Program-made: the position numbers and the translations under genes
Notes under the pieces: generated by a model
Databases searched by the model: none
The model's input: only the letters and a program-made list of their open reading frames with translations
What the model was told of the DNA's origin: nothing
From: Acidithiobacillus ferrianus
Lineage (GTDB): Bacteria; Pseudomonadota; Gammaproteobacteria; Acidithiobacillales; Acidithiobacillaceae
DNA: 64,000 bases
Direction: 5' to 3'
Assembly (NCBI RefSeq): GCF_010378095.1
Contig: NZ_WNJL01000035.1
Span: 62,001 to 126,000 of the forward strand
Shown: piece after piece, positions 1-64,000 of the stretch
Numbering within the stretch: the stretch's first letter is position 1
Layout: each line of letters starts with the position of its first letter

Positions 1-3000
1 GGCGACTTCCGTTACCGGGAAGAAGGGTTGCTGGATCGCACGCATTTGCGCTTTTTCACCCGAAAAAGCTTCCTGCGGTTATTGGCTGACCATGGCTTCA
101 CTGGGCAGGTAGTAGACCAAACTGTGCTGGATCTCCAATACACCGAGTTTTCCAGTCTGCAAGCACAAGGGATTGGCGTCGCTCTACTCCGCGAAATCCA
201 GGGGATGACGGATAATCTCACCTACCAATTCATCGTTGAGGCCATCCCTACAGATGCACAGGCCCCTTTGATCTTGGCTGACGACGCGATTGCAGAGACA
301 GCATCCCCCATAGGCCCTCGCTTCTACGTTTCGGCTTATTGGCGCACGGAGGATGAAGGCTTTGATGAGTCCCGAAGTCTATCCTTTCCTCGCCCATTCG
401 GGGTAGAACGGAGCCTGGTACGTTTCAACCTGCCTACTCTATCCAACAGGCATATTTTACGTCTCGACCCATCGGATCAACCCGGATTCCTCCGACTGTA
501 CAGCCTCAGCCTCTTCCAGGGAGATGACAGGCTCTGGCGTTGGGATGGCAGTCTCGACAGTTTCGCTTCCGGGGCGCGCCACGATCTGCTGGCCTCGCCG
601 ACTCAACTGGGTGACTCGGGTATCGGCCTTCTGGCAACAACCGAAGATTCGTGGGTAGTGCTGCCTATTCCAAGCACATCCATATCCGGTGCAGACAGGC
701 TGGAGGTCGAGTTGTCCTGGCCCATGTCGCCTGACTATGTGTTCGCTCTTGAACAAGTGGCGTGCAGTTTCAAAGCATTGGAGGAAGCCAACCTGAAGAG
801 CCAGATGACACTCGCTAAAACAGAGTTGCAGCTAAAGCAGGTAACCGATCTCGCTAATTCTGCGCAGATCCAAGCGCACGAATTACAAGCGCAATTACAC
901 GCGCTTCAGCAGAAAAACACTGCGTTGGCTGCTCAATTGGCTATGATTACCCGATCACGTTCCTGGCGCATCACCAAACCACTGCGGGCCATTAAAAAAC
1001 CGTTTACAACAACCCGCCACCTATTGGCGTCAGACGCGCACGGAAAAGAGCGGCGTTACGCTTTAGCACGGTCTCTGTACCACAAACTTCCCATGCCCCC
1101 CGGATTTAAGCGGCGACTGCGCGTCATCGGCAAACGGCTACTCTCACCCCACGCGGAACAAGACTACCAGACCTGGGTACGTCGCTACGATACGCTCCGC
1201 GACTCGGACCGAAAGGCTATCCATCAGCAGATCGCCGCCTGGGAGAACCCTCCAAAGATCTCCGTCATCATGCCGGTCTACAATGCACCTGAAAAATTTC
1301 TGAGACTGGCCATCGAGTCGGTCAGGGCGCAAATGTATCCCCATTGGGAGTTGTGTATCGCCGACGATGCCTCTTCGCAGCCACATGTTCGCAAGGTGCT
1401 GGAGACATATGCCCAAGAAGATGAGCGGATTAAGATCATATTCCGTGCGGAAAACGGCCATATATCAGCAACCTCCAACGATGCGCTGGCTTTGGCCACC
1501 GGCGATTACATCGCACTCCTTGATCATGACGACGCGCTAGCCGAACATGCCCTCTATTGGGTGGCCTCGGAGATCATTCGTCACCCCGATGCGGGGCTGA
1601 TTTACAGCGATGAGGACAAGATCGATGAAAAAGGCCGCCGCTGCGATCCTTACTTCAAACCCGACTGGAACCCGGAACTCCTGCTGGGTCAGAACTATAT
1701 TAGCCACTTGGGAATTTATAAACGGGAGCGGGTGCTGGATATCGGTGGGTTTCGACCAGGCTTCGAAGGCAGCCAGGACTGGGATTTAGTCCTTCGCTTC
1801 ACCGATGACCTGTCTCCTGCGCAGATTAGGCATATCCCCGCCATCTTGTACCACTGGCGGATGCTCAGCGAGTCCACGGCAAGTGATCTGGGGGCAAAAC
1901 CTTATGTGGTCGACGCGGCGAAAAGGGCCATTACCGAAACTTTGGAGCGGCGGGATGAACATGCCATTTTAGATAGCGCTTGCAATGGAGCATTCCACTT
2001 GCCTCGCTTCACTGTCAATGGAACCCCCCTGGTCAGCATCATCATACCCACCCGCAACGGGCTCTCCGATCTTCGCCAGTGTCTCGATAGCCTAAACCGG
2101 ACGAACTACCCTAACATCGAGATACTGATCATTGACAATCAGAGTGATGATCCGGAAACCTTGACCTACCTCTCCGAAATTCAGCGACGCCCCGACCTGC
2201 GGGTATTGTCTTATCCCTATCCCTTTGATTATGCCGCCATGCACAATTGGGCAGTCCCCCAATCCCATGGCGAATATATCTGCCTGCTCAACAATGACAC
2301 GGAGGTGGTTGCTGATCAGTGGTTGACCGAAATGCTTGGTCAGGGGCAGCGTCGGGGTGTCGGAGCCGTGGGCGCCAAACTGCTTTATCCAGACGAAACG
2401 ATTCAGCACGGGGGAGTGATATTGGGATTGGGCGGCATAGCGGGTCATGCACATAAATCGCACAGCAGCGAAAGCCCTGGATATTTTGGCCGCGCCGCCT
2501 TGGTGCAAAGTTTCAGTGCCGTAACAGCGGCCTGCCTGTTGATACGAAAGGATCTTTGGGATCGAATAGATGGAATGGCGCACGAGCTTACCGTAGCCTT
2601 CAATGACGTGGACCTGTGCTTGCGCTTGCGGGAAGCGGGCTTACGGAATGTCTGGCTTCCACAAGCATTGCTCTATCATCACGAATCCAAATCGCGCGGC
2701 AGCGATATGCGACCCGACAAATTACGCCGATTTGCGCTGGAGCACGCCTATATGCAATGGCGTTGGGGGTTTGTGCTCCGCAACGATCCCGCCTACAACC
2801 CGAATCTCACACTGGGACGTGAAGACTTTTCCCTGGCATGGCCACCCCAGGTACATCATCCCTGGCGTTCCGAATGTACATCCGTGGAGATCCCCTATGG
2901 TCTTGCGCACGCGAATACGAAGTCCATGGAGTTGTCTCCAGGGGGCGAGATTTCCGGGAGCTTTGCGGTGCCTATTGGCACTCGCGGTGCTCTGAAAGGT

Positions 3001-3324
3001 ATATCCCTGCTGATCGGCGACCATTCCGGCGCATCGAATGGCACACTGATTTTGCGGTTGCAGGACGCGGACTGTCAAACGGCTCATGCCCACACTACTC
3101 TGGATGGGTCTCAGGATAACACCATGCTCCCACTATTATTCAGCCGTGGTGAAATCCTCTTGCGCGGTCAAGAGCGACTGTTCTTCCGGCTGCGACTGGA
3201 AGACGCGACCCATCCCGTGGCGATCTGGTCCTACCTGCTCGACGAACGTTGGGGCCATCAGATATTGGGGCATGAGGACCGGGCGCTACGCATCGAACTG
3301 CAGGTGACCCAGGACGATGTATGA
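1..3324 (+). CDS. Multidomain glycosyltransferase (methyltransferase tail + two GT2 domains), 5' partial
   Basis: Reading frame is open from the first base, so the start lies outside the window. The first ~25 residues (EEGLLDRTHLRFFT) match the end of a class I SAM-methyltransferase domain often fused to GT2 enzymes. Then come an unassigned stretch, a coiled coil (about residues 260-320), and two GT2 catalytic domains: the first opens with SVIMPVYN (nt ~1264) and carries LLDHDD; the second opens with VSIIIPTRN (nt ~2032) and carries LLNNDTEV and FNDVDLCLRL. The second GT2 resembles rhamnosyl/O-antigen transferases. A C-terminal non-catalytic domain (~100 aa) follows. Probably builds and caps a cell-surface glycan at the cytoplasmic membrane. 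First gene of a four-gene operon. Sugar specificity cannot be read from sequence. Confidence 0.85.
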   Translation, partial: GDFRYREEGLLDRTHLRFFTRKSFLRLLADHGFTGQVVDQTVLDLQYTEFSSLQAQGIGVALLREIQGMTDNLTYQFIVEAIPTDAQAPLILADDAIAETASPIGPRFYVSAYWRTEDEGFDESRSLSFPRPFGVERSLVRFNLPTLSNRHILRLDPSDQPGFLRLYSLSLFQGDDRLWRWDGSLDSFASGARHDLLASPTQLGDSGIGLLATTEDSWVVLPIPSTSISGADRLEVELSWPMSPDYVFALEQVACSFKALEEANLKSQMTLAKTELQLKQVTDLANSAQIQAHELQAQLHALQQKNTALAAQLAMITRSRSWRITKPLRAIKKPFTTTRHLLASDAHGKERRYALARSLYHKLPMPPGFKRRLRVIGKRLLSPHAEQDYQTWVRRYDTLRDSDRKAIHQQIAAWENPPKISVIMPVYNAPEKFLRLAIESVRAQMYPHWELCIADDASSQPHVRKVLETYAQEDERIKIIFRAENGHISATSNDALALATGDYIALLDHDDALAEHALYWVASEIIRHPDAGLIYSDEDKIDEKGRRCDPYFKPDWNPELLLGQNYISHLGIYKRERVLDIGGFRPGFEGSQDWDLVLRFTDDLSPAQIRHIPAILYHWRMLSESTASDLGAKPYVVDAAKRAITETLERRDEHAILDSACNGAFHLPRFTVNGTPLVSIIIPTRNGLSDLRQCLDSLNRTNYPNIEILIIDNQSDDPETLTYLSEIQRRPDLRVLSYPYPFDYAAMHNWAVPQSHGEYICLLNNDTEVVADQWLTEMLGQGQRRGVGAVGAKLLYPDETIQHGGVILGLGGIAGHAHKSHSSESPGYFGRAALVQSFSAVTAACLLIRKDLWDRIDGMAHELTVAFNDVDLCLRLREAGLRNVWLPQALLYHHESKSRGSDMRPDKLRRFALEHAYMQWRWGFVLRNDPAYNPNLTLGREDFSLAWPPQVHHPWRSECTSVEIPYGLAHANTKSMELSPGGEISGSFAVPIGTRGALKGISLLIGDHSGASNGTLILRLQDADCQTAHAHTTLDGSQDNTMLPLLFSRGEILLRGQERLFFRLRLEDATHPVAIWSYLLDERWGHQILGHEDRALRIELQVTQDDV

Positions 3325-3363
3325 GCCTGTGGAAGGCTGAGCATTCGTCCGACGGGGAAAAAT

Positions 3364-6057
3364 ATGCTCCAACCAGATAGCACCACTCCGGAATGGCTGG
3401 ACCGTTACCCATGGCTGCCGATCCTTTTTCTGGTTCTGCTGCCTTTTTTGGTGGAATCGCCGCTCCTTATTTTTGGATTGAGCACCAATCCGATTTGGCA
3501 GCAATCAGGTATCGTTGAAGGGGTAAGGGCCGGTTTACTGCCAGGGCTATCCTATGGCGATCCTAACGTAGGCTGGACCACCCAAGCCTTGGGACATCTG
3601 GCGGCTGAGGATTGGCTGCATGGTACCATTCCTTGGTGGAATCCCTACTCTGGTATTGGATTGCCGCTGGCGGGCGAGATGCAGCCCAACGCCTTCTTCC
3701 TACCTTTTGTTTTACTGTTACTGCTCCACAATGGTGTACTGTGGCTCAAAATCGCCATGCAGATTTTTGCCGGACTGGCGACATTCGCGCTACTCCGCGA
3801 ACTGAAACTAGGGCGCTTGGCCGCGCTGACTGGCGGGGCGCTCTACGCGCTCAACGGCACTTTTGCGTGGATGCCTGGTCCGGTAGCTGTAATCAATACG
3901 ATCCCCTTTTTACCGCTACTTCTCTATGGCATAGAACGGGCGCGCAAAGAGCGTAATAGAGATGGCATCATATGGATAGCGCTTGCCATCTCCGGATCTT
4001 TATATGCTGGCTTTCCAGAAGCAGCATATATTAATGGATTGCTGGCGCTTACATGGGTCATCTATCGTTTAGCTTTTGAAGATAAAAAATTCAGATATCT
4101 GATGCGGATTATGTTTGGTGGTGCTGCCGGACTTTTTTTGGCCGCCCCATTGCTGGTCGCTTTTAGTGACTATCTTCTAAAAACCAATGCTGTTTCAGCT
4201 CACGGTCTTGGTGACGCCCATCTACCCTTACAGGCTTTATCCAGTATAGTACTACCTTATGTATATGGACCAGAAGCTGATAGTTTTGGGAGCTCTTTTT
4301 TAAGCGCGATCTGGGGGAACCTGGGCGGATATGCAAGTGTTATACTTCTTCTTTTTGCCTTAATCTCCTACCAAATAAAAGAAAATCGTGGTTTGATATA
4401 TATACTTTCTACTTGGATTATTGTGGCGCTAACAAAAAGTTTTGGCGTTCAACCAGTAATGCTTCTAATGAATCACATTCCATTTCTCCATGATGCTGCG
4501 TTTTATCGGTACTCTCCACCAAGCTGGGAAATGGCGCTCATCATACTTGTTTCTATAACCATTAATGCCATTCACAAACAAAAGATTAGGATATTTTTTC
4601 CTTTATTAGGAGTGTTAGCATTTTTAGTCGTGGCTGTTTCCGTGGCTTGGCCTTGGGACACTATTTGGAATTGGGCGCATGCGCAAGCAATGAAAATGGT
4701 TTTACTGCTTGGCATGGCAATTTTTTGGGCTATCTCTGGTATATTCATCACAACTTTTGCATTGTTGTGCGTCAAGAAGGAAGGCTTGCGCTGGACATTG
4801 GCAACTATTTTAATTTTCGATAGCGCCATATTGTTCATGATTCCTGAGCTTTCTGGGGTACACCCAGGAGCAGTCGATAAGCCGGCCATCCGTTTTTTAC
4901 ATTCCAATCTAGGATTGCAGCGCTTCTACACTCTAGGCCCCATCGAGCCCAATTATTCTGCTTATTTCGACATCGCCAGCATAAACCATAACTACTTACC
5001 TATAGCCACTAATTGGGCTACCCATGTAAGGAAAAACATTTTTCCACCATTGTCAAAATCCTCCGATGTGATTTTTTGGGCGCCATGGTATGGAGGGAAT
5101 ACTGGAGTTGAGTCATTCATTGATCGGGTTAATAATTACGAACGACTTGGGGTCCGTTATGTGGTTACCAACAAAGGTCAGCCACTCTTACCTAGCATAT
5201 CTTATCCAACCGGCACAGGTGAAAATACTCCACTAGCCCTGGAGAATGGGGGGGCGGCAACTGTAAAGGTCAATGCATCAAAAGATGAAAAAAACAATGC
5301 TTCCGTCACTGCAGTAAGCGTCTTCCAGGGGAACTATGGGAACACTGCCAATGGTAAGTTGACCGTAAAAGCCTGCACGAGCACCGACAATTGCGTCACG
5401 GGAAGCAGGCCACTTTCCGAATCTCAAGACAACAGCCCGTTCAGTATACCATTGGCGAAACCTTTGCAGGTAAAGGCGGGAGCACCACTCACGATTACTT
5501 TTACTCATTTGGATAGCACCAGGCCGGAAGCATTCTGGCTTTGGCCACAGGCGCCGGGCCATGAGCAAACCGTCATCGGGCCACAGGGACCAATTCCCGG
5601 CAAGGCCATTCAGTTTTCTCTGGAAACCTCTGATACCGCTTTACAGGGACTGCGCAAAGTCTATTCTGACGCATTGCTGGATATATGGGAGTTGCCTCAT
5701 CCGGCTCCCTACTACACGGTGATGCACGGCGACTGCCAAATCTCCAACCCGACGCGAGACGGCTTAGTGGCTCAATGCAGTACACCTGCTACGCTGCTAC
5801 GCCGAGAACTCTATATGCCGGGCTGGACTGCGAGTGTAAACGGTGTCAGTACGGCAGTTTCCGCCCATCAGAAAATCTTCCAGACGATCTCCCTGAGCGC
5901 TGGAAAAAATGTGATCCGCTTCCGCTTCGCACCACCATACGTGAACTATGCGTGGATCGCTTTCTGGCTATCAATCATCGTTTTGCTATGGTGGAGTTAT
6001 CGAACAGTGTTCCAACTGCGCGCTAATACTCAGAAAACAGGGGAGAAAACTTCATGA
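3364..6057 (+). CDS. YfhO-like polytopic membrane protein (GT-C type)
   Basis: 897 aa with about a dozen hydrophobic segments in the first 480 residues, then a large soluble region and one final membrane helix near the C-terminus. The N-terminal pattern (long loop with WNPYSGIGLPLAGEMQ, then repeated helices) is that of the YfhO family, thought to be GT-C-fold glycosyltransferases that use a lipid-linked sugar outside the membrane. Start ATG follows a GGGGAA site. It overlaps the next gene by ATGA, so the two are translationally coupled. The stretch from ~4000 to ~5000 is richer in A+T than its neighbours. Family assignment is good; exact activity is unknown. Confidence 0.75.
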   Translation: MLQPDSTTPEWLDRYPWLPILFLVLLPFLVESPLLIFGLSTNPIWQQSGIVEGVRAGLLPGLSYGDPNVGWTTQALGHLAAEDWLHGTIPWWNPYSGIGLPLAGEMQPNAFFLPFVLLLLLHNGVLWLKIAMQIFAGLATFALLRELKLGRLAALTGGALYALNGTFAWMPGPVAVINTIPFLPLLLYGIERARKERNRDGIIWIALAISGSLYAGFPEAAYINGLLALTWVIYRLAFEDKKFRYLMRIMFGGAAGLFLAAPLLVAFSDYLLKTNAVSAHGLGDAHLPLQALSSIVLPYVYGPEADSFGSSFLSAIWGNLGGYASVILLLFALISYQIKENRGLIYILSTWIIVALTKSFGVQPVMLLMNHIPFLHDAAFYRYSPPSWEMALIILVSITINAIHKQKIRIFFPLLGVLAFLVVAVSVAWPWDTIWNWAHAQAMKMVLLLGMAIFWAISGIFITTFALLCVKKEGLRWTLATILIFDSAILFMIPELSGVHPGAVDKPAIRFLHSNLGLQRFYTLGPIEPNYSAYFDIASINHNYLPIATNWATHVRKNIFPPLSKSSDVIFWAPWYGGNTGVESFIDRVNNYERLGVRYVVTNKGQPLLPSISYPTGTGENTPLALENGGAATVKVNASKDEKNNASVTAVSVFQGNYGNTANGKLTVKACTSTDNCVTGSRPLSESQDNSPFSIPLAKPLQVKAGAPLTITFTHLDSTRPEAFWLWPQAPGHEQTVIGPQGPIPGKAIQFSLETSDTALQGLRKVYSDALLDIWELPHPAPYYTVMHGDCQISNPTRDGLVAQCSTPATLLRRELYMPGWTASVNGVSTAVSAHQKIFQTISLSAGKNVIRFRFAPPYVNYAWIAFWLSIIVLLWWSYRTVFQLRANTQKTGEKTS

Positions 6058-7073
6058 AGAGTCGACTAAAAGAATCGGCGATTCCGGCTGGGGATTCTCT
6101 GGCGATCGCGGTCTTAATCCCCTGCTATAACGAAGCGCTCACCATCGGCAAGGTAATCACAGAGTTCCATCGCACCCTGCCAGATGCGACCATCTATGTA
6201 TATGACAACAACTCTCAGGATGGTACATTCGTCATAGCAGAAAATGCCGGTGCTATCGTTCGTCAAGAAAGCATGCAAGGAAAAGGTAATGTAGTAAGGA
6301 GGATGTTTCGGGATATAGAAGCTGACTTTTATATTTTGGTCGATGGTGATGATACGTACGATGCTGAAGTCGCCCCGAAGATGCTCACACTGGCAATGAG
6401 TGAACCTTGCGACCTAGTGAATTGTGTTCGCCGAGAAACGGATCAGGAAGCGTATCGCATGGGCCATCGCCTTGGTAATCAGATGCTTACGGGAACTGTA
6501 CGCTATATTTTTGGCGACCGGATTAAAGACATGCTTTCTGGGTACAAAGTATTATCACGGCGCTTCGTTAAATCTTTTCCGGCATTGTCCACAGGTTTTG
6601 ATATTGAGACAGAGCTTACGGTTCATGCTTTGGAGCTGGTTATGCCGGTGGCGCATACGGACGGGAGCTATCGCGGGCGGCCGGAAGGATCAGAAAGTAA
6701 ATTACGTACCTACCGCGACGGCATACGGATACTTTGGCTGATTGCCAACTTATTCAAGCATGAAAGGCCAATGCAATTCTTTTCCTGGCTCGGACTGTTG
6801 CTGGTTATGGTGTCCCTCGCCTTGGGCATACCGGTAGTCTGGCAGTACTTGCAGACGGGCCTGGTTGCGCGACTGCCAACCGCCGTCCTGGCTATGGGAA
6901 TCATGCTGATTGCAATTTTAAGCTTCACTACGGGATTGATTCTAGATACCGTGACCCGAGGCCGACGAGAAGCCAAGATGCTCGCTTATTTGCAATATAG
7001 CATCTATCAGAGATCTGTGGGAAAACAGGAAAACCAGGATGCGTACGGCCAATGTCCAGACCAGCCAAAGTAG
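6054..7073 (+). CDS. Polyprenol-phosphate glycosyltransferase, GT2 (DPM1/GtrB-like)
   Basis: 339 aa. The N-terminal GT2 domain has the nucleotide-binding opening VLIPCYNE, the acidic motif LVDGDDTYD and the downstream motif KVLSRRF; two hydrophobic helices lie at about residues 240-300. This is the architecture of GtrB/ArnC-type enzymes that transfer a sugar from a nucleotide donor to undecaprenyl phosphate on the inner face of the membrane. It starts inside the stop of the YfhO-like gene and overlaps the GtrA-like gene by 22 bp. Together the three make a consistent load, flip and transfer set. The sugar is unknown. Confidence 0.85.
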   Translation: MKSRLKESAIPAGDSLAIAVLIPCYNEALTIGKVITEFHRTLPDATIYVYDNNSQDGTFVIAENAGAIVRQESMQGKGNVVRRMFRDIEADFYILVDGDDTYDAEVAPKMLTLAMSEPCDLVNCVRRETDQEAYRMGHRLGNQMLTGTVRYIFGDRIKDMLSGYKVLSRRFVKSFPALSTGFDIETELTVHALELVMPVAHTDGSYRGRPEGSESKLRTYRDGIRILWLIANLFKHERPMQFFSWLGLLLVMVSLALGIPVVWQYLQTGLVARLPTAVLAMGIMLIAILSFTTGLILDTVTRGRREAKMLAYLQYSIYQRSVGKQENQDAYGQCPDQPK

Positions 7074-7450
7074 AGATTGTTTTGTTTTCTCTTGTTGGTG
7101 CTGCGGGGTTCGTGGTCGATGCTGCCATTGTCTGGGCACTCACCCGTAGTGGTGCCAATGCCATTATTGCCCAGGCCGTCGCATTCGCGGTCGCCGTTAC
7201 GGTGACGTGGCTCCTGAACCGGCAGTTCACTTTCGCCCGGCATGCCAACCCTAATCGGTTGCGTGAGTGGATGCATTATGTAGCCGCCAATTCCCTTGGC
7301 GCAGTCATCAATAATGGGGTTTATGTGTTTTTGGTTTTGACGGTGGCCATGTTCTCAAAAGAACCCGTGTTGGCGGTTGCCGCTGGATCTCTGGCTGGCC
7401 TCGTTTTCAATTTCACGGCGTCGCGCGCATGGGTTTTTCGTCCGCGCTAA
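7052..7450 (+). CDS. GtrA family membrane protein (putative lipid-linked sugar flippase)
   Basis: 132 aa, almost entirely four transmembrane helices, with the GtrA-type signature around VTWLLNRQFTF and the C-terminal NFTASRAWVFR. GtrA proteins are thought to flip undecaprenyl-phosphate sugars made by the GT2 partner; that partner is the gene directly upstream, which this one overlaps by 22 bp. No clear terminator follows; the next 150 bp hold nothing recognised. Confidence 0.85.
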   Translation: MSRPAKVEIVLFSLVGAAGFVVDAAIVWALTRSGANAIIAQAVAFAVAVTVTWLLNRQFTFARHANPNRLREWMHYVAANSLGAVINNGVYVFLVLTVAMFSKEPVLAVAAGSLAGLVFNFTASRAWVFRPR

Positions 7451-7604
7451 TGCTGGCCTGGATCAGAATTTGGATGCGGTCTTTATGGATTACGCAACCA
7501 ACATTTATTTCCATGGCGGTTTTAAGTTTAAACTGCGGCGCGCAGCGCGGATGGACTGATTTTGCTGGGTTCTCCGGGTACCGGTGAGGGACTGTGTCGA
7601 GACA

Positions 7605-8036
7605 TTACGACAAGACCTTCTTTGTTGATGGTGGACGCCCGCCAAGCCGTCCGTTTCTTCTGGCGGCCTCTGCCTTGGCAGGGCTTTTTGATATACCCCC
7701 TTTCCGTCCAAGGCTGCGCATCCATGCCGCTGTGCCGAGAACCCCCCGCGCCAATGCAGGGACGTACAGATCAGCGTCCAGTCGCGGGAAGTGTAATCCA
7801 ATGCCATGCCCTTCAATGACGATCTCTGCCAGTTCTGCGGGGGTGGCATTCCCCATGCCCTGAATCAATGCCGGCGGGATGTGTAGGTCAACGCCGTTAT
7901 TCAACTCGACCACGACCTTTCCCGTGGGTTGGTCATAGTAGACGGACTCCGCCAGCGGGCCAGCGGCAAGCGCCTCCTGTCCATGCTGATTTGCAGCGTC
8001 CCAGTCGCGCTCAAGAATTTTGTCTACCTGGTCCAT
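7605..8036 (-). CDS. DUF2442 domain protein (partner of a DUF4160 protein)
   Basis: 143 aa. The N-terminal half (AESVYYDQPTGKVVVELNNGV, then IPP) fits DUF2442, a small domain found beside DUF4160 proteins in suspected toxin-antitoxin pairs. The C-terminus is basic (AEAARRNGRLGGRPPS), resembling AT-hook-like DNA-binding tails. The ATG at 8036 is chosen over an in-frame GTG 21 bp upstream because a GGGAG site sits 7-9 bp before it. The gene overlaps the end of the upstream DUF4160 gene, so the two are coupled. Function is not established. Confidence 0.75.
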   Translation of the reverse strand: MDQVDKILERDWDAANQHGQEALAAGPLAESVYYDQPTGKVVVELNNGVDLHIPPALIQGMGNATPAELAEIVIEGHGIGLHFPRLDADLYVPALARGVLGTAAWMRSLGRKGGISKSPAKAEAARRNGRLGGRPPSTKKVLS

Positions 8037-8271
8037 GGTGCCTCTCCCACTCCCCACAGAATAACGCCAATCGGGATATGCATTCTTCCAAAATGTGACG
8101 CATCTCCGTTCTGAAAAATCCGATATTCTCCCGTAGCTCCGGCGGCCCGTCCGGGCAATGCAATATTAACACTGCCCTACAATCCCCTTGTACCACATGC
8201 ACATGAGCAGGACGATGATCGTTGAGGTAGATCACTACCCGCGCTGCGTTTATGCGATCAATGGTGGGCAT
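8011..8271 (-). CDS. DUF4160 domain protein
   Basis: 86 aa, with the DUF4160 pattern VVIYLNDHRPAHVHV near the N-terminus. Such proteins are normally encoded just before a DUF2442 protein, as here, with a ~26 bp overlap. They are listed as candidate toxin-antitoxin modules, but which partner would be toxic is unknown. The C-terminal ~20 residues lie in the overlap with the following gene and may be less constrained. Confidence 0.75.
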   Translation of the reverse strand: MPTIDRINAARVVIYLNDHRPAHVHVVQGDCRAVLILHCPDGPPELRENIGFFRTEMRHILEECISRLALFCGEWERHHGPGRQNS

Positions 8272-8469
8272 AATGCCACTATCCTAGCCGCGTTTAGGTT
8301 TATATAGAAGGCATCTGCCTTCGCTCAGGAGTGATGCGGACGCGGAGCACTTTGTCGATTCGGCGGACTTATCGCAATATGACTTATTCGGCTTCCAACC
8401 GATGTCTTTCGAGTTTGAGCCGAAGTCGGCGGCGCTGAGCATGCGCCTGTCAGTCCATTTACATGATGT

Positions 8470-8505
8470 TTGACAATCCGTACATACACCGTACAATTAA
8501 ATGAG
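8470..8505 (+). promoter_or_regulatory. tacAT promoter and dyad operator
   Basis: A -35 box TTGACA (8470-8475) and -10 box TACAAT (8492-8497) are separated by 16 bp. Between and over the -10 lies a dyad with GTAC half-sites (8480-8494), well placed for autorepression by the ribbon-helix-helix antitoxin encoded downstream. Visible sequence features; the repression is inferred from the family. Confidence 0.6.
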
Positions 8506-8523
8506 ATATGGAGGGTTGCCCCT

Positions 8524-8808
8524 ATGACTTCGTCTGCACCGGAAAAAGATGAGCGAATCGACATTCGCTTGCCAGCCAGTCTCAAACAGCAGTTGGGGCG
8601 CGCCGCGTCGTATGCCGGTATGCCACTCTCGGCTTTCCTGCTCTCGGCCGCTTCGGAGCGTGCCAGTCAGGTTATTCACCTGCGAGAGGAAATCATACTG
8701 ACCCAAGAAGACTGGATGGCGTTTCTCCAAGGGCTGGACGAAGAAGACAAGGGGCGCCCACGTCTGAAGGAAGCCGCTCAACGTTATGCGAAACGTTTGA
8801 GAGAGTGA
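8524..8808 (+). CDS. tacA: TacA-type antitoxin (DUF1778, ribbon-helix-helix)
   Basis: 94 aa from the ATG at 8524, which has a GGAGGG site; an upstream in-frame start at 8470 lies in the promoter and is rejected. The N-terminal ERIDIRLPASLKQQL is the ribbon-helix-helix DNA-binding part of DUF1778 antitoxins; the acidic C-terminal half would wrap the toxin. Its stop overlaps the toxin start (TGATG), typical of the coupled tacA-tacT operon. Confidence 0.85.
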   Translation: MTSSAPEKDERIDIRLPASLKQQLGRAASYAGMPLSAFLLSAASERASQVIHLREEIILTQEDWMAFLQGLDEEDKGRPRLKEAAQRYAKRLRE

Positions 8809-9335
8809 TGCCCTTTGCACCCGGCACGGGAGACGCCTGGCATGTCGAACCGCTGCACCGAAGTCATGATAAAAGCCGCTTCGATTGCGGGAATCCGGCA
8901 CTCAACGAGTGGCTGATGAAGTATGCCGGACAAAGCCAGAAGGCGGGGATAGCCAGAACCTTCGTAGCCCTCTCGGGAAAAGTCGGCGACCATTCCGTGC
9001 AGGGTTTCCATTCGTTATCCGCCGGTGGAATCGACAAATCCCATTTGCCCGCACACGCCGGCAAGCGCTTCCCTAAATTTCCCATCCCCATCATTCGACT
9101 GGCTCGGCTTGCCGTAGCCAAGGAATCGCAGGGGCACGGCCTGGGGGAGTTCATCCTGATGGATGCCCTTCACCGTTCACTGCAGGTTTCCAGGCAAGTG
9201 GGCTTTGTCGCCGTGCTGGTGGATGTCAAAAATGAGGCAGCCCGCAACTTTTACCTGCATTATGAATTTGAAAAATTACCCAACCAGCCTATGACGCTTT
9301 GGTTGCCGATCACGGCGGTTGAAAAACTATTTTGA
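8808..9335 (+). CDS. tacT: TacT-type GNAT acetyltransferase toxin
   Basis: 175 aa GNAT-fold protein. It opens with the TacT-like segment FDCGNPALNEWL and has the acetyl-CoA loop LAVAKESQGHGLGEFIL; the C-terminal NFYLHYEFEKL is also typical. TacT toxins acetylate the amino group of aminoacyl-tRNA and stop translation. The ATG at 8808 overlaps the antitoxin stop. All expected GNAT motifs are present, so it appears intact. Confidence 0.85.
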   Translation: MPFAPGTGDAWHVEPLHRSHDKSRFDCGNPALNEWLMKYAGQSQKAGIARTFVALSGKVGDHSVQGFHSLSAGGIDKSHLPAHAGKRFPKFPIPIIRLARLAVAKESQGHGLGEFILMDALHRSLQVSRQVGFVAVLVDVKNEAARNFYLHYEFEKLPNQPMTLWLPITAVEKLF

Positions 9336-9438
9336 GGGGGTTGCAGCAATCCCCCAAAGACTCTTGACTCCGCATTTACGCGCTCACCGGCGCGTCGTGC
9401 GATGTTTTTCCAGAATCCCGGAGGGGGCCGCATGGCCA

Positions 9439-9738
9439 TCATCCCCCTGCGGCTTTGGTATGAGGGGCCAGCATCATGAGTATCTGATCCAGTTTATCGT
9501 TCTGGCGATCCAGCCTGGACTCAATCCGGTCCATCCTGGACTCCAGCCGGGTTTCCATCCTTGCCATGGATTCCGCGGTTTCGTGACGTTGAGCGAGAAT
9601 CTGCGCCGCCTGCTCGCTTAAGCGTTCGCTCATTTGTGTCTGCACACCGCGCACCTCGGCAATCTGCGCCTTGATGGCGTTCAGTTCAGGGACCAGGAAC
9701 GACTGTACCGCCTGCTTCACGTCATCCGTCACACTCAT
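9439..9738 (-). CDS. Small coiled-coil protein of unknown function
   Basis: 99 aa. After about 20 residues the protein is nearly continuous heptad repeat (MARMETRLESRMDRIESRLD), ending in a short flexible tail, so a long parallel coiled coil is likely. The ATG at 9738 has a strong GGAGGTG site; a longer in-frame extension upstream is rejected since it runs through a palindrome and has no site. The site is the 3' arm of a perfect inverted repeat (9742-9782), so translation may be gated. No functional family recognised. Confidence 0.65.
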   Translation of the reverse strand: MSVTDDVKQAVQSFLVPELNAIKAQIAEVRGVQTQMSERLSEQAAQILAQRHETAESMARMETRLESRMDRIESRLDRQNDKLDQILMMLAPHTKAAGG

Positions 9739-9741
9739 GAG

Positions 9742-9782
9742 GCACCTCCACGGCATCAGTGTAGTGGATGCCGTGGAGGTGC
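9742..9782 (-). repeat. Perfect inverted repeat covering the leader of the coiled-coil gene
   Basis: Arms 9742-9757 and 9767-9782 are 16 bp, fully complementary, with a 9-nt loop. In the leftward transcript the 3' arm contains the GGAGGTG ribosome site of the coiled-coil gene, which would be masked. It may be a translational switch against read-through transcription, or the scar of an inverted duplication of the gene leader. Confidence 0.8.
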
Positions 9783-9791
9783 TGCAACAAA

Positions 9792-10012
9792 ACGCGGGAT
9801 GACCGCCGCTATGAAGTTGTCCGGCATGCCCGGTCACGTCCGGCCCGCGGCCTCCCGCACAATTTCCAGCATTTGCGCCCCCGCCCGCTGCCAACTATAC
9901 CGCGCGGCACGAACGCGCCCCGCACTGCGGAGTTGTTCGCGTAAATGGGCGTCGCTGGTCAACCGTAGGATGCCGGCGCGGATGGATTCCACGCTTAGCG
10001 GATCACAGTAGA
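9792..10012 (-). pseudogene. Fragment: duplicated 3' end of the GT2-GT4 glycosyltransferase
   Basis: This 221-bp segment repeats 10689-10909 (offset 897 bp) with 5 mismatches. On the minus strand it encodes the last ~58 residues of the glycosyltransferase (from YCDPLSVESI to EAAGRT) with its stop at 9834. It has no start or catalytic region, so it is a dead fragment. All four differences inside the coding part are synonymous. Confidence 0.9.
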
Positions 10013-10066
10013 ATACTTGCCCAATTTACCTATACTATTTCACTGCAGCCATGAGGAGGATCCACC

Positions 10067-10288
10067 ATGCACCTTGAGCGCATCACTATCGATCCACAGC
10101 AATGCGGCGGACGGCCTTGCATTCGAGGGCTGCGTATTCGGGTACAGGACATTCTCGAACTCCTGGCGGCAGGAGCGACGACCGCGGAGATTCTGGAAGA
10201 TTACCCCTACCTGGAGCCCGAAGATATCGTCGCCAGCCTCCATTACGCTGCGCAGCAAGCGGACCACGCCATTCTTTATGTGGCCTGA
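10067..10288 (+). CDS. DUF433 antitoxin-like protein
   Basis: 73 aa, a complete DUF433 domain (ITIDPQQCGGRPCIRGLRI, then ILELLAAGATTAEILEDYPYL), a winged-helix-like fold usual for the first gene of a pair with a DUF5615 PIN-like protein. GAGGAGGA site 6-8 bp before the ATG. The stop overlaps the next start (TGATG). The pair sits between two copies of a 221-bp direct repeat. Confidence 0.85.
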   Translation: MHLERITIDPQQCGGRPCIRGLRIRVQDILELLAAGATTAEILEDYPYLEPEDIVASLHYAAQQADHAILYVA

Positions 10289-10620
10289 TGCAGTTTTTAG
10301 TGGATGCGCAGCTACCACCCGCTCTGGCCCGATGGATCAGTGCGCAAGGTTATCCAGCCTGTCATGTTGCCGACATAGGCATGGCCAGCGCTCTTGATCC
10401 GGAAATATGGGATCGTGCATATGGGGATGGCGCTATCATCCTAACTAAGGATGAAGATTTTGCTATACTCCGCACGATACATCCCAATGGCCCCACTATT
10501 ATCTGGTTACGCACTCCCAACTGCCGAAGGCAGATACTGCTTGATGGCTTTGCCCGCCTATGGCCACAAATACTGGATAGACTGAACCAGGGCGAGACGC
10601 TCATCGAGTTGAGAAGCTAG
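10288..10620 (+). CDS. DUF5615 PIN-like toxin-type protein
   Basis: 110 aa. DUF5615 opening FLVDAQLPPALARWI, with conserved acidic positions (D near residue 6, LTKDEDFAIL in the middle) as in PIN-type ribonucleases. The ATG at 10288 is chosen because it overlaps the DUF433 stop; a longer reading frame from 10102 only shadows the antitoxin gene. Together with DUF433 it forms a VapBC-like module. Confidence 0.85.
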   Translation: MQFLVDAQLPPALARWISAQGYPACHVADIGMASALDPEIWDRAYGDGAIILTKDEDFAILRTIHPNGPTIIWLRTPNCRRQILLDGFARLWPQILDRLNQGETLIELRS

Positions 10621-10688
10621 CGCCACTATCGCTTCGGGACCCGTGCGTGCCCAAACCGCCAACGCCTGCATTCGTGGATTGGTTCCCT

Positions 10689-10909
10689 ACGCGGGATGAC
10701 CGCCGTTATGAAGTTGTCCGGCATGCCCGGTCACGTGCGGCCCGCGGCCTCCCGCACAATTTCCAGCATTTGCGCCCCCGCCCGCTGCCAACTATACCGC
10801 GCGGCACGAACGCGCCCCGCGCTACGGAGTTGTTCGCGTAAATGGGCGTCGCTGGTCAACCGTAGGATGCCGGCGCGGATGGATTCCACGCTCAGCGGAT
10901 CACAGTAGA
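10689..10909. repeat. 221-bp direct repeat, second copy
   Basis: Second copy of 9792-10012, here in its natural place at the 3' end of the GT2-GT4 gene. The two copies enclose about 676 bp with the DUF433/DUF5615 pair, so recombination between them would delete the pair and leave the glycosyltransferase intact. Confidence 0.9.
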
Positions 10910-12791
10910 GGGCCGCGTCGCCGCAAACCTCCGGCAAAGAGGTCGCGTTGCTTACCAGCGCCGGACAGCCGCAGGCCATGGCCTCCACGGGCGGCAGGCC
11001 GAAGCCCTCGTACAGTGAAGGGTACAAGAGCGCCAACGCTCGCCCGAACAAAGCGGGCAGCAGTTCGTCGCGCAGATAGCCGGGCATGATGATTTCGCCC
11101 CGCGCCAGCATCCGCTCCAGAATCGGGGCGAAACGGCTGTCCTGCCATCCCATCTGCCCTACCAGCACCAGGGGATGGGCGGTCTTTACCGGGGCTGGCA
11201 GCCCTTCATAGGCCAGCAGCAGGCGCTCCAGATTTTTGCGCGGCTCCAGGGTCGATAAAAACAGCAAATAAGGCCGCTCTTCCCCGTTCAGGGCGGCCAG
11301 CAGCGCACGATCTTCCGCCTCGGTGACGGCGCCACCAAAACGCTCTGCGACCCCCGGATACAGGACATGGATACGCCCGGCCAATTCCGGAAAAAACGCC
11401 AGCAGTTCCTGTTCGGAAAAATGCGAGATCGTCACCACGGAGGTCGCTCGCTCCAAAGCCGGACGCAGATGGCGGTTCAAAAAGCGTACCCGGCCCGGCG
11501 GATGCGTCTCCGGGTTGCGCAGATGCGAGAGGTCGTACACCACCAGTATTTGGGGGGTGCGCGCACGCGGCAAAACATAGCTGGTCCCCAAAATCACTTC
11601 CGGTCGCCAACGGCGCTTGAGCAGTTCTAACTGCAATCCCTGCAAATAGAATTGCAATTCGCGGCCCATCGGGATTTTCTTGCGCCAGTCGCCGCGCTGC
11701 GGCACCCGCAAGCCTGAAGGCCTGGGCGGCTTGGAGGAATAGCCGGTCGTCGAGAAATACGCCAGCCCAATCGCCCGGTTATGGGACAAGGCGGCCATCA
11801 GCGCCGCCGTGAAATGACCGATGCCCGCCGGGCGCCCCTGCAGCGTCGTCGCCTCCACCGCCACGCGCACCGTCTTGCGCCGCTCCACCAGCGGCAAGGG
11901 AAGCGGCATCGGTATCTGATCGCCGTAAGGCAATCCGCGCCAGCCCTCCCAGATGGCGCGCGCATTCGTCCACTGCCCGCGGATCAGGCGCTTTCCGAGG
12001 CGGATCGCCGATCCGCCCGCCCAGGCCAAGCGTGGATATCGGACATGGCTGGCCAGAAAGCGGCCCGCCGAGGTCGTGACGTAATAATCCTTCAGCGGAT
12101 GGGCCTGCCCCAAGCTGGACGAATGTTGATGCCAGATCCAGGCGTCCTCCGCCACCGCGAGCGTCCAGCCCTGTTCCCGCATGCGGAAACACAGATCCGT
12201 GTCTTCCCAGTACATAAAGAAGCGCCGCTCGTCGAAGAGCCCGACCTGCTCCAGCACTTCCCGCCGGAAGAGGGTGCTGGCCCCGGTGAGGTAATCGAGC
12301 CGCTCCACCGGAACCGGCTTGCGCGCATGGTGCCCTATCCCGGCCCAGCGCAGGATAAATCCGCCGCCCCACACCTGTATCCGCCGAGGATGCTCCAGAT
12401 CGTAGATGACCGACCCCACCGCGCCCGCGCGCACGTCGGTCCGCATGACCCGCAACATGGCGCCCAGGGCGTCTTTATGGACGATGGCATCGTTATTCAG
12501 CACCCAGACAAAATCCGCCCCGTCCGCCAGCGCACGGCGGAAGCCCACATTGCAACCACCACCAAAGCCCAGGTTTTCTCCGGCGCGGATCAGGGTGATC
12601 GGCAGAGGACTGGATGCGATCCACTGCGCCAGGCCCTCCGCGCTACCATCCGTGGAGCCGTTATCGATCACCCAGATATGAGCGGGCATGTCCGTCAGCA
12701 CCGCCAGCGCCCGCAGGCAGCGGCGGGTATCCGCGAGACTGTTCCAGTTGATGAGGATAATGTGGGTGTTTAGTGGCTCAGGGTCAGTCAA
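10731..12791 (-). CDS. Fused glycosyltransferase: GT2 domain + GT4 domain
   Basis: 686 aa. Residues ~8-240 are a GT2 domain (IILINWNSLADTRRC, VWVLNNDAIVHKDA, WEDTDLCFRMREQG) of the rhamnosyltransferase type; residues ~310-680 are a GT4 domain (YEGFGLPPVEAMACGCPALVSN, the nucleotide-binding EX7E region). Two sequential sugar additions in one cytoplasmic protein are likely. The start is a TTG at 12791 since no ATG precedes the GT2 opening; the ribosome site is weak. It faces away from proS. Acceptor unknown. Confidence 0.85.
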   Translation of the reverse strand: MTDPEPLNTHIILINWNSLADTRRCLRALAVLTDMPAHIWVIDNGSTDGSAEGLAQWIASSPLPITLIRAGENLGFGGGCNVGFRRALADGADFVWVLNNDAIVHKDALGAMLRVMRTDVRAGAVGSVIYDLEHPRRIQVWGGGFILRWAGIGHHARKPVPVERLDYLTGASTLFRREVLEQVGLFDERRFFMYWEDTDLCFRMREQGWTLAVAEDAWIWHQHSSSLGQAHPLKDYYVTTSAGRFLASHVRYPRLAWAGGSAIRLGKRLIRGQWTNARAIWEGWRGLPYGDQIPMPLPLPLVERRKTVRVAVEATTLQGRPAGIGHFTAALMAALSHNRAIGLAYFSTTGYSSKPPRPSGLRVPQRGDWRKKIPMGRELQFYLQGLQLELLKRRWRPEVILGTSYVLPRARTPQILVVYDLSHLRNPETHPPGRVRFLNRHLRPALERATSVVTISHFSEQELLAFFPELAGRIHVLYPGVAERFGGAVTEAEDRALLAALNGEERPYLLFLSTLEPRKNLERLLLAYEGLPAPVKTAHPLVLVGQMGWQDSRFAPILERMLARGEIIMPGYLRDELLPALFGRALALLYPSLYEGFGLPPVEAMACGCPALVSNATSLPEVCGDAALYCDPLSVESIRAGILRLTSDAHLREQLRSAGRVRAARYSWQRAGAQMLEIVREAAGRT

Positions 12792-13024
12792 AATATTTCA
12801 ATCCGCAAGCGCCGGAGCTTATGGCCAGGAAGAGTGACCGGCGCCGCATTATGCCACCGGGCGGCCTTCCATGCACGCTCGACCGCCAGATGCGGTGTGA
12901 CCGTGATGCTGTTTTTTAGAGGCGCGCGGTCACGGCAATGGACGCGTGAAACGCTTCGGGTAGGGTGATGGTAATCTGACCCGCCCTTTCTTACACTGTG
13001 CGCTTCAACCAAACAAGGATTTCT

Positions 13025-14737
13025 ATGCGCGCCAGTCAGATCTTCATCCCCACCCTCAAGGAGACGCCTGCCGAGGCGGAACTCATCAGCCATCAGCTTT
13101 TGTTGCGCGGTGGCTTCATCCGTCGCCTGGCCTCCGGTTTATATACCTGGATGCCTCTGGGGTTACGGGTATTACGTCAGGTCGAGCGGGTGGTGCGCGA
13201 AGAGATGAACCGCAGCGGCGCGCAGGAGTTGCTGATGCCAGTGGTGCAACCCGCCGAGTTGTGGCAGGAGTCGGGCCGTTGGGAGGAGTATGGGCCGGAG
13301 TTGCTGCGTTTGCAGGACCGTCATCATCGTGATTTTTGTCTGGGCCCCACCTACGAAGAGGTGATCAGCGACCTGGTGCGGCGGGAGATCCATTCTTATC
13401 GGCAGCTTCCCGTCAATTTCTACCAGATTCAAACCAAGTTTCGCGATGAAATCCGCCCACGCTTCGGACTGATGCGTGGGCGCGAGTTCATCATGAAGGA
13501 TGCGTACTCCTTCCACATGGATCACGCCTCGCTGGAGGCCACCTATCAGAGCATGTATGAGGCGTATCAGCGGACGTTCACCCGCCTCGGGCTGAACTTC
13601 CGCGCGGTGGAAGCGGATAACGGCGTCATCGGGGGCAAGCGCTCCCATGAGTTCCATGTGCTGGCGGATTCAGGCGAGGATGCCATCGCCTCCTGTCACC
13701 ACTGCGATTATGCGGCCAACCTGGAAAAGGCCCGGAGTCGCCCGGCACCCGCCGAGACAGAAACACCGCGGGCGGCCGAGCGGGTGCGAACGCCGGGCAT
13801 CCACACCGTAGCGGGGCAAGCCGAACATTTAGGCATCAGCACCGCGAAAATCGTCAAGACCATATTGGTGGTGGCCGACGGTAAGACGGTCATGTTGCTG
13901 CTGCGCGGTGATGATGAATTGAATCTGGTCAAGGCGGGACATGCCCTGGACGCGCGGGATCTGCGGATTGCCAGCCCGGAGGAGGCCGTCTCCGCCACCG
14001 GCGTGCCGTTGGGTTTCATCGGCCCCAAGGAACCGCCGCTGCCGGTTCCCATCCTTGCCGATCAACGCGCCCTCAGCGTGGTCAATTTCAGCACGGGCGC
14101 CAATGCGGAGGATCTGCACTGGATCCACCTGAACTGGGATCGGGATTTGCCGCGTCCGCCAGCGGCGGATCTGCGCAATGTGCGCGCCGGGGATGCCTGC
14201 CCGCACTGCGCGGAAGGCACCCTGGGCATCCGCCGCGGCATCGAAGTGGGGCATGTCTTTCAGCTCGGGGAGCGTTACAGCAAACGCATGGGCATCACCG
14301 TGCTGGACGAGACGGGCCGCGACGCCACGGTCACCATGGGGTGCTACGGCATCGGCGTGTCACGGGTGGTGGCGGCGGCGGTGGAGCAGCATTTTGATGA
14401 TCGCGGCATCCTTTGGCCCATGGCCCTGGCCCCCTTTGCGGTGGGCATCGTCGCCATCAATGCGCGCAAATCGCCGGAGGTGGCCGCCGCCGCCCAGGGC
14501 CTGCATGACCGCCTGGAGGCGGCGGGATATAGCGTGCTGCTGGACGACCGCGAGGAGCGTCCGGGAGTGCAGTTCGCCACCATGGACCTGATCGGCCTGC
14601 CGCATCGCATCGTGGTCAGCGACAAGGTGCTGGCGCAGGACGTTTGGGAATACCGGGCGCGGCGCGCCACCGAAAACATGTTGTTGGACGAAACACAACT
14701 CATGGATCACTTGCGCAAGGAGCATTTCCGTGGATAA
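13025..14737 (+). CDS. proS: Proline--tRNA ligase (bacterial type, with editing domain)
   Basis: 570 aa class II aminoacyl-tRNA synthetase. Motif 2 region (FRDEIRPRFGLMRGREFIMKD) and motif 3 region (GCYGIGVSRVVAA) are present, with the YbaK-like insertion editing domain at about residues 230-390 (TAKIVKTILVV ... LGFIGPKEPP). The ATG at 13025 has an AAGGA site; the extension to a GTG 27 bp upstream is not needed. The last 8 bp overlap the uspA-like start. Confidence 0.95.
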   Translation: MRASQIFIPTLKETPAEAELISHQLLLRGGFIRRLASGLYTWMPLGLRVLRQVERVVREEMNRSGAQELLMPVVQPAELWQESGRWEEYGPELLRLQDRHHRDFCLGPTYEEVISDLVRREIHSYRQLPVNFYQIQTKFRDEIRPRFGLMRGREFIMKDAYSFHMDHASLEATYQSMYEAYQRTFTRLGLNFRAVEADNGVIGGKRSHEFHVLADSGEDAIASCHHCDYAANLEKARSRPAPAETETPRAAERVRTPGIHTVAGQAEHLGISTAKIVKTILVVADGKTVMLLLRGDDELNLVKAGHALDARDLRIASPEEAVSATGVPLGFIGPKEPPLPVPILADQRALSVVNFSTGANAEDLHWIHLNWDRDLPRPPAADLRNVRAGDACPHCAEGTLGIRRGIEVGHVFQLGERYSKRMGITVLDETGRDATVTMGCYGIGVSRVVAAAVEQHFDDRGILWPMALAPFAVGIVAINARKSPEVAAAAQGLHDRLEAAGYSVLLDDREERPGVQFATMDLIGLPHRIVVSDKVLAQDVWEYRARRATENMLLDETQLMDHLRKEHFRG

Positions 14738-15194
14738 CCCTCCCATAAAGCATATTCTGGTGGCCGTCGACTTTTCGCCCATGGCCTTGTTCACCGCGCA
14801 AATGGCGGCGCGGGAGGCACAACTCCACGGCGCCCGTCTCACCCTGCTGCATGTTTTCAACCCACAGGTGCTCCATCTGCAGATGCCGGAAGAAATCCTG
14901 CCCCCGGCCCTGGATCTGCGCGAAAAGCTGCTCCACCTGGCGCACGTCGAGATGGAAAAGCTGCGTCAGTCGATAGCGGAAACCGGAATTACGCCCGAGG
15001 TGGCGCTGGAAGAAAGTGTGGAAACCATCGGAAAAGCGGTGATCGCCTATGGCGATGCGCAGGGCGCCGATCTGCTGGTGGTGGGCAGCCACGGCCATGG
15101 CGCCCTCGGCCGCCTGCTACTGGGTTCGGTGGCCAACGACATCATCCGTCACGCCTCCGTCCCGGTACTGGTGGTCAAGCGCCGGGAGGATTGA
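14730..15194 (+). CDS. Universal stress protein, UspA family
   Basis: 154 aa single Usp domain: opening KHILVAVDFSPMA and nucleotide-binding loop VVGSHGHGALGRLLLGSVANDIIRH (G-2X-G-9X-G(S/T)), which predicts an ATP-binding member. GTG start at 14730 overlaps the end of proS by 8 bp, implying co-translation. Convergent with, and overlapping by 20 bp, the lipoprotein gene on the other strand. Confidence 0.9.
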   Translation: MDNPPIKHILVAVDFSPMALFTAQMAAREAQLHGARLTLLHVFNPQVLHLQMPEEILPPALDLREKLLHLAHVEMEKLRQSIAETGITPEVALEESVETIGKAVIAYGDAQGADLLVVGSHGHGALGRLLLGSVANDIIRHASVPVLVVKRRED

Positions 15195-15837
15195 GGGCGG
15201 CCACCCGCGCGGCCCATCCACTCACCGCCGCCACGAAGCGGGCGCTGGCCCCGGCCATAGCCGTGGCCCCGCCCTGAGCACTGGCGCCGGGAAGCGGCGC
15301 GGTGAAGCGAAAGCGATGCTGGGCGGCCACTCGATCATCGGCGGCCCTCACCAGCGTCGCCGTACCGGCGACCAGCGCCTTGCCCGTGCCCGGTCCACTG
15401 AAGTTCACCACGAAGTCCGTCAGCCTGACTTGCAACAACCATGTCGCGCTGCCACGGGACTGCCCCACCAAAACCGCCCGCCACCGGCCGGAGTCTTCCA
15501 ATTGCTGTTGCAAACGGTTGGCGATCATCTGCGGCGGAGTGCCGATCCAGCGGGCATCCCGATACGCCAGCAGGCGCCGTGGATCTTGATAGAGCAGGTG
15601 ATACTGGTAGGCGTCCGCTTTCAGCCAACGCGCGGCGCCGACCCGGTCCAGGCGCAGCACCGGCAGCGCCTTCATTGCACCCGCGCCACGGGCCAGCGGG
15701 GCGGAATGCGGCGGCGCGATACCGTAGGGTGCCTGCCAGGGAGTGCTGGTGGCGCAACCGGTGGCGAGCAGGGCGACGATTCCGGCCAGCACCATGCCCC
15801 GTCTCACCGGGAATGAGGAAAAACCTTGGGATCGCAT
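15175..15837 (-). CDS. PqiC/ABC-auxiliary lipoprotein
   Basis: 220 aa from the ATG at 15837 (GGAGGG site). A lipobox LLATGC lies at about residue 27, so the mature protein would be an outer-membrane lipoprotein. The rest (KALPVLRLDRVGAARWLKADAYQYHLLYQDPRRLLAYRDARWI) resembles the ABC-type transport auxiliary family (PqiC/YmbA). It lies directly downstream of an MCE-domain gene, its usual partner in envelope lipid transport. Confidence 0.8.
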   Translation of the reverse strand: MRSQGFSSFPVRRGMVLAGIVALLATGCATSTPWQAPYGIAPPHSAPLARGAGAMKALPVLRLDRVGAARWLKADAYQYHLLYQDPRRLLAYRDARWIGTPPQMIANRLQQQLEDSGRWRAVLVGQSRGSATWLLQVRLTDFVVNFSGPGTGKALVAGTATLVRAADDRVAAQHRFRFTAPLPGASAQGGATAMAGASARFVAAVSGWAARVAALNPPGA

Positions 15838-15841
15838 GGGA

Positions 15842-16783
15842 TTAGTGCCCTCCTTCCGCCATAAAGCCCGCCTCACCGGGCCCCGGCGGCGGGCCGCGAT
15901 GTCCGTAAAGCAGCGATTGCGGGGAGCGTTGCAGCGAACGGCTGAGATCCTGCAATGCCGAACTGCTGGTCATCAGACTGCGGGTGAGCCGATTGACCCG
16001 CGGCAAGGTGTCGTAGTTCAGCGTATTCGCCGCCCGCTCACCGGCCACACTAAGTCCGCGCAGCGACTTGGCGGCTTCCGCCGCATTCGCCAGCGGCCCC
16101 TGCGCGGCCTCGGTCAGCGCATCGAGGTGGAGGATGAGCGTGCGGCTCGCCACCAGCGTGGACCGGGTGGCGGCCACCATGGCGGGCAGGGCTTTGAGGG
16201 TCGGGAGCAACGCCGTCTCCATGTCGACCAACCGACTCGTGGCTTGATCCACCTGGACGAGGGTCTGGGCAAAGCGCGCGCGATTTTCGTCGTTGAGGAG
16301 CAGGTTCAGGCGTTCCGCCAGTTTGTTGCTCCGGTTCACCAGGGACTCCCCATTACGGGAGAGCACCTCGAAGAAACTGGGGTGCATGGGGATTTCCGCC
16401 GGTTTCCCGGGCCTGCTGAGCAAGGGAGTGAAATCGGTGCCATGATCGCTCAGGGACAGATAACTCAGTCCGGTAACCCCCTGGGGCGCCAGCTCCGCAA
16501 AGGTGGCACGGGTGATGGGCGCCGCTTTGTTGATTGTGACTTGCACGCGGATCATCCGCGGATTGGCGGGGTCCAGGCCGATGGCCGTCACCTCTCCCAC
16601 GCGCACCCCCTTGAAGCGCACGGCGGCCTGCAGGGTGAGGCCGCTGACACTATAGGGCGAGATCACGTCGTAAACGATGCCGGGTGGATGGCGGTGGTGC
16701 ATCCACAATCCGACCACGGCCACCCCGACACCCAGAACGGCCAGAAAAATGATCGCTACCAGCGCGTGCGCACGGCTCTCCAA
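15842..16783 (-). CDS. MCE/MlaD-family lipid-transport protein
   Basis: 313 aa from a TTG at 16783, chosen because a GGAGGAG site stands 5 bp before it; the 21-codon upstream extension is unlikely. One N-terminal membrane helix (ALVAIIFLAVLGVGVAVVGL), one MCE domain (GLTLQAAVRFKGVRVGEV ... LAPQGVTGLSYLSL), then a long helical tail. Such proteins form periplasmic hexamers that carry phospholipid. The usual permease and ATPase genes (mlaE, mlaF) are absent here; upstream is the divergent pcm gene. Confidence 0.85.
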   Translation of the reverse strand: MESRAHALVAIIFLAVLGVGVAVVGLWMHHRHPPGIVYDVISPYSVSGLTLQAAVRFKGVRVGEVTAIGLDPANPRMIRVQVTINKAAPITRATFAELAPQGVTGLSYLSLSDHGTDFTPLLSRPGKPAEIPMHPSFFEVLSRNGESLVNRSNKLAERLNLLLNDENRARFAQTLVQVDQATSRLVDMETALLPTLKALPAMVAATRSTLVASRTLILHLDALTEAAQGPLANAAEAAKSLRGLSVAGERAANTLNYDTLPRVNRLTRSLMTSSSALQDLSRSLQRSPQSLLYGHRGPPPGPGEAGFMAEGGH

Positions 16784-16933
16784 GGGGGACTCCTCCGCAA
16801 TATACCGGCTATTGGAGCACAGGACGGGCGCCAAGCCAATCCACACCTGCCGGACAGGTCACCGGGCGCACGGATTGACTTGCCACCAGACCCATGCCTA
16901 AATGGCGGAAATTCACTGGAATCCTGATGCGCT

Positions 16934-17587
16934 ATGGACTTTGACACCCTCCGCCGTACCATGATCGACACCCAGATCCGTACCTGGGAGGTGCTCGACC
17001 CCCGGGTACTGGGCACCGTTGCGCATGTGAAGCGCGAGTTCTTCGTGCCTACCGCCTATCGTCACCTGGCGTTCGCCGATTTCAATCTGCCCTTGGAGCA
17101 TGGCGAGATCATGTGGACTCCGAAGATGGAGGCGCGAGTCTTGCAGGAACTCGATCTGCGTGAACACGATCGCGTGCTGGAAATCGGTACCGGAAGCGGT
17201 TATCTGACCGCGTTGATGGCCCGACTCGCCGGGATGGTGCACAGTATCGAGGATCGCGCCGAATTCTCCCGGATGGCGGAAGGCCGTCTGCGGGCGCAGG
17301 GTGTGCATAATGCCCATCTGCACATTGGCGACGGCGCCAATGGCTGGGCGGCCCATGCCCCCTATGATGCCATCTGCATCACCGGTTCCTTGCCGGCGCT
17401 GCCGGACACCTTCAAGGCGCAACTGGCGGTCGGCGGGCGTTTGATCGCCATTCTCGGTACCGGCCCGGCCATGCGGGTGCGGCGCATCTCCCACTCCCAG
17501 CCGGGCATTTTCGAAAGCGTGGAACTTTTCGAGACCGAAATCCCGCCCCTGCGTCACCCGCCCCTGCCCGCCCGCTTCGTATTCTGA
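16934..17587 (+). CDS. pcm: Protein-L-isoaspartate O-methyltransferase family
   Basis: 217 aa. SAM-binding motif I VLEIGTGSGYLTALMA and the PCMT substrate-side segments (PLEHGEIMWTPKMEARVLQ, AICITGSLPALPDTFKAQL, GGRLIAILG) place it in the PCMT family. The family repairs isoaspartate in aged proteins, although this short subtype (T for the usual S/T in the Q-TxSxP region, here WTPKM) is less studied. Followed after 12 bp by the M61 peptidase gene, likely co-transcribed. Confidence 0.85.
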   Translation: MDFDTLRRTMIDTQIRTWEVLDPRVLGTVAHVKREFFVPTAYRHLAFADFNLPLEHGEIMWTPKMEARVLQELDLREHDRVLEIGTGSGYLTALMARLAGMVHSIEDRAEFSRMAEGRLRAQGVHNAHLHIGDGANGWAAHAPYDAICITGSLPALPDTFKAQLAVGGRLIAILGTGPAMRVRRISHSQPGIFESVELFETEIPPLRHPPLPARFVF

Positions 17588-17599
17588 GCCTCGCGCGTC

Positions 17600-19390
17600 A
17601 TGGGTGATCTGCTCTACCGCATCACGGCCCAGCCGCTGGCGCATGTGTTTCGGGTGTCCCTGACCCTTCCGGAGCCGGATCCGGAGGGGCAGGGACTCGC
17701 CCTCCCCGCTTGGGTACCCGGCAGTTACACCATCCGCGACCTCGCCCGCCATGTCACGGAAATCCGCGCGGAACGGAACGGGCGGGAGGTCGCCCTGCGC
17801 AAAATCGGCAAGGACCGTTGGCGCCTGGCCGCGGGTCAGGGCCCCGTCGTCATTCATTATGCGGTGTATGCCTTTGATCGTTCGGTGCGTACCGCCTATC
17901 TGGACCATCTAGGCGGCTTTTTCAACGGACCCGCCCTGTATCTGCGGGTGCTCGGCCAGGAAGAACGGCGCCATGCGGTGACCCTCGACGGTCCCGAAGC
18001 GTGGCAGGTGGCGACCGCCCTCCCCCGGCACAGTGGCGAGGTCTGGGGATGGGGCCGCTTCGCCGCCACGGAATACGGCGCGCTCATCGACCATCCGGTG
18101 CTGATGGGGACGCTCACCCTGCTCGATTTTCAGGCGGGGGAACGGCCCCATCACCTGCTCATCCAAGGAGCGCATCAGGCGGACTTGCCACGGTTGGGTG
18201 CCGATCTGACCCGCATTTGCGACTGGCAGCAGCGTTTCTGGGGTGAGACGCCCTTCGCGACCTATCATTTTTTGTGCATGACCAGCGCCGACGGCTACGG
18301 TGGCCTGGAGCATCGCGCCTCCAGCGCCCTGCTCTGCGCGCGGGATGACCTCAGCGGTCGTCAGGAAGACCATTATCTGCGTTTTCTGGGATTGGCCAGT
18401 CACGAGTATTTCCATAGCTGGCTGGTGCAGGCCATCCGTCCGGCGGTCCTCGGCGCCAGCGCGCTGGACCGCGAGGCGCTGACCCGTGACCTCTGGGTCT
18501 TCGAAGGCATCACCTCCTACTACGACGATCTTTGCCTGCGCCGCGCCGGGCTGATCACACCCGAGCGTTATCTGACCGGGATCGCCCAGGAAATGACCCG
18601 TCTGCTGCGCCGCCCCGGACGTTTCCTGCAAAGCGTGGCGGAGTCGAGCGAAGACACCTGGATCAAGCTGTATCACCCGCACGCCAACAGCGCCAACTTT
18701 GAAATCAGCTATTACAACAAGGGGGCGCTATTGGCCCTGTGCCTGGACCTCAGTCTGCGCCTGGAAAGCGACGGCGCGCGAAGCCTGGACACGCTGCTGG
18801 CGCGGCTGTGGCAGAATTACGGCCGCGCCGGCAAGCCACTGCCGGAAGGGCAGTGCATCGATGAGGTGGAAACGCTTGCCGGACCGGCCCTCGCCGGACG
18901 TCTGGCGGGCTGGATCACGGACAGGACCGATTTACCGCTCGCGGCGCTGCTGGCGGAAATGGGCATCGTCGTGCATGCGCGGGCTGCTAGCGGTCCGCAG
19001 GATGATGGCGGGCAACCCGCGGAGAAAACGGTATGCGCCTGGCTGGGCGCGGGCTGGCGTCCGCACGCGCTGGGCGCCCAGTTGCGCCAGGTGCGGACCG
19101 GGGGTTCCGCGGAGCAGGCGGGTTTGTCGCCGGACGACATTCTCGTCGCTGTCGAGGGTGTTCGGACCACCGCGGAACAATTGCAGGCGCAACTGGACGC
19201 GATTCCCGAAGGCGCGGCGGCGCGCGTACAGTTCTTCCGGGAAGACATCCTCCAGGAAGCCCGTCTGGCCCCCACCCCCCCGCCGCAGGACACCGTCTGG
19301 CTGGAACTGCTCGACGATGTGGACGCGGTGGTGCTTGCGCGGCGCCGCGCGTGGCTGGAGGGAGGCGCTGACCGGCCCGCCTCGCTATGA
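17600..19390 (+). CDS. M61 family metallopeptidase with PDZ domain
   Basis: 596 aa. The thermolysin-like zinc motif HEYFH (in SHEYFHSWLVQ) followed by WVFEGITSYYDDL gives the third ligand; the N-terminal segment (LPAWVPGSYTIRDLARHV) is the M61 beta domain and a PDZ domain (GGSAEQAGLSPDDILVAVEG) is C-terminal. M61 glycyl aminopeptidases are of unclear physiological role. No signal peptide, so probably cytoplasmic. Its stop overlaps that of the convergent fau gene. Confidence 0.9.
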   Translation: MGDLLYRITAQPLAHVFRVSLTLPEPDPEGQGLALPAWVPGSYTIRDLARHVTEIRAERNGREVALRKIGKDRWRLAAGQGPVVIHYAVYAFDRSVRTAYLDHLGGFFNGPALYLRVLGQEERRHAVTLDGPEAWQVATALPRHSGEVWGWGRFAATEYGALIDHPVLMGTLTLLDFQAGERPHHLLIQGAHQADLPRLGADLTRICDWQQRFWGETPFATYHFLCMTSADGYGGLEHRASSALLCARDDLSGRQEDHYLRFLGLASHEYFHSWLVQAIRPAVLGASALDREALTRDLWVFEGITSYYDDLCLRRAGLITPERYLTGIAQEMTRLLRRPGRFLQSVAESSEDTWIKLYHPHANSANFEISYYNKGALLALCLDLSLRLESDGARSLDTLLARLWQNYGRAGKPLPEGQCIDEVETLAGPALAGRLAGWITDRTDLPLAALLAEMGIVVHARAASGPQDDGGQPAEKTVCAWLGAGWRPHALGAQLRQVRTGGSAEQAGLSPDDILVAVEGVRTTAEQLQAQLDAIPEGAAARVQFFREDILQEARLAPTPPPQDTVWLELLDDVDAVVLARRRAWLEGGADRPASL

Positions 19391-19993
19391 TTCGATCTTC
19401 CTACACGCTTTATCCGTACACACCATGGCCAAGGGAATGTCCCAGGGCTCCCTGGGCAACACGGGCACTTCCTGAAAGGCGTACCCCACCCCGATCAGAC
19501 GCGGCCGTCGCCAATGCCGGCGATGCGGCAGGTGCGCCAGGCTACGATCATAAAAGCCACCACCCATCCCCAGGCGGTATCCTTCGGCATCGAAAGCCAC
19601 CAGCGGCAGAATCAGCAGATCCAGCTCGCGCACCGAGCATTGGCTGTGCCGGGGCACCTTGGGCTCAGGAATACGAAAACGGTTGTTGCGCATGGGCGTT
19701 CGCGGGTTGAAGGGCGCGAAGCGGAGACTGCGCGCGAAGCGCCCGACGAGGATGGGCAAGTAAAAATGCTTGTGAACCGCCAGGGGATGTTGCAACAGCG
19801 GCAGTAGGCTGATTTCGCCGTGCATCGGCCAGTAGACCCCGATATGCCGGGCTCGGTGGAACGGCCTCAGCCGCGCGATCTGCCCGGACAACGCCAGGGC
19901 GGCCTGCCGCAAGTCCTGGGGAGACAGGGCATGCCGCCGTTGCCGCATGTGCCGCCGCAACTGGCTTTTGGAGGGGGGGGAGTCTTGGGACAA
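19385..19993 (-). CDS. fau: 5-formyltetrahydrofolate cyclo-ligase
   Basis: 202 aa. Carries SKSQLRRHMRQRRHAL at the start, VYWPMHGEISL, and the signature LGMGGGFYDRSLAHL. Converts 5-formyl-THF to 5,10-methenyl-THF with ATP. The TTG at 19993 is chosen because GGGAGG (20001-20006) sits 7 bp upstream; the longer frame to 20065 would run through the 6S RNA gene. The order zapA - 6S RNA - fau is the classic gammaproteobacterial arrangement. Confidence 0.9.
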   Translation of the reverse strand: MSQDSPPSKSQLRRHMRQRRHALSPQDLRQAALALSGQIARLRPFHRARHIGVYWPMHGEISLLPLLQHPLAVHKHFYLPILVGRFARSLRFAPFNPRTPMRNNRFRIPEPKVPRHSQCSVRELDLLILPLVAFDAEGYRLGMGGGFYDRSLAHLPHRRHWRRPRLIGVGYAFQEVPVLPREPWDIPLAMVCTDKACRKIES

Positions 19994-19994
19994 A

Positions 19995-20180
19995 AAAAGA
20001 CCTCCCGCCTGGGTCGTACGGCCCGCTACCCCATGAACCTGATGCACAGGTGGGGATCCACACACCGCTTCAGGCTACTCCATGCAGGAGCTGCACACCA
20101 CGGTGATGACTGAAGATCCCCCGGATAGACAATGTTGGTTCAGGAATCATCCCGGCCACGCGTGCCCCGCAGGAGGCAAT
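19995..20180 (-). ncRNA. ssrS: 6S RNA
   Basis: Lies between zapA and fau on their strand, the usual ssrS position. The ends pair as a closing stem: 20169-20177 with 20000-20008. Inside, a second stem brings together segments ending CCTGAACC and starting GGTTCATGG, leaving a large internal bulge, the promoter-mimic of 6S RNA that binds sigma-70 RNA polymerase. A T-tract (19992-19998) follows. Ends are approximate; homology was judged by eye from position, stems and conserved segments. Confidence 0.8.
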
Positions 20181-20184
20181 CACC

Positions 20185-20213
20185 ACGCTACTCCGCCCCC
20201 TTACCCATGTCAA
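20185..20213 (-). promoter_or_regulatory. Promoter of 6S RNA inside the zapA 3' end
   Basis: TTGACA (20208-20213) and TAGCGT (20185-20190) with a 17-bp spacer give a start near 20178, matching the predicted RNA end. The -35 and spacer are the last codons of zapA. Confidence 0.6.
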
Positions 20214-20496
20214 CCAACCGGCGCAGGCGATCTTCCAGAGCCGTGAGCCATTGATCGCGCTCCTGCAGTTCCTGGCGGGCTCGCTGCAGGTCCGCCGCAA
20301 GGTTGACGGCGACCATCAGGGCGGTGCGCTCCTTGCTGACGGCCCGCGCGCGCGCCGCTTCGAGCCGCTCCGTCAGCAGGGCCACCGCTTCCCGCAGCAG
20401 GGTTTGCTCCTCAGGTTGACAAGGTACCTGATAACTCTGCCCCAGCAAGGTGATATGGACACGATCCGTGCTGGCCGTGCGAGTCGTTTCAGGCAT
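20188..20496 (-). CDS. zapA: Cell division protein ZapA
   Basis: 102 aa from the ATG at 20496 with a GGAGGAG site; the longer frame upstream is rejected. N-terminal ZapA fold (VHITLLGQSYQVPCQPEEQTLLREAVALL) then a coiled-coil C-terminal half. ZapA tetramers cross-link FtsZ filaments at midcell. Directly downstream of the small coiled-coil gene and upstream of 6S RNA. Confidence 0.9.
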   Translation of the reverse strand: MPETTRTASTDRVHITLLGQSYQVPCQPEEQTLLREAVALLTERLEAARARAVSKERTALMVAVNLAADLQRARQELQERDQWLTALEDRLRRLVDMGKGAE

Positions 20497-20510
20497 TGGC
20501 TCCTCCATCC

Positions 20511-20750
20511 TTATAATTCGTTTTCCCATTGACTGACCTGCGCCAGCAGCTCGCTGAGGCGTGAGCACACCGCTTCCTGACGTGCCCGCAACTGGATGTT
20601 TTCCGCATCCAGGGACTGGATTTTCTTTTGTAGAAGCTGCAGGGCGTGTTTTTCACGCCCCTCCCCTTTCAGATGGCGACGCAAACCGCGATAATCCGTT
20701 ATAATGCTTTCCAGCTCCGCGAACAGGGATTCAAAACGGGACTCCTCCAC
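20511..20750 (-). CDS. Small coiled-coil protein, TIGR02449-like
   Basis: 79 aa, nearly all heptad repeat (LLQKKIQSLDAENIQLRARQ). Proteins of this size and makeup (TIGR02449, ZapB-like) precede zapA in many gammaproteobacteria, which is the position here. GTG start at 20750 with a GGGGAGG site. Much longer frames upstream on this strand only shadow the PBP2 gene. Probable division accessory, by context. Confidence 0.8.
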   Translation of the reverse strand: MEESRFESLFAELESIITDYRGLRRHLKGEGREKHALQLLQKKIQSLDAENIQLRARQEAVCSRLSELLAQVSQWENEL

Positions 20751-20837
20751 TGCGCCTCCCCATCTCACCAATAATTCCGCTTTTGAGTGTACGAAGCGCC
20801 CCCGCCATTTGCAAACCGAATCCGGCTGCACCCGCAC

Positions 20838-22739
20838 ATGACCGCCTCTGACCCCGACAACCGCGTGCGTACCTTTCGCCTCCGGCTGGGGGTGGCCGCC
20901 CTGATCATGTTGCTGGCGACCGTTGTCGTGCTCCTGCGCGTGATGGATCTGGAACTGCTGCATTTTGCCAAGTTCCGTACGCTGGCCTACGACAATCATG
21001 TCGCCCTCGTCCCGGTCGCACCACCACGTGGCCTGATACTTGCCGATCATGGCGAGGTGCTGGCGGAGAACCGGCCCACCTACGCCCTGGAGATCATTCC
21101 CGATCAGGTGCCCGATCTGCCGGCGACCCTGCGACGTCTGCGGAAGCTGCTGAGGCTCGATGCCGAGGATATGCATCGATTTCACGAGCGGCGCCTGGGG
21201 AAACCCGCGTTTGATCCGGTGGTCCTCAAAGCCGGCCTGACACCGCCCCAGATCGCCGCCGTGGCCGTGCGGGCACTGGAACTGCCTGGCGTCCGTGTCG
21301 TGGCCATGCTCCATCGCCATTACCCGTATGACACCCTTTTTTCTCACGTCGTGGGTTATGTCGGTCCCATTACCGCCGCCGATTTGAAGCATTTTCGGGC
21401 CCACACCTATCTGGGGCGCAATTACATCGGTAAGAGCGGCCTGGAACGCTATTACGAACGTCAGTTGCGCGGCAACATGGGCTACCAGATCAAGGATATC
21501 GACGCCAGAGGATTGCAGGTGGGTACCCTGCGCGATATCCCGGCACAACCCGGCGACAACCTGCTGACCCACCTCCGCCTGCGCGTGCAACAGGCCGGGG
21601 CGGAAGCTTTCCGGGGCAAGGGCTATCGCGGCGCCGCGGTCGCTCTCGACCCGAACACTGGCGCCGTGCTGGCCATGGTCACCAGTCCCAGCTTCAACGC
21701 CAACTGGTTCGTGGACGGCATCAGCACGGCGCACTGGCAAAGTCTTTTGCATAATCCGGGACGTCCGCTGATGAACCGCGCGGATAACGGTCTCTATCCA
21801 CCGGGGTCTTGTGCCAAGCCTTTCTACTCCGTTCAGGCCATCCAGGACGGTGTGATCACCCCGGATTTTCATACGTTCTGCGCGGGCAATTACCAACTCG
21901 GCGGGCACACCTACTGGGACTGGAATCGGCGGGGATTTGGCAACACCGGCCTGACCAAAGCGTTGGCCTGGTCGGTGGATGTCTTCTACTACAAGCTTGC
22001 GGTGAAGATGGGCATTGCGAGGCAGGACAATGCCTTATGGCGCTTCGGCTTCGGCAGCACGCCGCCCGTCGATCTGCCTGGCGGAGCCAGTGGTCTGGTG
22101 CCCACCCCGGCCTGGAAGCGTAAGCACATGCACGCCCCCTGGTACACGGGTGATTCGGTGATTCTCGGGATTGGTCAGGGCTATCTGCTGGTGACGCCCC
22201 TGCAATTGGCGCGCGCCGTCTCCGCGCTCGCCAATGGCGGCAAGCTGGTGCGTCCACAGGTGGCCAAGGCCTTTATCGATCCGCGCACGGGACGGCAAGT
22301 ACCCATACCCGCGGCGCGGCCCGTCAACCTGCATATTTCAGCACAGGCCATGCAGGCGGTGTACAAAGGCATGGAAGCCTGCGTCAACACCGGCACCTGC
22401 CGCAGCATCAGCATTCCCGGCATCTCCATTGCCGGTAAAACCGGTACGGCGCAAGTGCCGGTGGGTTATAAACATGGCCACACCATTTATAACAACGACT
22501 CCCTCTTCATCGGCTGGGCGCCGGTGCATCATCCCAAAATCGCCGTGGCCGTGGTGGTGGAATATGGCGGGCACAATGCCTGGCAGGCCCTGCCGATTGC
22601 CCGCGCGGTCATCCAGGCGTATCTGGAACCTGATGGGAAGACGCCTGAAAAAGTTGCCGAAAAGTCCGCAACCCATTATGATGCGCCCCTTGCCAATGGG
22701 GAGAAAGGTTCTGTCAACCCTCGCCCCGCTCATCCATGA
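20838..22739 (+). CDS. mrdA: Penicillin-binding protein 2 (transpeptidase)
   Basis: 633 aa. One N-terminal membrane helix, a dimerisation/pedestal domain (PPRGLILADHGEVLAENRPTYALEI), then the transpeptidase domain with SCAK as the SxxK nucleophile motif (YPPGSCAKPFYS), SVD and KTG (AGKTGTAQV). Elongation-specific peptidoglycan cross-linker in the periplasm. The usual neighbours mreCD and rodA are missing. ATG at 20838 preferred over a GTG 51 bp upstream; neither has a good ribosome site. Confidence 0.9.
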   Translation: MTASDPDNRVRTFRLRLGVAALIMLLATVVVLLRVMDLELLHFAKFRTLAYDNHVALVPVAPPRGLILADHGEVLAENRPTYALEIIPDQVPDLPATLRRLRKLLRLDAEDMHRFHERRLGKPAFDPVVLKAGLTPPQIAAVAVRALELPGVRVVAMLHRHYPYDTLFSHVVGYVGPITAADLKHFRAHTYLGRNYIGKSGLERYYERQLRGNMGYQIKDIDARGLQVGTLRDIPAQPGDNLLTHLRLRVQQAGAEAFRGKGYRGAAVALDPNTGAVLAMVTSPSFNANWFVDGISTAHWQSLLHNPGRPLMNRADNGLYPPGSCAKPFYSVQAIQDGVITPDFHTFCAGNYQLGGHTYWDWNRRGFGNTGLTKALAWSVDVFYYKLAVKMGIARQDNALWRFGFGSTPPVDLPGGASGLVPTPAWKRKHMHAPWYTGDSVILGIGQGYLLVTPLQLARAVSALANGGKLVRPQVAKAFIDPRTGRQVPIPAARPVNLHISAQAMQAVYKGMEACVNTGTCRSISIPGISIAGKTGTAQVPVGYKHGHTIYNNDSLFIGWAPVHHPKIAVAVVVEYGGHNAWQALPIARAVIQAYLEPDGKTPEKVAEKSATHYDAPLANGEKGSVNPRPAHP

Positions 22740-22760
22740 CACCCATAAGGAGTTCCTCAA

Positions 22761-23372
22761 ATGACAGATTTCACCATCGCGGCCCACCCGCGCGAAGAAA
22801 ATGGCCGCCGCCCCAGCCGTCGCCTGCGTCGTACCGGCATGGTGCCCGCGGTACTCTACGGAGACGGCAAGGCGGCCCGGAGTCTGAGCATTGAAGCCCG
22901 GCTGCTGCGCAAACTGCTGCCCGACGAGCGCGCCTACACCCACATCATCACTCTGCGTTTTCCCCACGGGAACGAGACGGCGCTGATCCGCGACATTCAG
23001 ATGCATCCCTATAAGGAAGAAGTGCTGCACCTGGATTTTTTGCGCGTCCATGCCGGTGAGCGGGTACGCCTGCATGTCCCGATCCACCTTCTCAACGAGG
23101 GCACCTGCGCCGGGATCAAGGCCGGCGGGGTACTGCACCGCGCGCTCGTGGAAGTGGAAGTGGAAGCGCCGGTGGATCGTCTGCCGGAGGCCATCGAAGT
23201 GGATATCGCGGCATTGTGCATCGGTGAAAGCCTCCATCTGTCACAGATCAGCGCGCCCGCGGGGGTGACACTCGTACCGCTGCTGCACGAGGACGACAAG
23301 GAGATCGTCTCCATTCATAATCCACGCACCGGTGCCGAGGCGGAAGAAGAGACGCCGGAAGCCACTGCCTGA
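22761..23372 (+). CDS. rplY: 50S ribosomal protein L25 (Ctc form)
   Basis: 203 aa. N-terminal 5S-rRNA-binding L25 domain (SRRLRRTGMVPAVLYGDGKA) followed by the long beta-rich Ctc/TL5 C-terminal domain and an acidic tail. AAGGAG site before the ATG. It precedes pth, the common bacterial order. Confidence 0.95.
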   Translation: MTDFTIAAHPREENGRRPSRRLRRTGMVPAVLYGDGKAARSLSIEARLLRKLLPDERAYTHIITLRFPHGNETALIRDIQMHPYKEEVLHLDFLRVHAGERVRLHVPIHLLNEGTCAGIKAGGVLHRALVEVEVEAPVDRLPEAIEVDIAALCIGESLHLSQISAPAGVTLVPLLHEDDKEIVSIHNPRTGAEAEEETPEATA

Positions 23373-23378
23373 GCGCTC

Positions 23379-23948
23379 ATGGACTGGTTGTTGGCGGGTC
23401 TCGGCAACCCCGGCGCGGATTACGCCCGAACCCGCCACAATGCCGGCTTCTGGACGCTCCAGACCCTGGCGGATCGGGCCGGGGCGTCTTTACGCATGGA
23501 GCGGCGCTGGCGTTGTCTGGCCACCCGCCTGCACGAGCAGGGGCTGGAACTGGGGCTGTGCCTGCCTCAGGATTTCATGAACCGCAGCGGTGGACCGGTG
23601 CGGTCCATGGCGGCCTTTTATAAAGTGCCCGTAGAACGCATTCTGGTGATTCACGATGAGTTGGATCTGCCGCCCGGCACGGCGCGGCTCAAGTGGGGCG
23701 GCGGGCACGGCGGGCATAATGGCCTGCGTGATCTGGACCGCGTCTTTGGCACCCGTGACTATTGGCGGCTGCGCATTGGCATCGGCCATCCGGGACACAA
23801 GGACGCCGTCATCGGTTATGTGCTGGGTATACCGACGGTGACGGAAAAAACACGGATAGACGAGGCCATCGCCCGCAGTCTCGCGGTACTCCCGGACTTT
23901 CTCAACGGCCGCACGGATGCGGCGCAAAAAACCCTGCACAGCGATTAG
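23379..23948 (+). CDS. pth: Peptidyl-tRNA hydrolase
   Basis: 189 aa. Family signatures LLAGLGNPGADYARTRHNAGF (with the catalytic His) and NRSGGPV, HDELDLPPGTARLKWGGGHGGHNGLRD are intact. Frees tRNA from prematurely released peptidyl-tRNA. Six bp after rplY and ten before ychF, a well-known cluster. Confidence 0.95.
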   Translation: MDWLLAGLGNPGADYARTRHNAGFWTLQTLADRAGASLRMERRWRCLATRLHEQGLELGLCLPQDFMNRSGGPVRSMAAFYKVPVERILVIHDELDLPPGTARLKWGGGHGGHNGLRDLDRVFGTRDYWRLRIGIGHPGHKDAVIGYVLGIPTVTEKTRIDEAIARSLAVLPDFLNGRTDAAQKTLHSD

Positions 23949-23957
23949 GAGCTTCTC

Positions 23958-25049
23958 ATGGCTTTGACCTGCGGCATCGTCGGTTTACCCAATGTCGGCA
24001 AATCCACTCTCTTCAACGCCATCACCCAGGCCGGGATCGCGGCGGAGAATTATCCCTTTTGCACGATCGAGCCCAACGTCGGTCTGGTCAACGTGCCCGA
24101 TCCACGTCTACAGGCGCTGGCGGAGATCGTCAAACCGCAACATGTGGTGCCCGCCACCATGGAATTCGTGGACATCGCCGGTCTGGTGGCCGGGGCGGCG
24201 CAGGGAGAGGGACTGGGCAACCAGTTTCTGGCCCATATCCGCGAAACCGACGCCATCGCCTTGGTCACCCGCTGTTTCGCGGATCCCAACGTCGTCCACG
24301 TGAGCGGCCATGTGGACCCGGTGGCTGATTTGGAAGTGGTGTTGACCGAACTGATCCTGGCCGATCTCAGTACCGTGGAGAAGGCGCAGGCACGGGTGGC
24401 GCGGCAGGCCAAGGGCGGCCACAAGGACGCCGTGGCCGAACTAGCCGCCATGACCCGCCTGCTGCCCCACCTCGATGAAGGAAAGCCCGCCGCTAGCCTG
24501 GATTTGAATCGGGAGGAACGGGATCATCTGCGCAGCCTCTGTCTGTTGACCATGAAACCCCTCATGGTCATCGCCAATGTGGCCGAGGATGCGTTGCGGG
24601 AAGGTCCCTGGCGGGCGCCACTGGAGGCCTGGGCGGTCGCCCGGCAGGCCAGCGTCGTCCCCGTCTGCGCCGCGATCGAGTCGGATCTGGCGGAACTGGA
24701 ACCGGAAGAGCAACGCGCCTTCCTGCAGGATTTGGGGCTGGAAGAACCGGGCCTGAACCGAATCATCCGGGCGGCTTACCGCTTGCTGGGCTTGCAGACC
24801 TACTTCACCGCCGGGGTGAAGGAGGTCCGTGCCTGGACCATTCCGGTGGGGGCCACCGCCCCTCAGGCCGCTGGCGTGATCCACAGTGATTTCGAGCGTG
24901 GTTTCATCCGCGCCCAGACCATCGCCTACGCCGATTTCCTCCGTTACAAGGGGGAGCACGGTGCGAAAGAGGCCGGCAAAATGCGCGCGGAAGGCAAAGA
25001 GTACGTGGTGCAGGATGGTGACGTGCTGAACTTCCTGTTTAACGTGTGA
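23958..25049 (+). CDS. ychF: Ribosome-binding ATPase YchF (Obg family)
   Basis: 363 aa. G1 motif [16 protein letters not shown]3 DIAGLV, the YchF-specific base motif region (ANVAED) in place of NKxD giving ATP preference, and the C-terminal TGS-like domain ([29 protein letters not shown]). AGGAG site before the ATG. Third gene of the rplY-pth-ychF set. Confidence 0.95.
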
Positions 25050-25062
25050 GCCGAGAGGACGG

Positions 25063-25557
25063 CTATCCGCAAGGCGGGGCCGCCGGCGCCGTCATGCCAA
25101 TCAGCGGCGCCAGCTCTCGCAAGGCCTGCCAGTACACACGGCGCTTGAACGCGATGATTTCACCGACCGGCACCCAGTAATCCACCCAGCGCCAGTCTTC
25201 GAACTCCGGCTGCTGCGTGCGCAGGTTGATCTCCGTCTCTTCCCCTTCAAATCGGAGTAAGAACCAAATCTGCTTTTGCCCACGGTACCGGCGGCGGCTG
25301 GCGCGGTTGCGGGGACAGGGAACCTCGTAGCGCAGCCAGTCTTGGGTCCGTCCTATGATGCAGACCTTGGCGGTGCCCACTTCTTCTTCCAACTCACGGA
25401 ACATCGCTTGCTCCGGCGACTCCGCGCGGTCGATCCCGCCCTGGGGAAACTGCCAAGCATCTTCGCCCCGGCGCTTGGCCCACAGCACCTGATTTTGTGC
25501 GTTGCAAATGATCATGCCCACATTGGGGCGATAGCCGTCCGCGTCTATCATGTTCAT
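25063..25557 (-). CDS. rppH: RNA pyrophosphohydrolase (Nudix)
   Basis: 164 aa. Opens [14 protein letters not shown] as RppH proteins do; the Nudix box [22 protein letters not shown] is complete; [19 protein letters not shown] is the C-terminal family segment. Removes pyrophosphate from 5'-triphosphorylated mRNA to start decay. ATG at 25557 chosen by family length; upstream extension is unsupported. Convergent with ychF with a 13-bp gap. Confidence 0.9.
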
Positions 25558-25635
25558 CGTCTCTACCGATGCCTTTCGCCAGAATATAGCACGCCGACCG
25601 GCCGGCGTCAGTGCAGGCCGGCCGGCCACGGGGAT

Positions 25636-26079
25636 TCAGACAGATTGCAGCAACTCCAGCGGGTAACGCCTACCCGCCCGATAGTCGGCGATGCAGCGCG
25701 ACACCATCCCGCTACGCATCTCACCCTGGCGGAGCGTTATTTCCTCCGGGGTGAGCCAGCAGGGACCAATGATCCCTGCATCCAGCGGAAGCGCATGATC
25801 CCGCGGACCGAGCCGTCCACCAAAGGCGAAGCGGAGATAGGTCAGATCCCGGGTGGGATGCTCCCAATGGTAAATACCGGTGAGGTATTCGGGCTGAAAA
25901 CGGTGGCCCGTTTCCTCCAGGGTCTCGCGTACCACCGCGTCCCACAATGTCTCACCCGGATCCCAGTGACCGGCGGGCTGATTGAAGCACCGGCGCCCCT
26001 CCACCATTTCTTCCACCAGCAAAAAGCGGCCGTTTTCTTCGACGATGGCCGCCACGGTCACGTGCGGTGCCCAGATCAT
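25636..26079 (-). CDS. nudJ: NudJ-like Nudix phosphatase
   Basis: 147 aa with the Nudix box around GHWDPGETLWDAVVRETLEETG and the NudJ opening WAPHVTVAAIVEENGRFLLVEE. NudJ hydrolyses thiamine pyrophosphates and nucleotides. The ATG at 26079 overlaps the stop of the broken pseudouridine synthase gene (ATGA), which fixes the start and shows the original coupling. An earlier GTG at 26100 is possible but less likely. Confidence 0.85.
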   Translation of the reverse strand: MIWAPHVTVAAIVEENGRFLLVEEMVEGRRCFNQPAGHWDPGETLWDAVVRETLEETGHRFQPEYLTGIYHWEHPTRDLTYLRFAFGGRLGPRDHALPLDAGIIGPCWLTPEEITLRQGEMRSGMVSRCIADYRAGRRYPLELLQSV

Positions 26080-26611
26080 ACCGTTGTTCCCATCACACAC
26101 TCATCTCCTGTGAGTTCACGCCACTGACCGGGGGCCAGATCGTTCAGCATAAAAGGTCCAAAAGCTTCGCGATATCGCATAGCGCCTCGCGCAACGTCAC
26201 TCGATAACGCCGGGGGATCGCCCGCCGCGGACTCGTCCAATGATGCAGCCAGTCCCCGTCATCGGTGAGCAGCAAGACCCCGCTGGTTTCCCGGTCCAGA
26301 CGCCCCACGCTGCCGAGGGACGGGCGACGATAGCGCCAGCGCGGCGGGAAATCCTGATAAATGGCGCGCGGATCATCGTGGGCACAAACCTTGCCCAAGG
26401 GTTTGTGATAAAGCAGATAAAGGGGTTGGGGATGATCGATGGGTGCCTCATCGACCCGGACCTGCGCCGCCTCCACTTTGGTGGAGGCCTTGCGTAGCGG
26501 TTCCCCGGCCACCTGCACACGGCCTTCGCGCAGCAAATCACGTACCTCGGAACGGCTGCAATACCCCAAACGGGAGAGTAAATGGTCGATGCGTTCGGAG
26601 GTTTTCAGCAT
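26078..26611 (-). pseudogene. RsuA-family 16S/23S pseudouridine synthase, internally deleted and frameshifted
   Basis: The first frame gives 155 aa: an S4 domain (ERIDHLLSRLGYCSRSEVRDLLREGRVQVAG), the HKPLG segment, and the catalytic GRLDRETSGVLLLTDDG. After YRVTLREAL the frame runs to an early stop at 26144. In the +1 frame the true family C-terminus appears (GPFMLNDLAPGQWREL) and ends in a TGA overlapping the nudJ ATG. About 60 residues, including the usual EGRxHQVRRM motif, are missing between the two. So a deletion plus frameshift killed the gene while the coupling survived. Confidence 0.8.
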
Positions 26612-26695
26612 GGGAGGAGTTTACCCCGCCCACCGGCTGACGAAAACCCGGGAAAGTTCTATCATGGCCCTTGAACGCGCATCCTGGAGCAACAC

Positions 26696-27727
26696 ATGTC
26701 GGCTGAATACACACTTCCCCCGGAGTGGGCCCCGCAAAGGGCCGTGCAACTGACTTGGCCCCATCCGGACACCGACTGGGCGCCTCGTCTGCACGCCGTC
26801 ATTCCGGTATTCGCCCTGATCGCCCGCGAAATCAGTTTCCGGGCAGACGTGCTGGTGGCCTGTCATGATACGCTCAGCGCCCGGTCCTGCGAGCACGCGC
26901 TGCAGAGGGCCGGAGCCGATCTCGGCCGTTGCCATCTCCACACGGTGCCCAGCAATGACTCTTGGGCGCGCGATCACGGCCCCATCACCCTGCAAGACGG
27001 TATCGGACAGAGCAAATTGATGGACTTCGCCTTCAACGCCTGGGGGCTCAAATTCCGCGCCGATCTGGACAACCGGATCACCCGCCATCTGCACGCCCAG
27101 GGGGCCTATGGAGCCGTGCCCCTGGAGACTTCCGGGATGGTGCTGGAAGGCGGCAGTATCGAGGTGGACGGCCACGGCGCGCTGCTGACCACCCGCGCCT
27201 GCCTGCTTTCGCCCAATCGCAATCCGCAATGGTCCGCGGCGCAGGTGGAGGATGCCCTCCGTGCCCGGCTGGGCATAGAGCGCGTCCTCTGGCTGCATCA
27301 TGGCCACCTGGAAGGTGACGATACCGATGCCCATATCGACACGCTCGCCCGCTTCTGTAACCCGCACACCATCGCCTACCAGAGTTGTGACGACCCCAAC
27401 GACAGTCACTTCGCCCCGCTCCAGCAGATGGCCGCCGAACTCAGCGCCTTCTGCCAGGGGGATGGCGCGCCCTATCACCTGATCCCCCTGCCCTGGGCCC
27501 AGGCGCAGTGGGATCAGGACGGCAACCGCCTCCCCCTCAGTTACGCCAATTTCCTCATTCTCAACGCCGCCGTCCTCCTGCCCACTTACGACGATCCCGC
27601 CGATCTGGTGGCGCAAGAGCGCTTGCAAAGCGCCTTTCCCGACCGTGAAATCATCCCCATTTCCTGCAGCGAACTGGTCCGCCAGCATGGCAGCCTGCAC
27701 TGCGTCACCATGCAGTTACCGCGTTAA
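26696..27727 (+). CDS. aguA: Agmatine deiminase (peptidyl-arginine deiminase family)
   Basis: 343 aa. Guanidine-group hydrolase fold with NDSWARDHGPI, LEGGSIEVDGHGALLTT, HGHLEGDDTDAHIDTLARF and the C-terminal nucleophile Cys in GSLHCVTMQ. The family turns agmatine into N-carbamoylputrescine and ammonia. No carbamoylputrescine amidase gene (aguB) is beside it. A DUF488 gene follows after 14 bp. Substrate by family. Confidence 0.85.
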   Translation: MSAEYTLPPEWAPQRAVQLTWPHPDTDWAPRLHAVIPVFALIAREISFRADVLVACHDTLSARSCEHALQRAGADLGRCHLHTVPSNDSWARDHGPITLQDGIGQSKLMDFAFNAWGLKFRADLDNRITRHLHAQGAYGAVPLETSGMVLEGGSIEVDGHGALLTTRACLLSPNRNPQWSAAQVEDALRARLGIERVLWLHHGHLEGDDTDAHIDTLARFCNPHTIAYQSCDDPNDSHFAPLQQMAAELSAFCQGDGAPYHLIPLPWAQAQWDQDGNRLPLSYANFLILNAAVLLPTYDDPADLVAQERLQSAFPDREIIPISCSELVRQHGSLHCVTMQLPR

Positions 27728-27741
27728 GGCTCGGCACCGTC

Positions 27742-28116
27742 ATGGACCCTCTGCCACAAGCCTCGATCATCCCCTGGCGCGTGTACCAGAAACCCTATCC
27801 CGCGGGCTATCGGGTTTTAGTGGAGCGATTATGGCCACGGGGCGTTCGCAAGGCGGATTTGTCTCTCGACGCATGGGCCAAGGCACTCGCTCCCAGCACG
27901 GAATTACGGCAATGGTTTGCCCACGATCCGGCACATTGGGACGCGTTTCAACACCGTTATTGGCAGGAGCTCACCTCCGCCCTGCCCGCCGCCCGGGAAC
28001 TCCTGCTCGCCGCTGGCGGCCAGCCGCTCGTCCTGCTGTACGCCGCCCATGATGAAACGCACAACGGCGCATTGGTGTTGCAACACTTTCTCCAGGATCT
28101 TTCCGCATCGCATTGA
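27742..28116 (+). CDS. DUF488 (YeaO-like) protein
   Basis: 124 aa single domain with the DUF488 motifs VLVERLWPRGVRKADL, FAHDPAHWDAFQHRYWQEL and LLYAAHDETHNGALVLQ. Small cytoplasmic protein, function unknown; family members are sometimes linked to heme or metal stress, but nothing here confirms it. ATG 14 bp after the aguA stop. Confidence 0.8.
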   Translation: MDPLPQASIIPWRVYQKPYPAGYRVLVERLWPRGVRKADLSLDAWAKALAPSTELRQWFAHDPAHWDAFQHRYWQELTSALPAARELLLAAGGQPLVLLYAAHDETHNGALVLQHFLQDLSASH

Positions 28117-28202
28117 CCCCCGTGGCGGGCCTTCAGCGCATCGCGTCATCTTGACAGGATCGCGGGGCTCCGCCATGGTGTTCCCCCAATTACGAGGATC
28201 TC

Positions 28203-29021
28203 ATGCTGCACTTTCCGGATATCAATACCGTCGGCTTTCCACTCGGACCCATCACCATTCATTGGTATGGTCTGCTGGAGATCATCAGCTTTGTCATTGC
28301 CACCATCTGGCTCGTCCGGCGCGGTCGCATGGCGCACTGGAACTGGCGCAAGGAACAGGTCATCGATCTGGAGTTTTATGTGGCCGCCGGCGCCATAGTG
28401 GGAGGCCGGGTGGGTTATGTGCTGTGGTACAACCTGCCCTACTACCTCGACAACCCGGTGAAAATGCTGGCCATCTGGGATGGTGGCATGTCCTTTCACG
28501 GTGGCTTGCTGGGTGTCGTCATCGCCTGTTGGATCTTTGCACGGATGCACCGGCAGCACGCCTTCCTGCCCACTTTGGATTTCATTGCGCCGGCGGTGCC
28601 TATCGGACTGGGGCTGGGGCGACTGGCCAACTTCATCAACGATCAGCTTTTCGGCCGTGTCAGCGATCTCCCCTGGGCCATGGTCTTTCCCGCCGGTGGT
28701 CCGCAGCCCCGGCAACCTTCGCAGATTTATGAGTTTCTACTGGAGGGCGTCCTGCTCTTCCTGATTCTGGCCCTCTATAGTCGCAAGCCTCGTCCGGCCG
28801 GTGCCGTCGGCGGCCTGTTCGTCTTTGTTTACGGCCTCTTTCGCTTTATCGTGGAATACACGCGGCAACCCGATATCCAGTTGGGTTTCGTCTTCGGTCC
28901 CTACACCATGGGGCAGGTGCTGTCGATACCCATGATCCTGCTCGGGCCAGTGGTAATCTGGTGGGCGTACAAAGGCGGCTTCTCGGAATCCCCCGACGTC
29001 CCCGTGACGACAGCCGATTAA
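28203..29021 (+). CDS. lgt: Prolipoprotein diacylglyceryl transferase
   Basis: 272 aa, seven membrane helices. The Lgt signature GLGLGRLANFINDQLFGRVSDLPWAMVFP is intact, as are HWYGLLE near the N-terminus and the YEFLLEG / FRFIVEYTRQPD segments. Adds diacylglycerol to the lipobox Cys of lipoproteins. GAGGA site 5-6 bp before the ATG. Confidence 0.95.
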   Translation: MLHFPDINTVGFPLGPITIHWYGLLEIISFVIATIWLVRRGRMAHWNWRKEQVIDLEFYVAAGAIVGGRVGYVLWYNLPYYLDNPVKMLAIWDGGMSFHGGLLGVVIACWIFARMHRQHAFLPTLDFIAPAVPIGLGLGRLANFINDQLFGRVSDLPWAMVFPAGGPQPRQPSQIYEFLLEGVLLFLILALYSRKPRPAGAVGGLFVFVYGLFRFIVEYTRQPDIQLGFVFGPYTMGQVLSIPMILLGPVVIWWAYKGGFSESPDVPVTTAD

Positions 29022-29063
29022 CCGGCCACCGGTGTCACGGTCCTGATTCCGGAGGCACAGCCC

Positions 29064-31046
29064 ATGGCTGATCTCAATCCGCAGCAACAGGAGGCGGTGA
29101 AGCACGTCCACGGCCCCTTGCTGGTGCTGGCTGGGGCGGGTTCGGGAAAAACGCGGGTGATCACCCGGAAAATTATCCACCTCATTCGCGGGCATCAGAT
29201 CGCGCCCAAACATATCTGCGCGGTGACCTTCACCAACAAGGCCGCCCGCGAAATGAAGAGCCGCGTCTCCGAAGCGTTACAAGGGCACAACAGCCGCGGC
29301 CTGATGGTTTCCACGTTCCATCACCTGGGCCTGCACATCCTGCGCAAGGACATCGAACGCTTGGGTTATCGCGCCAATTTCAGCGTCATCGACCCCGGCG
29401 ACAGCCTAAGCATGCTCCGCAACCTGCTGCGCGAGACGAACGGCCCCAGCGACCTCGCCGAAGCCATTCAGGCGCGCGTTTCCCGTTTCAAGAATGATGG
29501 CCTCTTCCCCGAGGCGGCGCATGCCGACGATCGCCTCGGGGAAGAGGCCGCCCGTGTTTACGCACTCTATCAGCGCGCCCTCAGCGCCTGCAATGCCGTG
29601 GATTTGGATGACCTCATCCTGCTGCCCATCCGTCTGCTGCAAGACCATGCAGAAGCCCGTTACACTTGGCAGGATCGCATCCGCTACCTGCTGGTGGACG
29701 AGTATCAGGACAGCAACGGGGCCCAGTACCGCCTGGTACAGAGCTTGTTGGGCGTGCGTCACAACCTGACGGCGGTGGGCGATGATGACCAGAGCATCTA
29801 CTCCTGGCGCGGTGCCGCGGCAGACAATCTGCATCGACTCGCGCAAGACTTCCCCAACCTCAAGGTCATCAAACTGGAACAGAACTATCGCTCCACCGGC
29901 CGCATTCTCCAGGCCGCCAACGCCGTCATCGCCCAGAACTCCCATCTCTTTGAAAAACGCCTGTGGAGCACCCTCGGCGAGGGTCACGGCATCCGTGCCC
30001 TGCGCTGCGCCGACGAGGCAGACGAGGCAAAGCAGGTGATCAGCGCCATCCTTCGGGATCGTTTCCAGCGCCAGGGGGAATACCGCGACTACGCCATTTT
30101 GTATCGCAGTAACCATCAAGCCCGACCTTTTGAAGCGGAACTGCGCAACGCGCGCATCCCCTATCAGATATCCGGCGGCCTCTCCTTCTTTGAACGCAGT
30201 GAAATCAAGGATTTTCTTGCCTACCTACGGTTGCTGGTGAACCCTGACGATGACCCCGCTTTCCTACGCGCGGTCAACACCCCGCGGCGAGGCATCGGCG
30301 GCAGCACCCTGGAACGCCTGGGCGCTTTTGCCAAGGCGCGGGGTATCTCTCTCTTCGCCGCGCTTTGGGAGGACACGCTGGAGTTACCTGAAAAGGCGCG
30401 CATCGCCCTGCGCGGCTTTGCCGGATGGGTAAACCTCAAAGCCGGCGAAGTAGACAAGGCCGAACTCATTCCCGCCTTGCACAGCCTGCCCGAGGAAATC
30501 GGCTATCTGCAACATCTGCACAGTGAAGGCGATGAAAAAGACGCCGGCCGGCGCTGGGAAAACATCCAGGAACTCCTGGACTGGATGCGACGCCTGCAGG
30601 CACAGGACGACGGCCCGCAAACCCTGCCGGAGATCCTTCACCGCCTGATGCTTTTCAACGTGCTGGAACGGGAGGAGGACGACGACCGCGATGTGCTGCG
30701 CCTGTCCACCCTGCACGCCGCCAAAGGGCTGGAATTTCCCCAGGTGTTTCTGGTGGGGGTCGAAGAGGAATTATTGCCGCACCGCAACAGCGAAACCCCG
30801 GAGCAGATTGAAGAAGAACGTCGTCTCTTTTACGTGGGTATGACCCGCGCCCGCTTCCGCCTGACCTTGAGCCTCTGCCGCAAACGCCGCCGCTACGGTC
30901 AGGACGTCCATCCGACACCCTCCCGCTTCCTCCAGGAAATCCCTCGGGAGCACCTGGACTGGCAGGGCGAGCAAAACCCCGAAGCAGAAATGGACCCCGC
31001 CGCCGCCTTCGCCCGTCTGAGGGGACTGCTCGGCCGGAACGAATAA
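29064..31046 (+). CDS. rep: UvrD/Rep-type DNA helicase
   Basis: 660 aa superfamily 1A helicase with motif I AGAGSGKTRVITRK, Ia TFTNKAAREMK, II LLVDEYQDSNGAQY, III VGDDDQSIYSWRGA, IV QNYRSTGRIL, V LSTLHAAKGLEF and VI YVGMTRAR. Length and C-terminus fit Rep better than UvrD (about 720 aa). 3'-5' helicase that helps replication restart. GGAGG site before the ATG. Its end is followed by a terminator-like hairpin and a group II intron tail. Confidence 0.9.
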   Translation: MADLNPQQQEAVKHVHGPLLVLAGAGSGKTRVITRKIIHLIRGHQIAPKHICAVTFTNKAAREMKSRVSEALQGHNSRGLMVSTFHHLGLHILRKDIERLGYRANFSVIDPGDSLSMLRNLLRETNGPSDLAEAIQARVSRFKNDGLFPEAAHADDRLGEEAARVYALYQRALSACNAVDLDDLILLPIRLLQDHAEARYTWQDRIRYLLVDEYQDSNGAQYRLVQSLLGVRHNLTAVGDDDQSIYSWRGAAADNLHRLAQDFPNLKVIKLEQNYRSTGRILQAANAVIAQNSHLFEKRLWSTLGEGHGIRALRCADEADEAKQVISAILRDRFQRQGEYRDYAILYRSNHQARPFEAELRNARIPYQISGGLSFFERSEIKDFLAYLRLLVNPDDDPAFLRAVNTPRRGIGGSTLERLGAFAKARGISLFAALWEDTLELPEKARIALRGFAGWVNLKAGEVDKAELIPALHSLPEEIGYLQHLHSEGDEKDAGRRWENIQELLDWMRRLQAQDDGPQTLPEILHRLMLFNVLEREEDDDRDVLRLSTLHAAKGLEFPQVFLVGVEEELLPHRNSETPEQIEEERRLFYVGMTRARFRLTLSLCRKRRRYGQDVHPTPSRFLQEIPREHLDWQGEQNPEAEMDPAAAFARLRGLLGRNE

Positions 31047-31069
31047 ACCGGTACGGTCCGGTGCGGCCA
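31047..31069 (+). terminator. Hairpin after rep, likely intron target
   Basis: ACCGG-TACGGT-CCGGT hairpin directly after the rep stop. There is no T-tract now; the sequence beyond is the end of a group II intron. Class C introns insert just past such terminator stems. Confidence 0.4.
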
Positions 31070-31265
31070 CACAGCGAGTAGGGGGCGGGGTTACCCCCGT
31101 CGCCCTATCACACCACCGGACGTGCGGTTCCACATCCGGCGGTTCATTGAGCACACTGGAGTCGTCGCATCGTATCGAGCAGCGACACCAGACCCGATCG
31201 ATCAAAGAAAGACTTCGGGAATGCCTGGTTCATGTGGCTGGCGCCACTGTTCCACCACGGCCCTC
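31070..31265 (-). mobile_element. Group II (class C-like) intron remnant: end of the reverse transcriptase plus domains V and VI
   Basis: On the minus strand, 31265-31144 encodes a frame ending FFDRSGLVSLLDTMRR, like the C-terminus of class C intron maturases (RGPW ... ALPKAWF ... QGLVSL). Then come a domain V helix (GAACCGCCGGATG ... CGCACGTCCGGTGG, ~31105-31147) and a domain VI helix (~31074-31103). The rest of the RT and the ribozyme core are gone. It cannot splice or move alone. Confidence 0.65.
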
Positions 31266-31362
31266 GCTGCGCATCTCTGTCTAGCCGATGATGCTGCAAT
31301 ATGGGAGAATTGACCAGACTTGGCAAATGAAATCCAGCGTCGGCAAGCGGCACAGGGGGAGG

Positions 31363-31563
31363 ATGGCTGTTCCAGAAAGCGAAATCCTGACGCTCGACGA
31401 AGTCGCCGCATTCCTCAAAGCCGGGAAACGGACGGTCTATCGCCTCGCTCAGAAAGGAGAGATTCCGGCTTTCAAGCTGGGGGGCACGTGGCGCTTTCGC
31501 CGCTCGGAGCTGGATCGCTGGATCGCCGACAGCATCAGCAAGAAGAAGCCGGGGGAGGAGTGA
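31363..31563 (+). CDS. Excisionase/MerR-like helix-turn-helix protein
   Basis: 66 aa. Whole protein is one excisionase-type winged HTH: ILTLDEVAAFLKAGKRTVYRLAQKGEIPAFKLGGTWRFRRSELDRWI. ATG at 31363 has a GGGGAGG site; upstream in-frame codons lie in the intron flank. It precedes the SNF2 helicase by 58 bp. Such HTH genes often head restriction-type or defence operons as regulators; that role is inferred. Confidence 0.85.
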   Translation: MAVPESEILTLDEVAAFLKAGKRTVYRLAQKGEIPAFKLGGTWRFRRSELDRWIADSISKKKPGEE

Positions 31564-31621
31564 GCTTGGGCCAAGCCAGCCGCCGAATCACGCTCGGGGA
31601 AGAACAAGGGGAGAATCACCT

Positions 31622-34510
31622 TTGACAACACAACCGCTTCTGACGCCGCACCAGAGCCAGTACTTTGCCTGGCTGCTGACCAGGCGCGCAGCAGGCGATT
31701 CCGTGGAGTTCCTGGCTTCGACCTTGGTCGATTCGCAAGTCGATCTGAATCCCCATCAGGTCGAGGCCGCGCTCTTTGCTTGCCGCAACCCCCTCTCACG
31801 CGGCGTGATCCTCGCCGACGAGGTTGGTCTGGGCAAGACCATCGAAGCCGGCTTGGTCATCTCTCAACGCTGGGCCGAACGGCGGCGGAAGGTGCTCATC
31901 ATCGTTCCGGCGAACCTGCGCAAGCAGTGGCACCAGGAGCTGCAGGACAAATTCGGCCTGCATGGGCTGATCCTCGAAGCCAAAAGCTACAACGCGATTC
32001 GCAAGCAGGAGCTGCGGAACCCGTTCCTGTTCGCCTCCGGCCCGGTCATCTGTTCCTACCAGTTCGCAAAGACCAAGGCCGAAGACGTCAAGGGCATCGA
32101 CTGGGACTTGGTCGTCCTCGACGAAGCGCATCGCCTGCGCAACGTCTACAAGACCAGCAACGTCATCGCCAAGACCTTGAAGGAGGCGCTGTCGCGCGTT
32201 CACTCCAAGGTGCTCCTGACCGCGACGCCGTTACAGAACTCATTGCTCGAACTCTATGGACTGGTCAGCTTCATCGATGACCGCGTGTTCGGAGACCTGG
32301 ATAGCTTCCGCTCGCAGTTCACTGGCAGGGAGCAATCCTTCAGCAGTCTGCGTGACCGGCTGGCCCCCATCTGCAAGCGCACCCTGCGCAAACAGGTGCA
32401 GCCCTACGTGTCATACACAGCGCGCAGGGCCATCGTCCAGGAGTTCACGCCGTCGAGCGAAGAGCAGGAACTTTCCAAGCTCGTCGCCGATTATCTGCGC
32501 CGCCCCAACCTCAAGGCCCTGCCCGACGGGCAGCGCCAACTGATTTCACTCGTGCTGTGGAAGCTGCTCGCCTCCAGCACGCACGCGATTGCGGGTGCGT
32601 TGGAGACAATGGCCAAGCGTCTCCAGGGAGTGATGGATGAAGCTCCCGTGGTTCCCGATCTCGCCGAAGCACTCGACGAGGACTACGAGTCGCTCGACGA
32701 GATGGCCGACGAATGGGAAGACCAGGAGTCAGGCACCAAGGCAGCGAGCCGCACCGAGCGTGAGGCCATCGCGCAGGAGGTCGAGGAGCTGCGCCACTTC
32801 AAAACGCTGGCAACCAACATCCGTGACAACGCCAAGGGCAAGGCGCTGCTCATCGCGCTGGATCGCGCCTTCGCTGAACTGGATCGGCTAGGCGCGCCCA
32901 GGAAGGCCATCATCTTCACCGAGTCCAGGCGCACGCAGGAATACCTCCTCAACTTGCTGGCCGACACGCCATACGGCGACGGCATCGTGCTGTTCAACGG
33001 CACCAATAGCGACCAGCGTGCGCAGGCGATCTACAAGGACTGGCTGAAGCGACACGAAGGCACCGACCGCATCAGCGGCTCCAAGACCGCCGACACCCGC
33101 GCGGCCCTGGTCGAGCACTTCAAGGAGCGCGGCAAGGTCATGATCGCCACCGAGGCCGGAGCCGAAGGCATCAACCTCCAGTTCTGCTCGCTCGTCATCA
33201 ACTACGACTTGCCCTGGAATCCGCAGCGCATCGAACAGCGCATCGGGCGCTGCCACCGCTATGGGCAGAAACACGACGTGGTGGTGGTCAACTTCGTCGA
33301 CCGCAGCAACGAAGCGGATGCACGGGTGTACGAGTTGCTGTCTCAGAAGTTCCAGCTCTTCGAAGGTGTATTCGGGGCCAGCGACGAAGTGCTGGGCGCC
33401 ATCGGCTCCGGTGTCGACTTCGAGCGGCGTATCGCCGATATCTACCAGAACTGCCGGGAACCCGAAGAAATCAAATCCAGCTTCGAGCAACTCCAGCTCG
33501 ACCTCTCCGGCGAGATCACCGAGGCGATGGTCAAGACGCGCCAGGTCTTGCTTGAGAACTTTGATGAGGAAGTGCAGGAGAAGCTGCGCATGCGGGCCGA
33601 CGACAGCCGCAACGCGCGCAACTGCTTCGAGCGCATGCTGATGGGCTTGACCCGCGCCGAACTGGTCCATTGCGCCGCCTTCGATGACGACGGCTTCAAC
33701 TTGCTTTCACTCCCCTCGCCCGCTTGCGGGAGAGGGGCCGGGGGTGAGGGTGACGTTCCACTTGGGCGCTACGAATTGCCCCGCCGCTCCGGCGACGCGC
33801 ACCTATACCGCATCCATCATCCGCTGGCGCGATGGGGCATCGAGCAGGCCAAGGCTCGGGCACTCGACGGGGCTCGTCTCGTCTTCGACTACAACGCCTA
33901 CGGTTCAAAGGTCAGCACGCTTGAAACCTATCGCGGCAAGGCCGGATGGCTCACCGTGAAGCTGGTCACGGTCGAGACACTCGGCAACCAGGAGCAACAT
34001 CTGCTGGTTGCCGCGGGCACGACCGACGGCGTCGTGCTCGCGGAAGAAGACCCGGAAAAACTGCTGCGCCTGCCCGCGACCACGCAGGCAGCGAGTCTGT
34101 TCAACGCCCCTGACGCCACCCTCCTGGCCGACGTGGACGCCCGCAAGACCGCACTCCTGCGCGAGGTCAACGAGCGCAACCTCGGCTACTTCGAGCAGGA
34201 GGTCCAGAAGCTCGATGCTTGGGCGGACGACCTGAAGCTGGGGCTGGAGCAGGAGATCAAGGAGACCGACCGCGAGATCAAGGAGGTGCGCCGAACCGCC
34301 GCGACCTCGCCGACGCTGGAAGAAAAGTTGTCGTGGCAGAAAAAGCAGCGTGAGCTGGAAGGCAAGCGCAGCAAGCTGCGCCGCGAGCTGTTTGCCCGGC
34401 AGGACGAAGTCGAAGCGCAGCGCAATGGCCTCATTAGTCAGTTGGAAGCGCAGCTTCAGCAACAGGTCGAAGAGCGCACGCTTTTTACCATCGAATGGGA
34501 GTTGGTGTAA
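31622..34510 (+). CDS. SNF2-family helicase of a defence-type operon, carrying an in-frame palindromic repeat
   Basis: 962 aa (TTG start). Motif I LADEVGLGKTIEAGL, DEAH box VLDEAHRLRN, motif III LTATPLQNS, motif V/VI EAGAEGINLQF and QRIGRCHRYGQ are all present; the C-terminal ~200 residues are coiled coil. RapA/DrmD-like SNF2 proteins of this type accompany methyltransferase and nuclease genes in restriction-like islands. Here only the HTH and the helicase remain: the next gene is cut off after ~21 codons by an IS. Residues ~696-712 come from an inserted palindromic repeat (33706-33752), so activity is uncertain. Confidence 0.8.
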   Translation: MTTQPLLTPHQSQYFAWLLTRRAAGDSVEFLASTLVDSQVDLNPHQVEAALFACRNPLSRGVILADEVGLGKTIEAGLVISQRWAERRRKVLIIVPANLRKQWHQELQDKFGLHGLILEAKSYNAIRKQELRNPFLFASGPVICSYQFAKTKAEDVKGIDWDLVVLDEAHRLRNVYKTSNVIAKTLKEALSRVHSKVLLTATPLQNSLLELYGLVSFIDDRVFGDLDSFRSQFTGREQSFSSLRDRLAPICKRTLRKQVQPYVSYTARRAIVQEFTPSSEEQELSKLVADYLRRPNLKALPDGQRQLISLVLWKLLASSTHAIAGALETMAKRLQGVMDEAPVVPDLAEALDEDYESLDEMADEWEDQESGTKAASRTEREAIAQEVEELRHFKTLATNIRDNAKGKALLIALDRAFAELDRLGAPRKAIIFTESRRTQEYLLNLLADTPYGDGIVLFNGTNSDQRAQAIYKDWLKRHEGTDRISGSKTADTRAALVEHFKERGKVMIATEAGAEGINLQFCSLVINYDLPWNPQRIEQRIGRCHRYGQKHDVVVVNFVDRSNEADARVYELLSQKFQLFEGVFGASDEVLGAIGSGVDFERRIADIYQNCREPEEIKSSFEQLQLDLSGEITEAMVKTRQVLLENFDEEVQEKLRMRADDSRNARNCFERMLMGLTRAELVHCAAFDDDGFNLLSLPSPACGRGAGGEGDVPLGRYELPRRSGDAHLYRIHHPLARWGIEQAKARALDGARLVFDYNAYGSKVSTLETYRGKAGWLTVKLVTVETLGNQEQHLLVAAGTTDGVVLAEEDPEKLLRLPATTQAASLFNAPDATLLADVDARKTALLREVNERNLGYFEQEVQKLDAWADDLKLGLEQEIKETDREIKEVRRTAATSPTLEEKLSWQKKQRELEGKRSKLRRELFARQDEVEAQRNGLISQLEAQLQQQVEERTLFTIEWELV
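33706..33752. repeat. Dispersed palindromic (REP-like) repeat inserted in the helicase frame
   Basis: A GC-rich element with a stem CCCCTCGCCCGC-TT-GCGGGAGAGGGG followed by GGGGGTGAGGG. The same type of element occurs scattered between genes in many proteobacteria. Here it is translated in frame as SLPSPACGRGAGGEG. Confidence 0.75.
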
Positions 34511-34576
34511 TGACTAATCAAGTTGCACCGTTAGACCTTATATGGATGTCTCCGTTTGTGCAAGTCGACTTTTGAT
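34511..34576 (+). pseudogene. Truncated start of the next defence-operon gene
   Basis: TAATG overlap with the helicase stop gives a start (MTNQVAPLDL...) that runs only ~21 codons, the last of them probably in the IS end at about 34535. Most likely the lost methyltransferase or nuclease gene of the operon; too little is left to identify. Confidence 0.4.
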
Positions 34577-34800
34577 TTTTGGCTTCTAAGATCGAGTTAC
34601 AGCCTTATATCCGGCCTGTGGCGCAGGTTATTACCCTGCTGGCCTTGATGAAATCCGCTGGAAGGGTCCTTATCTGCGCAGCGTCCTCAAAGGACCAGGC
34701 TCATTCAGGCTCTCCCTTCCCCGGTCTGACCTATTCTGCCATCAATCGCTTGTCTACCTGCGCAACTCTTTCTGCTGAACTTCGGTAATAATCACCTTTT
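34540..34800 (-). ncRNA. Candidate bridge RNA region of the IS1111-type element
   Basis: In IS1111-group elements the guide (bridge) RNA is encoded in the non-coding right end after the transposase. This is the only stretch long enough here, and it holds a hairpin GGTCCTT ... AAGGACC (~34666-34698). Ends, loops and guide bases were not resolved by eye. Confidence 0.35.
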
Positions 34801-34804
34801 GGGG

Positions 34805-35833
34805 TCAGGCAGCCGCCACGACCCCTTGGTACTGTGGATCGTAGCTCCGCCCCTTAGCCAGCAGCGCCCAGATCATGCGGGCCATCTTATTGGCCAATGC
34901 CACCACAGCCACATTGTGGGGCCGTCGACTCAGCAATTTATCAATCCATGGGTTCCGGTTCTTGATCTGGAAGTTCACCACGACCCTGGCTCCATGAGTT
35001 AGTAATGTTCGGAGATAGACGTCTCCCCGTTTACTGATGCCCAGCAGGCGGACCTTGCCACCGGTCCCACTCTGGCGGGGAACCAACCCCAGAAACGCCG
35101 CAAACTCCCGCCCTGAACGGAAAGATTTCATGTCCCCCACGGTGGCGATGATGGCGGTGGCCGTCAGTAGCCCCACGCCGGGAATAGCCATCAATCGAGT
35201 CACCGCCACCTGGTCTTTCTTCCACAGCATCAAACGCTTTTCGATATCCGCAATATCCTTGTCCATCCCTTCAAGGCGCTTTAATTGCTGGTGAACGGTG
35301 TCCAGCAGCATGGGCGATATGGATTTTTCCAGATCAGCCAAAGCATCAGGAACTTCTTTCAGTCCCCTCTGGCGACCTTGCGGAAGATCGGCACCAAATT
35401 CATAGAGTAGCCCCCGGATCTGGTTCACCTGCATCGTACGCATTTTGATCAGTTGCTCCCGAATACGGTGTAGTGACAGGATGGATTGCTGTTCCTCGCT
35501 CTTGACGGCCACGAAGCGCATATCAGGCCGCTGTACGGCTTCCCAGATCGCTGCCGCATCCGCCGCATCGTTCTTGTTGGTCTTCACGAAGGGACGCACA
35601 AACTGGGCGGCGATCAAGCGAACCTCATGCCCCAGTTTACGCAATTCCCGAGCCCAATAATGGGCACTACCACACGCTTCCATCGCCACGATACCCGGTT
35701 GGCGGTTGGCGAAAAACTCCAGAAGCGCTCGGCGCTTCAACTGTTTGCGATGAATCTCTCCGGTCTCCATGTTTACCCAGTGCAACTGCATGACTGATTT
35801 TGCCAAATCTAATCCATATGTTGTAACCTGCAT
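34805..35833 (-). CDS. IS110 family transposase (DEDD recombinase)
   Basis: 342 aa from the ATG at 35833 (GGAGG site). RuvC-like N-terminal part with YGLDLAKSVMQLH, VAMEAC and KTNKNDAADAAAIWEA; C-terminal Tnp20 domain with IPGVGLLTATAIIATVGD and RQSGTGGKVRLLGISKRGD carrying the catalytic Ser region. Complete and probably active. Moves by guide-RNA-directed recombination according to recent knowledge of the family. Confidence 0.95.
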   Translation of the reverse strand: MQVTTYGLDLAKSVMQLHWVNMETGEIHRKQLKRRALLEFFANRQPGIVAMEACGSAHYWARELRKLGHEVRLIAAQFVRPFVKTNKNDAADAAAIWEAVQRPDMRFVAVKSEEQQSILSLHRIREQLIKMRTMQVNQIRGLLYEFGADLPQGRQRGLKEVPDALADLEKSISPMLLDTVHQQLKRLEGMDKDIADIEKRLMLWKKDQVAVTRLMAIPGVGLLTATAIIATVGDMKSFRSGREFAAFLGLVPRQSGTGGKVRLLGISKRGDVYLRTLLTHGARVVVNFQIKNRNPWIDKLLSRRPHNVAVVALANKMARMIWALLAKGRSYDPQYQGVVAAA

Positions 35834-35963
35834 GATGAGTCCTCCTTGTCCTTCTCGTGGATAAATTTCCACCTTGGCACCTTGATGCCGTCCGGTTCAA
35901 GCGAGGACTCTCTCAAGAAACTCCCCGCTGCCGGTCCTGTGTAGGGGGAGGCATCCATTACAT

Positions 35964-36172
35964 CTGCGCAAGATTACCAAGAACCGGGGTGCTTTCCCGA
36001 GTGATGACGCCTTATTGAAACTGTTTTATTTGGCCCTGCAGAATATCAGCCAGAAGTGGACCATGCCGATCCGGGATTGGAAAGTCGTCCTAAACCGCTT
36101 TATCATCCAGTTCGATGAGCGGATGCCACAACGTTAAATGAAAACGCCGTTTACACAAAATTCAGGACACCC
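35964..36172 (+). pseudogene. IS256 transposase C-terminal fragment with right end
   Basis: Encodes the last ~57 residues of an IS256-type transposase (LRKITKNRGAFPSDDALLKLFYL ... NRFIIQFDERMPQR, stop at 36135-36137), followed by the right terminal repeat, read inward as GGGTGTCCTGAATTTTGTGT. The rest was lost at the IS1111-type insertion. Confidence 0.85.
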
Positions 36173-36335
36173 TCAGCTGCTGAGCAGTCCGCCTTCACCT
36201 ATCAAATCTTCCGGGGTCTTGTAGCGCGCCAACAGGCTGTCCAACAGTTCATTGCTAATGGTCATTTACAATCCTTTCTTATAGGATGGCAGTTTCCTGC
36301 CAAATGACCATTTACACAAAAATTCTTACACCCCA
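36173..36335 (-). pseudogene. IS256 transposase N-terminal fragment with left end
   Basis: Minus strand ATG at 36265 begins MTISNELLDSLLARYKTPED, the usual IS256 transposase start, but only ~28 codons remain before the end of another IS256 copy. The left terminal repeat reads inward GGGTGTAAGAATTTTTGTGT near 36335, similar to the repeat at 36172. One copy had inserted into another. Confidence 0.85.
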
Positions 36336-36378
36336 ATTCCCATATGCGTAAAGGTGTAGCGCTTTAAACTGCAACACA

Positions 36379-37080
36379 TTATGACAGGGTCTTTAGTATA
36401 CATGCGGGTAAAATTAAGGGCTGCCCTTCTAGCCACGGTAGTGTGGAATGCAAAATGTGGGCTTTTTTCCCAGCAATTTCGCCAAGAGAAACCTCGCAAT
36501 CAGCCAGCAGGCGCAAATCATCATCAGTGGCTATCCCATTGTACAGTAGGGGCCAGAGTTTCCGTTCATTTTCTTCGGTCAAAGGACGGGCGCGTACACG
36601 CATAAAACGGTTGCCTGTCCGCAACCACAGCATCTGCTCCAGACCATCCGTTGACCAACAGGTGCCAGCGCCAGCAAAACCGTCGTCGTCCTTCACACGT
36701 TCCCATCGCTCCACATACTCGGTCTCAACACCATATTCTTCTATGGCATCATTTGCAGCGGAAAACACCATGCGTCCCAGGTCGCGCTGACCTGTGGGAC
36801 GGTAGTCTATATAGCGCAACCATTCACAAGTATCACCGCTTACCCATGTCACACCACCAAACCCCTCTTGACTTAATAACGCTTGCAGTTGATAACGGCT
36901 ACAATCTCCAAGTGAAAAGCAACTTGAAAAATCAGGGCGATCGCGTGGTATGCGTAGATCTGCATGCCATGGGCCGACCTGAAGCCAAAATACCAGGGTC
37001 GTATCATCGTTAAGTGTCGGCGTAGTCAGCAGTCTACGCCGCCACAGGCCCTGGTAAATATTACTTGCCAGGTTACTCAT
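36379..37080 (-). CDS. Conserved protein of unknown function, last gene of the leftward guanidine operon
   Basis: 233 aa from the ATG at 37080, which overlaps the stop of the hydrolase gene (TGATG). Visible: SNLASNIYQGLWRRRLL, then FWLQVGPWHADLRIPRDRPDF and a W-rich beta-type middle; no signal peptide, no membrane helix, no catalytic motif. It resembles bacterial proteins with an HRI1/lipocalin-like barrel, a weak impression only. Coupling to a metallo-hydrolase suggests they act together. AT content is higher than in the core genome. Confidence 0.6.
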   Translation of the reverse strand: MSNLASNIYQGLWRRRLLTTPTLNDDTTLVFWLQVGPWHADLRIPRDRPDFSSCFSLGDCSRYQLQALLSQEGFGGVTWVSGDTCEWLRYIDYRPTGQRDLGRMVFSAANDAIEEYGVETEYVERWERVKDDDGFAGAGTCWSTDGLEQMLWLRTGNRFMRVRARPLTEENERKLWPLLYNGIATDDDLRLLADCEVSLGEIAGKKAHILHSTLPWLEGQPLILPACILKTLS

Positions 37081-37862
37081 CAGTCGTGGAAATCTGGAAA
37101 TTGTCGAAGCGTCTGCCAAAATGCAATATCATGATTGGGCCACAGTTGAGCTTTTTCCTGTTCTGCCAAATGCTTTAGCTTGCGGATACTAGCTAATGCC
37201 TGTTCTTCACTGTCCTGCCAGCAGATTCCTGGCGCGATCTCGTCCCGCAGGTTTTCCTCAAGATCAGCAGCATCGCCACAAAGGATGACGGGCGCTCCGT
37301 GCGGAAGCTCAACCCATAGTGACATATGCCCAGCAGTATGGCCGGGACTGGACAAAGCGCGTACCCCAGGTACGAGATCATACTCGCCACTCATTACCTT
37401 CCAGCGATAATCTCCCGAAAAGTCATCGGGAAAGTACGCGGGATCCAATCCGCTGTTCGCAGCTTCGAGTTCGTCACTCTGGACATGAACCTCGGCACCA
37501 CACACTTCGCACAATCCTCCGGCGTGGTCGAAGTGTAAGTGGCCAAGAAATACCAGATCCACGTCGGCCGATGTAAGGCCCAAGCGCTCCAAATGGTGGT
37601 ATAGACGCTGGCCTTCTTGCATATTAGGCGCCCCGAAGCCGAAAGTTTTTGAATCGTAGTAGCGGGCCCGCTGTCGTTGATCGGCAATCTTGCCATAGTC
37701 GCAGCCGACGTCGTAGAGGATACGCCCATGCTTAGTTTCAATCAGATACGCGAGGATTGGCGCCTCTATGACTTGCCCTTGACCACGATGACGAGTTGAC
37801 ATGGATTTGTCATAATGATGAGTGGCGGTAAGTAGCGGCCACATCTTGAGAACTTGGGTCAT
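37080..37862 (-). CDS. Metallo-beta-lactamase-fold hydrolase (AHL-lactonase-like)
   Basis: 260 aa from the ATG at 37862 (GGAAG site). Zinc motif HLHFDHAGG (HxHxDH), later HTAGHMS and GDAADL, and a last His in WPNHD: all metal ligands of the MBL fold are present. Closest in style to the AttM/AiiB lactonases, but the family also includes amide and ester hydrolases. Third gene of the riboswitch-led leftward operon, after the desaturase; it may act on that enzyme's product. Cytoplasmic. Confidence 0.85.
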   Translation of the reverse strand: MTQVLKMWPLLTATHHYDKSMSTRHRGQGQVIEAPILAYLIETKHGRILYDVGCDYGKIADQRQRARYYDSKTFGFGAPNMQEGQRLYHHLERLGLTSADVDLVFLGHLHFDHAGGLCEVCGAEVHVQSDELEAANSGLDPAYFPDDFSGDYRWKVMSGEYDLVPGVRALSSPGHTAGHMSLWVELPHGAPVILCGDAADLEENLRDEIAPGICWQDSEEQALASIRKLKHLAEQEKAQLWPNHDIAFWQTLRQFPDFHD

Positions 37863-37967
37863 AAAATCTTCCAAAGCATAGCGTTGATCACTGCGGCCGT
37901 AATCGGTCGCTCTCACTAGCAAAATAAATTTACATATAATACATCAGTTTTCGATGATTTTATTTAA

Positions 37968-38978
37968 CTACACCGCAGTTAAAAAAGAAACCCCAACCGC
38001 ACCGTAAAAACCATCGGCTTTTTGCAGTCCAGAGGTTACCTTACCATAATCATCACTAAGGATGCGCTTTACTCGGTATTTATGGAACCCAGAAAGCAAC
38101 CGAGACATCGGAATGATATTTTCACTGACGTCCCCATATAGTTCAAGGTGCAAAGATGGCAGACGGTACCAAGGGACTCCTGGTTTTTCATGGTGAGCAT
38201 TGTGGTAAGAAAAATTGAGTAGCAGCATATTGAGAAAAGGGTAACGCACCGAAACAAGATTAGAATAGGTGTTGTTCTGTTCGTAGGCACGATCACGTAT
38301 CTTGTTCCCAGGAACACAACCTTCCGCTAAGATGGCGATCGCATCGTATGTATGCTGATAAGAGTCAGCGAAGCGCAGCACCGTAATAAAAATCAAATAG
38401 GCGACAATATACAGTACTAATGCCTTCAACGATACCCAAGCCAGCCCTGCGAAAAACAACAGGCGTAAAACCAATACAGAAATGATACGCTTTCTGTCCG
38501 CCACACGCGTTGAATCAATGAATGGCAATATCATGACATAACCCCGCATTATAAACTCTACTGCAGGAATGTAAGCCCATTCAAGAAATAGAACTACGTT
38601 ACACAGCCATGAAGGCCCCGCGCGCAGAAAGGCTTTGTAGTCGAAGGTGATCACATCAGCACGGTCTCTATGATGCCGCATGTGTTTTCTACGCAAATCA
38701 AGAAATGAAGCGTAGCAGCTACCGTTTAACCATCCCATGGCCACACCACACCGAAAATTAAATTCTTTAGTTTTGAATACTGTCCCATGAGCAAATTCGT
38801 GGATGAAATAGGCCGAAAATATCAGGCTATGTGCAACAACAAACATGCCTAGAATGTTTAGCCACAAATTCCCATAAATTAACAATACAATCCCTACACC
38901 ATAGCCGATGAATGTATATCCGATGGCGAGGATGTTTGCTGCGGCCCCTTCTTTATTGCAAAAGAAATTGCGAATCAT
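37968..38978 (-). CDS. Membrane fatty acid desaturase/hydroxylase-family di-iron enzyme
   Basis: 336 aa from the ATG at 38978 (GAGGTG site). Three histidine boxes bind two irons: HEFAHG, HMRHH and HNAHH. Four or more membrane helices surround them. The PF00487 family does O2-dependent desaturation or hydroxylation of membrane-bound or alkyl substrates. It lies downstream of a guanidine-I riboswitch and a substrate-binding protein, so oxidation of an alkyl or lipid-like guanidine is a possible role; a lipid substrate cannot be excluded. Confidence 0.85.
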   Translation of the reverse strand: MIRNFFCNKEGAAANILAIGYTFIGYGVGIVLLIYGNLWLNILGMFVVAHSLIFSAYFIHEFAHGTVFKTKEFNFRCGVAMGWLNGSCYASFLDLRRKHMRHHRDRADVITFDYKAFLRAGPSWLCNVVLFLEWAYIPAVEFIMRGYVMILPFIDSTRVADRKRIISVLVLRLLFFAGLAWVSLKALVLYIVAYLIFITVLRFADSYQHTYDAIAILAEGCVPGNKIRDRAYEQNNTYSNLVSVRYPFLNMLLLNFSYHNAHHEKPGVPWYRLPSLHLELYGDVSENIIPMSRLLSGFHKYRVKRILSDDYGKVTSGLQKADGFYGAVGVSFLTAV

Positions 38979-39068
38979 TATCAGCACCTCATCACTTTTA
39001 TCAGTCAACTATTAACACTGGAATACATTATTTAAGCTTCGAAAATAAATACGGATAGTAAACATACA

Positions 39069-39095
39069 GCTCGCCGGTGAAAAACTCCAGCGAGC
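39069..39095 (-). terminator. Intercistronic hairpin between binding-protein and desaturase genes
   Basis: Stem GCTCGC/GCGAGC with a 15-nt loop and no T-tract after it. More likely an mRNA stabiliser or partial attenuator that sets a higher level of the binding protein than a full terminator. Confidence 0.5.
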
Positions 39096-39107
39096 CAAGC
39101 AATACAA

Positions 39108-40133
39108 TTAAAATCCATTATGCGCCTTCCAGAGGATGTGCTTTACAAAGCTGCTATCAAACGTTGTTGATGTTGGAGGAATGCGACTTATGTCTTTGTC
39201 ATGAAGTTGTATCTGGCTTATTATTGCTCCACTTGTGTAATATGATAGTGATGATTTACTCTTTTTAAACACCTCGCCCATGTTTGATTCTGAAACATTT
39301 TTCACGCCAGTATATTGTGATTCTACTGACGAAATACTTATATTTAATTCTTTTGCAATTATTTTCATTGATTTATCGTGATGTTTAGTCATGTATTCCA
39401 TGCCGGCAATATAACCTTTTATTACATCAAGCACTTCACTAGGTTTGGTTTTTATAAAATTGGAATTGAAAGTTAAGGTGTCAGAAATCAATCCGGGAGC
39501 GTCTTTTGATGAGTACACTACGTGAAAGAGTCTACCATCACCTAAAGAAAGAGCTTTTGAAACATGTGGTTGCCATGTTACCCCAATGTGAACACTGCCT
39601 GAAGCGAGCGCTGATGGTATACCACCAGCTGATATGTTTATTTTCTTTATATCACTAAACCCCATATGATGCTTTTTCAAGGCATAACCCAATAAAAATT
39701 CTGATGGAGTCCCAAAGTTGTATGCTACTTTGTGATCTTTAAAATCAGCCACGGTCTTTATCGAGTCAGATGCTAAAATAGCATCTGCGCCATCTGAGTA
39801 GTCAATTGGCATTACAACTTTTACGGGCAATCCCCTTGCTACGGCCGGAATCACTTGATCGTATGTTAGTGTGCTCGCATTAACAGCATCAGATGCGGTC
39901 GCTCCGGACATTAATGCGCCGTCACTAAAATTGATTAATTTTACGTGTACGCCATATTTATTAAATAAATTCATTTTTTCAGCAACGTATAATGGCCCAT
40001 ATCCAATCCAGCTAACCACCGCAATCTTAACTTCTGGGTAAGTGCTCGAAAATGCGTCGGCAGGCTTAAACAGAAGCGACAATGTAAACACACTTAAAGC
40101 AAGCACAGAACTAAACCTATTTCTAACGCGCAT
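39108..40133 (-). CDS. ABC substrate-binding protein (NitT/TauT, NMT1-like), riboswitch controlled
   Basis: 341 aa from the ATG at 40133 with a GGAG site. N-terminal signal peptide (basic start, SSVLALSVFTLSLLF, cut near ADA-F). Mature part is an NMT1/SsuA-type periplasmic binding protein (VVSWIGYGPLYVAEKMNLFNKYGV). It is the first gene after the leftward riboswitch and has no permease or ATPase of its own; it may share the importer encoded in the rightward operon. Its ligand may differ from that of the paralogue at 41800. Confidence 0.85.
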   Translation of the reverse strand: MRVRNRFSSVLALSVFTLSLLFKPADAFSSTYPEVKIAVVSWIGYGPLYVAEKMNLFNKYGVHVKLINFSDGALMSGATASDAVNASTLTYDQVIPAVARGLPVKVVMPIDYSDGADAILASDSIKTVADFKDHKVAYNFGTPSEFLLGYALKKHHMGFSDIKKINISAGGIPSALASGSVHIGVTWQPHVSKALSLGDGRLFHVVYSSKDAPGLISDTLTFNSNFIKTKPSEVLDVIKGYIAGMEYMTKHHDKSMKIIAKELNISISSVESQYTGVKNVSESNMGEVFKKSKSSLSYYTSGAIISQIQLHDKDISRIPPTSTTFDSSFVKHILWKAHNGF

Positions 40134-40174
40134 AAGTATCTCCAAGTATTGTCAGTTATATGAGGAGCGACGTT

Positions 40175-40289
40175 AAAAGCCCGGAAAATAACATTCGCAT
40201 GTCATCTCCCGGGCTTTTATCCCTCCGTGTGCCCTGTTTATCAGGGCGGAAACTCTCGGTCCGAACGCCTTTGCTGGCTGGAACCCTAG
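40175..40289 (-). promoter_or_regulatory. Guanidine-I (ykkC) riboswitch, leftward
   Basis: On the minus strand the conserved blocks follow in order: CTAGGGTTCCAGC, CGGACCGAGAG, ACACGGAGGGATAAAAGCCC GGGAGA. The 3' block AAAAGCCCGG (40209-40218) can instead pair with CCGGGCTTTT (40175-40184), giving a terminator hairpin with T4. So guanidine binding should free transcription of the binding-protein operon. Confidence 0.92.
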
Positions 40290-40306
40290 ATTCCTGTGAT
40301 AATTAA

Positions 40307-40322
40307 AGCATTATTCGTGCCA
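40307..40322 (-). promoter_or_regulatory. Sigma-54 promoter, leftward
   Basis: TGGCACGAATAATGCT read on the minus strand: GG and GC are 10 bp apart, fitting the -24/-12 consensus. The expected start (~40295) lies a few bases before the riboswitch. Confidence 0.8.
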
Positions 40323-40395
40323 TCTTTCTTAAAGTTATAACCTGCTGATACTAAAAGAACCGTTTTGAACGTCGCAGAATTTTTACTCACTTCTT

Positions 40396-40442
40396 GTCAC
40401 CATGATGGTGCATGGGCTTCATAAGTGCACCATTAACGTGCA
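40396..40442. promoter_or_regulatory. Two NtrC-type sites upstream of the leftward promoter
   Basis: GTCACCATGATGGTGCA (40396-40412) and TGCACCATTAACGTGCA (40426-40442), each matching 12 of 14 arm positions of TGCACCA-N3-TGGTGCA. They lie about 100-150 bp upstream of the expected start, the usual enhancer distance. Confidence 0.7.
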
Positions 40443-40615
40443 CTGGGAGAATTTGCAATTCACTTTCCCATTGTTCTGATATCAATCTGCGGCCGTCATT
40501 CCTCTCTCTCATAGTGAACAGCGAGATTCCACCGCACATTCTGGATGTGCCGGTTACGCTGCAAAAGAGCCATTGCGCTTGGCATCTATAATTGCCGTTC
40601 GTTTTCCCCACGAGA
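40443..40615. other. Unassigned spacer with no supported gene
   Basis: Open frames exist on the minus strand but they run across the NtrC sites and have no ribosome site or recognisable family. Probably part of the inserted debris between the two guanidine operons. Confidence 0.5.
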
Positions 40616-41233
40616 TCAATGGGATATTCTGGTAAGCCATCCTCCAGTCGCGTCGGCGACGCGCTTTGGTAGCTGGGCAGAGCCCCCAATAATGTCAAGC
40701 CTTTCCGCCATGCCTGGAACGCCGAGACGGGAAAGTGGAATGGCACGTCCCTTGAAATCGGGTTTTCCATGTGTACCTACTTTGGACATAAGATCATCCA
40801 GAAACTCCGACCCTGGTTCTATGCCACTGACCAACAGTGCGTCGCGGGCGCGCGTGCAGGCGACATATAACAAGTGCCGCTCGGTATTGTAAACCTCTTC
40901 AAGGTCGGCCTTGTCGGCGACAGATGCAATGCGTGCCTGCAATGGGATGACTTCATCATCGCAAGCCAGCACCGCTACGGCGCGGAATTCTAAACCCTTG
41001 GCCAGATGCATGGTGCATAGAGAGGTGTACCCGACCGCGGTCTCGACCTGGTCATCGAGCACACGAAAAGGCAGCGCCGCCGCTTCAGTCGCCGCACGGG
41101 CGCGATCTATTTCCGTGTTTGAGCGAACAAAGAGGCCGATTTCGTGGGGCGGCATCCCTTCCGCTACTCGTTCCTGAAGCCATTGCGCTATGGCCGCAGT
41201 CTCGTCCGCCGTATCCGCAAAGACACGAATCAC
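40616..41233 (-). pseudogene. UvrD-like helicase C-terminal fragment
   Basis: About 205 codons that start mid-protein. Visible are the UvrD C-terminal region (VGYTSLCTMHLAKGLEFRAVAVLACDDEVIP) and motif VI (RHLLYVACTRARDALLVSG). The N-terminal motor with motif I is absent. At 41233 it joins a RhuM fragment. A dead remnant lying between the two guanidine promoters. Confidence 0.75.
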
Positions 41234-41456
41234 CGGTATTCGCGCGACTGGTGATCAGCTCGGCGGCGGTCTGGCCGTGGATGGCGTAATGCACCTTGTT
41301 TTGCACCGTGGCGAAAAACTGCTGAGTCAGGGAGTGGCGCGCGTCGTAATCCACGCTGGTGGCGTAAATGTCGGTGACGCTCTCCAGGAAGCCTCCGGAT
41401 CCAGTCAGGCGTTCAATGTGACCCCGTGTACACGATATCAGGCAGAAACACGGCAT
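41234..41456 (-). pseudogene. RhuM-family protein fragment
   Basis: The segment SVTDIYATSVDYDARHSLTQQFFATVQNKVHYAIHGQTAAELI is typical of RhuM virulence/Fic-associated proteins. Both ends are missing, and after ITSRA the sequence passes into the UvrD-like fragment. Deletion joint of two unrelated genes. Confidence 0.7.
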
Positions 41457-41515
41457 CGGTTAGTGAGTTTTGATAGTTCCACAAAATAAGATTACGCATT
41501 TAACTAGATGGACGA

Positions 41516-41551
41516 TGCACTACTATGGTGCATAAAAACGAATTTTGCACC
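41516..41551. promoter_or_regulatory. NtrC-type site (plus a half-site) upstream of the rightward promoter
   Basis: TGCACTACTATGGTGCA (41516-41532) matches 13 of 14 arm positions of the enterobacterial NtrC consensus. A second TGCACC half-site is at 41546-41551. About 140 bp upstream of the expected start. Confidence 0.75.
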
Positions 41552-41637
41552 GTACTGGGATGTGCGAACACTTCGGTAAAATGAGCATGACGCAGGGTTA
41601 AGTATTATTTTCAGCATGTTACGGGTTTTTGGCATTA

Positions 41638-41653
41638 TGGCATGTTTTCTGCT
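41638..41653 (+). promoter_or_regulatory. Sigma-54 promoter, rightward
   Basis: TGGCATGTTTTCTGCT: GG and GC separated by 10 bp. The expected start near 41664 is just before the riboswitch at 41671. Confidence 0.75.
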
Positions 41654-41670
41654 TTCTAATATTTAGGATT

Positions 41671-41787
41671 CTAGGGTTCCAGCCTGCAAAGGTGATCGGA
41701 CCGAGAGTTTCCGCCCTGCCGCGCAGGGTACACGGAGGGATAAAAGCCCGGGAGATAACAGTGAAAGCTGCTATCTCCCTTTTTTTT
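41671..41787 (+). promoter_or_regulatory. Guanidine-I (ykkC) riboswitch with terminator, rightward
   Basis: Conserved blocks CTAGGGTTCCAGC, CGGACCGAGAG and ACACGGAGGGATAAAAGCC are all present. The 3' GGGAGATA (41750-41757) pairs with TATCTCCC (41772-41779), followed by T8: a classic intrinsic terminator. Free guanidine should stabilise the aptamer and let transcription pass. Confidence 0.95.
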
Positions 41788-41799
41788 GGAGAAACGCGC

Positions 41800-42789
41800 A
41801 TGAAAAAATTGAAGTCACTCTTATTGGCAGGAACGCTGACGTTGGCTCCTTTTATACTATCTGCAAATGCGGATGCGGAACCTATCACTCTGGGTCTGAG
41901 TAATTGGCCCGGTTGGGTCGCATGGTACGTCGCTGAGCACAACGGTTATTTGAAGAAATACCACGCCGACTTCAAATTAGTATGGTTTAGCAGTTACATG
42001 ACGTCAGTGGAAGCGCTTTCAGCCGGAAAAATAGATGCAAATTGCCAGGCCCTAATTGACACCCTGGCACCTGTGGAAAAAGGTGTTCCGATAAAAGTTA
42101 TTTTAGTGACTGATAATTCACATGGTAATGACGCACTGATGGTGAATAACTCTATCACTACATTCAAACAGTTGGAAGGAAAGACCATTGCGGTGCGCAT
42201 GGATTCCATAGAACAGTATCTCGATGAATATGCGCTAGAGAAAAACAATATTCCAATAACATCCGTACATTTCAAAAACATGTCAACAGGCGATTCGGCT
42301 GCAGCATTAATGGCGGGACGAGTAGACGCCGCAGGCGTTTGGAATCCGTGGATACAGAGAATTGAAGAGAAAAAGCTAGGGCATGCCATTTTTTCTAGTG
42401 CTAGTGCTCCAGGGGTCATTCCAGATGTTGTGGCTGCCCGTGAAAGCGTCTTGAAAGCATATCCTCAACAGTTCATAAACTTATCAAAAGCTTGGTTTGC
42501 TACTGTAAAATTCATCAAAGAACATCCAAAACAAGCGGCTGCTATAATGGCGCCACATGTCGAGTTATCTCCATCTGTTTATTTGACCGCATTGTCTGGG
42601 ACACGCCTATTTGGACCAAGGTTAAATCTGGAGGCAATGAATCCTGAAGACAAGGAAAAATCGGTTTCGCTCTATAAGAGCACCGACGATACCTCGGTTT
42701 TCCTTAAAAAGGTAGGGGCAATTTCTGCGAAACCTAACCCGACAAGCTTTCTTGATTCTGGATTTATCGAAAAGTCTGAAAATAAGTGA
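41800..42789 (+). CDS. ABC substrate-binding protein, guanidine importer
   Basis: 329 aa from the ATG at 41800 (GGAGA site), straight after the riboswitch terminator. Signal peptide (KKLKSLLLAGTLTLAPFILSANA). Mature NitT/TauT-type binding protein (LGLSNWPGWVAWYVAEHNGYLKKYHADFKLVWF). First gene of the operon with permease and ATPase, so the likely ligand is guanidine or a close relative, inferred from riboswitch and neighbours. The longer frame upstream is the riboswitch. Confidence 0.9.
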   Translation: MKKLKSLLLAGTLTLAPFILSANADAEPITLGLSNWPGWVAWYVAEHNGYLKKYHADFKLVWFSSYMTSVEALSAGKIDANCQALIDTLAPVEKGVPIKVILVTDNSHGNDALMVNNSITTFKQLEGKTIAVRMDSIEQYLDEYALEKNNIPITSVHFKNMSTGDSAAALMAGRVDAAGVWNPWIQRIEEKKLGHAIFSSASAPGVIPDVVAARESVLKAYPQQFINLSKAWFATVKFIKEHPKQAAAIMAPHVELSPSVYLTALSGTRLFGPRLNLEAMNPEDKEKSVSLYKSTDDTSVFLKKVGAISAKPNPTSFLDSGFIEKSENK

Positions 42790-42812
42790 TATAATATTAA
42801 CTAGATAATGTT

Positions 42813-42850
42813 GCTGCGAGCATGTATTTTTCATACCAACTGCTCGCAGC
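42813..42850 (+). terminator. Intercistronic hairpin after the binding-protein gene
   Basis: Perfect 10-bp stem GCTGCGAGCA/TGCTCGCAGC with an 18-nt loop, no T-tract. Likely protects the upstream mRNA so that binding protein exceeds permease, as in many ABC operons. Confidence 0.6.
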
Positions 42851-42879
42851 TCTTGGCTCAACAAAAGTGAGATACGCTC

Positions 42880-43662
42880 ATGATAGCGTTAACTAATATA
42901 CGAGATTCAATTCCTCGCTGGGTATATATATCGTTTTCAATAGCTGGCTTTATAATCCCGCTGGCTGTTTGGCAGATAATATGTAGTATGCACATTTTCA
43001 GTGCACTCTTTTTGCCATCACCGGAGCGGGTGTTTAAATCGTTCGAAAGGTGGACTGCTAGCAACCTGTGGGAGGATACCTATATAAGTGCATATCGCGT
43101 TGTCTCCGGGTTCTTGCTGGCGGCGGTCATTGGTGTACCAATCGGCATATACATAGGTACTTTCAAGATGGTTGAGGCGATGCTACAGCCGATAAATGAT
43201 TTTATACGGTACATGCCGGCTTCGGCATTCATACCCTTGGTGTTACTCTGGATTGGTATTGGTGAATCTGCCAAAATTTCTATAATATTTATTGGGGTAT
43301 TTTTCCAGATTGTCGTTATGGTTGCGGATGCTGTAAGAAACATTCCGCAGAAATACATTGAGGCTGCCTATACTATGGGCGCTAAGAAAGGGGAAGTTTT
43401 GAACCATGTTATTTTTAAGGGTGCCGCGCCTGACATATTTAATATTTTGCGCGTTAATATGGGTTGGGCATGGACCTATTTAGTAATTGCGGAAATGGTG
43501 GCTGCAGATAGAGGGCTTGGCTTTGCCATTTTGCAGGCTCAGCGTTTTATGGACACCCCTAAAATATTTGTCGGAATAATAATAATCGGTATTCTTGGCC
43601 TTTTGTTTGATCTGTCATTCAGGATTATGCATCGTATTTTTTTTGTATGGAGTTATAAGTGA
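42880..43662 (+). CDS. ABC transporter permease (NitT/TauT, SsuC-like)
   Basis: 260 aa with six membrane helices. The EAA loop is visible as EAAYTMGAKKGEVLNHVIFKGAAPDIFNILRVNMGWAWTYLVIAEM. Forms the membrane channel with the ATPase gene that overlaps its stop (TGATG). Confidence 0.9.
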   Translation: MIALTNIRDSIPRWVYISFSIAGFIIPLAVWQIICSMHIFSALFLPSPERVFKSFERWTASNLWEDTYISAYRVVSGFLLAAVIGVPIGIYIGTFKMVEAMLQPINDFIRYMPASAFIPLVLLWIGIGESAKISIIFIGVFFQIVVMVADAVRNIPQKYIEAAYTMGAKKGEVLNHVIFKGAAPDIFNILRVNMGWAWTYLVIAEMVAADRGLGFAILQAQRFMDTPKIFVGIIIIGILGLLFDLSFRIMHRIFFVWSYK

Positions 43663-44513
43663 TGAGCGCTGGAGCGGTTGATATCAGCCATATATTTAAG
43701 TCATTCAGGATAAAAGAAAGAAAAAAGCTAGTCATTAGGCCGGTGCTGGAAGACATTAATTTAAGCATTCGCCCAGGCGAAAAAATTATGATAGTTGGTG
43801 CATCAGGTTGTGGAAAATCTACCCTGTTAAGACTTGTGGCTGGATTGGAGCAGGCAGCCGCTGGTTCAATATCCATAGATGGAGATGTGGTTAATGGGCC
43901 AGGGGCTGATAGAGGAGTAGTCTTTCAGCAATCAACACTGTTTCCTTGGATGACCGTGTGGGATAATATTATATTTTCCAGAAGGCTGCGCATTAGTTTG
44001 AATTCGCGAGATGAACAGGTATCACGCGCCGTGTACCGAAGTAATGCGTTAGTCACCCTGATGGGATTGGAACGATCGGTAGAATTATATCCCGATCAGT
44101 TAAGTGGTGGCATGCAACAGCGGGCTAATATCGCCAGGGCTCTGGTATCCAGTCCAAAAGTCCTGTTGATGGATGAGCCGTTTGGTGCGCTTGACGCGCA
44201 AACTCGCGAAACTATGCACAAGGTGGTTAGTCACCTTTTTAATGTCGAAAAAACGACTGTAATGTTTGTCACTCACGATGTCGAGGAAGCTATAGTTTTG
44301 GGTGATAAAATAGTTGTTTTGAGCGCCAATCCAGGGCGTGTAGATAGTGTGTTTACGACAGAATTATTAAAGCGTGACGAAGACGGAATCGTCATAAAAA
44401 ATGACCCTGTCTTTTTTGACTTTAAGGAACAGATATTGTCACGTATCAGAGAGACTACCACCTTGAGAGCGACAGGCGATCTTTTGCAAAGGGTCGCAAA
44501 AACATTGGTCTAG
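43662..44513 (+). CDS. ABC transporter ATP-binding protein (NitT/TauT, SsuB-like)
   Basis: 283 aa. Walker A GASGCGKSTLLRL, Q-loop QQSTLFPWMTV, signature LSGGMQQRANIARAL, Walker B VLLMDEPFGALD and H-loop VTHDVEEA all intact. ATG at 43662 chosen over GTG 43659 because of TGATG coupling to the permease. Powers the guanidine-type importer. Confidence 0.95.
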   Translation: MSAGAVDISHIFKSFRIKERKKLVIRPVLEDINLSIRPGEKIMIVGASGCGKSTLLRLVAGLEQAAAGSISIDGDVVNGPGADRGVVFQQSTLFPWMTVWDNIIFSRRLRISLNSRDEQVSRAVYRSNALVTLMGLERSVELYPDQLSGGMQQRANIARALVSSPKVLLMDEPFGALDAQTRETMHKVVSHLFNVEKTTVMFVTHDVEEAIVLGDKIVVLSANPGRVDSVFTTELLKRDEDGIVIKNDPVFFDFKEQILSRIRETTTLRATGDLLQRVAKTLV

Positions 44514-44594
44514 AATGTATTCACGTGTAAATAGTTGTTTGCTCTTTCTCAGGGTGATCAATCGCGAGAGTTTACTGGTCAAGGAGGTAAGTTT

Positions 44595-45308
44595 ATGTCT
44601 GGAGAAATTATATGGGATGACTTGATTGTGGCTGGTTCGCATAGTTCGTTCGTCATGAAACGTAATACAGCGCTTAGAATTACCGATCTCGACGGCGACG
44701 GAAACCTGGTCACTCTCTTTTATAATAATGATAATAGATTAGAGCGGTATAACATGGCCGACACTCTTAAAGCTCAACATACTGTTTTTTTGTCGAAGGG
44801 AAATGTTTGTTATTCTGATATGGGTAGAATTATCTGTTCTATAGTGGATAGTTCATGCGGTTGGCATGACACTATATCGGGTATGAGTAATGCCAAAACC
44901 GTCGGTAGTAAATACGGTATACTCAACTATCAAGAAGCGCGAAACGATATGCACCATAATGCTCACGACGGTGCTCTCATCGAATTGTCAAAATGGGGTC
45001 TCGGAAAACAGGATTTGCTAGCGAATGTTAATTTTTTCAGCAAGGTCACTGCAGATGATTTTGGTAACCTGTCATTTGTTTCTGGCAATAGCCAGCCTGG
45101 AGATTTTGTAGATCTTAGATTTGAGATGAATACGCTGGTTGTTGTGGTGTCTTCTCAGCATGTGCTGGATCCGTCATCTCTATATTTGCCTAAACCATTT
45201 GCGCTTTCAGCACGGAATATTTCGACAGCGGGGCCGTACGATTTCTGCCGAAAGTCCTGTCCAGAGAATGAAAGGGGTTTCTATAATACCGAACTGATCT
45301 TCAGATAG
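44595..45308 (+). CDS. cgdA: DUF1989 protein, carboxyguanidine deiminase subunit (UAAP1)
   Basis: 237 aa from the ATG at 44595 (AAGGAGG site); the upstream extension is dropped. DUF1989 'urea carboxylase-associated protein' with RITDLDGDGNLVTLFYN, CGWHDTISG and MHHNAHDGALIEL. In guanidine-degrading bacteria the two DUF1989 proteins form a deiminase turning carboxyguanidine into allophanate. Contains conserved Cys and His suited to metal binding. Which of the pair corresponds to CgdA is assumed from order. Confidence 0.85.
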   Translation: MSGEIIWDDLIVAGSHSSFVMKRNTALRITDLDGDGNLVTLFYNNDNRLERYNMADTLKAQHTVFLSKGNVCYSDMGRIICSIVDSSCGWHDTISGMSNAKTVGSKYGILNYQEARNDMHHNAHDGALIELSKWGLGKQDLLANVNFFSKVTADDFGNLSFVSGNSQPGDFVDLRFEMNTLVVVVSSQHVLDPSSLYLPKPFALSARNISTAGPYDFCRKSCPENERGFYNTELIFR

Positions 45309-45322
45309 GAGGTTTATAAACG

Positions 45323-45958
45323 ATGACTCAGAATAATGGCAGCTTTACACAGCGCAATATACTATATGACTTTGTCCTTAACGCAGGTGACTCATGGATG
45401 CATGACGTGCTGGCGGGACAGATATTACGCATTGTGGATCAGGATGGCAATCAGGCAGCGGATACACTGATATATAATTCCAACGATCCGTCTGACCGTT
45501 ACAGTGCGACAGACACCATCACGGCCCAACGTAATATTTATTTGACCACCGGCAGTCGGTTGCTTTCCAATGAAGGCAATTTACTCATGACTATCGTTGA
45601 GGATACGTGTGGTCGCCATGACACCATTGGTGGTGCATGTTCTGCGGAAAGCAATACCGTACGATATTCTTTGGATAAAAAATACATGCATAGTTGTAGA
45701 GATAGTTTCTTGCTTGCAGCTATTAATTGCAATTGTCACTTAGGTAAACGTGACATCACCAGCAATATAAACTTTTTCATGAATGTTCCAGTGTGCGAGA
45801 ATGGCACTCTCAATTTTGCGGACGGCGTCTCCGGCCCCGGTAAATATGTTGACTTGAGGGCTGAGATGGATGTGAAAGTACTGATATCAAATTGTCCGCA
45901 GCTCAACAATCCTTGCAATGCCTATAACCCAACGCCATTGCAGCTGATGATTTGGTGA
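45323..45958 (+). CDS. cgdB: DUF1989 protein, carboxyguanidine deiminase subunit (UAAP2)
   Basis: 211 aa, with a strong AGGAGG site. Paralogue of the preceding protein: [56 protein letters not shown], and [36 protein letters not shown]. Probable partner in a heteromeric deiminase that links the carboxylase to allophanate hydrolase. Confidence 0.85.
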
Positions 45959-46027
45959 ATGGCGTGCGATGGCTGAGACGCCTTAGCCACCTTATCCGTT
46001 AGCAGGACGACCTGCCGAGTAATTGAT

Positions 46028-49000
46028 ATGTTTAATAAAATTCTTATAGCGAATCGCGGCGCCATCGCTGTCCGTATCATTCGCACCCTCAGGAAGATGG
46101 GCGTTCAATCTGTTGCTGTTTACTCGGATGCAGATCGATTAAGTCCGCATGTCCTCCTGGCCGACGAGTCAGTACATATAGGCGCCTCGCCCGCAGCTCT
46201 GAGTTACCTTCAAGAGGATGCCATTCTTCATGCAGCGCTCGCTCTTCATGTGGATGCTATTCACCCAGGTTATGGTTTTTTATCCGAAAACCCTGATTTT
46301 GCCTCTGCCGTAGAAAACGCCGGGATGGTGTTTATTGGACCATCGCCCGAGCAAATGCGTTCTTTTGGTCTGAAGCACACTGCACGGGAAATCGCACGCA
46401 GAAACGGCGTCCCCCTACTGCCAGGCACGGGATTATTAGCCGATGTCGGCCATGCCATGGTTGAGGCTCAGCATATTGGGTTCCCCATCATGCTCAAGAG
46501 TACTGCGGGTGGTGGTGGCATTGGTATGCAGCTGATCTGGAGTGAGGATGCCCTGCAGGACGCCTATGCTCGAGTAGACCGCCTCGCGCGGGCCAACTTC
46601 AAAGAAGCGGGCATCTACCTGGAAAAATATGTACAGGCTGCACGTCACATTGAGGTGCAAATCTTCGGCGATGGAAAAGGCCATGTGGTACATCTTGGCG
46701 AGCGGGACTGCTCGGTTCAGCGGCGTAACCAAAAGGTCATCGAGGAAACTCCGGCCCCTAATCTGCCCGAATCTATACGACATGCGTTGTGCGACACCGC
46801 AGTGCGCTTGATGCAGGGAGTTTGCTACCGTAACGCGGGAACAGTGGAGTTCGTGCTTGATGCAGACTCTGGTGACTTCTATTTCCTTGAGGTCAATACG
46901 CGTTTGCAGGTCGAGCACGGGGTGAGCGAAGAGGTCAGTGGCGTCGATTTAGTGGAGTGGATGGTGCGGCAGGCGGCGGGCGAATCACCTATTGCTGGCT
47001 ATGTGCACTCAGCGTGTGGTCACAGTATCCAGGTGCGCCTCTACGCCGAAGATCCCGGCAAGAACTTCCAGCCCGCCGCTGGCATATTGAGTGAAGTGGT
47101 GTTTCCTCCGGATGCCCGGGTTGACACCTGGGTCGAGGCAGGTAGCGAAGTCACGGCATATTACGATCCCATGCTTGCCAAGCTCATTGCGCATGGCAGC
47201 GACCGTAGCGATGCGCTGGCGCGCATGCGATCGGCGCTGGATGCCACGCGCATTTATGGTTTTGAGACCAATCTTGGTTATCTCCGCCAGATTGTCAACG
47301 ACGCAACCTTTGCGCAAGGTCGGCAGACTACGCGCTATCTCAGCGCTTTGGCCTACCATGCGCCCACGCTGGATGTGATTGAACCAGGTGTGCAGACCAG
47401 CCTGCAGGATTGGCCGGGGCGTCTGGGTTATTGGGATGTCGGCGTGCCACCATCCGGGCCGATGGATGCACTCGCCCATCGTGTGGCCAATCGCCTGCTC
47501 GACAACCCACCAGAGGCGGTGACCCTGGAAATTACCTTGAGCGGACCTACCCTCAAATTCAACGCCGACAGCGTCATCGCCGTTACCGGTGTCGATCTGT
47601 CGGTCGCACTCGATGGGCAGCCATTGGCGTTGTGGTGCAGCCATGCGGTACGTGCCGGCGGCGTACTTAGGTTCGGTAGCCTGAGCGGCGCTGGCTGCCG
47701 TGCCTATTTAGCAGTGGCTGGCGGCTTCGACACGCCGCTCTATCTGGGCAGTCGCGGCACCTTCACGCTCGGCCAGTTCGGTGGTCACGCCGGGCGCACC
47801 CTGCGCACCGGTGATGTGCTGCATTTAGGTGCCAATCCGCAGTCCCAGTCTGGGCGACGCGTGGCGCCACAGGCTTTGCCGGCTTATAACGAGCATTGGG
47901 AAATCGCTGTGCGCTACGGGCCGCACGGCGCACCAGATTTTTTTACAGACGCTGACGTGGCGATGTTCTTCGCCACCGACTGGGAGGTGCACTACAACTC
48001 CAACCGAACAGGAGTGCGGCTCATTGGTCCGCGGCCGCAATGGGCGCGCAGCGATGGCGGCGAGGCCGGTTTGCACCCCTCGAACATTCACGACAATGCC
48101 TACGCCATCGGCGCTGTGGACTTCACCGGTGACATGCCGATTCTGCTCGGCCCGGATGGCCCAAGCTTGGGTGGCTTTGTCTGTCCCGCGGTGATTGTTG
48201 CTGCTGACCTATGGAAGATGGGCCAGTTGCGGCCAGGCAATACCGTACGCTTCGTGCCCGTTAGTCTGGAAGAAGCCGCCCGCCTGGAATGCGCGCAAGA
48301 CGCGGCGCTCGAAAACCTGTCCACTTTTCTGGACCCGCCGCTGGACGCAACACCGGCATTGGAATCACCTATCGTCGGCCGATATGACACGCCGCGACAT
48401 CCGGTGGGAGTGGCCTATCGCGTAGCCGGCGATAAACACCTGCTGGTTGAATACGGACCGCTGGTACTGGATCTGGAGCTACGCTTTCGCGTCCATGCGC
48501 TGATGGAAAACCTGCGTATGCGCAACTTGCCCGGCGTTATCGACCTCACCCCAGGCATTAGATCGCTACAAATCCATTATGACAATCGCACGTTATCGCT
48601 GACAAAACTCCTTGCGGTGTTGCGCGGCGCCGAAGATGAATTGCCTGCCGTGGATCTCATGGAAGTGCCAACGCGCATCGTGCATTTGCCGCTGTCCTGG
48701 GACGATCCCGCCACCCGGTTGGCTATCGAAAAATATATGACAGGGGTACGCAGAGAAGCCCCCTGGTGTCCATCCAACATCGAGTTCATACGCCGTATCA
48801 ACGGTCTGGACAGCATGGAAGATGTACATCGAATCGTGTTCGACGCCAGCTATCTGGTGCTGGGTCTGGGCGATGTGTACCTTGGCGCGCCGGTGGCTAC
48901 GCCACTGGACCCGCGTCACCGCCTGGTCACCACCAAATACAATCCAGCGCGCACTTGGACCCCGGAAAACGCTGTGGGTATCGGCGGTGCCTATATGTGT

Positions 49001-49627
49001 GTTTACGGTATGGAGGGGCCAGGTGGTTACCAGTTCGTAGGCCGCACCCTGCAGATGTGGAACCGCTGGCGGCAGACTGCGCAATTTACCGATGGTAAGC
49101 CTTGGCTCCTGCGTTTTTTCGACCAGATCCGTTTCTTCCCCGTCAGTACGACAGAGCTGGAAACCATCCGCACCGACTTCATGCACGGACGCTACCTTCT
49201 GGATATTCGTGAAGATACTTTTCGTATTGCGGATTATCGGCGTTTTGTAACCGACAATGCTGACGATATCGCCGCATTTCGGGATCGCCAGCGTCAGGCT
49301 TTCGCCGAGGAGCGCGAGCGCTGGACCCAATCTGGCCAAGCCAACTGGATCAGCGACGCAACGGTGGCTGAGGACGCGGGTGACATGGATCTGGATCTGA
49401 CCGCCGGTGCGCACCCAGTGGCTAGCCCTATCGCCGGCAGTGTGTGGAGGATTCTGGTCAAAGCGGGTGAACGAGTACAGGCCAATGATCCGCTGATTAT
49501 TTTAGAGTCCATGAAAATGGAGATGACCGTCGAGGCGCCTACCTCTGGTGTTATTGATCGTCTGCTCTGCCGCGAAGGCGAAGCGGTCAGTGCTGGACAG
49601 AACGTGCTGACACTGATGGAGAGCTGA
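46028..49627 (+). CDS. Biotin-dependent guanidine (urea-type) carboxylase
   Basis: 1199 aa. Biotin carboxylase part, residues 1-450 (ILIANRGAIAVRIIR, GGGGIGMQ, DCSVQRRNQKVIEE, EVNTRLQVEHGVSEEV); carboxyltransferase part of AHS1/AHS2 (KipA/KipI-like) type, ~455-1050 (LQDWPGRLGYWDVGVPPSGPMD); biotinyl domain at the end (ESMKMEMTVEAP, Lys biotinylated). It is of the urea carboxylase type, but the riboswitch and the two DUF1989 genes argue that the natural substrate is guanidine, giving carboxyguanidine with ATP and bicarbonate. GC content is higher than in the transporter part. Confidence 0.9.
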   Translation: MFNKILIANRGAIAVRIIRTLRKMGVQSVAVYSDADRLSPHVLLADESVHIGASPAALSYLQEDAILHAALALHVDAIHPGYGFLSENPDFASAVENAGMVFIGPSPEQMRSFGLKHTAREIARRNGVPLLPGTGLLADVGHAMVEAQHIGFPIMLKSTAGGGGIGMQLIWSEDALQDAYARVDRLARANFKEAGIYLEKYVQAARHIEVQIFGDGKGHVVHLGERDCSVQRRNQKVIEETPAPNLPESIRHALCDTAVRLMQGVCYRNAGTVEFVLDADSGDFYFLEVNTRLQVEHGVSEEVSGVDLVEWMVRQAAGESPIAGYVHSACGHSIQVRLYAEDPGKNFQPAAGILSEVVFPPDARVDTWVEAGSEVTAYYDPMLAKLIAHGSDRSDALARMRSALDATRIYGFETNLGYLRQIVNDATFAQGRQTTRYLSALAYHAPTLDVIEPGVQTSLQDWPGRLGYWDVGVPPSGPMDALAHRVANRLLDNPPEAVTLEITLSGPTLKFNADSVIAVTGVDLSVALDGQPLALWCSHAVRAGGVLRFGSLSGAGCRAYLAVAGGFDTPLYLGSRGTFTLGQFGGHAGRTLRTGDVLHLGANPQSQSGRRVAPQALPAYNEHWEIAVRYGPHGAPDFFTDADVAMFFATDWEVHYNSNRTGVRLIGPRPQWARSDGGEAGLHPSNIHDNAYAIGAVDFTGDMPILLGPDGPSLGGFVCPAVIVAADLWKMGQLRPGNTVRFVPVSLEEAARLECAQDAALENLSTFLDPPLDATPALESPIVGRYDTPRHPVGVAYRVAGDKHLLVEYGPLVLDLELRFRVHALMENLRMRNLPGVIDLTPGIRSLQIHYDNRTLSLTKLLAVLRGAEDELPAVDLMEVPTRIVHLPLSWDDPATRLAIEKYMTGVRREAPWCPSNIEFIRRINGLDSMEDVHRIVFDASYLVLGLGDVYLGAPVATPLDPRHRLVTTKYNPARTWTPENAVGIGGAYMCVYGMEGPGGYQFVGRTLQMWNRWRQTAQFTDGKPWLLRFFDQIRFFPVSTTELETIRTDFMHGRYLLDIREDTFRIADYRRFVTDNADDIAAFRDRQRQAFAEERERWTQSGQANWISDATVAEDAGDMDLDLTAGAHPVASPIAGSVWRILVKAGERVQANDPLIILESMKMEMTVEAPTSGVIDRLLCREGEAVSAGQNVLTLMES

Positions 49628-51424
49628 ATGTCTAGTAGCCTGTATATACACAACTTGCTGTCAGCCTACCGCTCCGGGCAACTTACCCCGACGAGTTTGG
49701 TGGAGGAGTTGCTTGAGCGTTCTGCCCGCTATACGGATCATGCAATCTGGATCACTCCGCCGCAGCGTGAACATTTGCTCATACGCACGCGGGAGTTGGA
49801 AGGCCAAGACATGGAGGGGCTGCCGCTCTACGGGGTGCCTTTCGCCATCAAGGACAACATGGATCTGGTTGACGTACCTACTACCTGTGCCTGTCCTGAC
49901 TTTGCCTATACGCCCAAGAACTCTGCTATGGTGGTGCAAAAGCTGATAGACGCCGGCGCTATCGCCATGGGTAAGACCAATCTCGACCAGTTTGCCACCG
50001 GCTTGAATGGCACACGCTCGCCCTATGGTGCCTGCCGCAACGCCTTCGCTCCGGACTACATTTCCGGCGGATCGAGTGCCGGATCGGCGGTGGCTGTGGC
50101 GCTGGGTCTGGCGAGTTTTTCATTGGGCACAGATACTGCCGGTTCTGGCCGCGTACCGGCGGCTTTCAACAATCTTGTTGGACTCAAACCGACCTGCGGC
50201 CTGCTGTCTACCTCCGGCGTAGTACCAGCCTGCCGTTCCCTAGACAGTGTATCGATATTCGCTCTGAGTGCGCAGGACGCCCAGCGGGTCTTTGCGGCTG
50301 CACTGGGGGAGGATACATCTGATCCTTATTCACGCACGATCCAGCCCCACGGTTTTGACTTTGGCCGTGCGCCGCGTTTTCGCTTCGGCGTGCCAGCGGC
50401 CAAGGACCTGAACTTTTTTGGGGACGACCAATACGGGCATTTGTTCGACGCAGCTGTGACGCGGCTCGAATCGCTGGGCGGCGAACGCGTCGAACTGGAC
50501 TTCGCCCCCTTCCTGGAAACCGCTCGTCTGCTTTACGGCGGCCCCTGGGTGGCTGAACGTTACCATGCCATCCGCAGTTTTATTAATACTTACCCCGATG
50601 CATTATTTCCAGTCACCCGCGATATCACCCTGGGAGGAGCCAAGCCGCTGGCTGCAGATGCATTCGCGGCGCTTTACCGGTTACGGGAGCTCAAGCGAAA
50701 ATGCGACTGCATTTGGCAGCAGGTGGACTGCGTCCTTACACCTACAGCAGGCACTATTTTTACCCGCGCCCAACTGCTGGCCGACCCCATGGCTAGGAAT
50801 ACCGACCTGGGCTACTATACCAATTTCATGAATCTGCTGGATTACGCGGCAGTGGCGGTGCCGGCCGGATTCCGCGTTGACGGCCTGCCGTTCGGCGTCA
50901 CGCTGTTTGCCCCAGCGCATCAGGATGTGCCGCTGCTACGTCTGGCTGAGCGTTGGCAGTTGACAGACTCCGTGCCCAACGGCGCTGTGGAAACCATGCC
51001 GCCACCAGTGGAAACCGTGCCCGCAGCAGTGTCTAGTGGGCAGGTGCGGGTCGCGGTGGTCGGTGCTCACCTCAGCGGGCTACCGCTCAATCATCAAATC
51101 ACTTCACGCGGTGGCCGGCTGATAAGTGACACCAGTACCGCCCCTTGCTATCGGCTATACGCCCTGACCGACGGCAAGCGTCCCGGACTGGTCCGCGTTG
51201 CCCATGGGGGTAAGGCGATCGGCTGCGAGGTGTGGGAGATGTCTGCCGCGGCCTTCGGATCTTTTGTCAACGGTATCCCCGCGCCGCTAGGCATCGGTAC
51301 CGTCGAACTCTTCGATGGCAGCCATGTTAATGGGTTCATATGCGAGGGTGTTGGCATCACCGATGCCGTAGACATCACGGATTTCAAAGGATGGCGTGCT
51401 TATCTGCGTTCCATACAGGGCTGA
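49628..51424 (+). CDS. atzF: Allophanate hydrolase
   Basis: 598 aa. Amidase-signature N-terminal domain with the Lys-cisSer-Ser triad: Lys in FAIKDNMD, GGSSAGSAVAV, and DTAGSGRVPAAFNNLVGLKPT; C-terminal allophanate-hydrolase domain (VAVVGAHLSGLPLNHQI, TSTAPCYRLYAL). Splits allophanate to 2 NH3 and 2 CO2. ATG follows the carboxylase stop with no gap (TGAATG). Last gene of the operon. Confidence 0.93.
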   Translation: MSSSLYIHNLLSAYRSGQLTPTSLVEELLERSARYTDHAIWITPPQREHLLIRTRELEGQDMEGLPLYGVPFAIKDNMDLVDVPTTCACPDFAYTPKNSAMVVQKLIDAGAIAMGKTNLDQFATGLNGTRSPYGACRNAFAPDYISGGSSAGSAVAVALGLASFSLGTDTAGSGRVPAAFNNLVGLKPTCGLLSTSGVVPACRSLDSVSIFALSAQDAQRVFAAALGEDTSDPYSRTIQPHGFDFGRAPRFRFGVPAAKDLNFFGDDQYGHLFDAAVTRLESLGGERVELDFAPFLETARLLYGGPWVAERYHAIRSFINTYPDALFPVTRDITLGGAKPLAADAFAALYRLRELKRKCDCIWQQVDCVLTPTAGTIFTRAQLLADPMARNTDLGYYTNFMNLLDYAAVAVPAGFRVDGLPFGVTLFAPAHQDVPLLRLAERWQLTDSVPNGAVETMPPPVETVPAAVSSGQVRVAVVGAHLSGLPLNHQITSRGGRLISDTSTAPCYRLYALTDGKRPGLVRVAHGGKAIGCEVWEMSAAAFGSFVNGIPAPLGIGTVELFDGSHVNGFICEGVGITDAVDITDFKGWRAYLRSIQG

Positions 51425-52032
51425 GGGGGCATCTTTTTAAATTACAGCGTTAATAGCAGCCCCCGGTGTCAGGATATGCACTAAAACAAAGCGGAAAGCA
51501 GTTTTTTTCGCGAGTGTGCACCATATCGGTGCGCATATGGTATGGCTTTCCCAGATCGGCAGAAGTTGCCGCTTCGTGCGTCCGACGCTGTTGTTCGCTG
51601 AAAAAGTCCTTACGAGGATATTCTCGCAGTCTAGCATGTTAAATAGAATTAGATGATACCACACAAAATGATCATTTGGCCGATATCTCCGTGCTGGCGA
51701 ACGTCGCCTGAAAACACTAGCCCGCAAGTTGTGGCGCGGTATTTGTTATTATCTTCTAGTCATGGCGTTAGTGATGGACTCCATGGCTGTGAATGACTCC
51801 CTAAGAAGTGCTTCGGGCGGCATAGCCGCCCAATTTTCTGGGTGGTTTCATAGAAAATTACGGTACTGAACCCCCGAGTTCGACAGTTCGCTGGCAAAAA
51901 TCGTCAATTAAGTAACGCCGCTCCAGCATTCATAGGGGTTTCAGCGCCTATTTTCTAAAACTGCTGTGGTGGCACGTTTTATCACTTAGGATCTTTTATT
52001 GACATGCCTATAAACGCTGATAAAGTGGCGGC
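51425..52032. other. Gene-free spacer after the guanidine operon
   Basis: No supported gene. Holds an NtrC-like dyad TGCACCATATCGGTGCG (51517-51533, 12 of 14 arm positions) with no sigma-54 promoter that I can see nearby, possibly the relic of a further N-controlled gene. The right ~100 bp are probably the end of an IS1634-type element with a TTGACA-16-TAAAGT promoter (about 52000-52027). Confidence 0.5.
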
Positions 52033-52375
52033 ATGCACGTGAAGATCACCACCTCCGGCAGCCGCCGCTATGTCCAGCTTGTGGAGTTCTACCGGGATGA
52101 TTCCGGAAAGGTCAAAAAGCGTACCGTCGCCACACTGGGGCGGCTGGATCAGGTCGACAGTCAGTTGAATGCCGTGATTCAGGGCCTGATGAAGGTCAGC
52201 GGCCAGGTACCCACCCCGTCGCCAACGATTTCTTCACCATCCATCGCTTTTGAAACGGCGCGTGCCTTTGGCGATGTCTGGACCCTGACTGAACTGTGGA
52301 AGGAACTGGGGTTCGGGGCTCTGCGCCGGGTATTCCGCAAGACCCGCCATACGACTGAAGATTTGTCTTTCACGC
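52033..52375 (+). pseudogene. IS1634-type transposase N-terminal fragment
   Basis: Opens MHVKITTSGSRRYVQLVEFYRDD and continues to WKELGFGALRRVFRKTRHTTED, as IS1634-family transposases do, but the catalytic core is missing; the frame passes into another transposase's tail and stops at 52435-52437. Confidence 0.75.
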
Positions 52376-52612
52376 ATGCCATTCGCGTGCTCCATCGCCG
52401 GCTACCCGCCGCTGGCTCTATTCTCCCCTCAAGGTAAGTCAGCATGGATCCGCAGCGTCCTGACTGAGATTGCCTCACGACGGGCGGTGACCAGTCGCGG
52501 GAAGCGTAATCCGCGTGGCGTCAGAAAAAAGATGCGTTCGTATCCGATTCGAGATCGCGATGATCCGCTGCATCAGCCCTGTGATCCCATTCCGGTCATC
52601 TTATCTAAATAA
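52360..52612 (+). pseudogene. IS4-type transposase C-terminal fragment
   Basis: After a frame change, LTEIASRRAVTSRGKRNPRGVRKKMRSYPIRDRDD resembles the conserved end of IS4-family transposases that lack the preceding catalytic core. It is joined to the IS1634-type fragment, so this is a deletion joint between two IS elements. Confidence 0.6.
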
Positions 52613-52615
52613 ACA

Positions 52616-53212
52616 GTGTTGCGTTTAAGAGCCTTTCTTCTACTTCCAACAATGGCGGCTTGTACTGGATCCGGTCTAGCATTGTTATCGGCTTTAGGAG
52701 AGCGATTTACATCTCTTCATTTTGTATCATTCGTTATGTCGGTTACGGTGTTACTTATCTTCGCGCGGACAACTGGACAATCTACTGGATCTTTTGTGTT
52801 TCCACCTGCGCTAATAAATGACTTTTTTGACATGAATTATATTCTTATCGGCCTTGTATCAGCTTATATTGGATTATATGCTATCGCATTCTCAACAAGT
52901 CTTATGACTGCAGATCTTCTGCTTGCTGTTTTGCTTGTCATCCTAGCCCACATAGCTTCAAATATAGTCTTTGTAATTTATAATACAGCGGTATTTAAAC
53001 ATTTTTCAGCGGCAGAAATTCCGTTGGTAACAGTACGATTAAATCAGCTAACTACAATTATACTAATGCTAGTCGCTGTTGCTGCTGGCAAGATTGCGAC
53101 GGAAACATCAATGATGCTAGGCTTAATTTTTCTATCACTTCCAAGCTTGGCTTTGCTAGCACTAATTGTGTTGACCATAAAACCTGACGGATCAGGGATA
53201 GGTAGTATATGA
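52616..53212 (+). CDS. Polytopic membrane protein, probably truncated
   Basis: 198 aa with five to six hydrophobic helices and no soluble domain. TTG/GTG start right at the edge of the transposase scar and the lack of a ribosome site suggest that the N-terminus was lost. AT-rich, unlike neighbours. No family recognised; the helix pattern could be a transporter half. Confidence 0.4.
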   Translation: MLRLRAFLLLPTMAACTGSGLALLSALGERFTSLHFVSFVMSVTVLLIFARTTGQSTGSFVFPPALINDFFDMNYILIGLVSAYIGLYAIAFSTSLMTADLLLAVLLVILAHIASNIVFVIYNTAVFKHFSAAEIPLVTVRLNQLTTIILMLVAVAAGKIATETSMMLGLIFLSLPSLALLALIVLTIKPDGSGIGSI

Positions 53213-53284
53213 ATGTTAAAGCACTTACGAGAGGCTCTTCGTCAGATCATACGTATTTTACGAGACCTTTAATGCTTTTATTAT

Positions 53285-53450
53285 GCCGTGCCTAGTCGAG
53301 CGATACGCAGGATATTGTAGGTCATGGCGGCGGTGGAAAAGTGTAGTCCGGCACTCCAATCCCTGAAAACGCTTTTTGCACATCCCGCCTGTGGTCTTCA
53401 TCCAGTCAAAATCGACTCAATGCGTCGGTGCTCATGGATTCTCATGGCAT
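53285..53450 (-). pseudogene. IS5/IS1182-like transposase tail, degraded
   Basis: Minus strand pieces in different frames read like a transposase end: RRIESI, WMKTTGGMCKKRFQG, then FSTAAMTYNILRIARL before a stop. Several frameshifts. Assignment by eye only. Confidence 0.45.
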
Positions 53451-53493
53451 TGCCTGCATGGCGCGTGGTACAGCGGTCGGTGAGCCTTAGCCT

Positions 53494-54811
53494 TTACGCT
53501 TTCTGGCCACATTTCGTATCCTCTGAATGATTGGTCTGTGCTCGCCACAGTTGCGCATAGAGACCATCCCGCACCAGCAGTTCGGCGTGTTGGCCTTGTT
53601 CAACGATTTTGCCGTGATCAATCACGAGAATTTCGTCTGCCGTGCGAATCGTCGACAGACGATGTGCGATCATGATCGTTGTCATACCCGCTGTGGTCCG
53701 CGCGAGATTATCGAGAATCGTCTTTTCGGTCGCGCTGTCAAGTGCGCTGGTCGCTTCGTCGAGCACGAACAGTTGGGGGCGTTTCAGGATCGCCTGCTGC
53801 AAGCTCGGCCGGCTTTGACAGGAGGCTCAGGAGTTGTTGAAAATCGATTAGACCGCCAGCGAGCCGTCCTAGTCCACCAAACAAGAAGCGGATAGGCTCG
53901 ATCAGTCTCAGGAAATAGGCAGAAACCATGACAAAAACGCCGACCGTCATCGCGCCCTGCAACGTCTGCTCCGCAGTTAGATACAGAGCGGCACCAAAGC
54001 AGATGAGTGTCACGAGGGCGGTCTGTCCAAAACTCTTAGCGGTCATGTCCGCGTAGGATATCCATCGATCCCGGCTTGACGAATATGCCGCATCTATTCG
54101 GGAGGATAGTTCAGCTTCGGCCCCGAACAATTTGATCGTCTCATGGTTGATTACCGCGTCGGTTGCCAAGGCCGATGCCTCTATGTCAGCGCTAACACAC
54201 TCACGCTGGCCTGCCATGATCAGCAACAAGTTGCGCCTAAATATCACTCCGTAAAAGACAACGAATGCCACAAAGATAATTGCTATAGTAGGCGGTACCG
54301 TCCCGAACAAAATTCCGCCAACTAATAATACCTGAAGAACAGCCGGGAGCAGGCCGCGTATCAACGCCTGCTGAACACTCACTGCGCCCTGGAAACCCTT
54401 GGCAACAATTGTGGTCAGCTGGCCGATCTTATGCGTCAGATATGTGGCATGCGGCAGACAAAGTAAATGATGATATGTTTGTGTAGCAAGCATATAGCGA
54501 ACCCCATATTCGAGGCGACCATAGGAGCGATTTAAAAGGGCTGCGGCACCGCCCGCCTGGGCGGCTTCGAGTACCACGTAGAGTGCGACATAGCCGAGCG
54601 CTAGTCCCGCTGAATGATCAGCAAGCCCGTTAACAGCACCGCGCAAGGCAAGCGGAGTGGCCGCAATCAGTACGTTGTCAAAGAGTATCACCCCGAGCAC
54701 TATCGGAAGTGCTGACCGAGGTGTGTATCGGAGCGACTTTTGCAAGAGACGAAAAAATTCATTAATTTTTTTTAAGCGCTCGCTAAATCTACGCTGCAGA
54801 CTTTCTTCCAT
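53494..54811 (-). pseudogene. ABC exporter (Atm1/MsbA-like), nucleotide-binding domain internally deleted
   Basis: First part (54811 to ~53805): a full six-helix type IV exporter domain. Second part (53802-53494, other frame): only the end of the ATPase, LFVLDEATSALDSATEKTILDN (Walker B), IAHRLSTIRTADEILVIDHGKIVEQGQH. Walker A, Q-loop and signature are missing: about 140 residues deleted with a frameshift near 53805. Resembles heavy-metal/heme exporters of mitochondria-Atm1 type. Not functional as it stands. Confidence 0.8.
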
Positions 54812-55439
54812 GGTGGCATCGCCTCTCCGATTTAGAAATTAATGCCCCTCCTGTCAACAGGTTCTCAAGGCAGCCCGATATCCTACCCACCTGGTCGGCC
54901 GCAAGTTCATGCGCTGTTCCTCCGGTTGGGGAACATATACTGCCACTTGGATGGTTACGCCCGTTAGGCGTTGGTTTGGATACATTTTGCAGTTCTGCGA
55001 ACACACAGATGTTGACGGCCATCAACACCTTTCCTTCCCTGGCGCAAGTGACGGGAAACCGGTATCGCAGTCAATCGGGGAGGAATGGGGAGTCCGTCTC
55101 TGCGCCAAGCATCCGGTCGATCTCACGCTCCGCTTCCAGCCAGCACGTCTCGCCGTCCCCCGTGAAACCGCCCCGCTCGGCGATGAAATAAGTGGCTTCG
55201 GCGATCCTCGGTCTCCGGGTCGATTGTGACGGACGGACGTGCCCGAACCAAAGAATACACCCAAAATGTGACGTTTTTATGAATGCCAGCGAACCCGACC
55301 GGAAAAAAGCACCGAGCTACCGCCTCATCCAAGCGCTCCAGACATCCACCGTCTCTGCCAGGCACGACCACGGCTCCGAGGGCTAGCTCCTTCCACATAG
55401 GCTTTGGATACCGCTTTTCACTGCCAAAGAACACGCAAA
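54812..55439. other. Gene-poor stretch with a DUF2934 fragment
   Basis: Apart from the DUF2934 fragment (separate entry) I see no supported gene. It contains two similar ~23-bp segments on the same strand, CCAAAGAATACACCCAAAAT (from ~55247) and CCAAAGAACACGCAAAAT (from ~55427). Confidence 0.5.
55071..55230 (-). pseudogene. DUF2934 protein fragment
   Basis: Minus strand frame IAEATYFIAERGGFTGDGETCWLEAEREIDRML, stop at 55071-55073, matches the short DUF2934 domain. No ATG, GTG or TTG start in frame with a ribosome site could be found, so it appears 5'-truncated. Confidence 0.55.
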
Positions 55440-55495
55440 ATGTCACCAAAAGGTCACCTCAGTGACGCACTGCTGTCACATTGGGCTGCTAGCAT
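55440..55495 (+). promoter_or_regulatory. Probable Pho box and promoter of the exbBD-receptor operon
   Basis: Seven-base units in exact 11-bp phase: ATGTCAC (55440), AGGTCAC (55451), a weak GTGACGC (55462) and CTGTCAC (55473), as in PhoB sites (CTGTCAY-N4 repeats). Ten bp on lies TAGCAT (55490-55495), a possible -10 box. Confidence 0.55.
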
Positions 55496-55581
55496 AGGTA
55501 CTATTCTGGAGTTCGAATAGACCTCTAGACCTCTACTTTGATGTCGTCGGATACATCCCGGCGCATATAAGGGGTAGCCGC

Positions 55582-55881
55582 ATGAATGCCGTAATGCAAA
55601 GCTCAACGCACCCGATGGTGGTTATGGAACGGAACATGTTTATTACCAACGACTTGCTTGATCTATTGTCTACCTATACCGGGTCGACATTTCAGGTCAG
55701 TGACCTGCATCGTTGCAAGGTCGCCTTGAGCACGCAGCGACCCACCCCGGTTCTCTTCCTCGCCGGCAAGCCGCTGGAAAGCAGTTGGGCCAACTGGAAA
55801 GCACAAGTCGAGTCGGCTACTCACGCTTCCTGCCCGGTAACAGCTATCGATTTATTCAAGGGTTCTCAGGAGTTTTATTGA
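55582..55881 (+). CDS. Small protein of unknown function heading the exbBD operon
   Basis: 99 aa, soluble, no signal peptide, no recognised domain. ATG 7-8 bp after AGGGG; its stop overlaps the exbB start (TGATG), which supports that it is translated and linked to ExbB. Contains LLDLLSTYTGSTFQVSDL and a PVLFLAGKPL segment; nothing catalytic visible. Confidence 0.65.
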   Translation: MNAVMQSSTHPMVVMERNMFITNDLLDLLSTYTGSTFQVSDLHRCKVALSTQRPTPVLFLAGKPLESSWANWKAQVESATHASCPVTAIDLFKGSQEFY

Positions 55882-56570
55882 TGAATACCGCCTACCTCAT
55901 CCATCTCGCCAACTACTCCGATGGTGTGCTTTATGTACTGGCCGGTCTTCTGGTGATCGCCCTGGGCGTCATTGTCGACCGCTTCTGGTACCTGCGCCGC
56001 ACCATCCTGCGCGGCACCGTTTTTGTACGGGAACTCGCCCAGCACGGGCGATTGGACCGGGATGCCTTGCAGACCCTCGCGGATGACGCCGGCGACCTGC
56101 CGGAGGCGGCGTTGTTGAAAACGGCGGCGGATCATTCCGGATATGTGCAGGGCGATCCCCTTGCCAGCCGCCTGGAGGAGAGCATTCTGGTCATGGCGCC
56201 GCAACTGGATCGTCGCTTGTGGATGTTGGATACCATCATCACCCTGGCGCCGTTGCTGGGGCTTTTCGGCACCATCATCGGCATGTTCCACGCTTTTTCC
56301 GTCCTGGCCGCGCCAGGGCACGCGCCGACGGCGGTGACGGGGGGAGTGGCGGACGCCCTGGTCGCCACCGCCACCGGCCTGTTCATCGCCATGACCGGCC
56401 TGGTGGCTTTCAACGCCTTCAATAACCAGGTGCGGCAGATCCTGCTGCAGATGGATTCAGTGAAGACCATGCTGCTCAACCGGATGGATGGACACCCGAT
56501 CACCGATGGCGAGGGAAACATCCAGACCGCGATGCCGAAGATGGCGGCGGCCGTGGCGAGGGCGGGTTGA
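55881..56570 (+). CDS. exbB: ExbB/MotA/TolQ-type proton channel protein
   Basis: 229 aa with three membrane helices. Family segments: LDTIITLAPLLGLFGTIIGMFHAF and ALVATATGLFIAMTGLVAFNAF. ATG at 55881 overlaps the stop of the small gene; the longer frame upstream is a shadow of it. Uses the proton gradient with ExbD to drive TonB-dependent receptors. No tonB gene is seen in the window. Confidence 0.92.
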   Translation: MNTAYLIHLANYSDGVLYVLAGLLVIALGVIVDRFWYLRRTILRGTVFVRELAQHGRLDRDALQTLADDAGDLPEAALLKTAADHSGYVQGDPLASRLEESILVMAPQLDRRLWMLDTIITLAPLLGLFGTIIGMFHAFSVLAAPGHAPTAVTGGVADALVATATGLFIAMTGLVAFNAFNNQVRQILLQMDSVKTMLLNRMDGHPITDGEGNIQTAMPKMAAAVARAG

Positions 56571-56971
56571 TGGAACGGCGTTACTTCGAGCAGAGGAAGG
56601 GGCGGGTGGAGATCATCCCGATGATCGACATCATGCTTTTCCTGCTGGTGTTTTTCATCATGATCACGCTGCAGATGATCCCGGACAAGGGACTGAACCT
56701 CCAGTTGCCGGCATCCAGTCAGGCGAAGATGCTGCCGCATCCGCATTACACCATCAATATTGAAAAAGATGGGACGGTGCGGGTGAAAGGTCATCGCTAT
56801 GACCTGAACGCGCTACAAAAAATGCTGGCGCACGACAGTGATCCGGGCAAGACCCAGATTACCATAGCGGCCGACAAGGGGGTACCGTTTCAAGATTTTG
56901 TTCACGTCATGGATGCCTGCCAGAAGGCAGGGGTCAGTGATATCGGTATTGCCGCAAAGACCGCGAAATAA
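56570..56971 (+). CDS. exbD: ExbD/TolR-type protein
   Basis: 133 aa: one N-terminal membrane helix carrying the channel Asp (IIPMIDIMLFLLVFFIMIT), then a periplasmic domain (ITIAADKGVPFQDFVHVMDACQKAGV). ATG overlaps the exbB stop (TGATG). Partner of ExbB. Confidence 0.92.
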   Translation: MERRYFEQRKGRVEIIPMIDIMLFLLVFFIMITLQMIPDKGLNLQLPASSQAKMLPHPHYTINIEKDGTVRVKGHRYDLNALQKMLAHDSDPGKTQITIAADKGVPFQDFVHVMDACQKAGVSDIGIAAKTAK

Positions 56972-56998
56972 CTTCCCAAACCAGACAGGAGAATAGCC

Positions 56999-59425
56999 GT
57001 GAAATGTGGGCCCCGTTACCATAATATCTACAGTGTACTACTTAGTGTCGGAATATGCAGCCTTTCAAGTGCGGCCTGTGCCGCCGGTGTGACCGCGGCA
57101 ACCACCTCTGCTCCCACTCGTGGCGCAATCAATGTGGGGCGAGTGTCGGCTGGACTGGCGGCATTGAATACCCTGGATAAAGTGCCCACCAAAAAGGAAG
57201 TCTTCGAGTCCACCCAATCCGTCAAGGTGATTGGTAAGAAACAAATGGAGACCGCCGGACCGGCAGGCGGTGCTGGTCAGGCACTGGCGGTCGCTCCCGG
57301 TGTGAACACGCAAACCGATTCGCCAGCAGGAGCCTCCAGAACGACGATCAGTATTAATGGTATGAAGACGGGATGGAGTAATATCGCCGGCAATGCTAAT
57401 GATGGTACGGTCATGGTTACTTTTGATGGTGTTCCCATGGTCGATCCCGCCTATGGGGTATGGGGTTCTCCAGAAGTGCCACAGATGTCCATGATCAAAG
57501 GTATTGCCGTTACTTATGGTCCGGGGTACCCAATAAACCGTTGGTTCAATAATATCGGGGGATCCATCAACTTTATTCCTTTGCAACCTACCGCTAAAGC
57601 GGGCGCCAGCATCGGAGGGTTCTACGGCAGCTTTAATACCCGTGGCATTCACTTTAATGTGCGTACCGGAAATATAGATGGCTGGTCGGTTATTATCGCG
57701 GGAGGATTGACGAGCGCTGGCAACTACCTGAATGGGTATGGTTTCAATAATCCAAGCAACAATTACGCCTATTATGCGAAAGTCATTAAAAGATTCCGTG
57801 GCGGCCATTTCAGCTTTGGCGCGTACGCCGCCAGAGGAGTCGCGTATCGACCATTGGCTATTCCTGTTTCCCCAAATTCCAATGTCACTATTAACGGAAC
57901 GGACGCCAATGGAAACCCAAACTCTGGACCTATTTATAGTCAGCAGACCACAGGGTTTTATACCACGTTGCCTTCGTCCATGTACTGGAAAGAGGCGTTT
58001 AATACCAGCTATATTCTGTACTCGAAATTTTATGACCACTTGTCGCACGATCTGAGCCTGCACAATCTGCTATGGTACCGTCATGGTTCGCGCGAGCACC
58101 TGCACTATAACTACTATACTGGTGGATATAGTAATGGTGCCTTGAACCAATACTACCTGGCAAAGTCGGACACCTATGGCGACAAACTGTACTTTACCGA
58201 GCGCTTGCCGTGGAATAGCGTCTCGTTTGGGGGTTATTTCATCAACAACAAATATAATTCGCTCCTCGAGTTTTACAATCCTACACAACAGGTCGTTAGC
58301 AACATAAATGGAGCACCGTTAAATATAAATGGAGCACCGGTATATGGCAGTCTTGGGATCCCCAATGGTGACTCTCATAGCTCCTACATGTATATGACCG
58401 ACCTCGCGGCTTTTATTCAGGACGACATACAACCTGTCAGGAATGTGCGCATCACTCCGGGATTGCGGGTGGTGACATTCAACACCAATTTTGTCAACAA
58501 TGAAGCGGCCCAGTTCCCCCTCAACGGGTATAACAATGGGGTGAATGCATATGGTACCAGCGGGGATCGTCAGCCTAATTCCTCCACCAATTTCACAGAC
58601 GTGGAGCCATCGATCGGCGTTAATTGGCAAATCATTCCGAATGTGGCGGTTTATGCCAACTATTCCACTGCATACAAGGCGCCGGCCGGGGCGACCGGGA
58701 CCTATGCGCACGATCTGGCGTCCTCATTAAAACCGCAATCCTCGTCGCAGTATCAGTTCGGTGTCAAGGCCTATGTGCCCCACGATGGCCTTCTCAACCG
58801 GGCTTCGTTCGGCGCCAACTATTATCACCTGAATGACACCAACGAGATCATCCCCATTCCCGTGGTAAGCCATCTGTATAGTTTGTTCGCCTCTGGATCG
58901 TCGACCTTTAGCGGCGTAAATCTGTATTTTGACGACAACCCGCTGTATAACCTGCACGTCTTCACCAACCTCAGCTTTGAAAAGGCCGTGTATTCGAAAT
59001 ATGTGAATCCGCATGGGGTTTCCTATGATGGGCTTCCGGTATCCGATGTCCCTGCCCAGACGGCGAATATCGGTGCCTACTACCAGTACTACCATGCAGG
59101 GGTGGTTTATGAGCCGCGGATATGGTGGCAGTACACCGGTGCTCAGAATATCTACAATAACAATACCGGAGCGCCAACCAACCAGAAATTGTCCGCTTTT
59201 GGCATTTGGAACGCGGCCTTGAGAGTGAATATTGGGCACCAGTATCTGTTTGCTGGTTTGCATAAGCTGTCGGTGAACGTGGATGTGTTGAACTTGCTCA
59301 ACAAGCAATATAATAACTATCAATACATCTCCAGCGGAGGTTATTATGGTGTGGCCGGCCAGATGCTGGCGGATCCGGGTATGCCCCGGGCGGTTTATGT
59401 CAGTCTTGAAGGACATTTTGCGTAG
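56999..59425 (+). CDS. TonB-dependent outer-membrane receptor 1
   Basis: 808 aa; GTG start with an AGGAG site. Signal peptide (SVLLSVGICSLSSAACAAG), plug domain (~70-200: STQSVKVIGKKQMETAGPAGGAGQALAVAPGVNTQ), then a 22-strand type barrel ending in an aromatic (YVSLEGHFA). In one operon with exbBD and under a Pho-box-like element. A 21-bp tandem duplication (58301-58342) repeats NINGAP in an outer loop. Ligand unknown; phosphate-related compounds are suggested by context. Confidence 0.9.
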   Translation: MKCGPRYHNIYSVLLSVGICSLSSAACAAGVTAATTSAPTRGAINVGRVSAGLAALNTLDKVPTKKEVFESTQSVKVIGKKQMETAGPAGGAGQALAVAPGVNTQTDSPAGASRTTISINGMKTGWSNIAGNANDGTVMVTFDGVPMVDPAYGVWGSPEVPQMSMIKGIAVTYGPGYPINRWFNNIGGSINFIPLQPTAKAGASIGGFYGSFNTRGIHFNVRTGNIDGWSVIIAGGLTSAGNYLNGYGFNNPSNNYAYYAKVIKRFRGGHFSFGAYAARGVAYRPLAIPVSPNSNVTINGTDANGNPNSGPIYSQQTTGFYTTLPSSMYWKEAFNTSYILYSKFYDHLSHDLSLHNLLWYRHGSREHLHYNYYTGGYSNGALNQYYLAKSDTYGDKLYFTERLPWNSVSFGGYFINNKYNSLLEFYNPTQQVVSNINGAPLNINGAPVYGSLGIPNGDSHSSYMYMTDLAAFIQDDIQPVRNVRITPGLRVVTFNTNFVNNEAAQFPLNGYNNGVNAYGTSGDRQPNSSTNFTDVEPSIGVNWQIIPNVAVYANYSTAYKAPAGATGTYAHDLASSLKPQSSSQYQFGVKAYVPHDGLLNRASFGANYYHLNDTNEIIPIPVVSHLYSLFASGSSTFSGVNLYFDDNPLYNLHVFTNLSFEKAVYSKYVNPHGVSYDGLPVSDVPAQTANIGAYYQYYHAGVVYEPRIWWQYTGAQNIYNNNTGAPTNQKLSAFGIWNAALRVNIGHQYLFAGLHKLSVNVDVLNLLNKQYNNYQYISSGGYYGVAGQMLADPGMPRAVYVSLEGHFA
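58301..58342 (+). repeat. 21-bp tandem duplication inside receptor 1
   Basis: Units 58301-58321 and 58322-58342 differ at two bases and encode NINGAPL and NINGAPV in a predicted surface loop. Confidence 0.85.
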
Positions 59426-59523
59426 ACGTCACGTTTATGGCTGGGTGCGATTTTGATGTTCAGCGTGTTTTGCGAACTATCTGATAGCCATAATTATTTA
59501 TAGCATTACGATGTGATACGATT

Positions 59524-59557
59524 AATCGAGGCGAATATGCATTCGCCTCGATTTTTT
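59524..59557 (+). terminator. Intrinsic terminator after receptor 1
   Basis: Perfect stem AATCGAGGCGAAT / ATTCGCCTCGATT with a 4-nt loop and T6. Ends the exbBD-receptor 1 operon and makes receptor 2 a separate unit. Confidence 0.9.
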
Positions 59558-59566
59558 AAGTGCGGT

Positions 59567-59622
59567 CTGTCATGTGATTGTCATATTAACGTAATACGGA
59601 TGTCATAATTCTCCTGTATCAT
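59567..59622 (+). promoter_or_regulatory. Pho box and promoter of receptor 2
   Basis: CTGTCATGTGATTGTCAT (59567-59584): two PhoB half-sites 11 bp apart, and a third ATGTCAT at 59600, 22 bp on. TATCAT (59617-59622) is a good -10 placed 10 bp after the last half-site, the spacing of PhoB-activated promoters. Confidence 0.7.
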
Positions 59623-59692
59623 TTTTTGTTGTTTGGACGACAAACTGGAACCGCGCAATCTTATGCGGGCATATTTTATACAGGAGCTAGAA

Positions 59693-62083
59693 ATGAATAA
59701 GCGGCATCGCATAAATCCGTTACTGTTCGCAATGTGTACTGCGGGATTTTGTACTCTGAGCACCTTAACAATGGCGCGCGGCGCCAATGCGGGCGACGTT
59801 TCTCAAGGGCATGGTTCAAGCAAAAAAACAACCAGTGTTGGTGAGGTGAACGCCTCCGCCAGCGCGCTTTCCGGGTCCGCCAAGGCGCTGGCCGGTACGG
59901 ATGGCAAGCTCAGTAAAAAGAAAATTTTCAAATCCACGCAATCTCAGGCGGTTCTTGGAAAGCGGGAAATTCAAGGGGTGGGCCCTGCTGCGGGAGCTGC
60001 GCAAGCGCTCTCTCTGGCACCGGGTGTCGCGGTCCGTGGCTATGGCGGCATCGCATCGACCGCACGCTATGAAATCGCTGTACGCGGCGTGAAGGTAGGT
60101 TGGTCATCCGTGAACGGGGATGTCGAGCGCAACGGCCTGACGGTGCTGTTTGACGGGATCCCCATGAACAATCTGATTTCGCATAACGGTGGCTGGGATT
60201 CCAACGAAATCCCCATTCTCCAGATGATCCATGGCATCAACGTGACCTACGGTCCCGGGAACCCCGCCGGGCGATGGTTCGACAGCATCGGTGGCACGGT
60301 CGATTTCATTCCACTGCAGCCATCCGTAAAACCGAGTGCGGAAATCGGCACCACCTTTGGCAGCAATGGCACCCTCGGCTACAACTTTGACCTCAAAACG
60401 GGGATGTACGACGGCTGGTCCGCGGTGCTGGCCGGAGGTTATACGAAAAACAACACGTTCCGTACGGGCTCGTTCGACGCCCCGGCCCAGTCTTTCGCCT
60501 ATTTTGGCAAGGCGGTGAAGACGTTCAGGGGGGGTACCTTCAGCCTCGGCGGTTACGTGGACAGTTCGCGCGAGTTCAGACCCAACTTTATCCCAGTGAC
60601 TCCCATACAGGGCATTACCACCCAAGGGCTGAACGCCAATGCACCTTTGTATAGTCAGCAGACCAGTGGATATTATGCCTCACTCCCGGAATCCCTTTGG
60701 TTTAAACAGTTAAAGGTGCAGGACTATCTGTTGTACTCCAAATTGAATCTTCGCCTCGGCGGGGACGTTACGCTGCATGAACTGGCCTGGTATCGTCATG
60801 GCCACCGGGTGCACTATCGCATCAATAATTACATATCGGGGAACAGTGCGAATTCTGAGTATTACAATCCGAGTTCGGACACCTATGGAGACAAGCTGTA
60901 TTTTGACTGGCGATTGCCCATGAACCTTCTGAAGGCGGGCGGCTCATGGAGTCATCAGCAATACACCACGCCCTATGCGGGATACAACGCGCTTCTCGGC
61001 ACCAGTCCGTCATTTCCCATGCAGTACAATAGTGACGTTCTGTATAATAATTATCTGACGGGTTTTATCCAGGATACGATCACGCCATTTTCCAGCTTCA
61101 AGATTACGCCCGGTATCGCCGCGGTTCAGTATCAGACCCAAATGTATAACAACGGGAATCAGGTATTCACCAATCTTCCCGCCGGCGCGCAGAATCAAAC
61201 GCTGATCAATAGTTCTGCGGATACCATATCCGGTCTTGAGCCTTCAGTGGGCGTCCGCTTCGCTCCGGTAAAGTGGGGTTCGGTCTATGCTCACTTCGCC
61301 CGGTCCTATCAAAATCCGACGGATAATAACTTTGGAGCCTATAACAGCCATGGGGGTGGCATCGACTTCAACAGTTTGAAACCGGTAAGAAGTACGGACT
61401 ATGAAGCGGGTGCCAAATTTTTTGTGCACAACTGGGCAATGCTGCACGATTTTTCCTTCAATATCAACTACTACTATGATCATCTGGCCAACGAAACCAT
61501 CGCGACCTATTTGAGTAATATCGCCCAGACCAAATTTGCATCGGCCGATGCGGTGGTGAATGGCGTAAATATCGCTATGGCCGATAATCCTTCCTGGAAC
61601 TGGCACCTGTTCGCCAATATCGCGCTCAATCATTCGTACTATACTTCATATACGCCGCAGGGAGGCGGTACGGCGTTATATGGCGCCAATGTGTCCTATA
61701 GTCCAGACCTTACCATGAGCGCGGGTATTGACTATCGATACTATTATCGTGGATTCCTGTTTTCTCCCCAGTTCGTGGATCAGTACACGAGTTCGCAGTA
61801 TCTATTTAACAATATGACCGGTGCGCCATCGCGCCAGAAGCAACCCGGATACAATGTGTCAAATCTTATCCTCGGGGTGAAAACGAATCGCTTGAATCCG
61901 TATATTCCGACGCTGAAAGATGTGAAGCTCTCGGTGGGAATATATAATCTCTTCGGGGCCCGGTATAACCCCATCGAGTATATCACCAGTGGTGGATACT
62001 TCGGTGGCAACAGCGCTGGTGCCATCTTGGCGGATCCGGGCGCTCCCCGTCAGTATTTCGTGACAGTGGCGGCCAGGTTTTAA
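59693..62083 (+). CDS. TonB-dependent outer-membrane receptor 2
   Basis: 796 aa from the ATG at 59693 (GGAG site); upstream in-frame codons lie in the promoter. Signal peptide (NPLLFAMCTAGFCTLSTLTMARG), plug (STQSQAVLGKREIQGVGPAAGAAQALSLAPGV) and barrel ending in FVTVAARF. Clear paralogue of receptor 1 through the whole plug (STQSxxVxGK, GPAxGAxQAL). Probably a phosphate-starvation receptor for a phosphorus-containing or metal ligand. Confidence 0.9.
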   Translation: MNKRHRINPLLFAMCTAGFCTLSTLTMARGANAGDVSQGHGSSKKTTSVGEVNASASALSGSAKALAGTDGKLSKKKIFKSTQSQAVLGKREIQGVGPAAGAAQALSLAPGVAVRGYGGIASTARYEIAVRGVKVGWSSVNGDVERNGLTVLFDGIPMNNLISHNGGWDSNEIPILQMIHGINVTYGPGNPAGRWFDSIGGTVDFIPLQPSVKPSAEIGTTFGSNGTLGYNFDLKTGMYDGWSAVLAGGYTKNNTFRTGSFDAPAQSFAYFGKAVKTFRGGTFSLGGYVDSSREFRPNFIPVTPIQGITTQGLNANAPLYSQQTSGYYASLPESLWFKQLKVQDYLLYSKLNLRLGGDVTLHELAWYRHGHRVHYRINNYISGNSANSEYYNPSSDTYGDKLYFDWRLPMNLLKAGGSWSHQQYTTPYAGYNALLGTSPSFPMQYNSDVLYNNYLTGFIQDTITPFSSFKITPGIAAVQYQTQMYNNGNQVFTNLPAGAQNQTLINSSADTISGLEPSVGVRFAPVKWGSVYAHFARSYQNPTDNNFGAYNSHGGGIDFNSLKPVRSTDYEAGAKFFVHNWAMLHDFSFNINYYYDHLANETIATYLSNIAQTKFASADAVVNGVNIAMADNPSWNWHLFANIALNHSYYTSYTPQGGGTALYGANVSYSPDLTMSAGIDYRYYYRGFLFSPQFVDQYTSSQYLFNNMTGAPSRQKQPGYNVSNLILGVKTNRLNPYIPTLKDVKLSVGIYNLFGARYNPIEYITSGGYFGGNSAGAILADPGAPRQYFVTVAARF

Positions 62084-62095
62084 GTCTATTTTAAT

Positions 62096-62156
62096 GCACT
62101 GTGTCCCATGGCACAGTGCGCTTTGCCAAGTGATGATCGGCAATCACTTGGCAAAG
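62096..62156 (+). repeat. Two adjacent palindromes after receptor 2
   Basis: Stem 1: GCACTGTG/CACAGTGC-type, 62096-62119. Stem 2: 14 bp CTTTGCCAAGTGAT/ATCACTTGGCAAAG, 62121-62156, perfect. No T-tract follows. May end or stabilise the receptor mRNA, or serve as operator for the next gene. Confidence 0.65.
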
Positions 62157-62220
62157 GGTGTTCATCAGGTGGTGCAACGTAAAATGTCCTTAATTTTTGT
62201 GCCGTCATGGGGAAGAACTC

Positions 62221-64000
62221 ATGCCCAGGAATATTGATTTAGCCATGTTATGCGCAATTTCCGTTCTTGTTCTGAGCCGGCCGGTTCCGGCCGCTCCTGT
62301 TTTGGGTGACCCGGCGGAACATCCTTCTGCATGGGCGGCGATGCGCGGAGTGCTTCCCAAAATCAAGTTGCCCACCGGGAGAGCACTCGCTCCCGTGGGC
62401 AACTTGAATGGGACGCCCAATCTACCCACGATGCTTGCCGTGCAGGATGGCCGGGTCGCGGTGCTTGCCAACGGAGCCACCCCCTTCCAGACCATTACCT
62501 TTTATGATGCGCAGACCCTTCACCGCCAGGATCGTCTGGCGGCATTCCCCAAGGCCGCTCCATCCAAACCCGTGGCGCTGACCACCCCCGGCGGGAGCGG
62601 GATCCTGCTGAATCCCCTGCATGCGGGCTCCGCGGGCACGGTGTACGTTCCCCAGGAAAATGCGGCCCGGAAAATTGCACAGGCCAAAGCCACGCTCGCG
62701 GCGGAGAGCAACCCGCGCGCCATTCCCACCGCCCTGTTGTCCCACAGCGATCTGTTCCAGGGATTGACCGCAGGGCCCGACGGCCTTTTCTATGCGACGG
62801 GTGGCGGCTCCGACGATGTGGTGGCGCTACGCTCGGTGCATGGCAAGGTAGAAGTCACCCATCAGTACACGTTGCAATGGCAATCGTTTCCCAGGAATCA
62901 ATACCCCTACCAGTACCAGGGCAATCATCAAAAGAAACCTCTTTTTTATCCGGACTCCGTGGTGGTGGGGCCGTCGGATCATCACCTTTACGTCACGGGT
63001 ATGCTGTCCAATAGCCTGGCCCGCATCGACATCGCCACGGGCAAGACCGATTATGTCAACGTGGGCGCATATCCCTTTGCGGTAATGCTTGCGGATCAGG
63101 GGCGGCGGCTCGTCGTGAGCGACTGGGGCGGCAATGGGGTCACCGTCGTCGATCGCAAGACCCTTCACGTGCTTGGTCACATCGCCACCGGCCCCGCCGA
63201 GGGCCCTGCCACCGCCGCCGCAGGGGTACACCCCACGGCCCTGGCCGCGGTGCCCGATGGTCCCGACGTCTTTGTCGCCGATGCCAATGTGGACAAGGTG
63301 GTGGAGGTCGACACCGCAACCTTGCGCCCCGTGCGGGTCATCAATGACCGTCCCTACCACAACGCCCTGCCCGGCAGTTACCCTGATGGTCTCGCCGTCG
63401 CCGACGGCAAACTCTTCGTTGCCAATGCCGGGAACAACGATGTGGCCGTTTATGACGTGCATACCGGCGAACGCTTGGGGCTGATCCCCACCGCCTGGTA
63501 TCCCACCGCCCTCGCCGTCGCTGGGAATGCTCTGTATGTAACCTGCGCCAAGGGACTGGGTTCCGGTCCCAACCCGCAGTGGCAATACATCGGCAACATG
63601 ATGCACGGCGCCCTGCAAAAGGTGAACCTGTCCGGGCTCCCCACGCATCTCGCCCAGTGGACCCGGGAATCTCTCCACAACGATGGATTCACCCCGGTGC
63701 AGCGCACGGCACGGCACACGCAGGACGTTCAAACCACGGCCTTCCTCAAAAAACATATCCGCTACGTGGTCTTCATCCTGCGGGAGAACAAGACCTTCGA
63801 TGAGGATTTCGGGGACTACAGGGCCGCCGGACACTGGGCCGATCCGCATTTCGATCTCTATGATCAGAAAGCATTGCCCAATCTCTACCATCTTGCGCAT
63901 CATTATGCGCTCTTCGCCAACTTCATGGCCGATGGGGAAGTGACGGCGCAGGGACACCAGTGGGTGGACGGCGCCTCCGATTCCGATGTCGTCCAGCGGT
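62221..64000 (+). CDS. YVTN beta-propeller phosphoesterase, 3' partial
   Basis: At least 593 codons, open to the window edge. Signal peptide at the N-terminus (LAMLCAISVLVLSRPVPAAP), a seven-bladed YVTN/NHL-type propeller (~50-480: HHLYVTGMLSNSLARIDI, PDVFVADANVDKVVEVD, GKLFVANAGNNDVAVYD), then the start of a phosphoesterase (PF04185, acid phosphatase/phospholipase C-like) domain with FILRENKTFDEDFGDY and a Thr/Asn active-site region. ATG with GGGGAAG site. Probably a periplasmic or exported enzyme releasing phosphate. Confidence 0.85.
   Translation, partial: MPRNIDLAMLCAISVLVLSRPVPAAPVLGDPAEHPSAWAAMRGVLPKIKLPTGRALAPVGNLNGTPNLPTMLAVQDGRVAVLANGATPFQTITFYDAQTLHRQDRLAAFPKAAPSKPVALTTPGGSGILLNPLHAGSAGTVYVPQENAARKIAQAKATLAAESNPRAIPTALLSHSDLFQGLTAGPDGLFYATGGGSDDVVALRSVHGKVEVTHQYTLQWQSFPRNQYPYQYQGNHQKKPLFYPDSVVVGPSDHHLYVTGMLSNSLARIDIATGKTDYVNVGAYPFAVMLADQGRRLVVSDWGGNGVTVVDRKTLHVLGHIATGPAEGPATAAAGVHPTALAAVPDGPDVFVADANVDKVVEVDTATLRPVRVINDRPYHNALPGSYPDGLAVADGKLFVANAGNNDVAVYDVHTGERLGLIPTAWYPTALAVAGNALYVTCAKGLGSGPNPQWQYIGNMMHGALQKVNLSGLPTHLAQWTRESLHNDGFTPVQRTARHTQDVQTTAFLKKHIRYVVFILRENKTFDEDFGDYRAAGHWADPHFDLYDQKALPNLYHLAHHYALFANFMADGEVTAQGHQWVDGASDSDVVQR

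Follow-up and report, generated by a model that had tools for sequence, protein, structure and literature searches.

A guanidine-I riboswitch operon of Acidithiobacillus ferrianus that probably yields free guanidine from an N-substituted guanidine

The analyzed stretch of Acidithiobacillus ferrianus DNA (64,000 nucleotides; hereafter, the window) contains two divergent guanidine-related operons. On the minus strand, a guanidine-I (Gd-I) riboswitch precedes four open reading frames, all of them open, in the order SBP1, DES, MBL, UNK:

40204..40300, minus strand: guanidine-I riboswitch aptamer of the DES operon, predicted from its sequence to be a guanidine-binding switch (RF00442, 80.6 bits, above the Rfam gathering score of 63)
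40174..40219, minus strand: terminator-like hairpin that uses the 3' strand of the aptamer (21 pairs, ending in CUUUU)
39108..40133, minus strand: SBP1, periplasmic substrate-binding protein of the NMT1/SsuA type (PF09084, PF13379)
37968..38978, minus strand: DES, membrane PF00487 protein (116 bits against a cut-off of 29.7), proposed hydroxylase of N-substituted guanidines
37080..37862, minus strand: MBL, metallo-beta-lactamase-fold hydrolase resembling AHL lactonases (PF00753)
36379..37080, minus strand: UNK, MgdL-family protein by homology to MgdL, proposed guanidine-hemiaminal lyase (D41, R43)

This is the layout that an earlier note on this DNA had described, and the motifs it had named are all present, namely, the three histidine boxes of DES (HEFAHG, HMRHH and HNAHH), HLHFDHAGG in MBL, and TGATG at the MBL/UNK junction. 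Gaps of 129 and 105 nt separate SBP1 from DES and DES from MBL, respectively, and the four genes are presumably co-transcribed. A promoter-like site (39004-38977, minus strand, 9 of 12 matches) lies inside the SBP1-DES gap, but such sites carry little meaning because the region contains 16 of them on both strands compared to 9.0 (sd 2.7) in shuffled sequences. The hairpin has a predicted folding energy of -31.6 kcal/mol (z -8.95) and was absent from the output of a simple terminator scan; it is probably a guanidine ON switch, the direction being our reading of the sequence. The natural source of free guanidine is an open question behind this widespread class of riboswitches.

The divergent operon starts with its own riboswitch and carries markers of the carboxylase pathway, namely, UAAP1, UAAP2 (presumably, cgdA and cgdB) and allophanate hydrolase, all over the respective cut-offs, with a biotin carboxylase adjoining:

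41660..41756, plus strand: second guanidine-I riboswitch (RF00442, 78.4 bits)
41800..42789, plus strand: SBP2, substrate-binding protein of the gca operon (PF09084; TIGR01728 above cut-off)
42880..43662, plus strand: ABC permease (PF00528)
43659..44513, plus strand: ABC ATPase (PF00005)
44535..45958, plus strand: UAAP1 and UAAP2, carboxyguanidine deiminase subunits (TIGR03425, TIGR03424)
45970..46014, plus strand: guanidine-II-like element before gca (RF01068, 27.6 bits, below the gathering score of 32; E 8.8e-4)
46028..49627, plus strand: gca, open reading frame for a predicted guanidine (urea-type) carboxylase (55% identity to the carboxylase of locus L113)
49628..51424, plus strand: allophanate hydrolase, atzF-like (TIGR02713, 795 bits against 511)

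The permease and the ATPase (42880..44513) are perhaps shared by SBP1 and SBP2.

The gene neighborhood of DES is conserved beyond what chance would give. Among 80 related loci (15 of these from Stutzerimonas), an SBP gene directly precedes DES in 78, the remaining two being cut by contig ends, and UNK lies downstream of DES in 53 of the 54 loci whose right flank extends over 9.5 kb or more. A Gd-I riboswitch is located on the same strand, at most 1.7 kb upstream, in 70 of the 73 loci whose left flank covers 1.5 kb or more, and over the cut-off anywhere in the genome in 79 of the 80 genomes; none was found anywhere in the Tepidiphilus genome (L040), nor before SBP1 in Acidithiobacillus sulfuriphilus (L013/L009). 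In 300 evenly drawn genomes of Burkholderiales, the riboswitch is present in all 19 genomes with a close DES homolog (the centre of the set included), about 1.1 kb upstream in 17 of these, compared to 20 of the 281 others (Fisher p 1.3e-19). Homologs of DES are thus linked to guanidine genes well beyond the window, so that the objection foreseen in the earlier note, homologs that are never linked to such genes, clearly does not apply. Among 390 Pseudomonadales genomes, all four with a close DES (one of them the centre) encompass a Gd-I riboswitch 1.1 kb upstream along with UNK, and the UNK family itself is associated with Gd-I (18 of the 20 genomes with UNK and 92 of the 370 without, p 4.9e-9). 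Of the 22 genomes in this order with a more distant DES, 13 have the riboswitch and only one has UNK, and L120 and L121 hold a DES of this distant type in an operon of the gca type that lacks both UNK and MBL. Either UNK is therefore not always needed or the distant DES differs. In the genus of the window and its sister genus, 4 of the 7 genomes with UAAP2 are devoid of DES.

PF00487 is the only Pfam match of DES, and eight histidines (H60, H64, H99, H102, H103, H259, H262 and H263) are invariant in 40 aligned rows. DES has no close characterized relative: the best of its three NCBIfam matches, CrtW (29.9 bits) and GntB (25.1 bits), are far below the cut-offs, and a search of PDB sequences with the DES profile gave a single, unrelated match (E 0.45). 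Membership in PF00487 is what speaks for DES being a lipid desaturase or hydroxylase of the ordinary kind that merely happens to lie in a guanidine operon, for example, for membrane adaptation to guanidine stress. The recurrent neighbors, however, are an importer, an MgdL-type lyase, short-chain dehydrogenases (SDRs) and small-molecule amidohydrolases, with no known lipid enzyme among the scanned operon genes, and on the strength of this conserved company we discard the lipid reading as extremely improbable. The available passages of a paper on riboswitches and a desaturase tie the desaturase to cobalamin, not guanidine (PMC2211319).

GntB, to which DES is weakly similar, is a transmembrane hydroxylase with a guanidino substrate, as is proposed for DES, but it is biosynthetic (guanitoxin), and the score of DES falls far short of the 380 bits required for this family (NF041365). 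The hydroxyl introduced by GntB is not known to lie on the carbon adjoining the guanidine. GntB spans the membrane and has arginine as its substrate (PMC10367076). The GntB match would fit a scheme in which DES places a hydroxyl on the guanidine-bearing carbon of arginine, homoarginine, agmatine or a guanidino acid and guanidine is then eliminated, as in plant homoarginine-6-hydroxylases; elimination requires no MBL, and L120 and L121 do without both UNK and MBL. Homoarginine and arginine are, however, described as forming hydroxylated products that are too unstable to detect (PMC12186494), which would leave the near-constant UNK lyase and the creatininase of many relatives (see below) unexplained, and we regard this scheme as improbable.

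UNK matches no Pfam or NCBIfam family, and its profile found no match at E 1 among PDB sequences. It aligns with the MgdL-type protein of L113 (33% identity over 218 aligned residues, E 4e-31) and with a second MgdL-type protein (E 2e-34). MgdL, published in 2025, is an N-(hydroxymethyl)guanidine lyase with the catalytic residues Asp49 and Arg51, and the L113 protein fits it both in the D49/R51 numbering and in the gene order (gca, dioxygenase, MgdL-type gene, allophanate hydrolase) (PMC12508155). The Asp-x-Arg pair of UNK, D41 and R43, shows no variation in alignments of 48 and of 16 rows and lies on one strand of a predicted 12-stranded beta-barrel (pLDDT 92.9). The published MgdL model is also a beta-barrel, with guanidine bound by acidic residues and a tryptophan (PMC12508155); W32, W87, E115 and E124 of UNK are invariant over 16 rows and occupy strand positions in the predicted model, whichever of them may face the pocket. 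Structural matches of the UNK model include lipocalin-like barrels. Among the closest known systems is yeast YLR301w (3rby), which we take to be HRI1, a eukaryotic, uncharacterized protein, and a common fold does not amount to a common function. From its sequence and predicted structure, UNK is most likely an MgdL-type hemiaminal lyase that catalyzes the guanidine-releasing step.

The 21 UNK-family matches in the 390 Pseudomonadales genomes include 15 that adjoin an MgdH-like 2-oxoglutarate (2-OG) dioxygenase, four in DES operons and two near neither. Because one lyase family adjoins either oxygenase, DES probably takes the place of MgdH. In the UNK tree, the second of two, two MgdL-type rows and 37 DES-paired rows form a group (100/100) apart from the 12 other MgdH-paired rows (79 rows were thinned to 55 at 80% identity for the first tree, and the second omits L091, L110, L111 and L112, which were long or odd). 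A topology with the DES-paired UNKs as a single clade without MgdL is not rejected (p-AU 0.296), which makes it uncertain how often the oxygenase was swapped.

We therefore consider it probable, with some reserve, that the operon is a guanidine-induced module yielding free guanidine from an N-substituted guanidine, in which DES is a non-orthologous stand-in for MgdH. SBP1 would bind the imported N-substituted guanidine; DES, as a membrane non-heme iron protein, would hydroxylate the carbon adjoining a guanidine nitrogen; UNK, using its Asp/Arg pair for acid-base catalysis, would cleave the resulting hemiaminal to an aldehyde and guanidine; and the guanidine would enter the divergent route, passing the carboxylase, the carboxyguanidine deiminase and the allophanate hydrolase in turn. 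The best reading is that an N-substituted guanidine is oxidized and free guanidine is then released, as the earlier note suggested; nothing was found in support of the lipid-like substrate it also allowed. The note held further that a membrane O2-dependent oxidase is no part of the known carboxylase pathway; an O2-dependent oxygenase, MgdH, has already been published beside this pathway (PMC12508155), but DES belongs to another enzyme family.

The MgdH/MgdL system of Vreelandella boliviensis (PMC12508155) and the window have in common Gd-I control, gca, cgdAB, atzF, an ABC importer, an oxygenase with an MgdL-family lyase, the Asp-x-Arg pair and a Gd-II or Gd-II-like element before gca. They differ in that MgdH is a 2-OG dioxygenase, MgdH-like genes matching PF14226/PF03171, whereas DES lacks the 2-OG/Fe(II) dioxygenase domain; in that the DES system has MBL and a separate riboswitch operon; and in that most DES relatives also carry SDRs, EamA, creatininase and amidase. 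No description of the DES operon was found in the titles, abstracts and passages of the papers listed (all that matched for most queries, but 20 of 955 and 12 of 42 for two), drawn mainly from open literature.

The best PDB relative of MBL is an AiiA-type lactonase (E 1.3e-34), and the AHL lactonases AiiA/AttM and 4-pyridoxolactonase, its best solved-structure relatives, share the fold and the HxHxDH motif; MBL remains below the NCBIfam lactonase cut-offs (145.5 bits against 375 for the AiiA-type family NF045699), and no lactone metabolism is recognizable nearby. The earlier note had MBL hydrolyze the oxidized product and thereby release guanidine. Since 9 of the 62 UNK-bearing loci lack MBL, and in view of the homology between UNK and MgdL, the case for MBL is weakened and this step is most likely performed by UNK. 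MBL might instead open a cyclic amide or remove an acyl group. In a simple demethylation, MBL has no evident role.

The likeliest substrate of DES would be methylguanidine or a creatine/creatinine-type compound. MgdL is reported to be narrow for N-(hydroxymethyl)guanidine (PMC12508155), which argues against bulkier substrates. Creatinine-type substrates are suggested by the fuller relatives of the operon, which add two SDRs, a creatininase, an amidase and transporters. It is possible, if doubtful, that the operon degrades such compounds: DES would hydroxylate the alpha carbon, relative to the guanidine nitrogen, of creatinine or creatine, a cyclic amidohydrolase (MBL in the window, creatininase in the relatives) would open the ring, UNK would split the carbinolamine into methylguanidine and glyoxylate, and further oxidation would give guanidine. 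A creatininase-like gene is present in 50 of the 54 full-flank loci and in all 15 Stutzerimonas loci; the three such proteins that were scanned all score above the cut-off of TIGR04448 (235 bits) with 359 to 383 bits, and solved creatininases are among the matches of the protein from L040 (E 1.5e-77). The 62 UNK loci comprise 48 with both MBL and creatininase, 5 with MBL only, 9 with creatininase only and none with neither, although the last count is at chance expectation (about 0.7), such that MBL and creatininase as mutual replacements are not significant. Two DES genes, fitting a two-step oxidation, occur in 5 of the 80 loci. According to a review, Pseudomonas stutzeri converts creatinine to methylguanidine, and a figure legend lists, just before methylguanidine amidinohydrolase, an enzyme 8 that is "not yet characterized" and that we take to be the creatinine step; the co-product given there, however, is acetic acid rather than glyoxylate (PMC11764249). 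Furthermore, methylguanidine is no ligand of the one Gd-I riboswitch for which a test has been published (PMC12508155), and four distinct minimal-type genomes lack a creatininase over the cut-off, including that of the window, where the best score is 135.4 bits; creatinine as the window's own substrate via creatininase is accordingly unsupported.

The known creatininase pathway (creatininase, creatinase, sarcosine oxidase) shares a creatininase-like gene with the extended relatives, but the latter pair it with an oxygenase, a lyase and guanidine genes. About as tentatively, the extended operon could supply the genes so far missing from a pathway that forms guanidine from creatinine, of which the window would be a stripped-down core: DES would hydroxylate creatinine to a creatol-like carbinolamine, MBL or creatininase would open it, and an MgdL-type split would give methylguanidine, to be demethylated to guanidine for the carboxylase pathway when the same chemistry is repeated, as would fit the two DES genes of some operons.

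If the preferred reading, the hydroxylase-lyase module, is true, a second, unrelated oxygenase solution for obtaining guanidine from substituted guanidines exists across many beta- and gammaproteobacteria, with its lyase partner named and a short list of substrates. The creatininase-bearing relatives are candidates for a route of bacterial creatinine breakdown whose enzyme seems so far to have escaped identification, and they offer candidate genes for the conversion of creatinine to methylguanidine, a uremic-toxin route for which the enzyme is apparently uncharacterized according to the 2025 review (PMC11764249). The finding would also provide a likely function for the unannotated UNK protein family and for one branch of the proteins that go by the name 'fatty acid desaturase'.

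In the draft genome of Acidithiobacillus ferrianus (3.17 Mb), four open genes lie 3' of a guanidine-I riboswitch and encode a substrate-binding protein (SBP1), a PF00487 desaturase-like protein (DES), a metallo-beta-lactamase-fold hydrolase (MBL) and an MgdL-family protein (UNK).

Elements of the locus
34805-35872, adjoining the cluster, frame that we take to be an IS110-like transposase
36379-40133, minus strand, genes SBP1, DES, MBL and UNK
40204-40300, minus strand, guanidine-I riboswitch of the putative DES operon (80.6 bits)
40616-41233, between both riboswitches, UvrD C-terminal fragment
41660-41756, opposite orientation to the DES-operon riboswitch, second guanidine-I riboswitch
45970-46014, before the carboxylase gene gca, guanidine-II-like element, sub-threshold (27.6 bits against a gathering score of 32)

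The 3' strand of the DES-operon aptamer also takes part in a 21-pair hairpin ending in CUUUU, absent from the list of a simple terminator scan; such an overlap is what a guanidine-ON switch would be expected to show. The second riboswitch is followed by genes for SBP2, a permease, an ATPase, UAAP1 and UAAP2 (carboxyguanidine deiminase subunits), the carboxylase and allophanate hydrolase. Vreelandella boliviensis has a guanidine-II element at the same place as the sub-threshold one, in front of gca, and locus L010 (genome G020) has one above the score 5' of its gca. The transposase frame and the UvrD fragment hint at rearrangement.

A DES profile built from 40 rows (the window protein plus 39 drawn from the best 120 of 1996 homologues) gave 229 confirmed places among GTDB species, the best 80 of which were analysed. 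SBP1 lies directly 5' of DES in 78 of these 80 loci, the other two (L012 and L062) being cut by contig ends, and a same-strand guanidine-I riboswitch occurs at most 1.7 kb upstream of DES in 70 of the 73 loci with a left flank of at least 1.5 kb. It is absent from that position in L013, L040 and L091. The L091 riboswitch is 5' of permease and ATPase genes that lie upstream of SBP1; the Acidithiobacillus sulfuriphilus locus (L009/L013) has no guanidine-I in front of SBP1; and the Tepidiphilus genome of L040 has none over the cut-off in a genome-wide search, the sole exception among the 80 (79/80).

DES similarity was the criterion by which the 80 loci had been picked, so two controls were added, each an evenly drawn sample around a centre genome. 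Among 300 Burkholderiales genomes, 49 have DES matches, 19 of them strong (at least 497 bits, centre included); guanidine-I over cut-off is present in all 19 versus 20 of the 281 others (p 1.3e-19). A copy lies 1.06 to 1.17 kb upstream in 17 of the 19, counting G079 with a partial, under-cut-off match at a contig end, and at about 10.8 kb in the other two. Four genomes have middling matches only (370 to 418 bits; guanidine-I in three), and the remaining 26 matches are weak. Among 390 Pseudomonadales genomes, 61 have DES matches; all four strong ones (>540 bits, including the centre) have guanidine-I 1.1 kb upstream together with UNK. Linkage of desaturase homologues to guanidine-I riboswitches elsewhere, raised as a check in the earlier note, is borne out among the 80 loci and in both samples. 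The 22 middling Pseudomonadales (264 to 418 bits) include 13 with guanidine-I (p 0.002) and one with UNK; the other 35 matches are weak. Distant DES proteins (38-41%) of L119-L121, from this order, are found in or beside carboxylase-type operons without UNK. The operons of L120 and L121 lack MBL as well, which counts against the DES/UNK scheme proposed below, as does the missing guanidine-I of L009/L013 and L040. Within the window's kinship (57 genomes), DES matches occur in five, two of them weak and partial, and UAAP2 over cut-off in 3/3 strong-DES genomes versus 7/54 others, so that the guanidine pathway exists without DES too; four of those seven belong to the window's own genus.

Most relatives carry extra genes between DES and UNK, the typical fuller order being riboswitch, SBP1, DES, SDR1, SDR2, EamA transporter, creatininase, isochorismatase-type amidase, MBL, UNK, permease and ATPase. 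Where the right flank is at least 9.5 kb (54 loci), UNK is present in 53 (exception L033), a creatininase-like gene in 50, MBL in 45 and a permease 3' of UNK in 37; the 62 UNK-bearing loci comprise 48 with MBL and creatininase, five with MBL only, nine with creatininase only and none with neither. All three creatininases scanned pass TIGR04448. The L040 creatininase matches solved creatininases (E 1.5e-77), and its neighbouring amidase matches biuret hydrolase (E 7.8e-64), with slightly better matches to entries named only putative amidase. Two DES genes per operon are seen in L022, L023, L034, L035 and L043, with a second SBP1-like gene in four of these; in L027 an MgdH-like dioxygenase is encoded close to the DES operon, and a carboxylase or UAAP gene falls within 33 of the 80 fetched stretches. 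The window, L012, L013 and L074 show a minimal form that lacks the SDRs, creatininase and amidase; none of these four genomes has a creatininase over the cut-off (235 bits), lower-scoring matches of 135 and 86 bits being present in two.

Creatinine or creatine is suggested as substrate by the fuller operons. Creatol (5-hydroxycreatinine), described as the key precursor of methylguanidine (PMC3775425), is a carbinolamine of a guanidine nitrogen. A review reports conversion of creatinine to methylguanidine by Pseudomonas stutzeri (PMC11764249); in a figure legend there, enzyme 8, marked 'not yet characterised', is in our reading the one for this step, and the co-product the review names, acetic acid, is at odds with glyoxylate. 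Stutzerimonas contributes 15 of the best 80 of 229 loci, each with a creatininase-like gene.

By NCBIfam, DES is far from every characterised enzyme, and no solved structure is close to it by sequence, two further points against the DES/UNK proposal. The proposed roles of DES and UNK resemble those of MgdH and MgdL, which demethylate methylguanidine in V. boliviensis (PMC12508155), in the two-step removal of an N-substituent. All sequence and fold tests that could be made place UNK with the MgdL family. DES belongs to another domain family and does not have the 2-OG dioxygenase domain by which MgdH is defined. Judged by sequence, DES/UNK is probably a variant of the known MgdH/MgdL-type system with a different oxygenase family. 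A literature search, with subscription papers mostly outside its reach, found no published description of the DES/MBL/UNK operon.

We propose that guanidine would relieve the terminator of the DES-operon riboswitch and that SBP1 would supply an N-substituted guanidine, perhaps via the divergent operon's permease and ATPase, suggested because the window has no such genes beside UNK. DES would hydroxylate the carbon adjoining a guanidine nitrogen and UNK would cleave the resulting C-N bond, yielding guanidine and an aldehyde; if UNK retains the narrow specificity of MgdL, methylguanidine would be the substrate and formaldehyde the aldehyde. As a guess, MBL might open a creatol-like ring or hydrolyse an over-oxidised acyl-guanidine.

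The genome holds a third guanidine-I copy elsewhere. On that stretch (L011), a match to the Rfam 5' ureB sRNA (1258-1547, 88 bits) may merely reflect a urease-like gene on the opposite strand. Within L011:3297-6867, the riboswitch is followed by an SBP-like frame and a ureohydrolase of the agmatinase family. This ureohydrolase scores under the agmatinase cut-off and is perhaps a guanidine hydrolase; A. ferrianus may therefore use two routes for guanidine.
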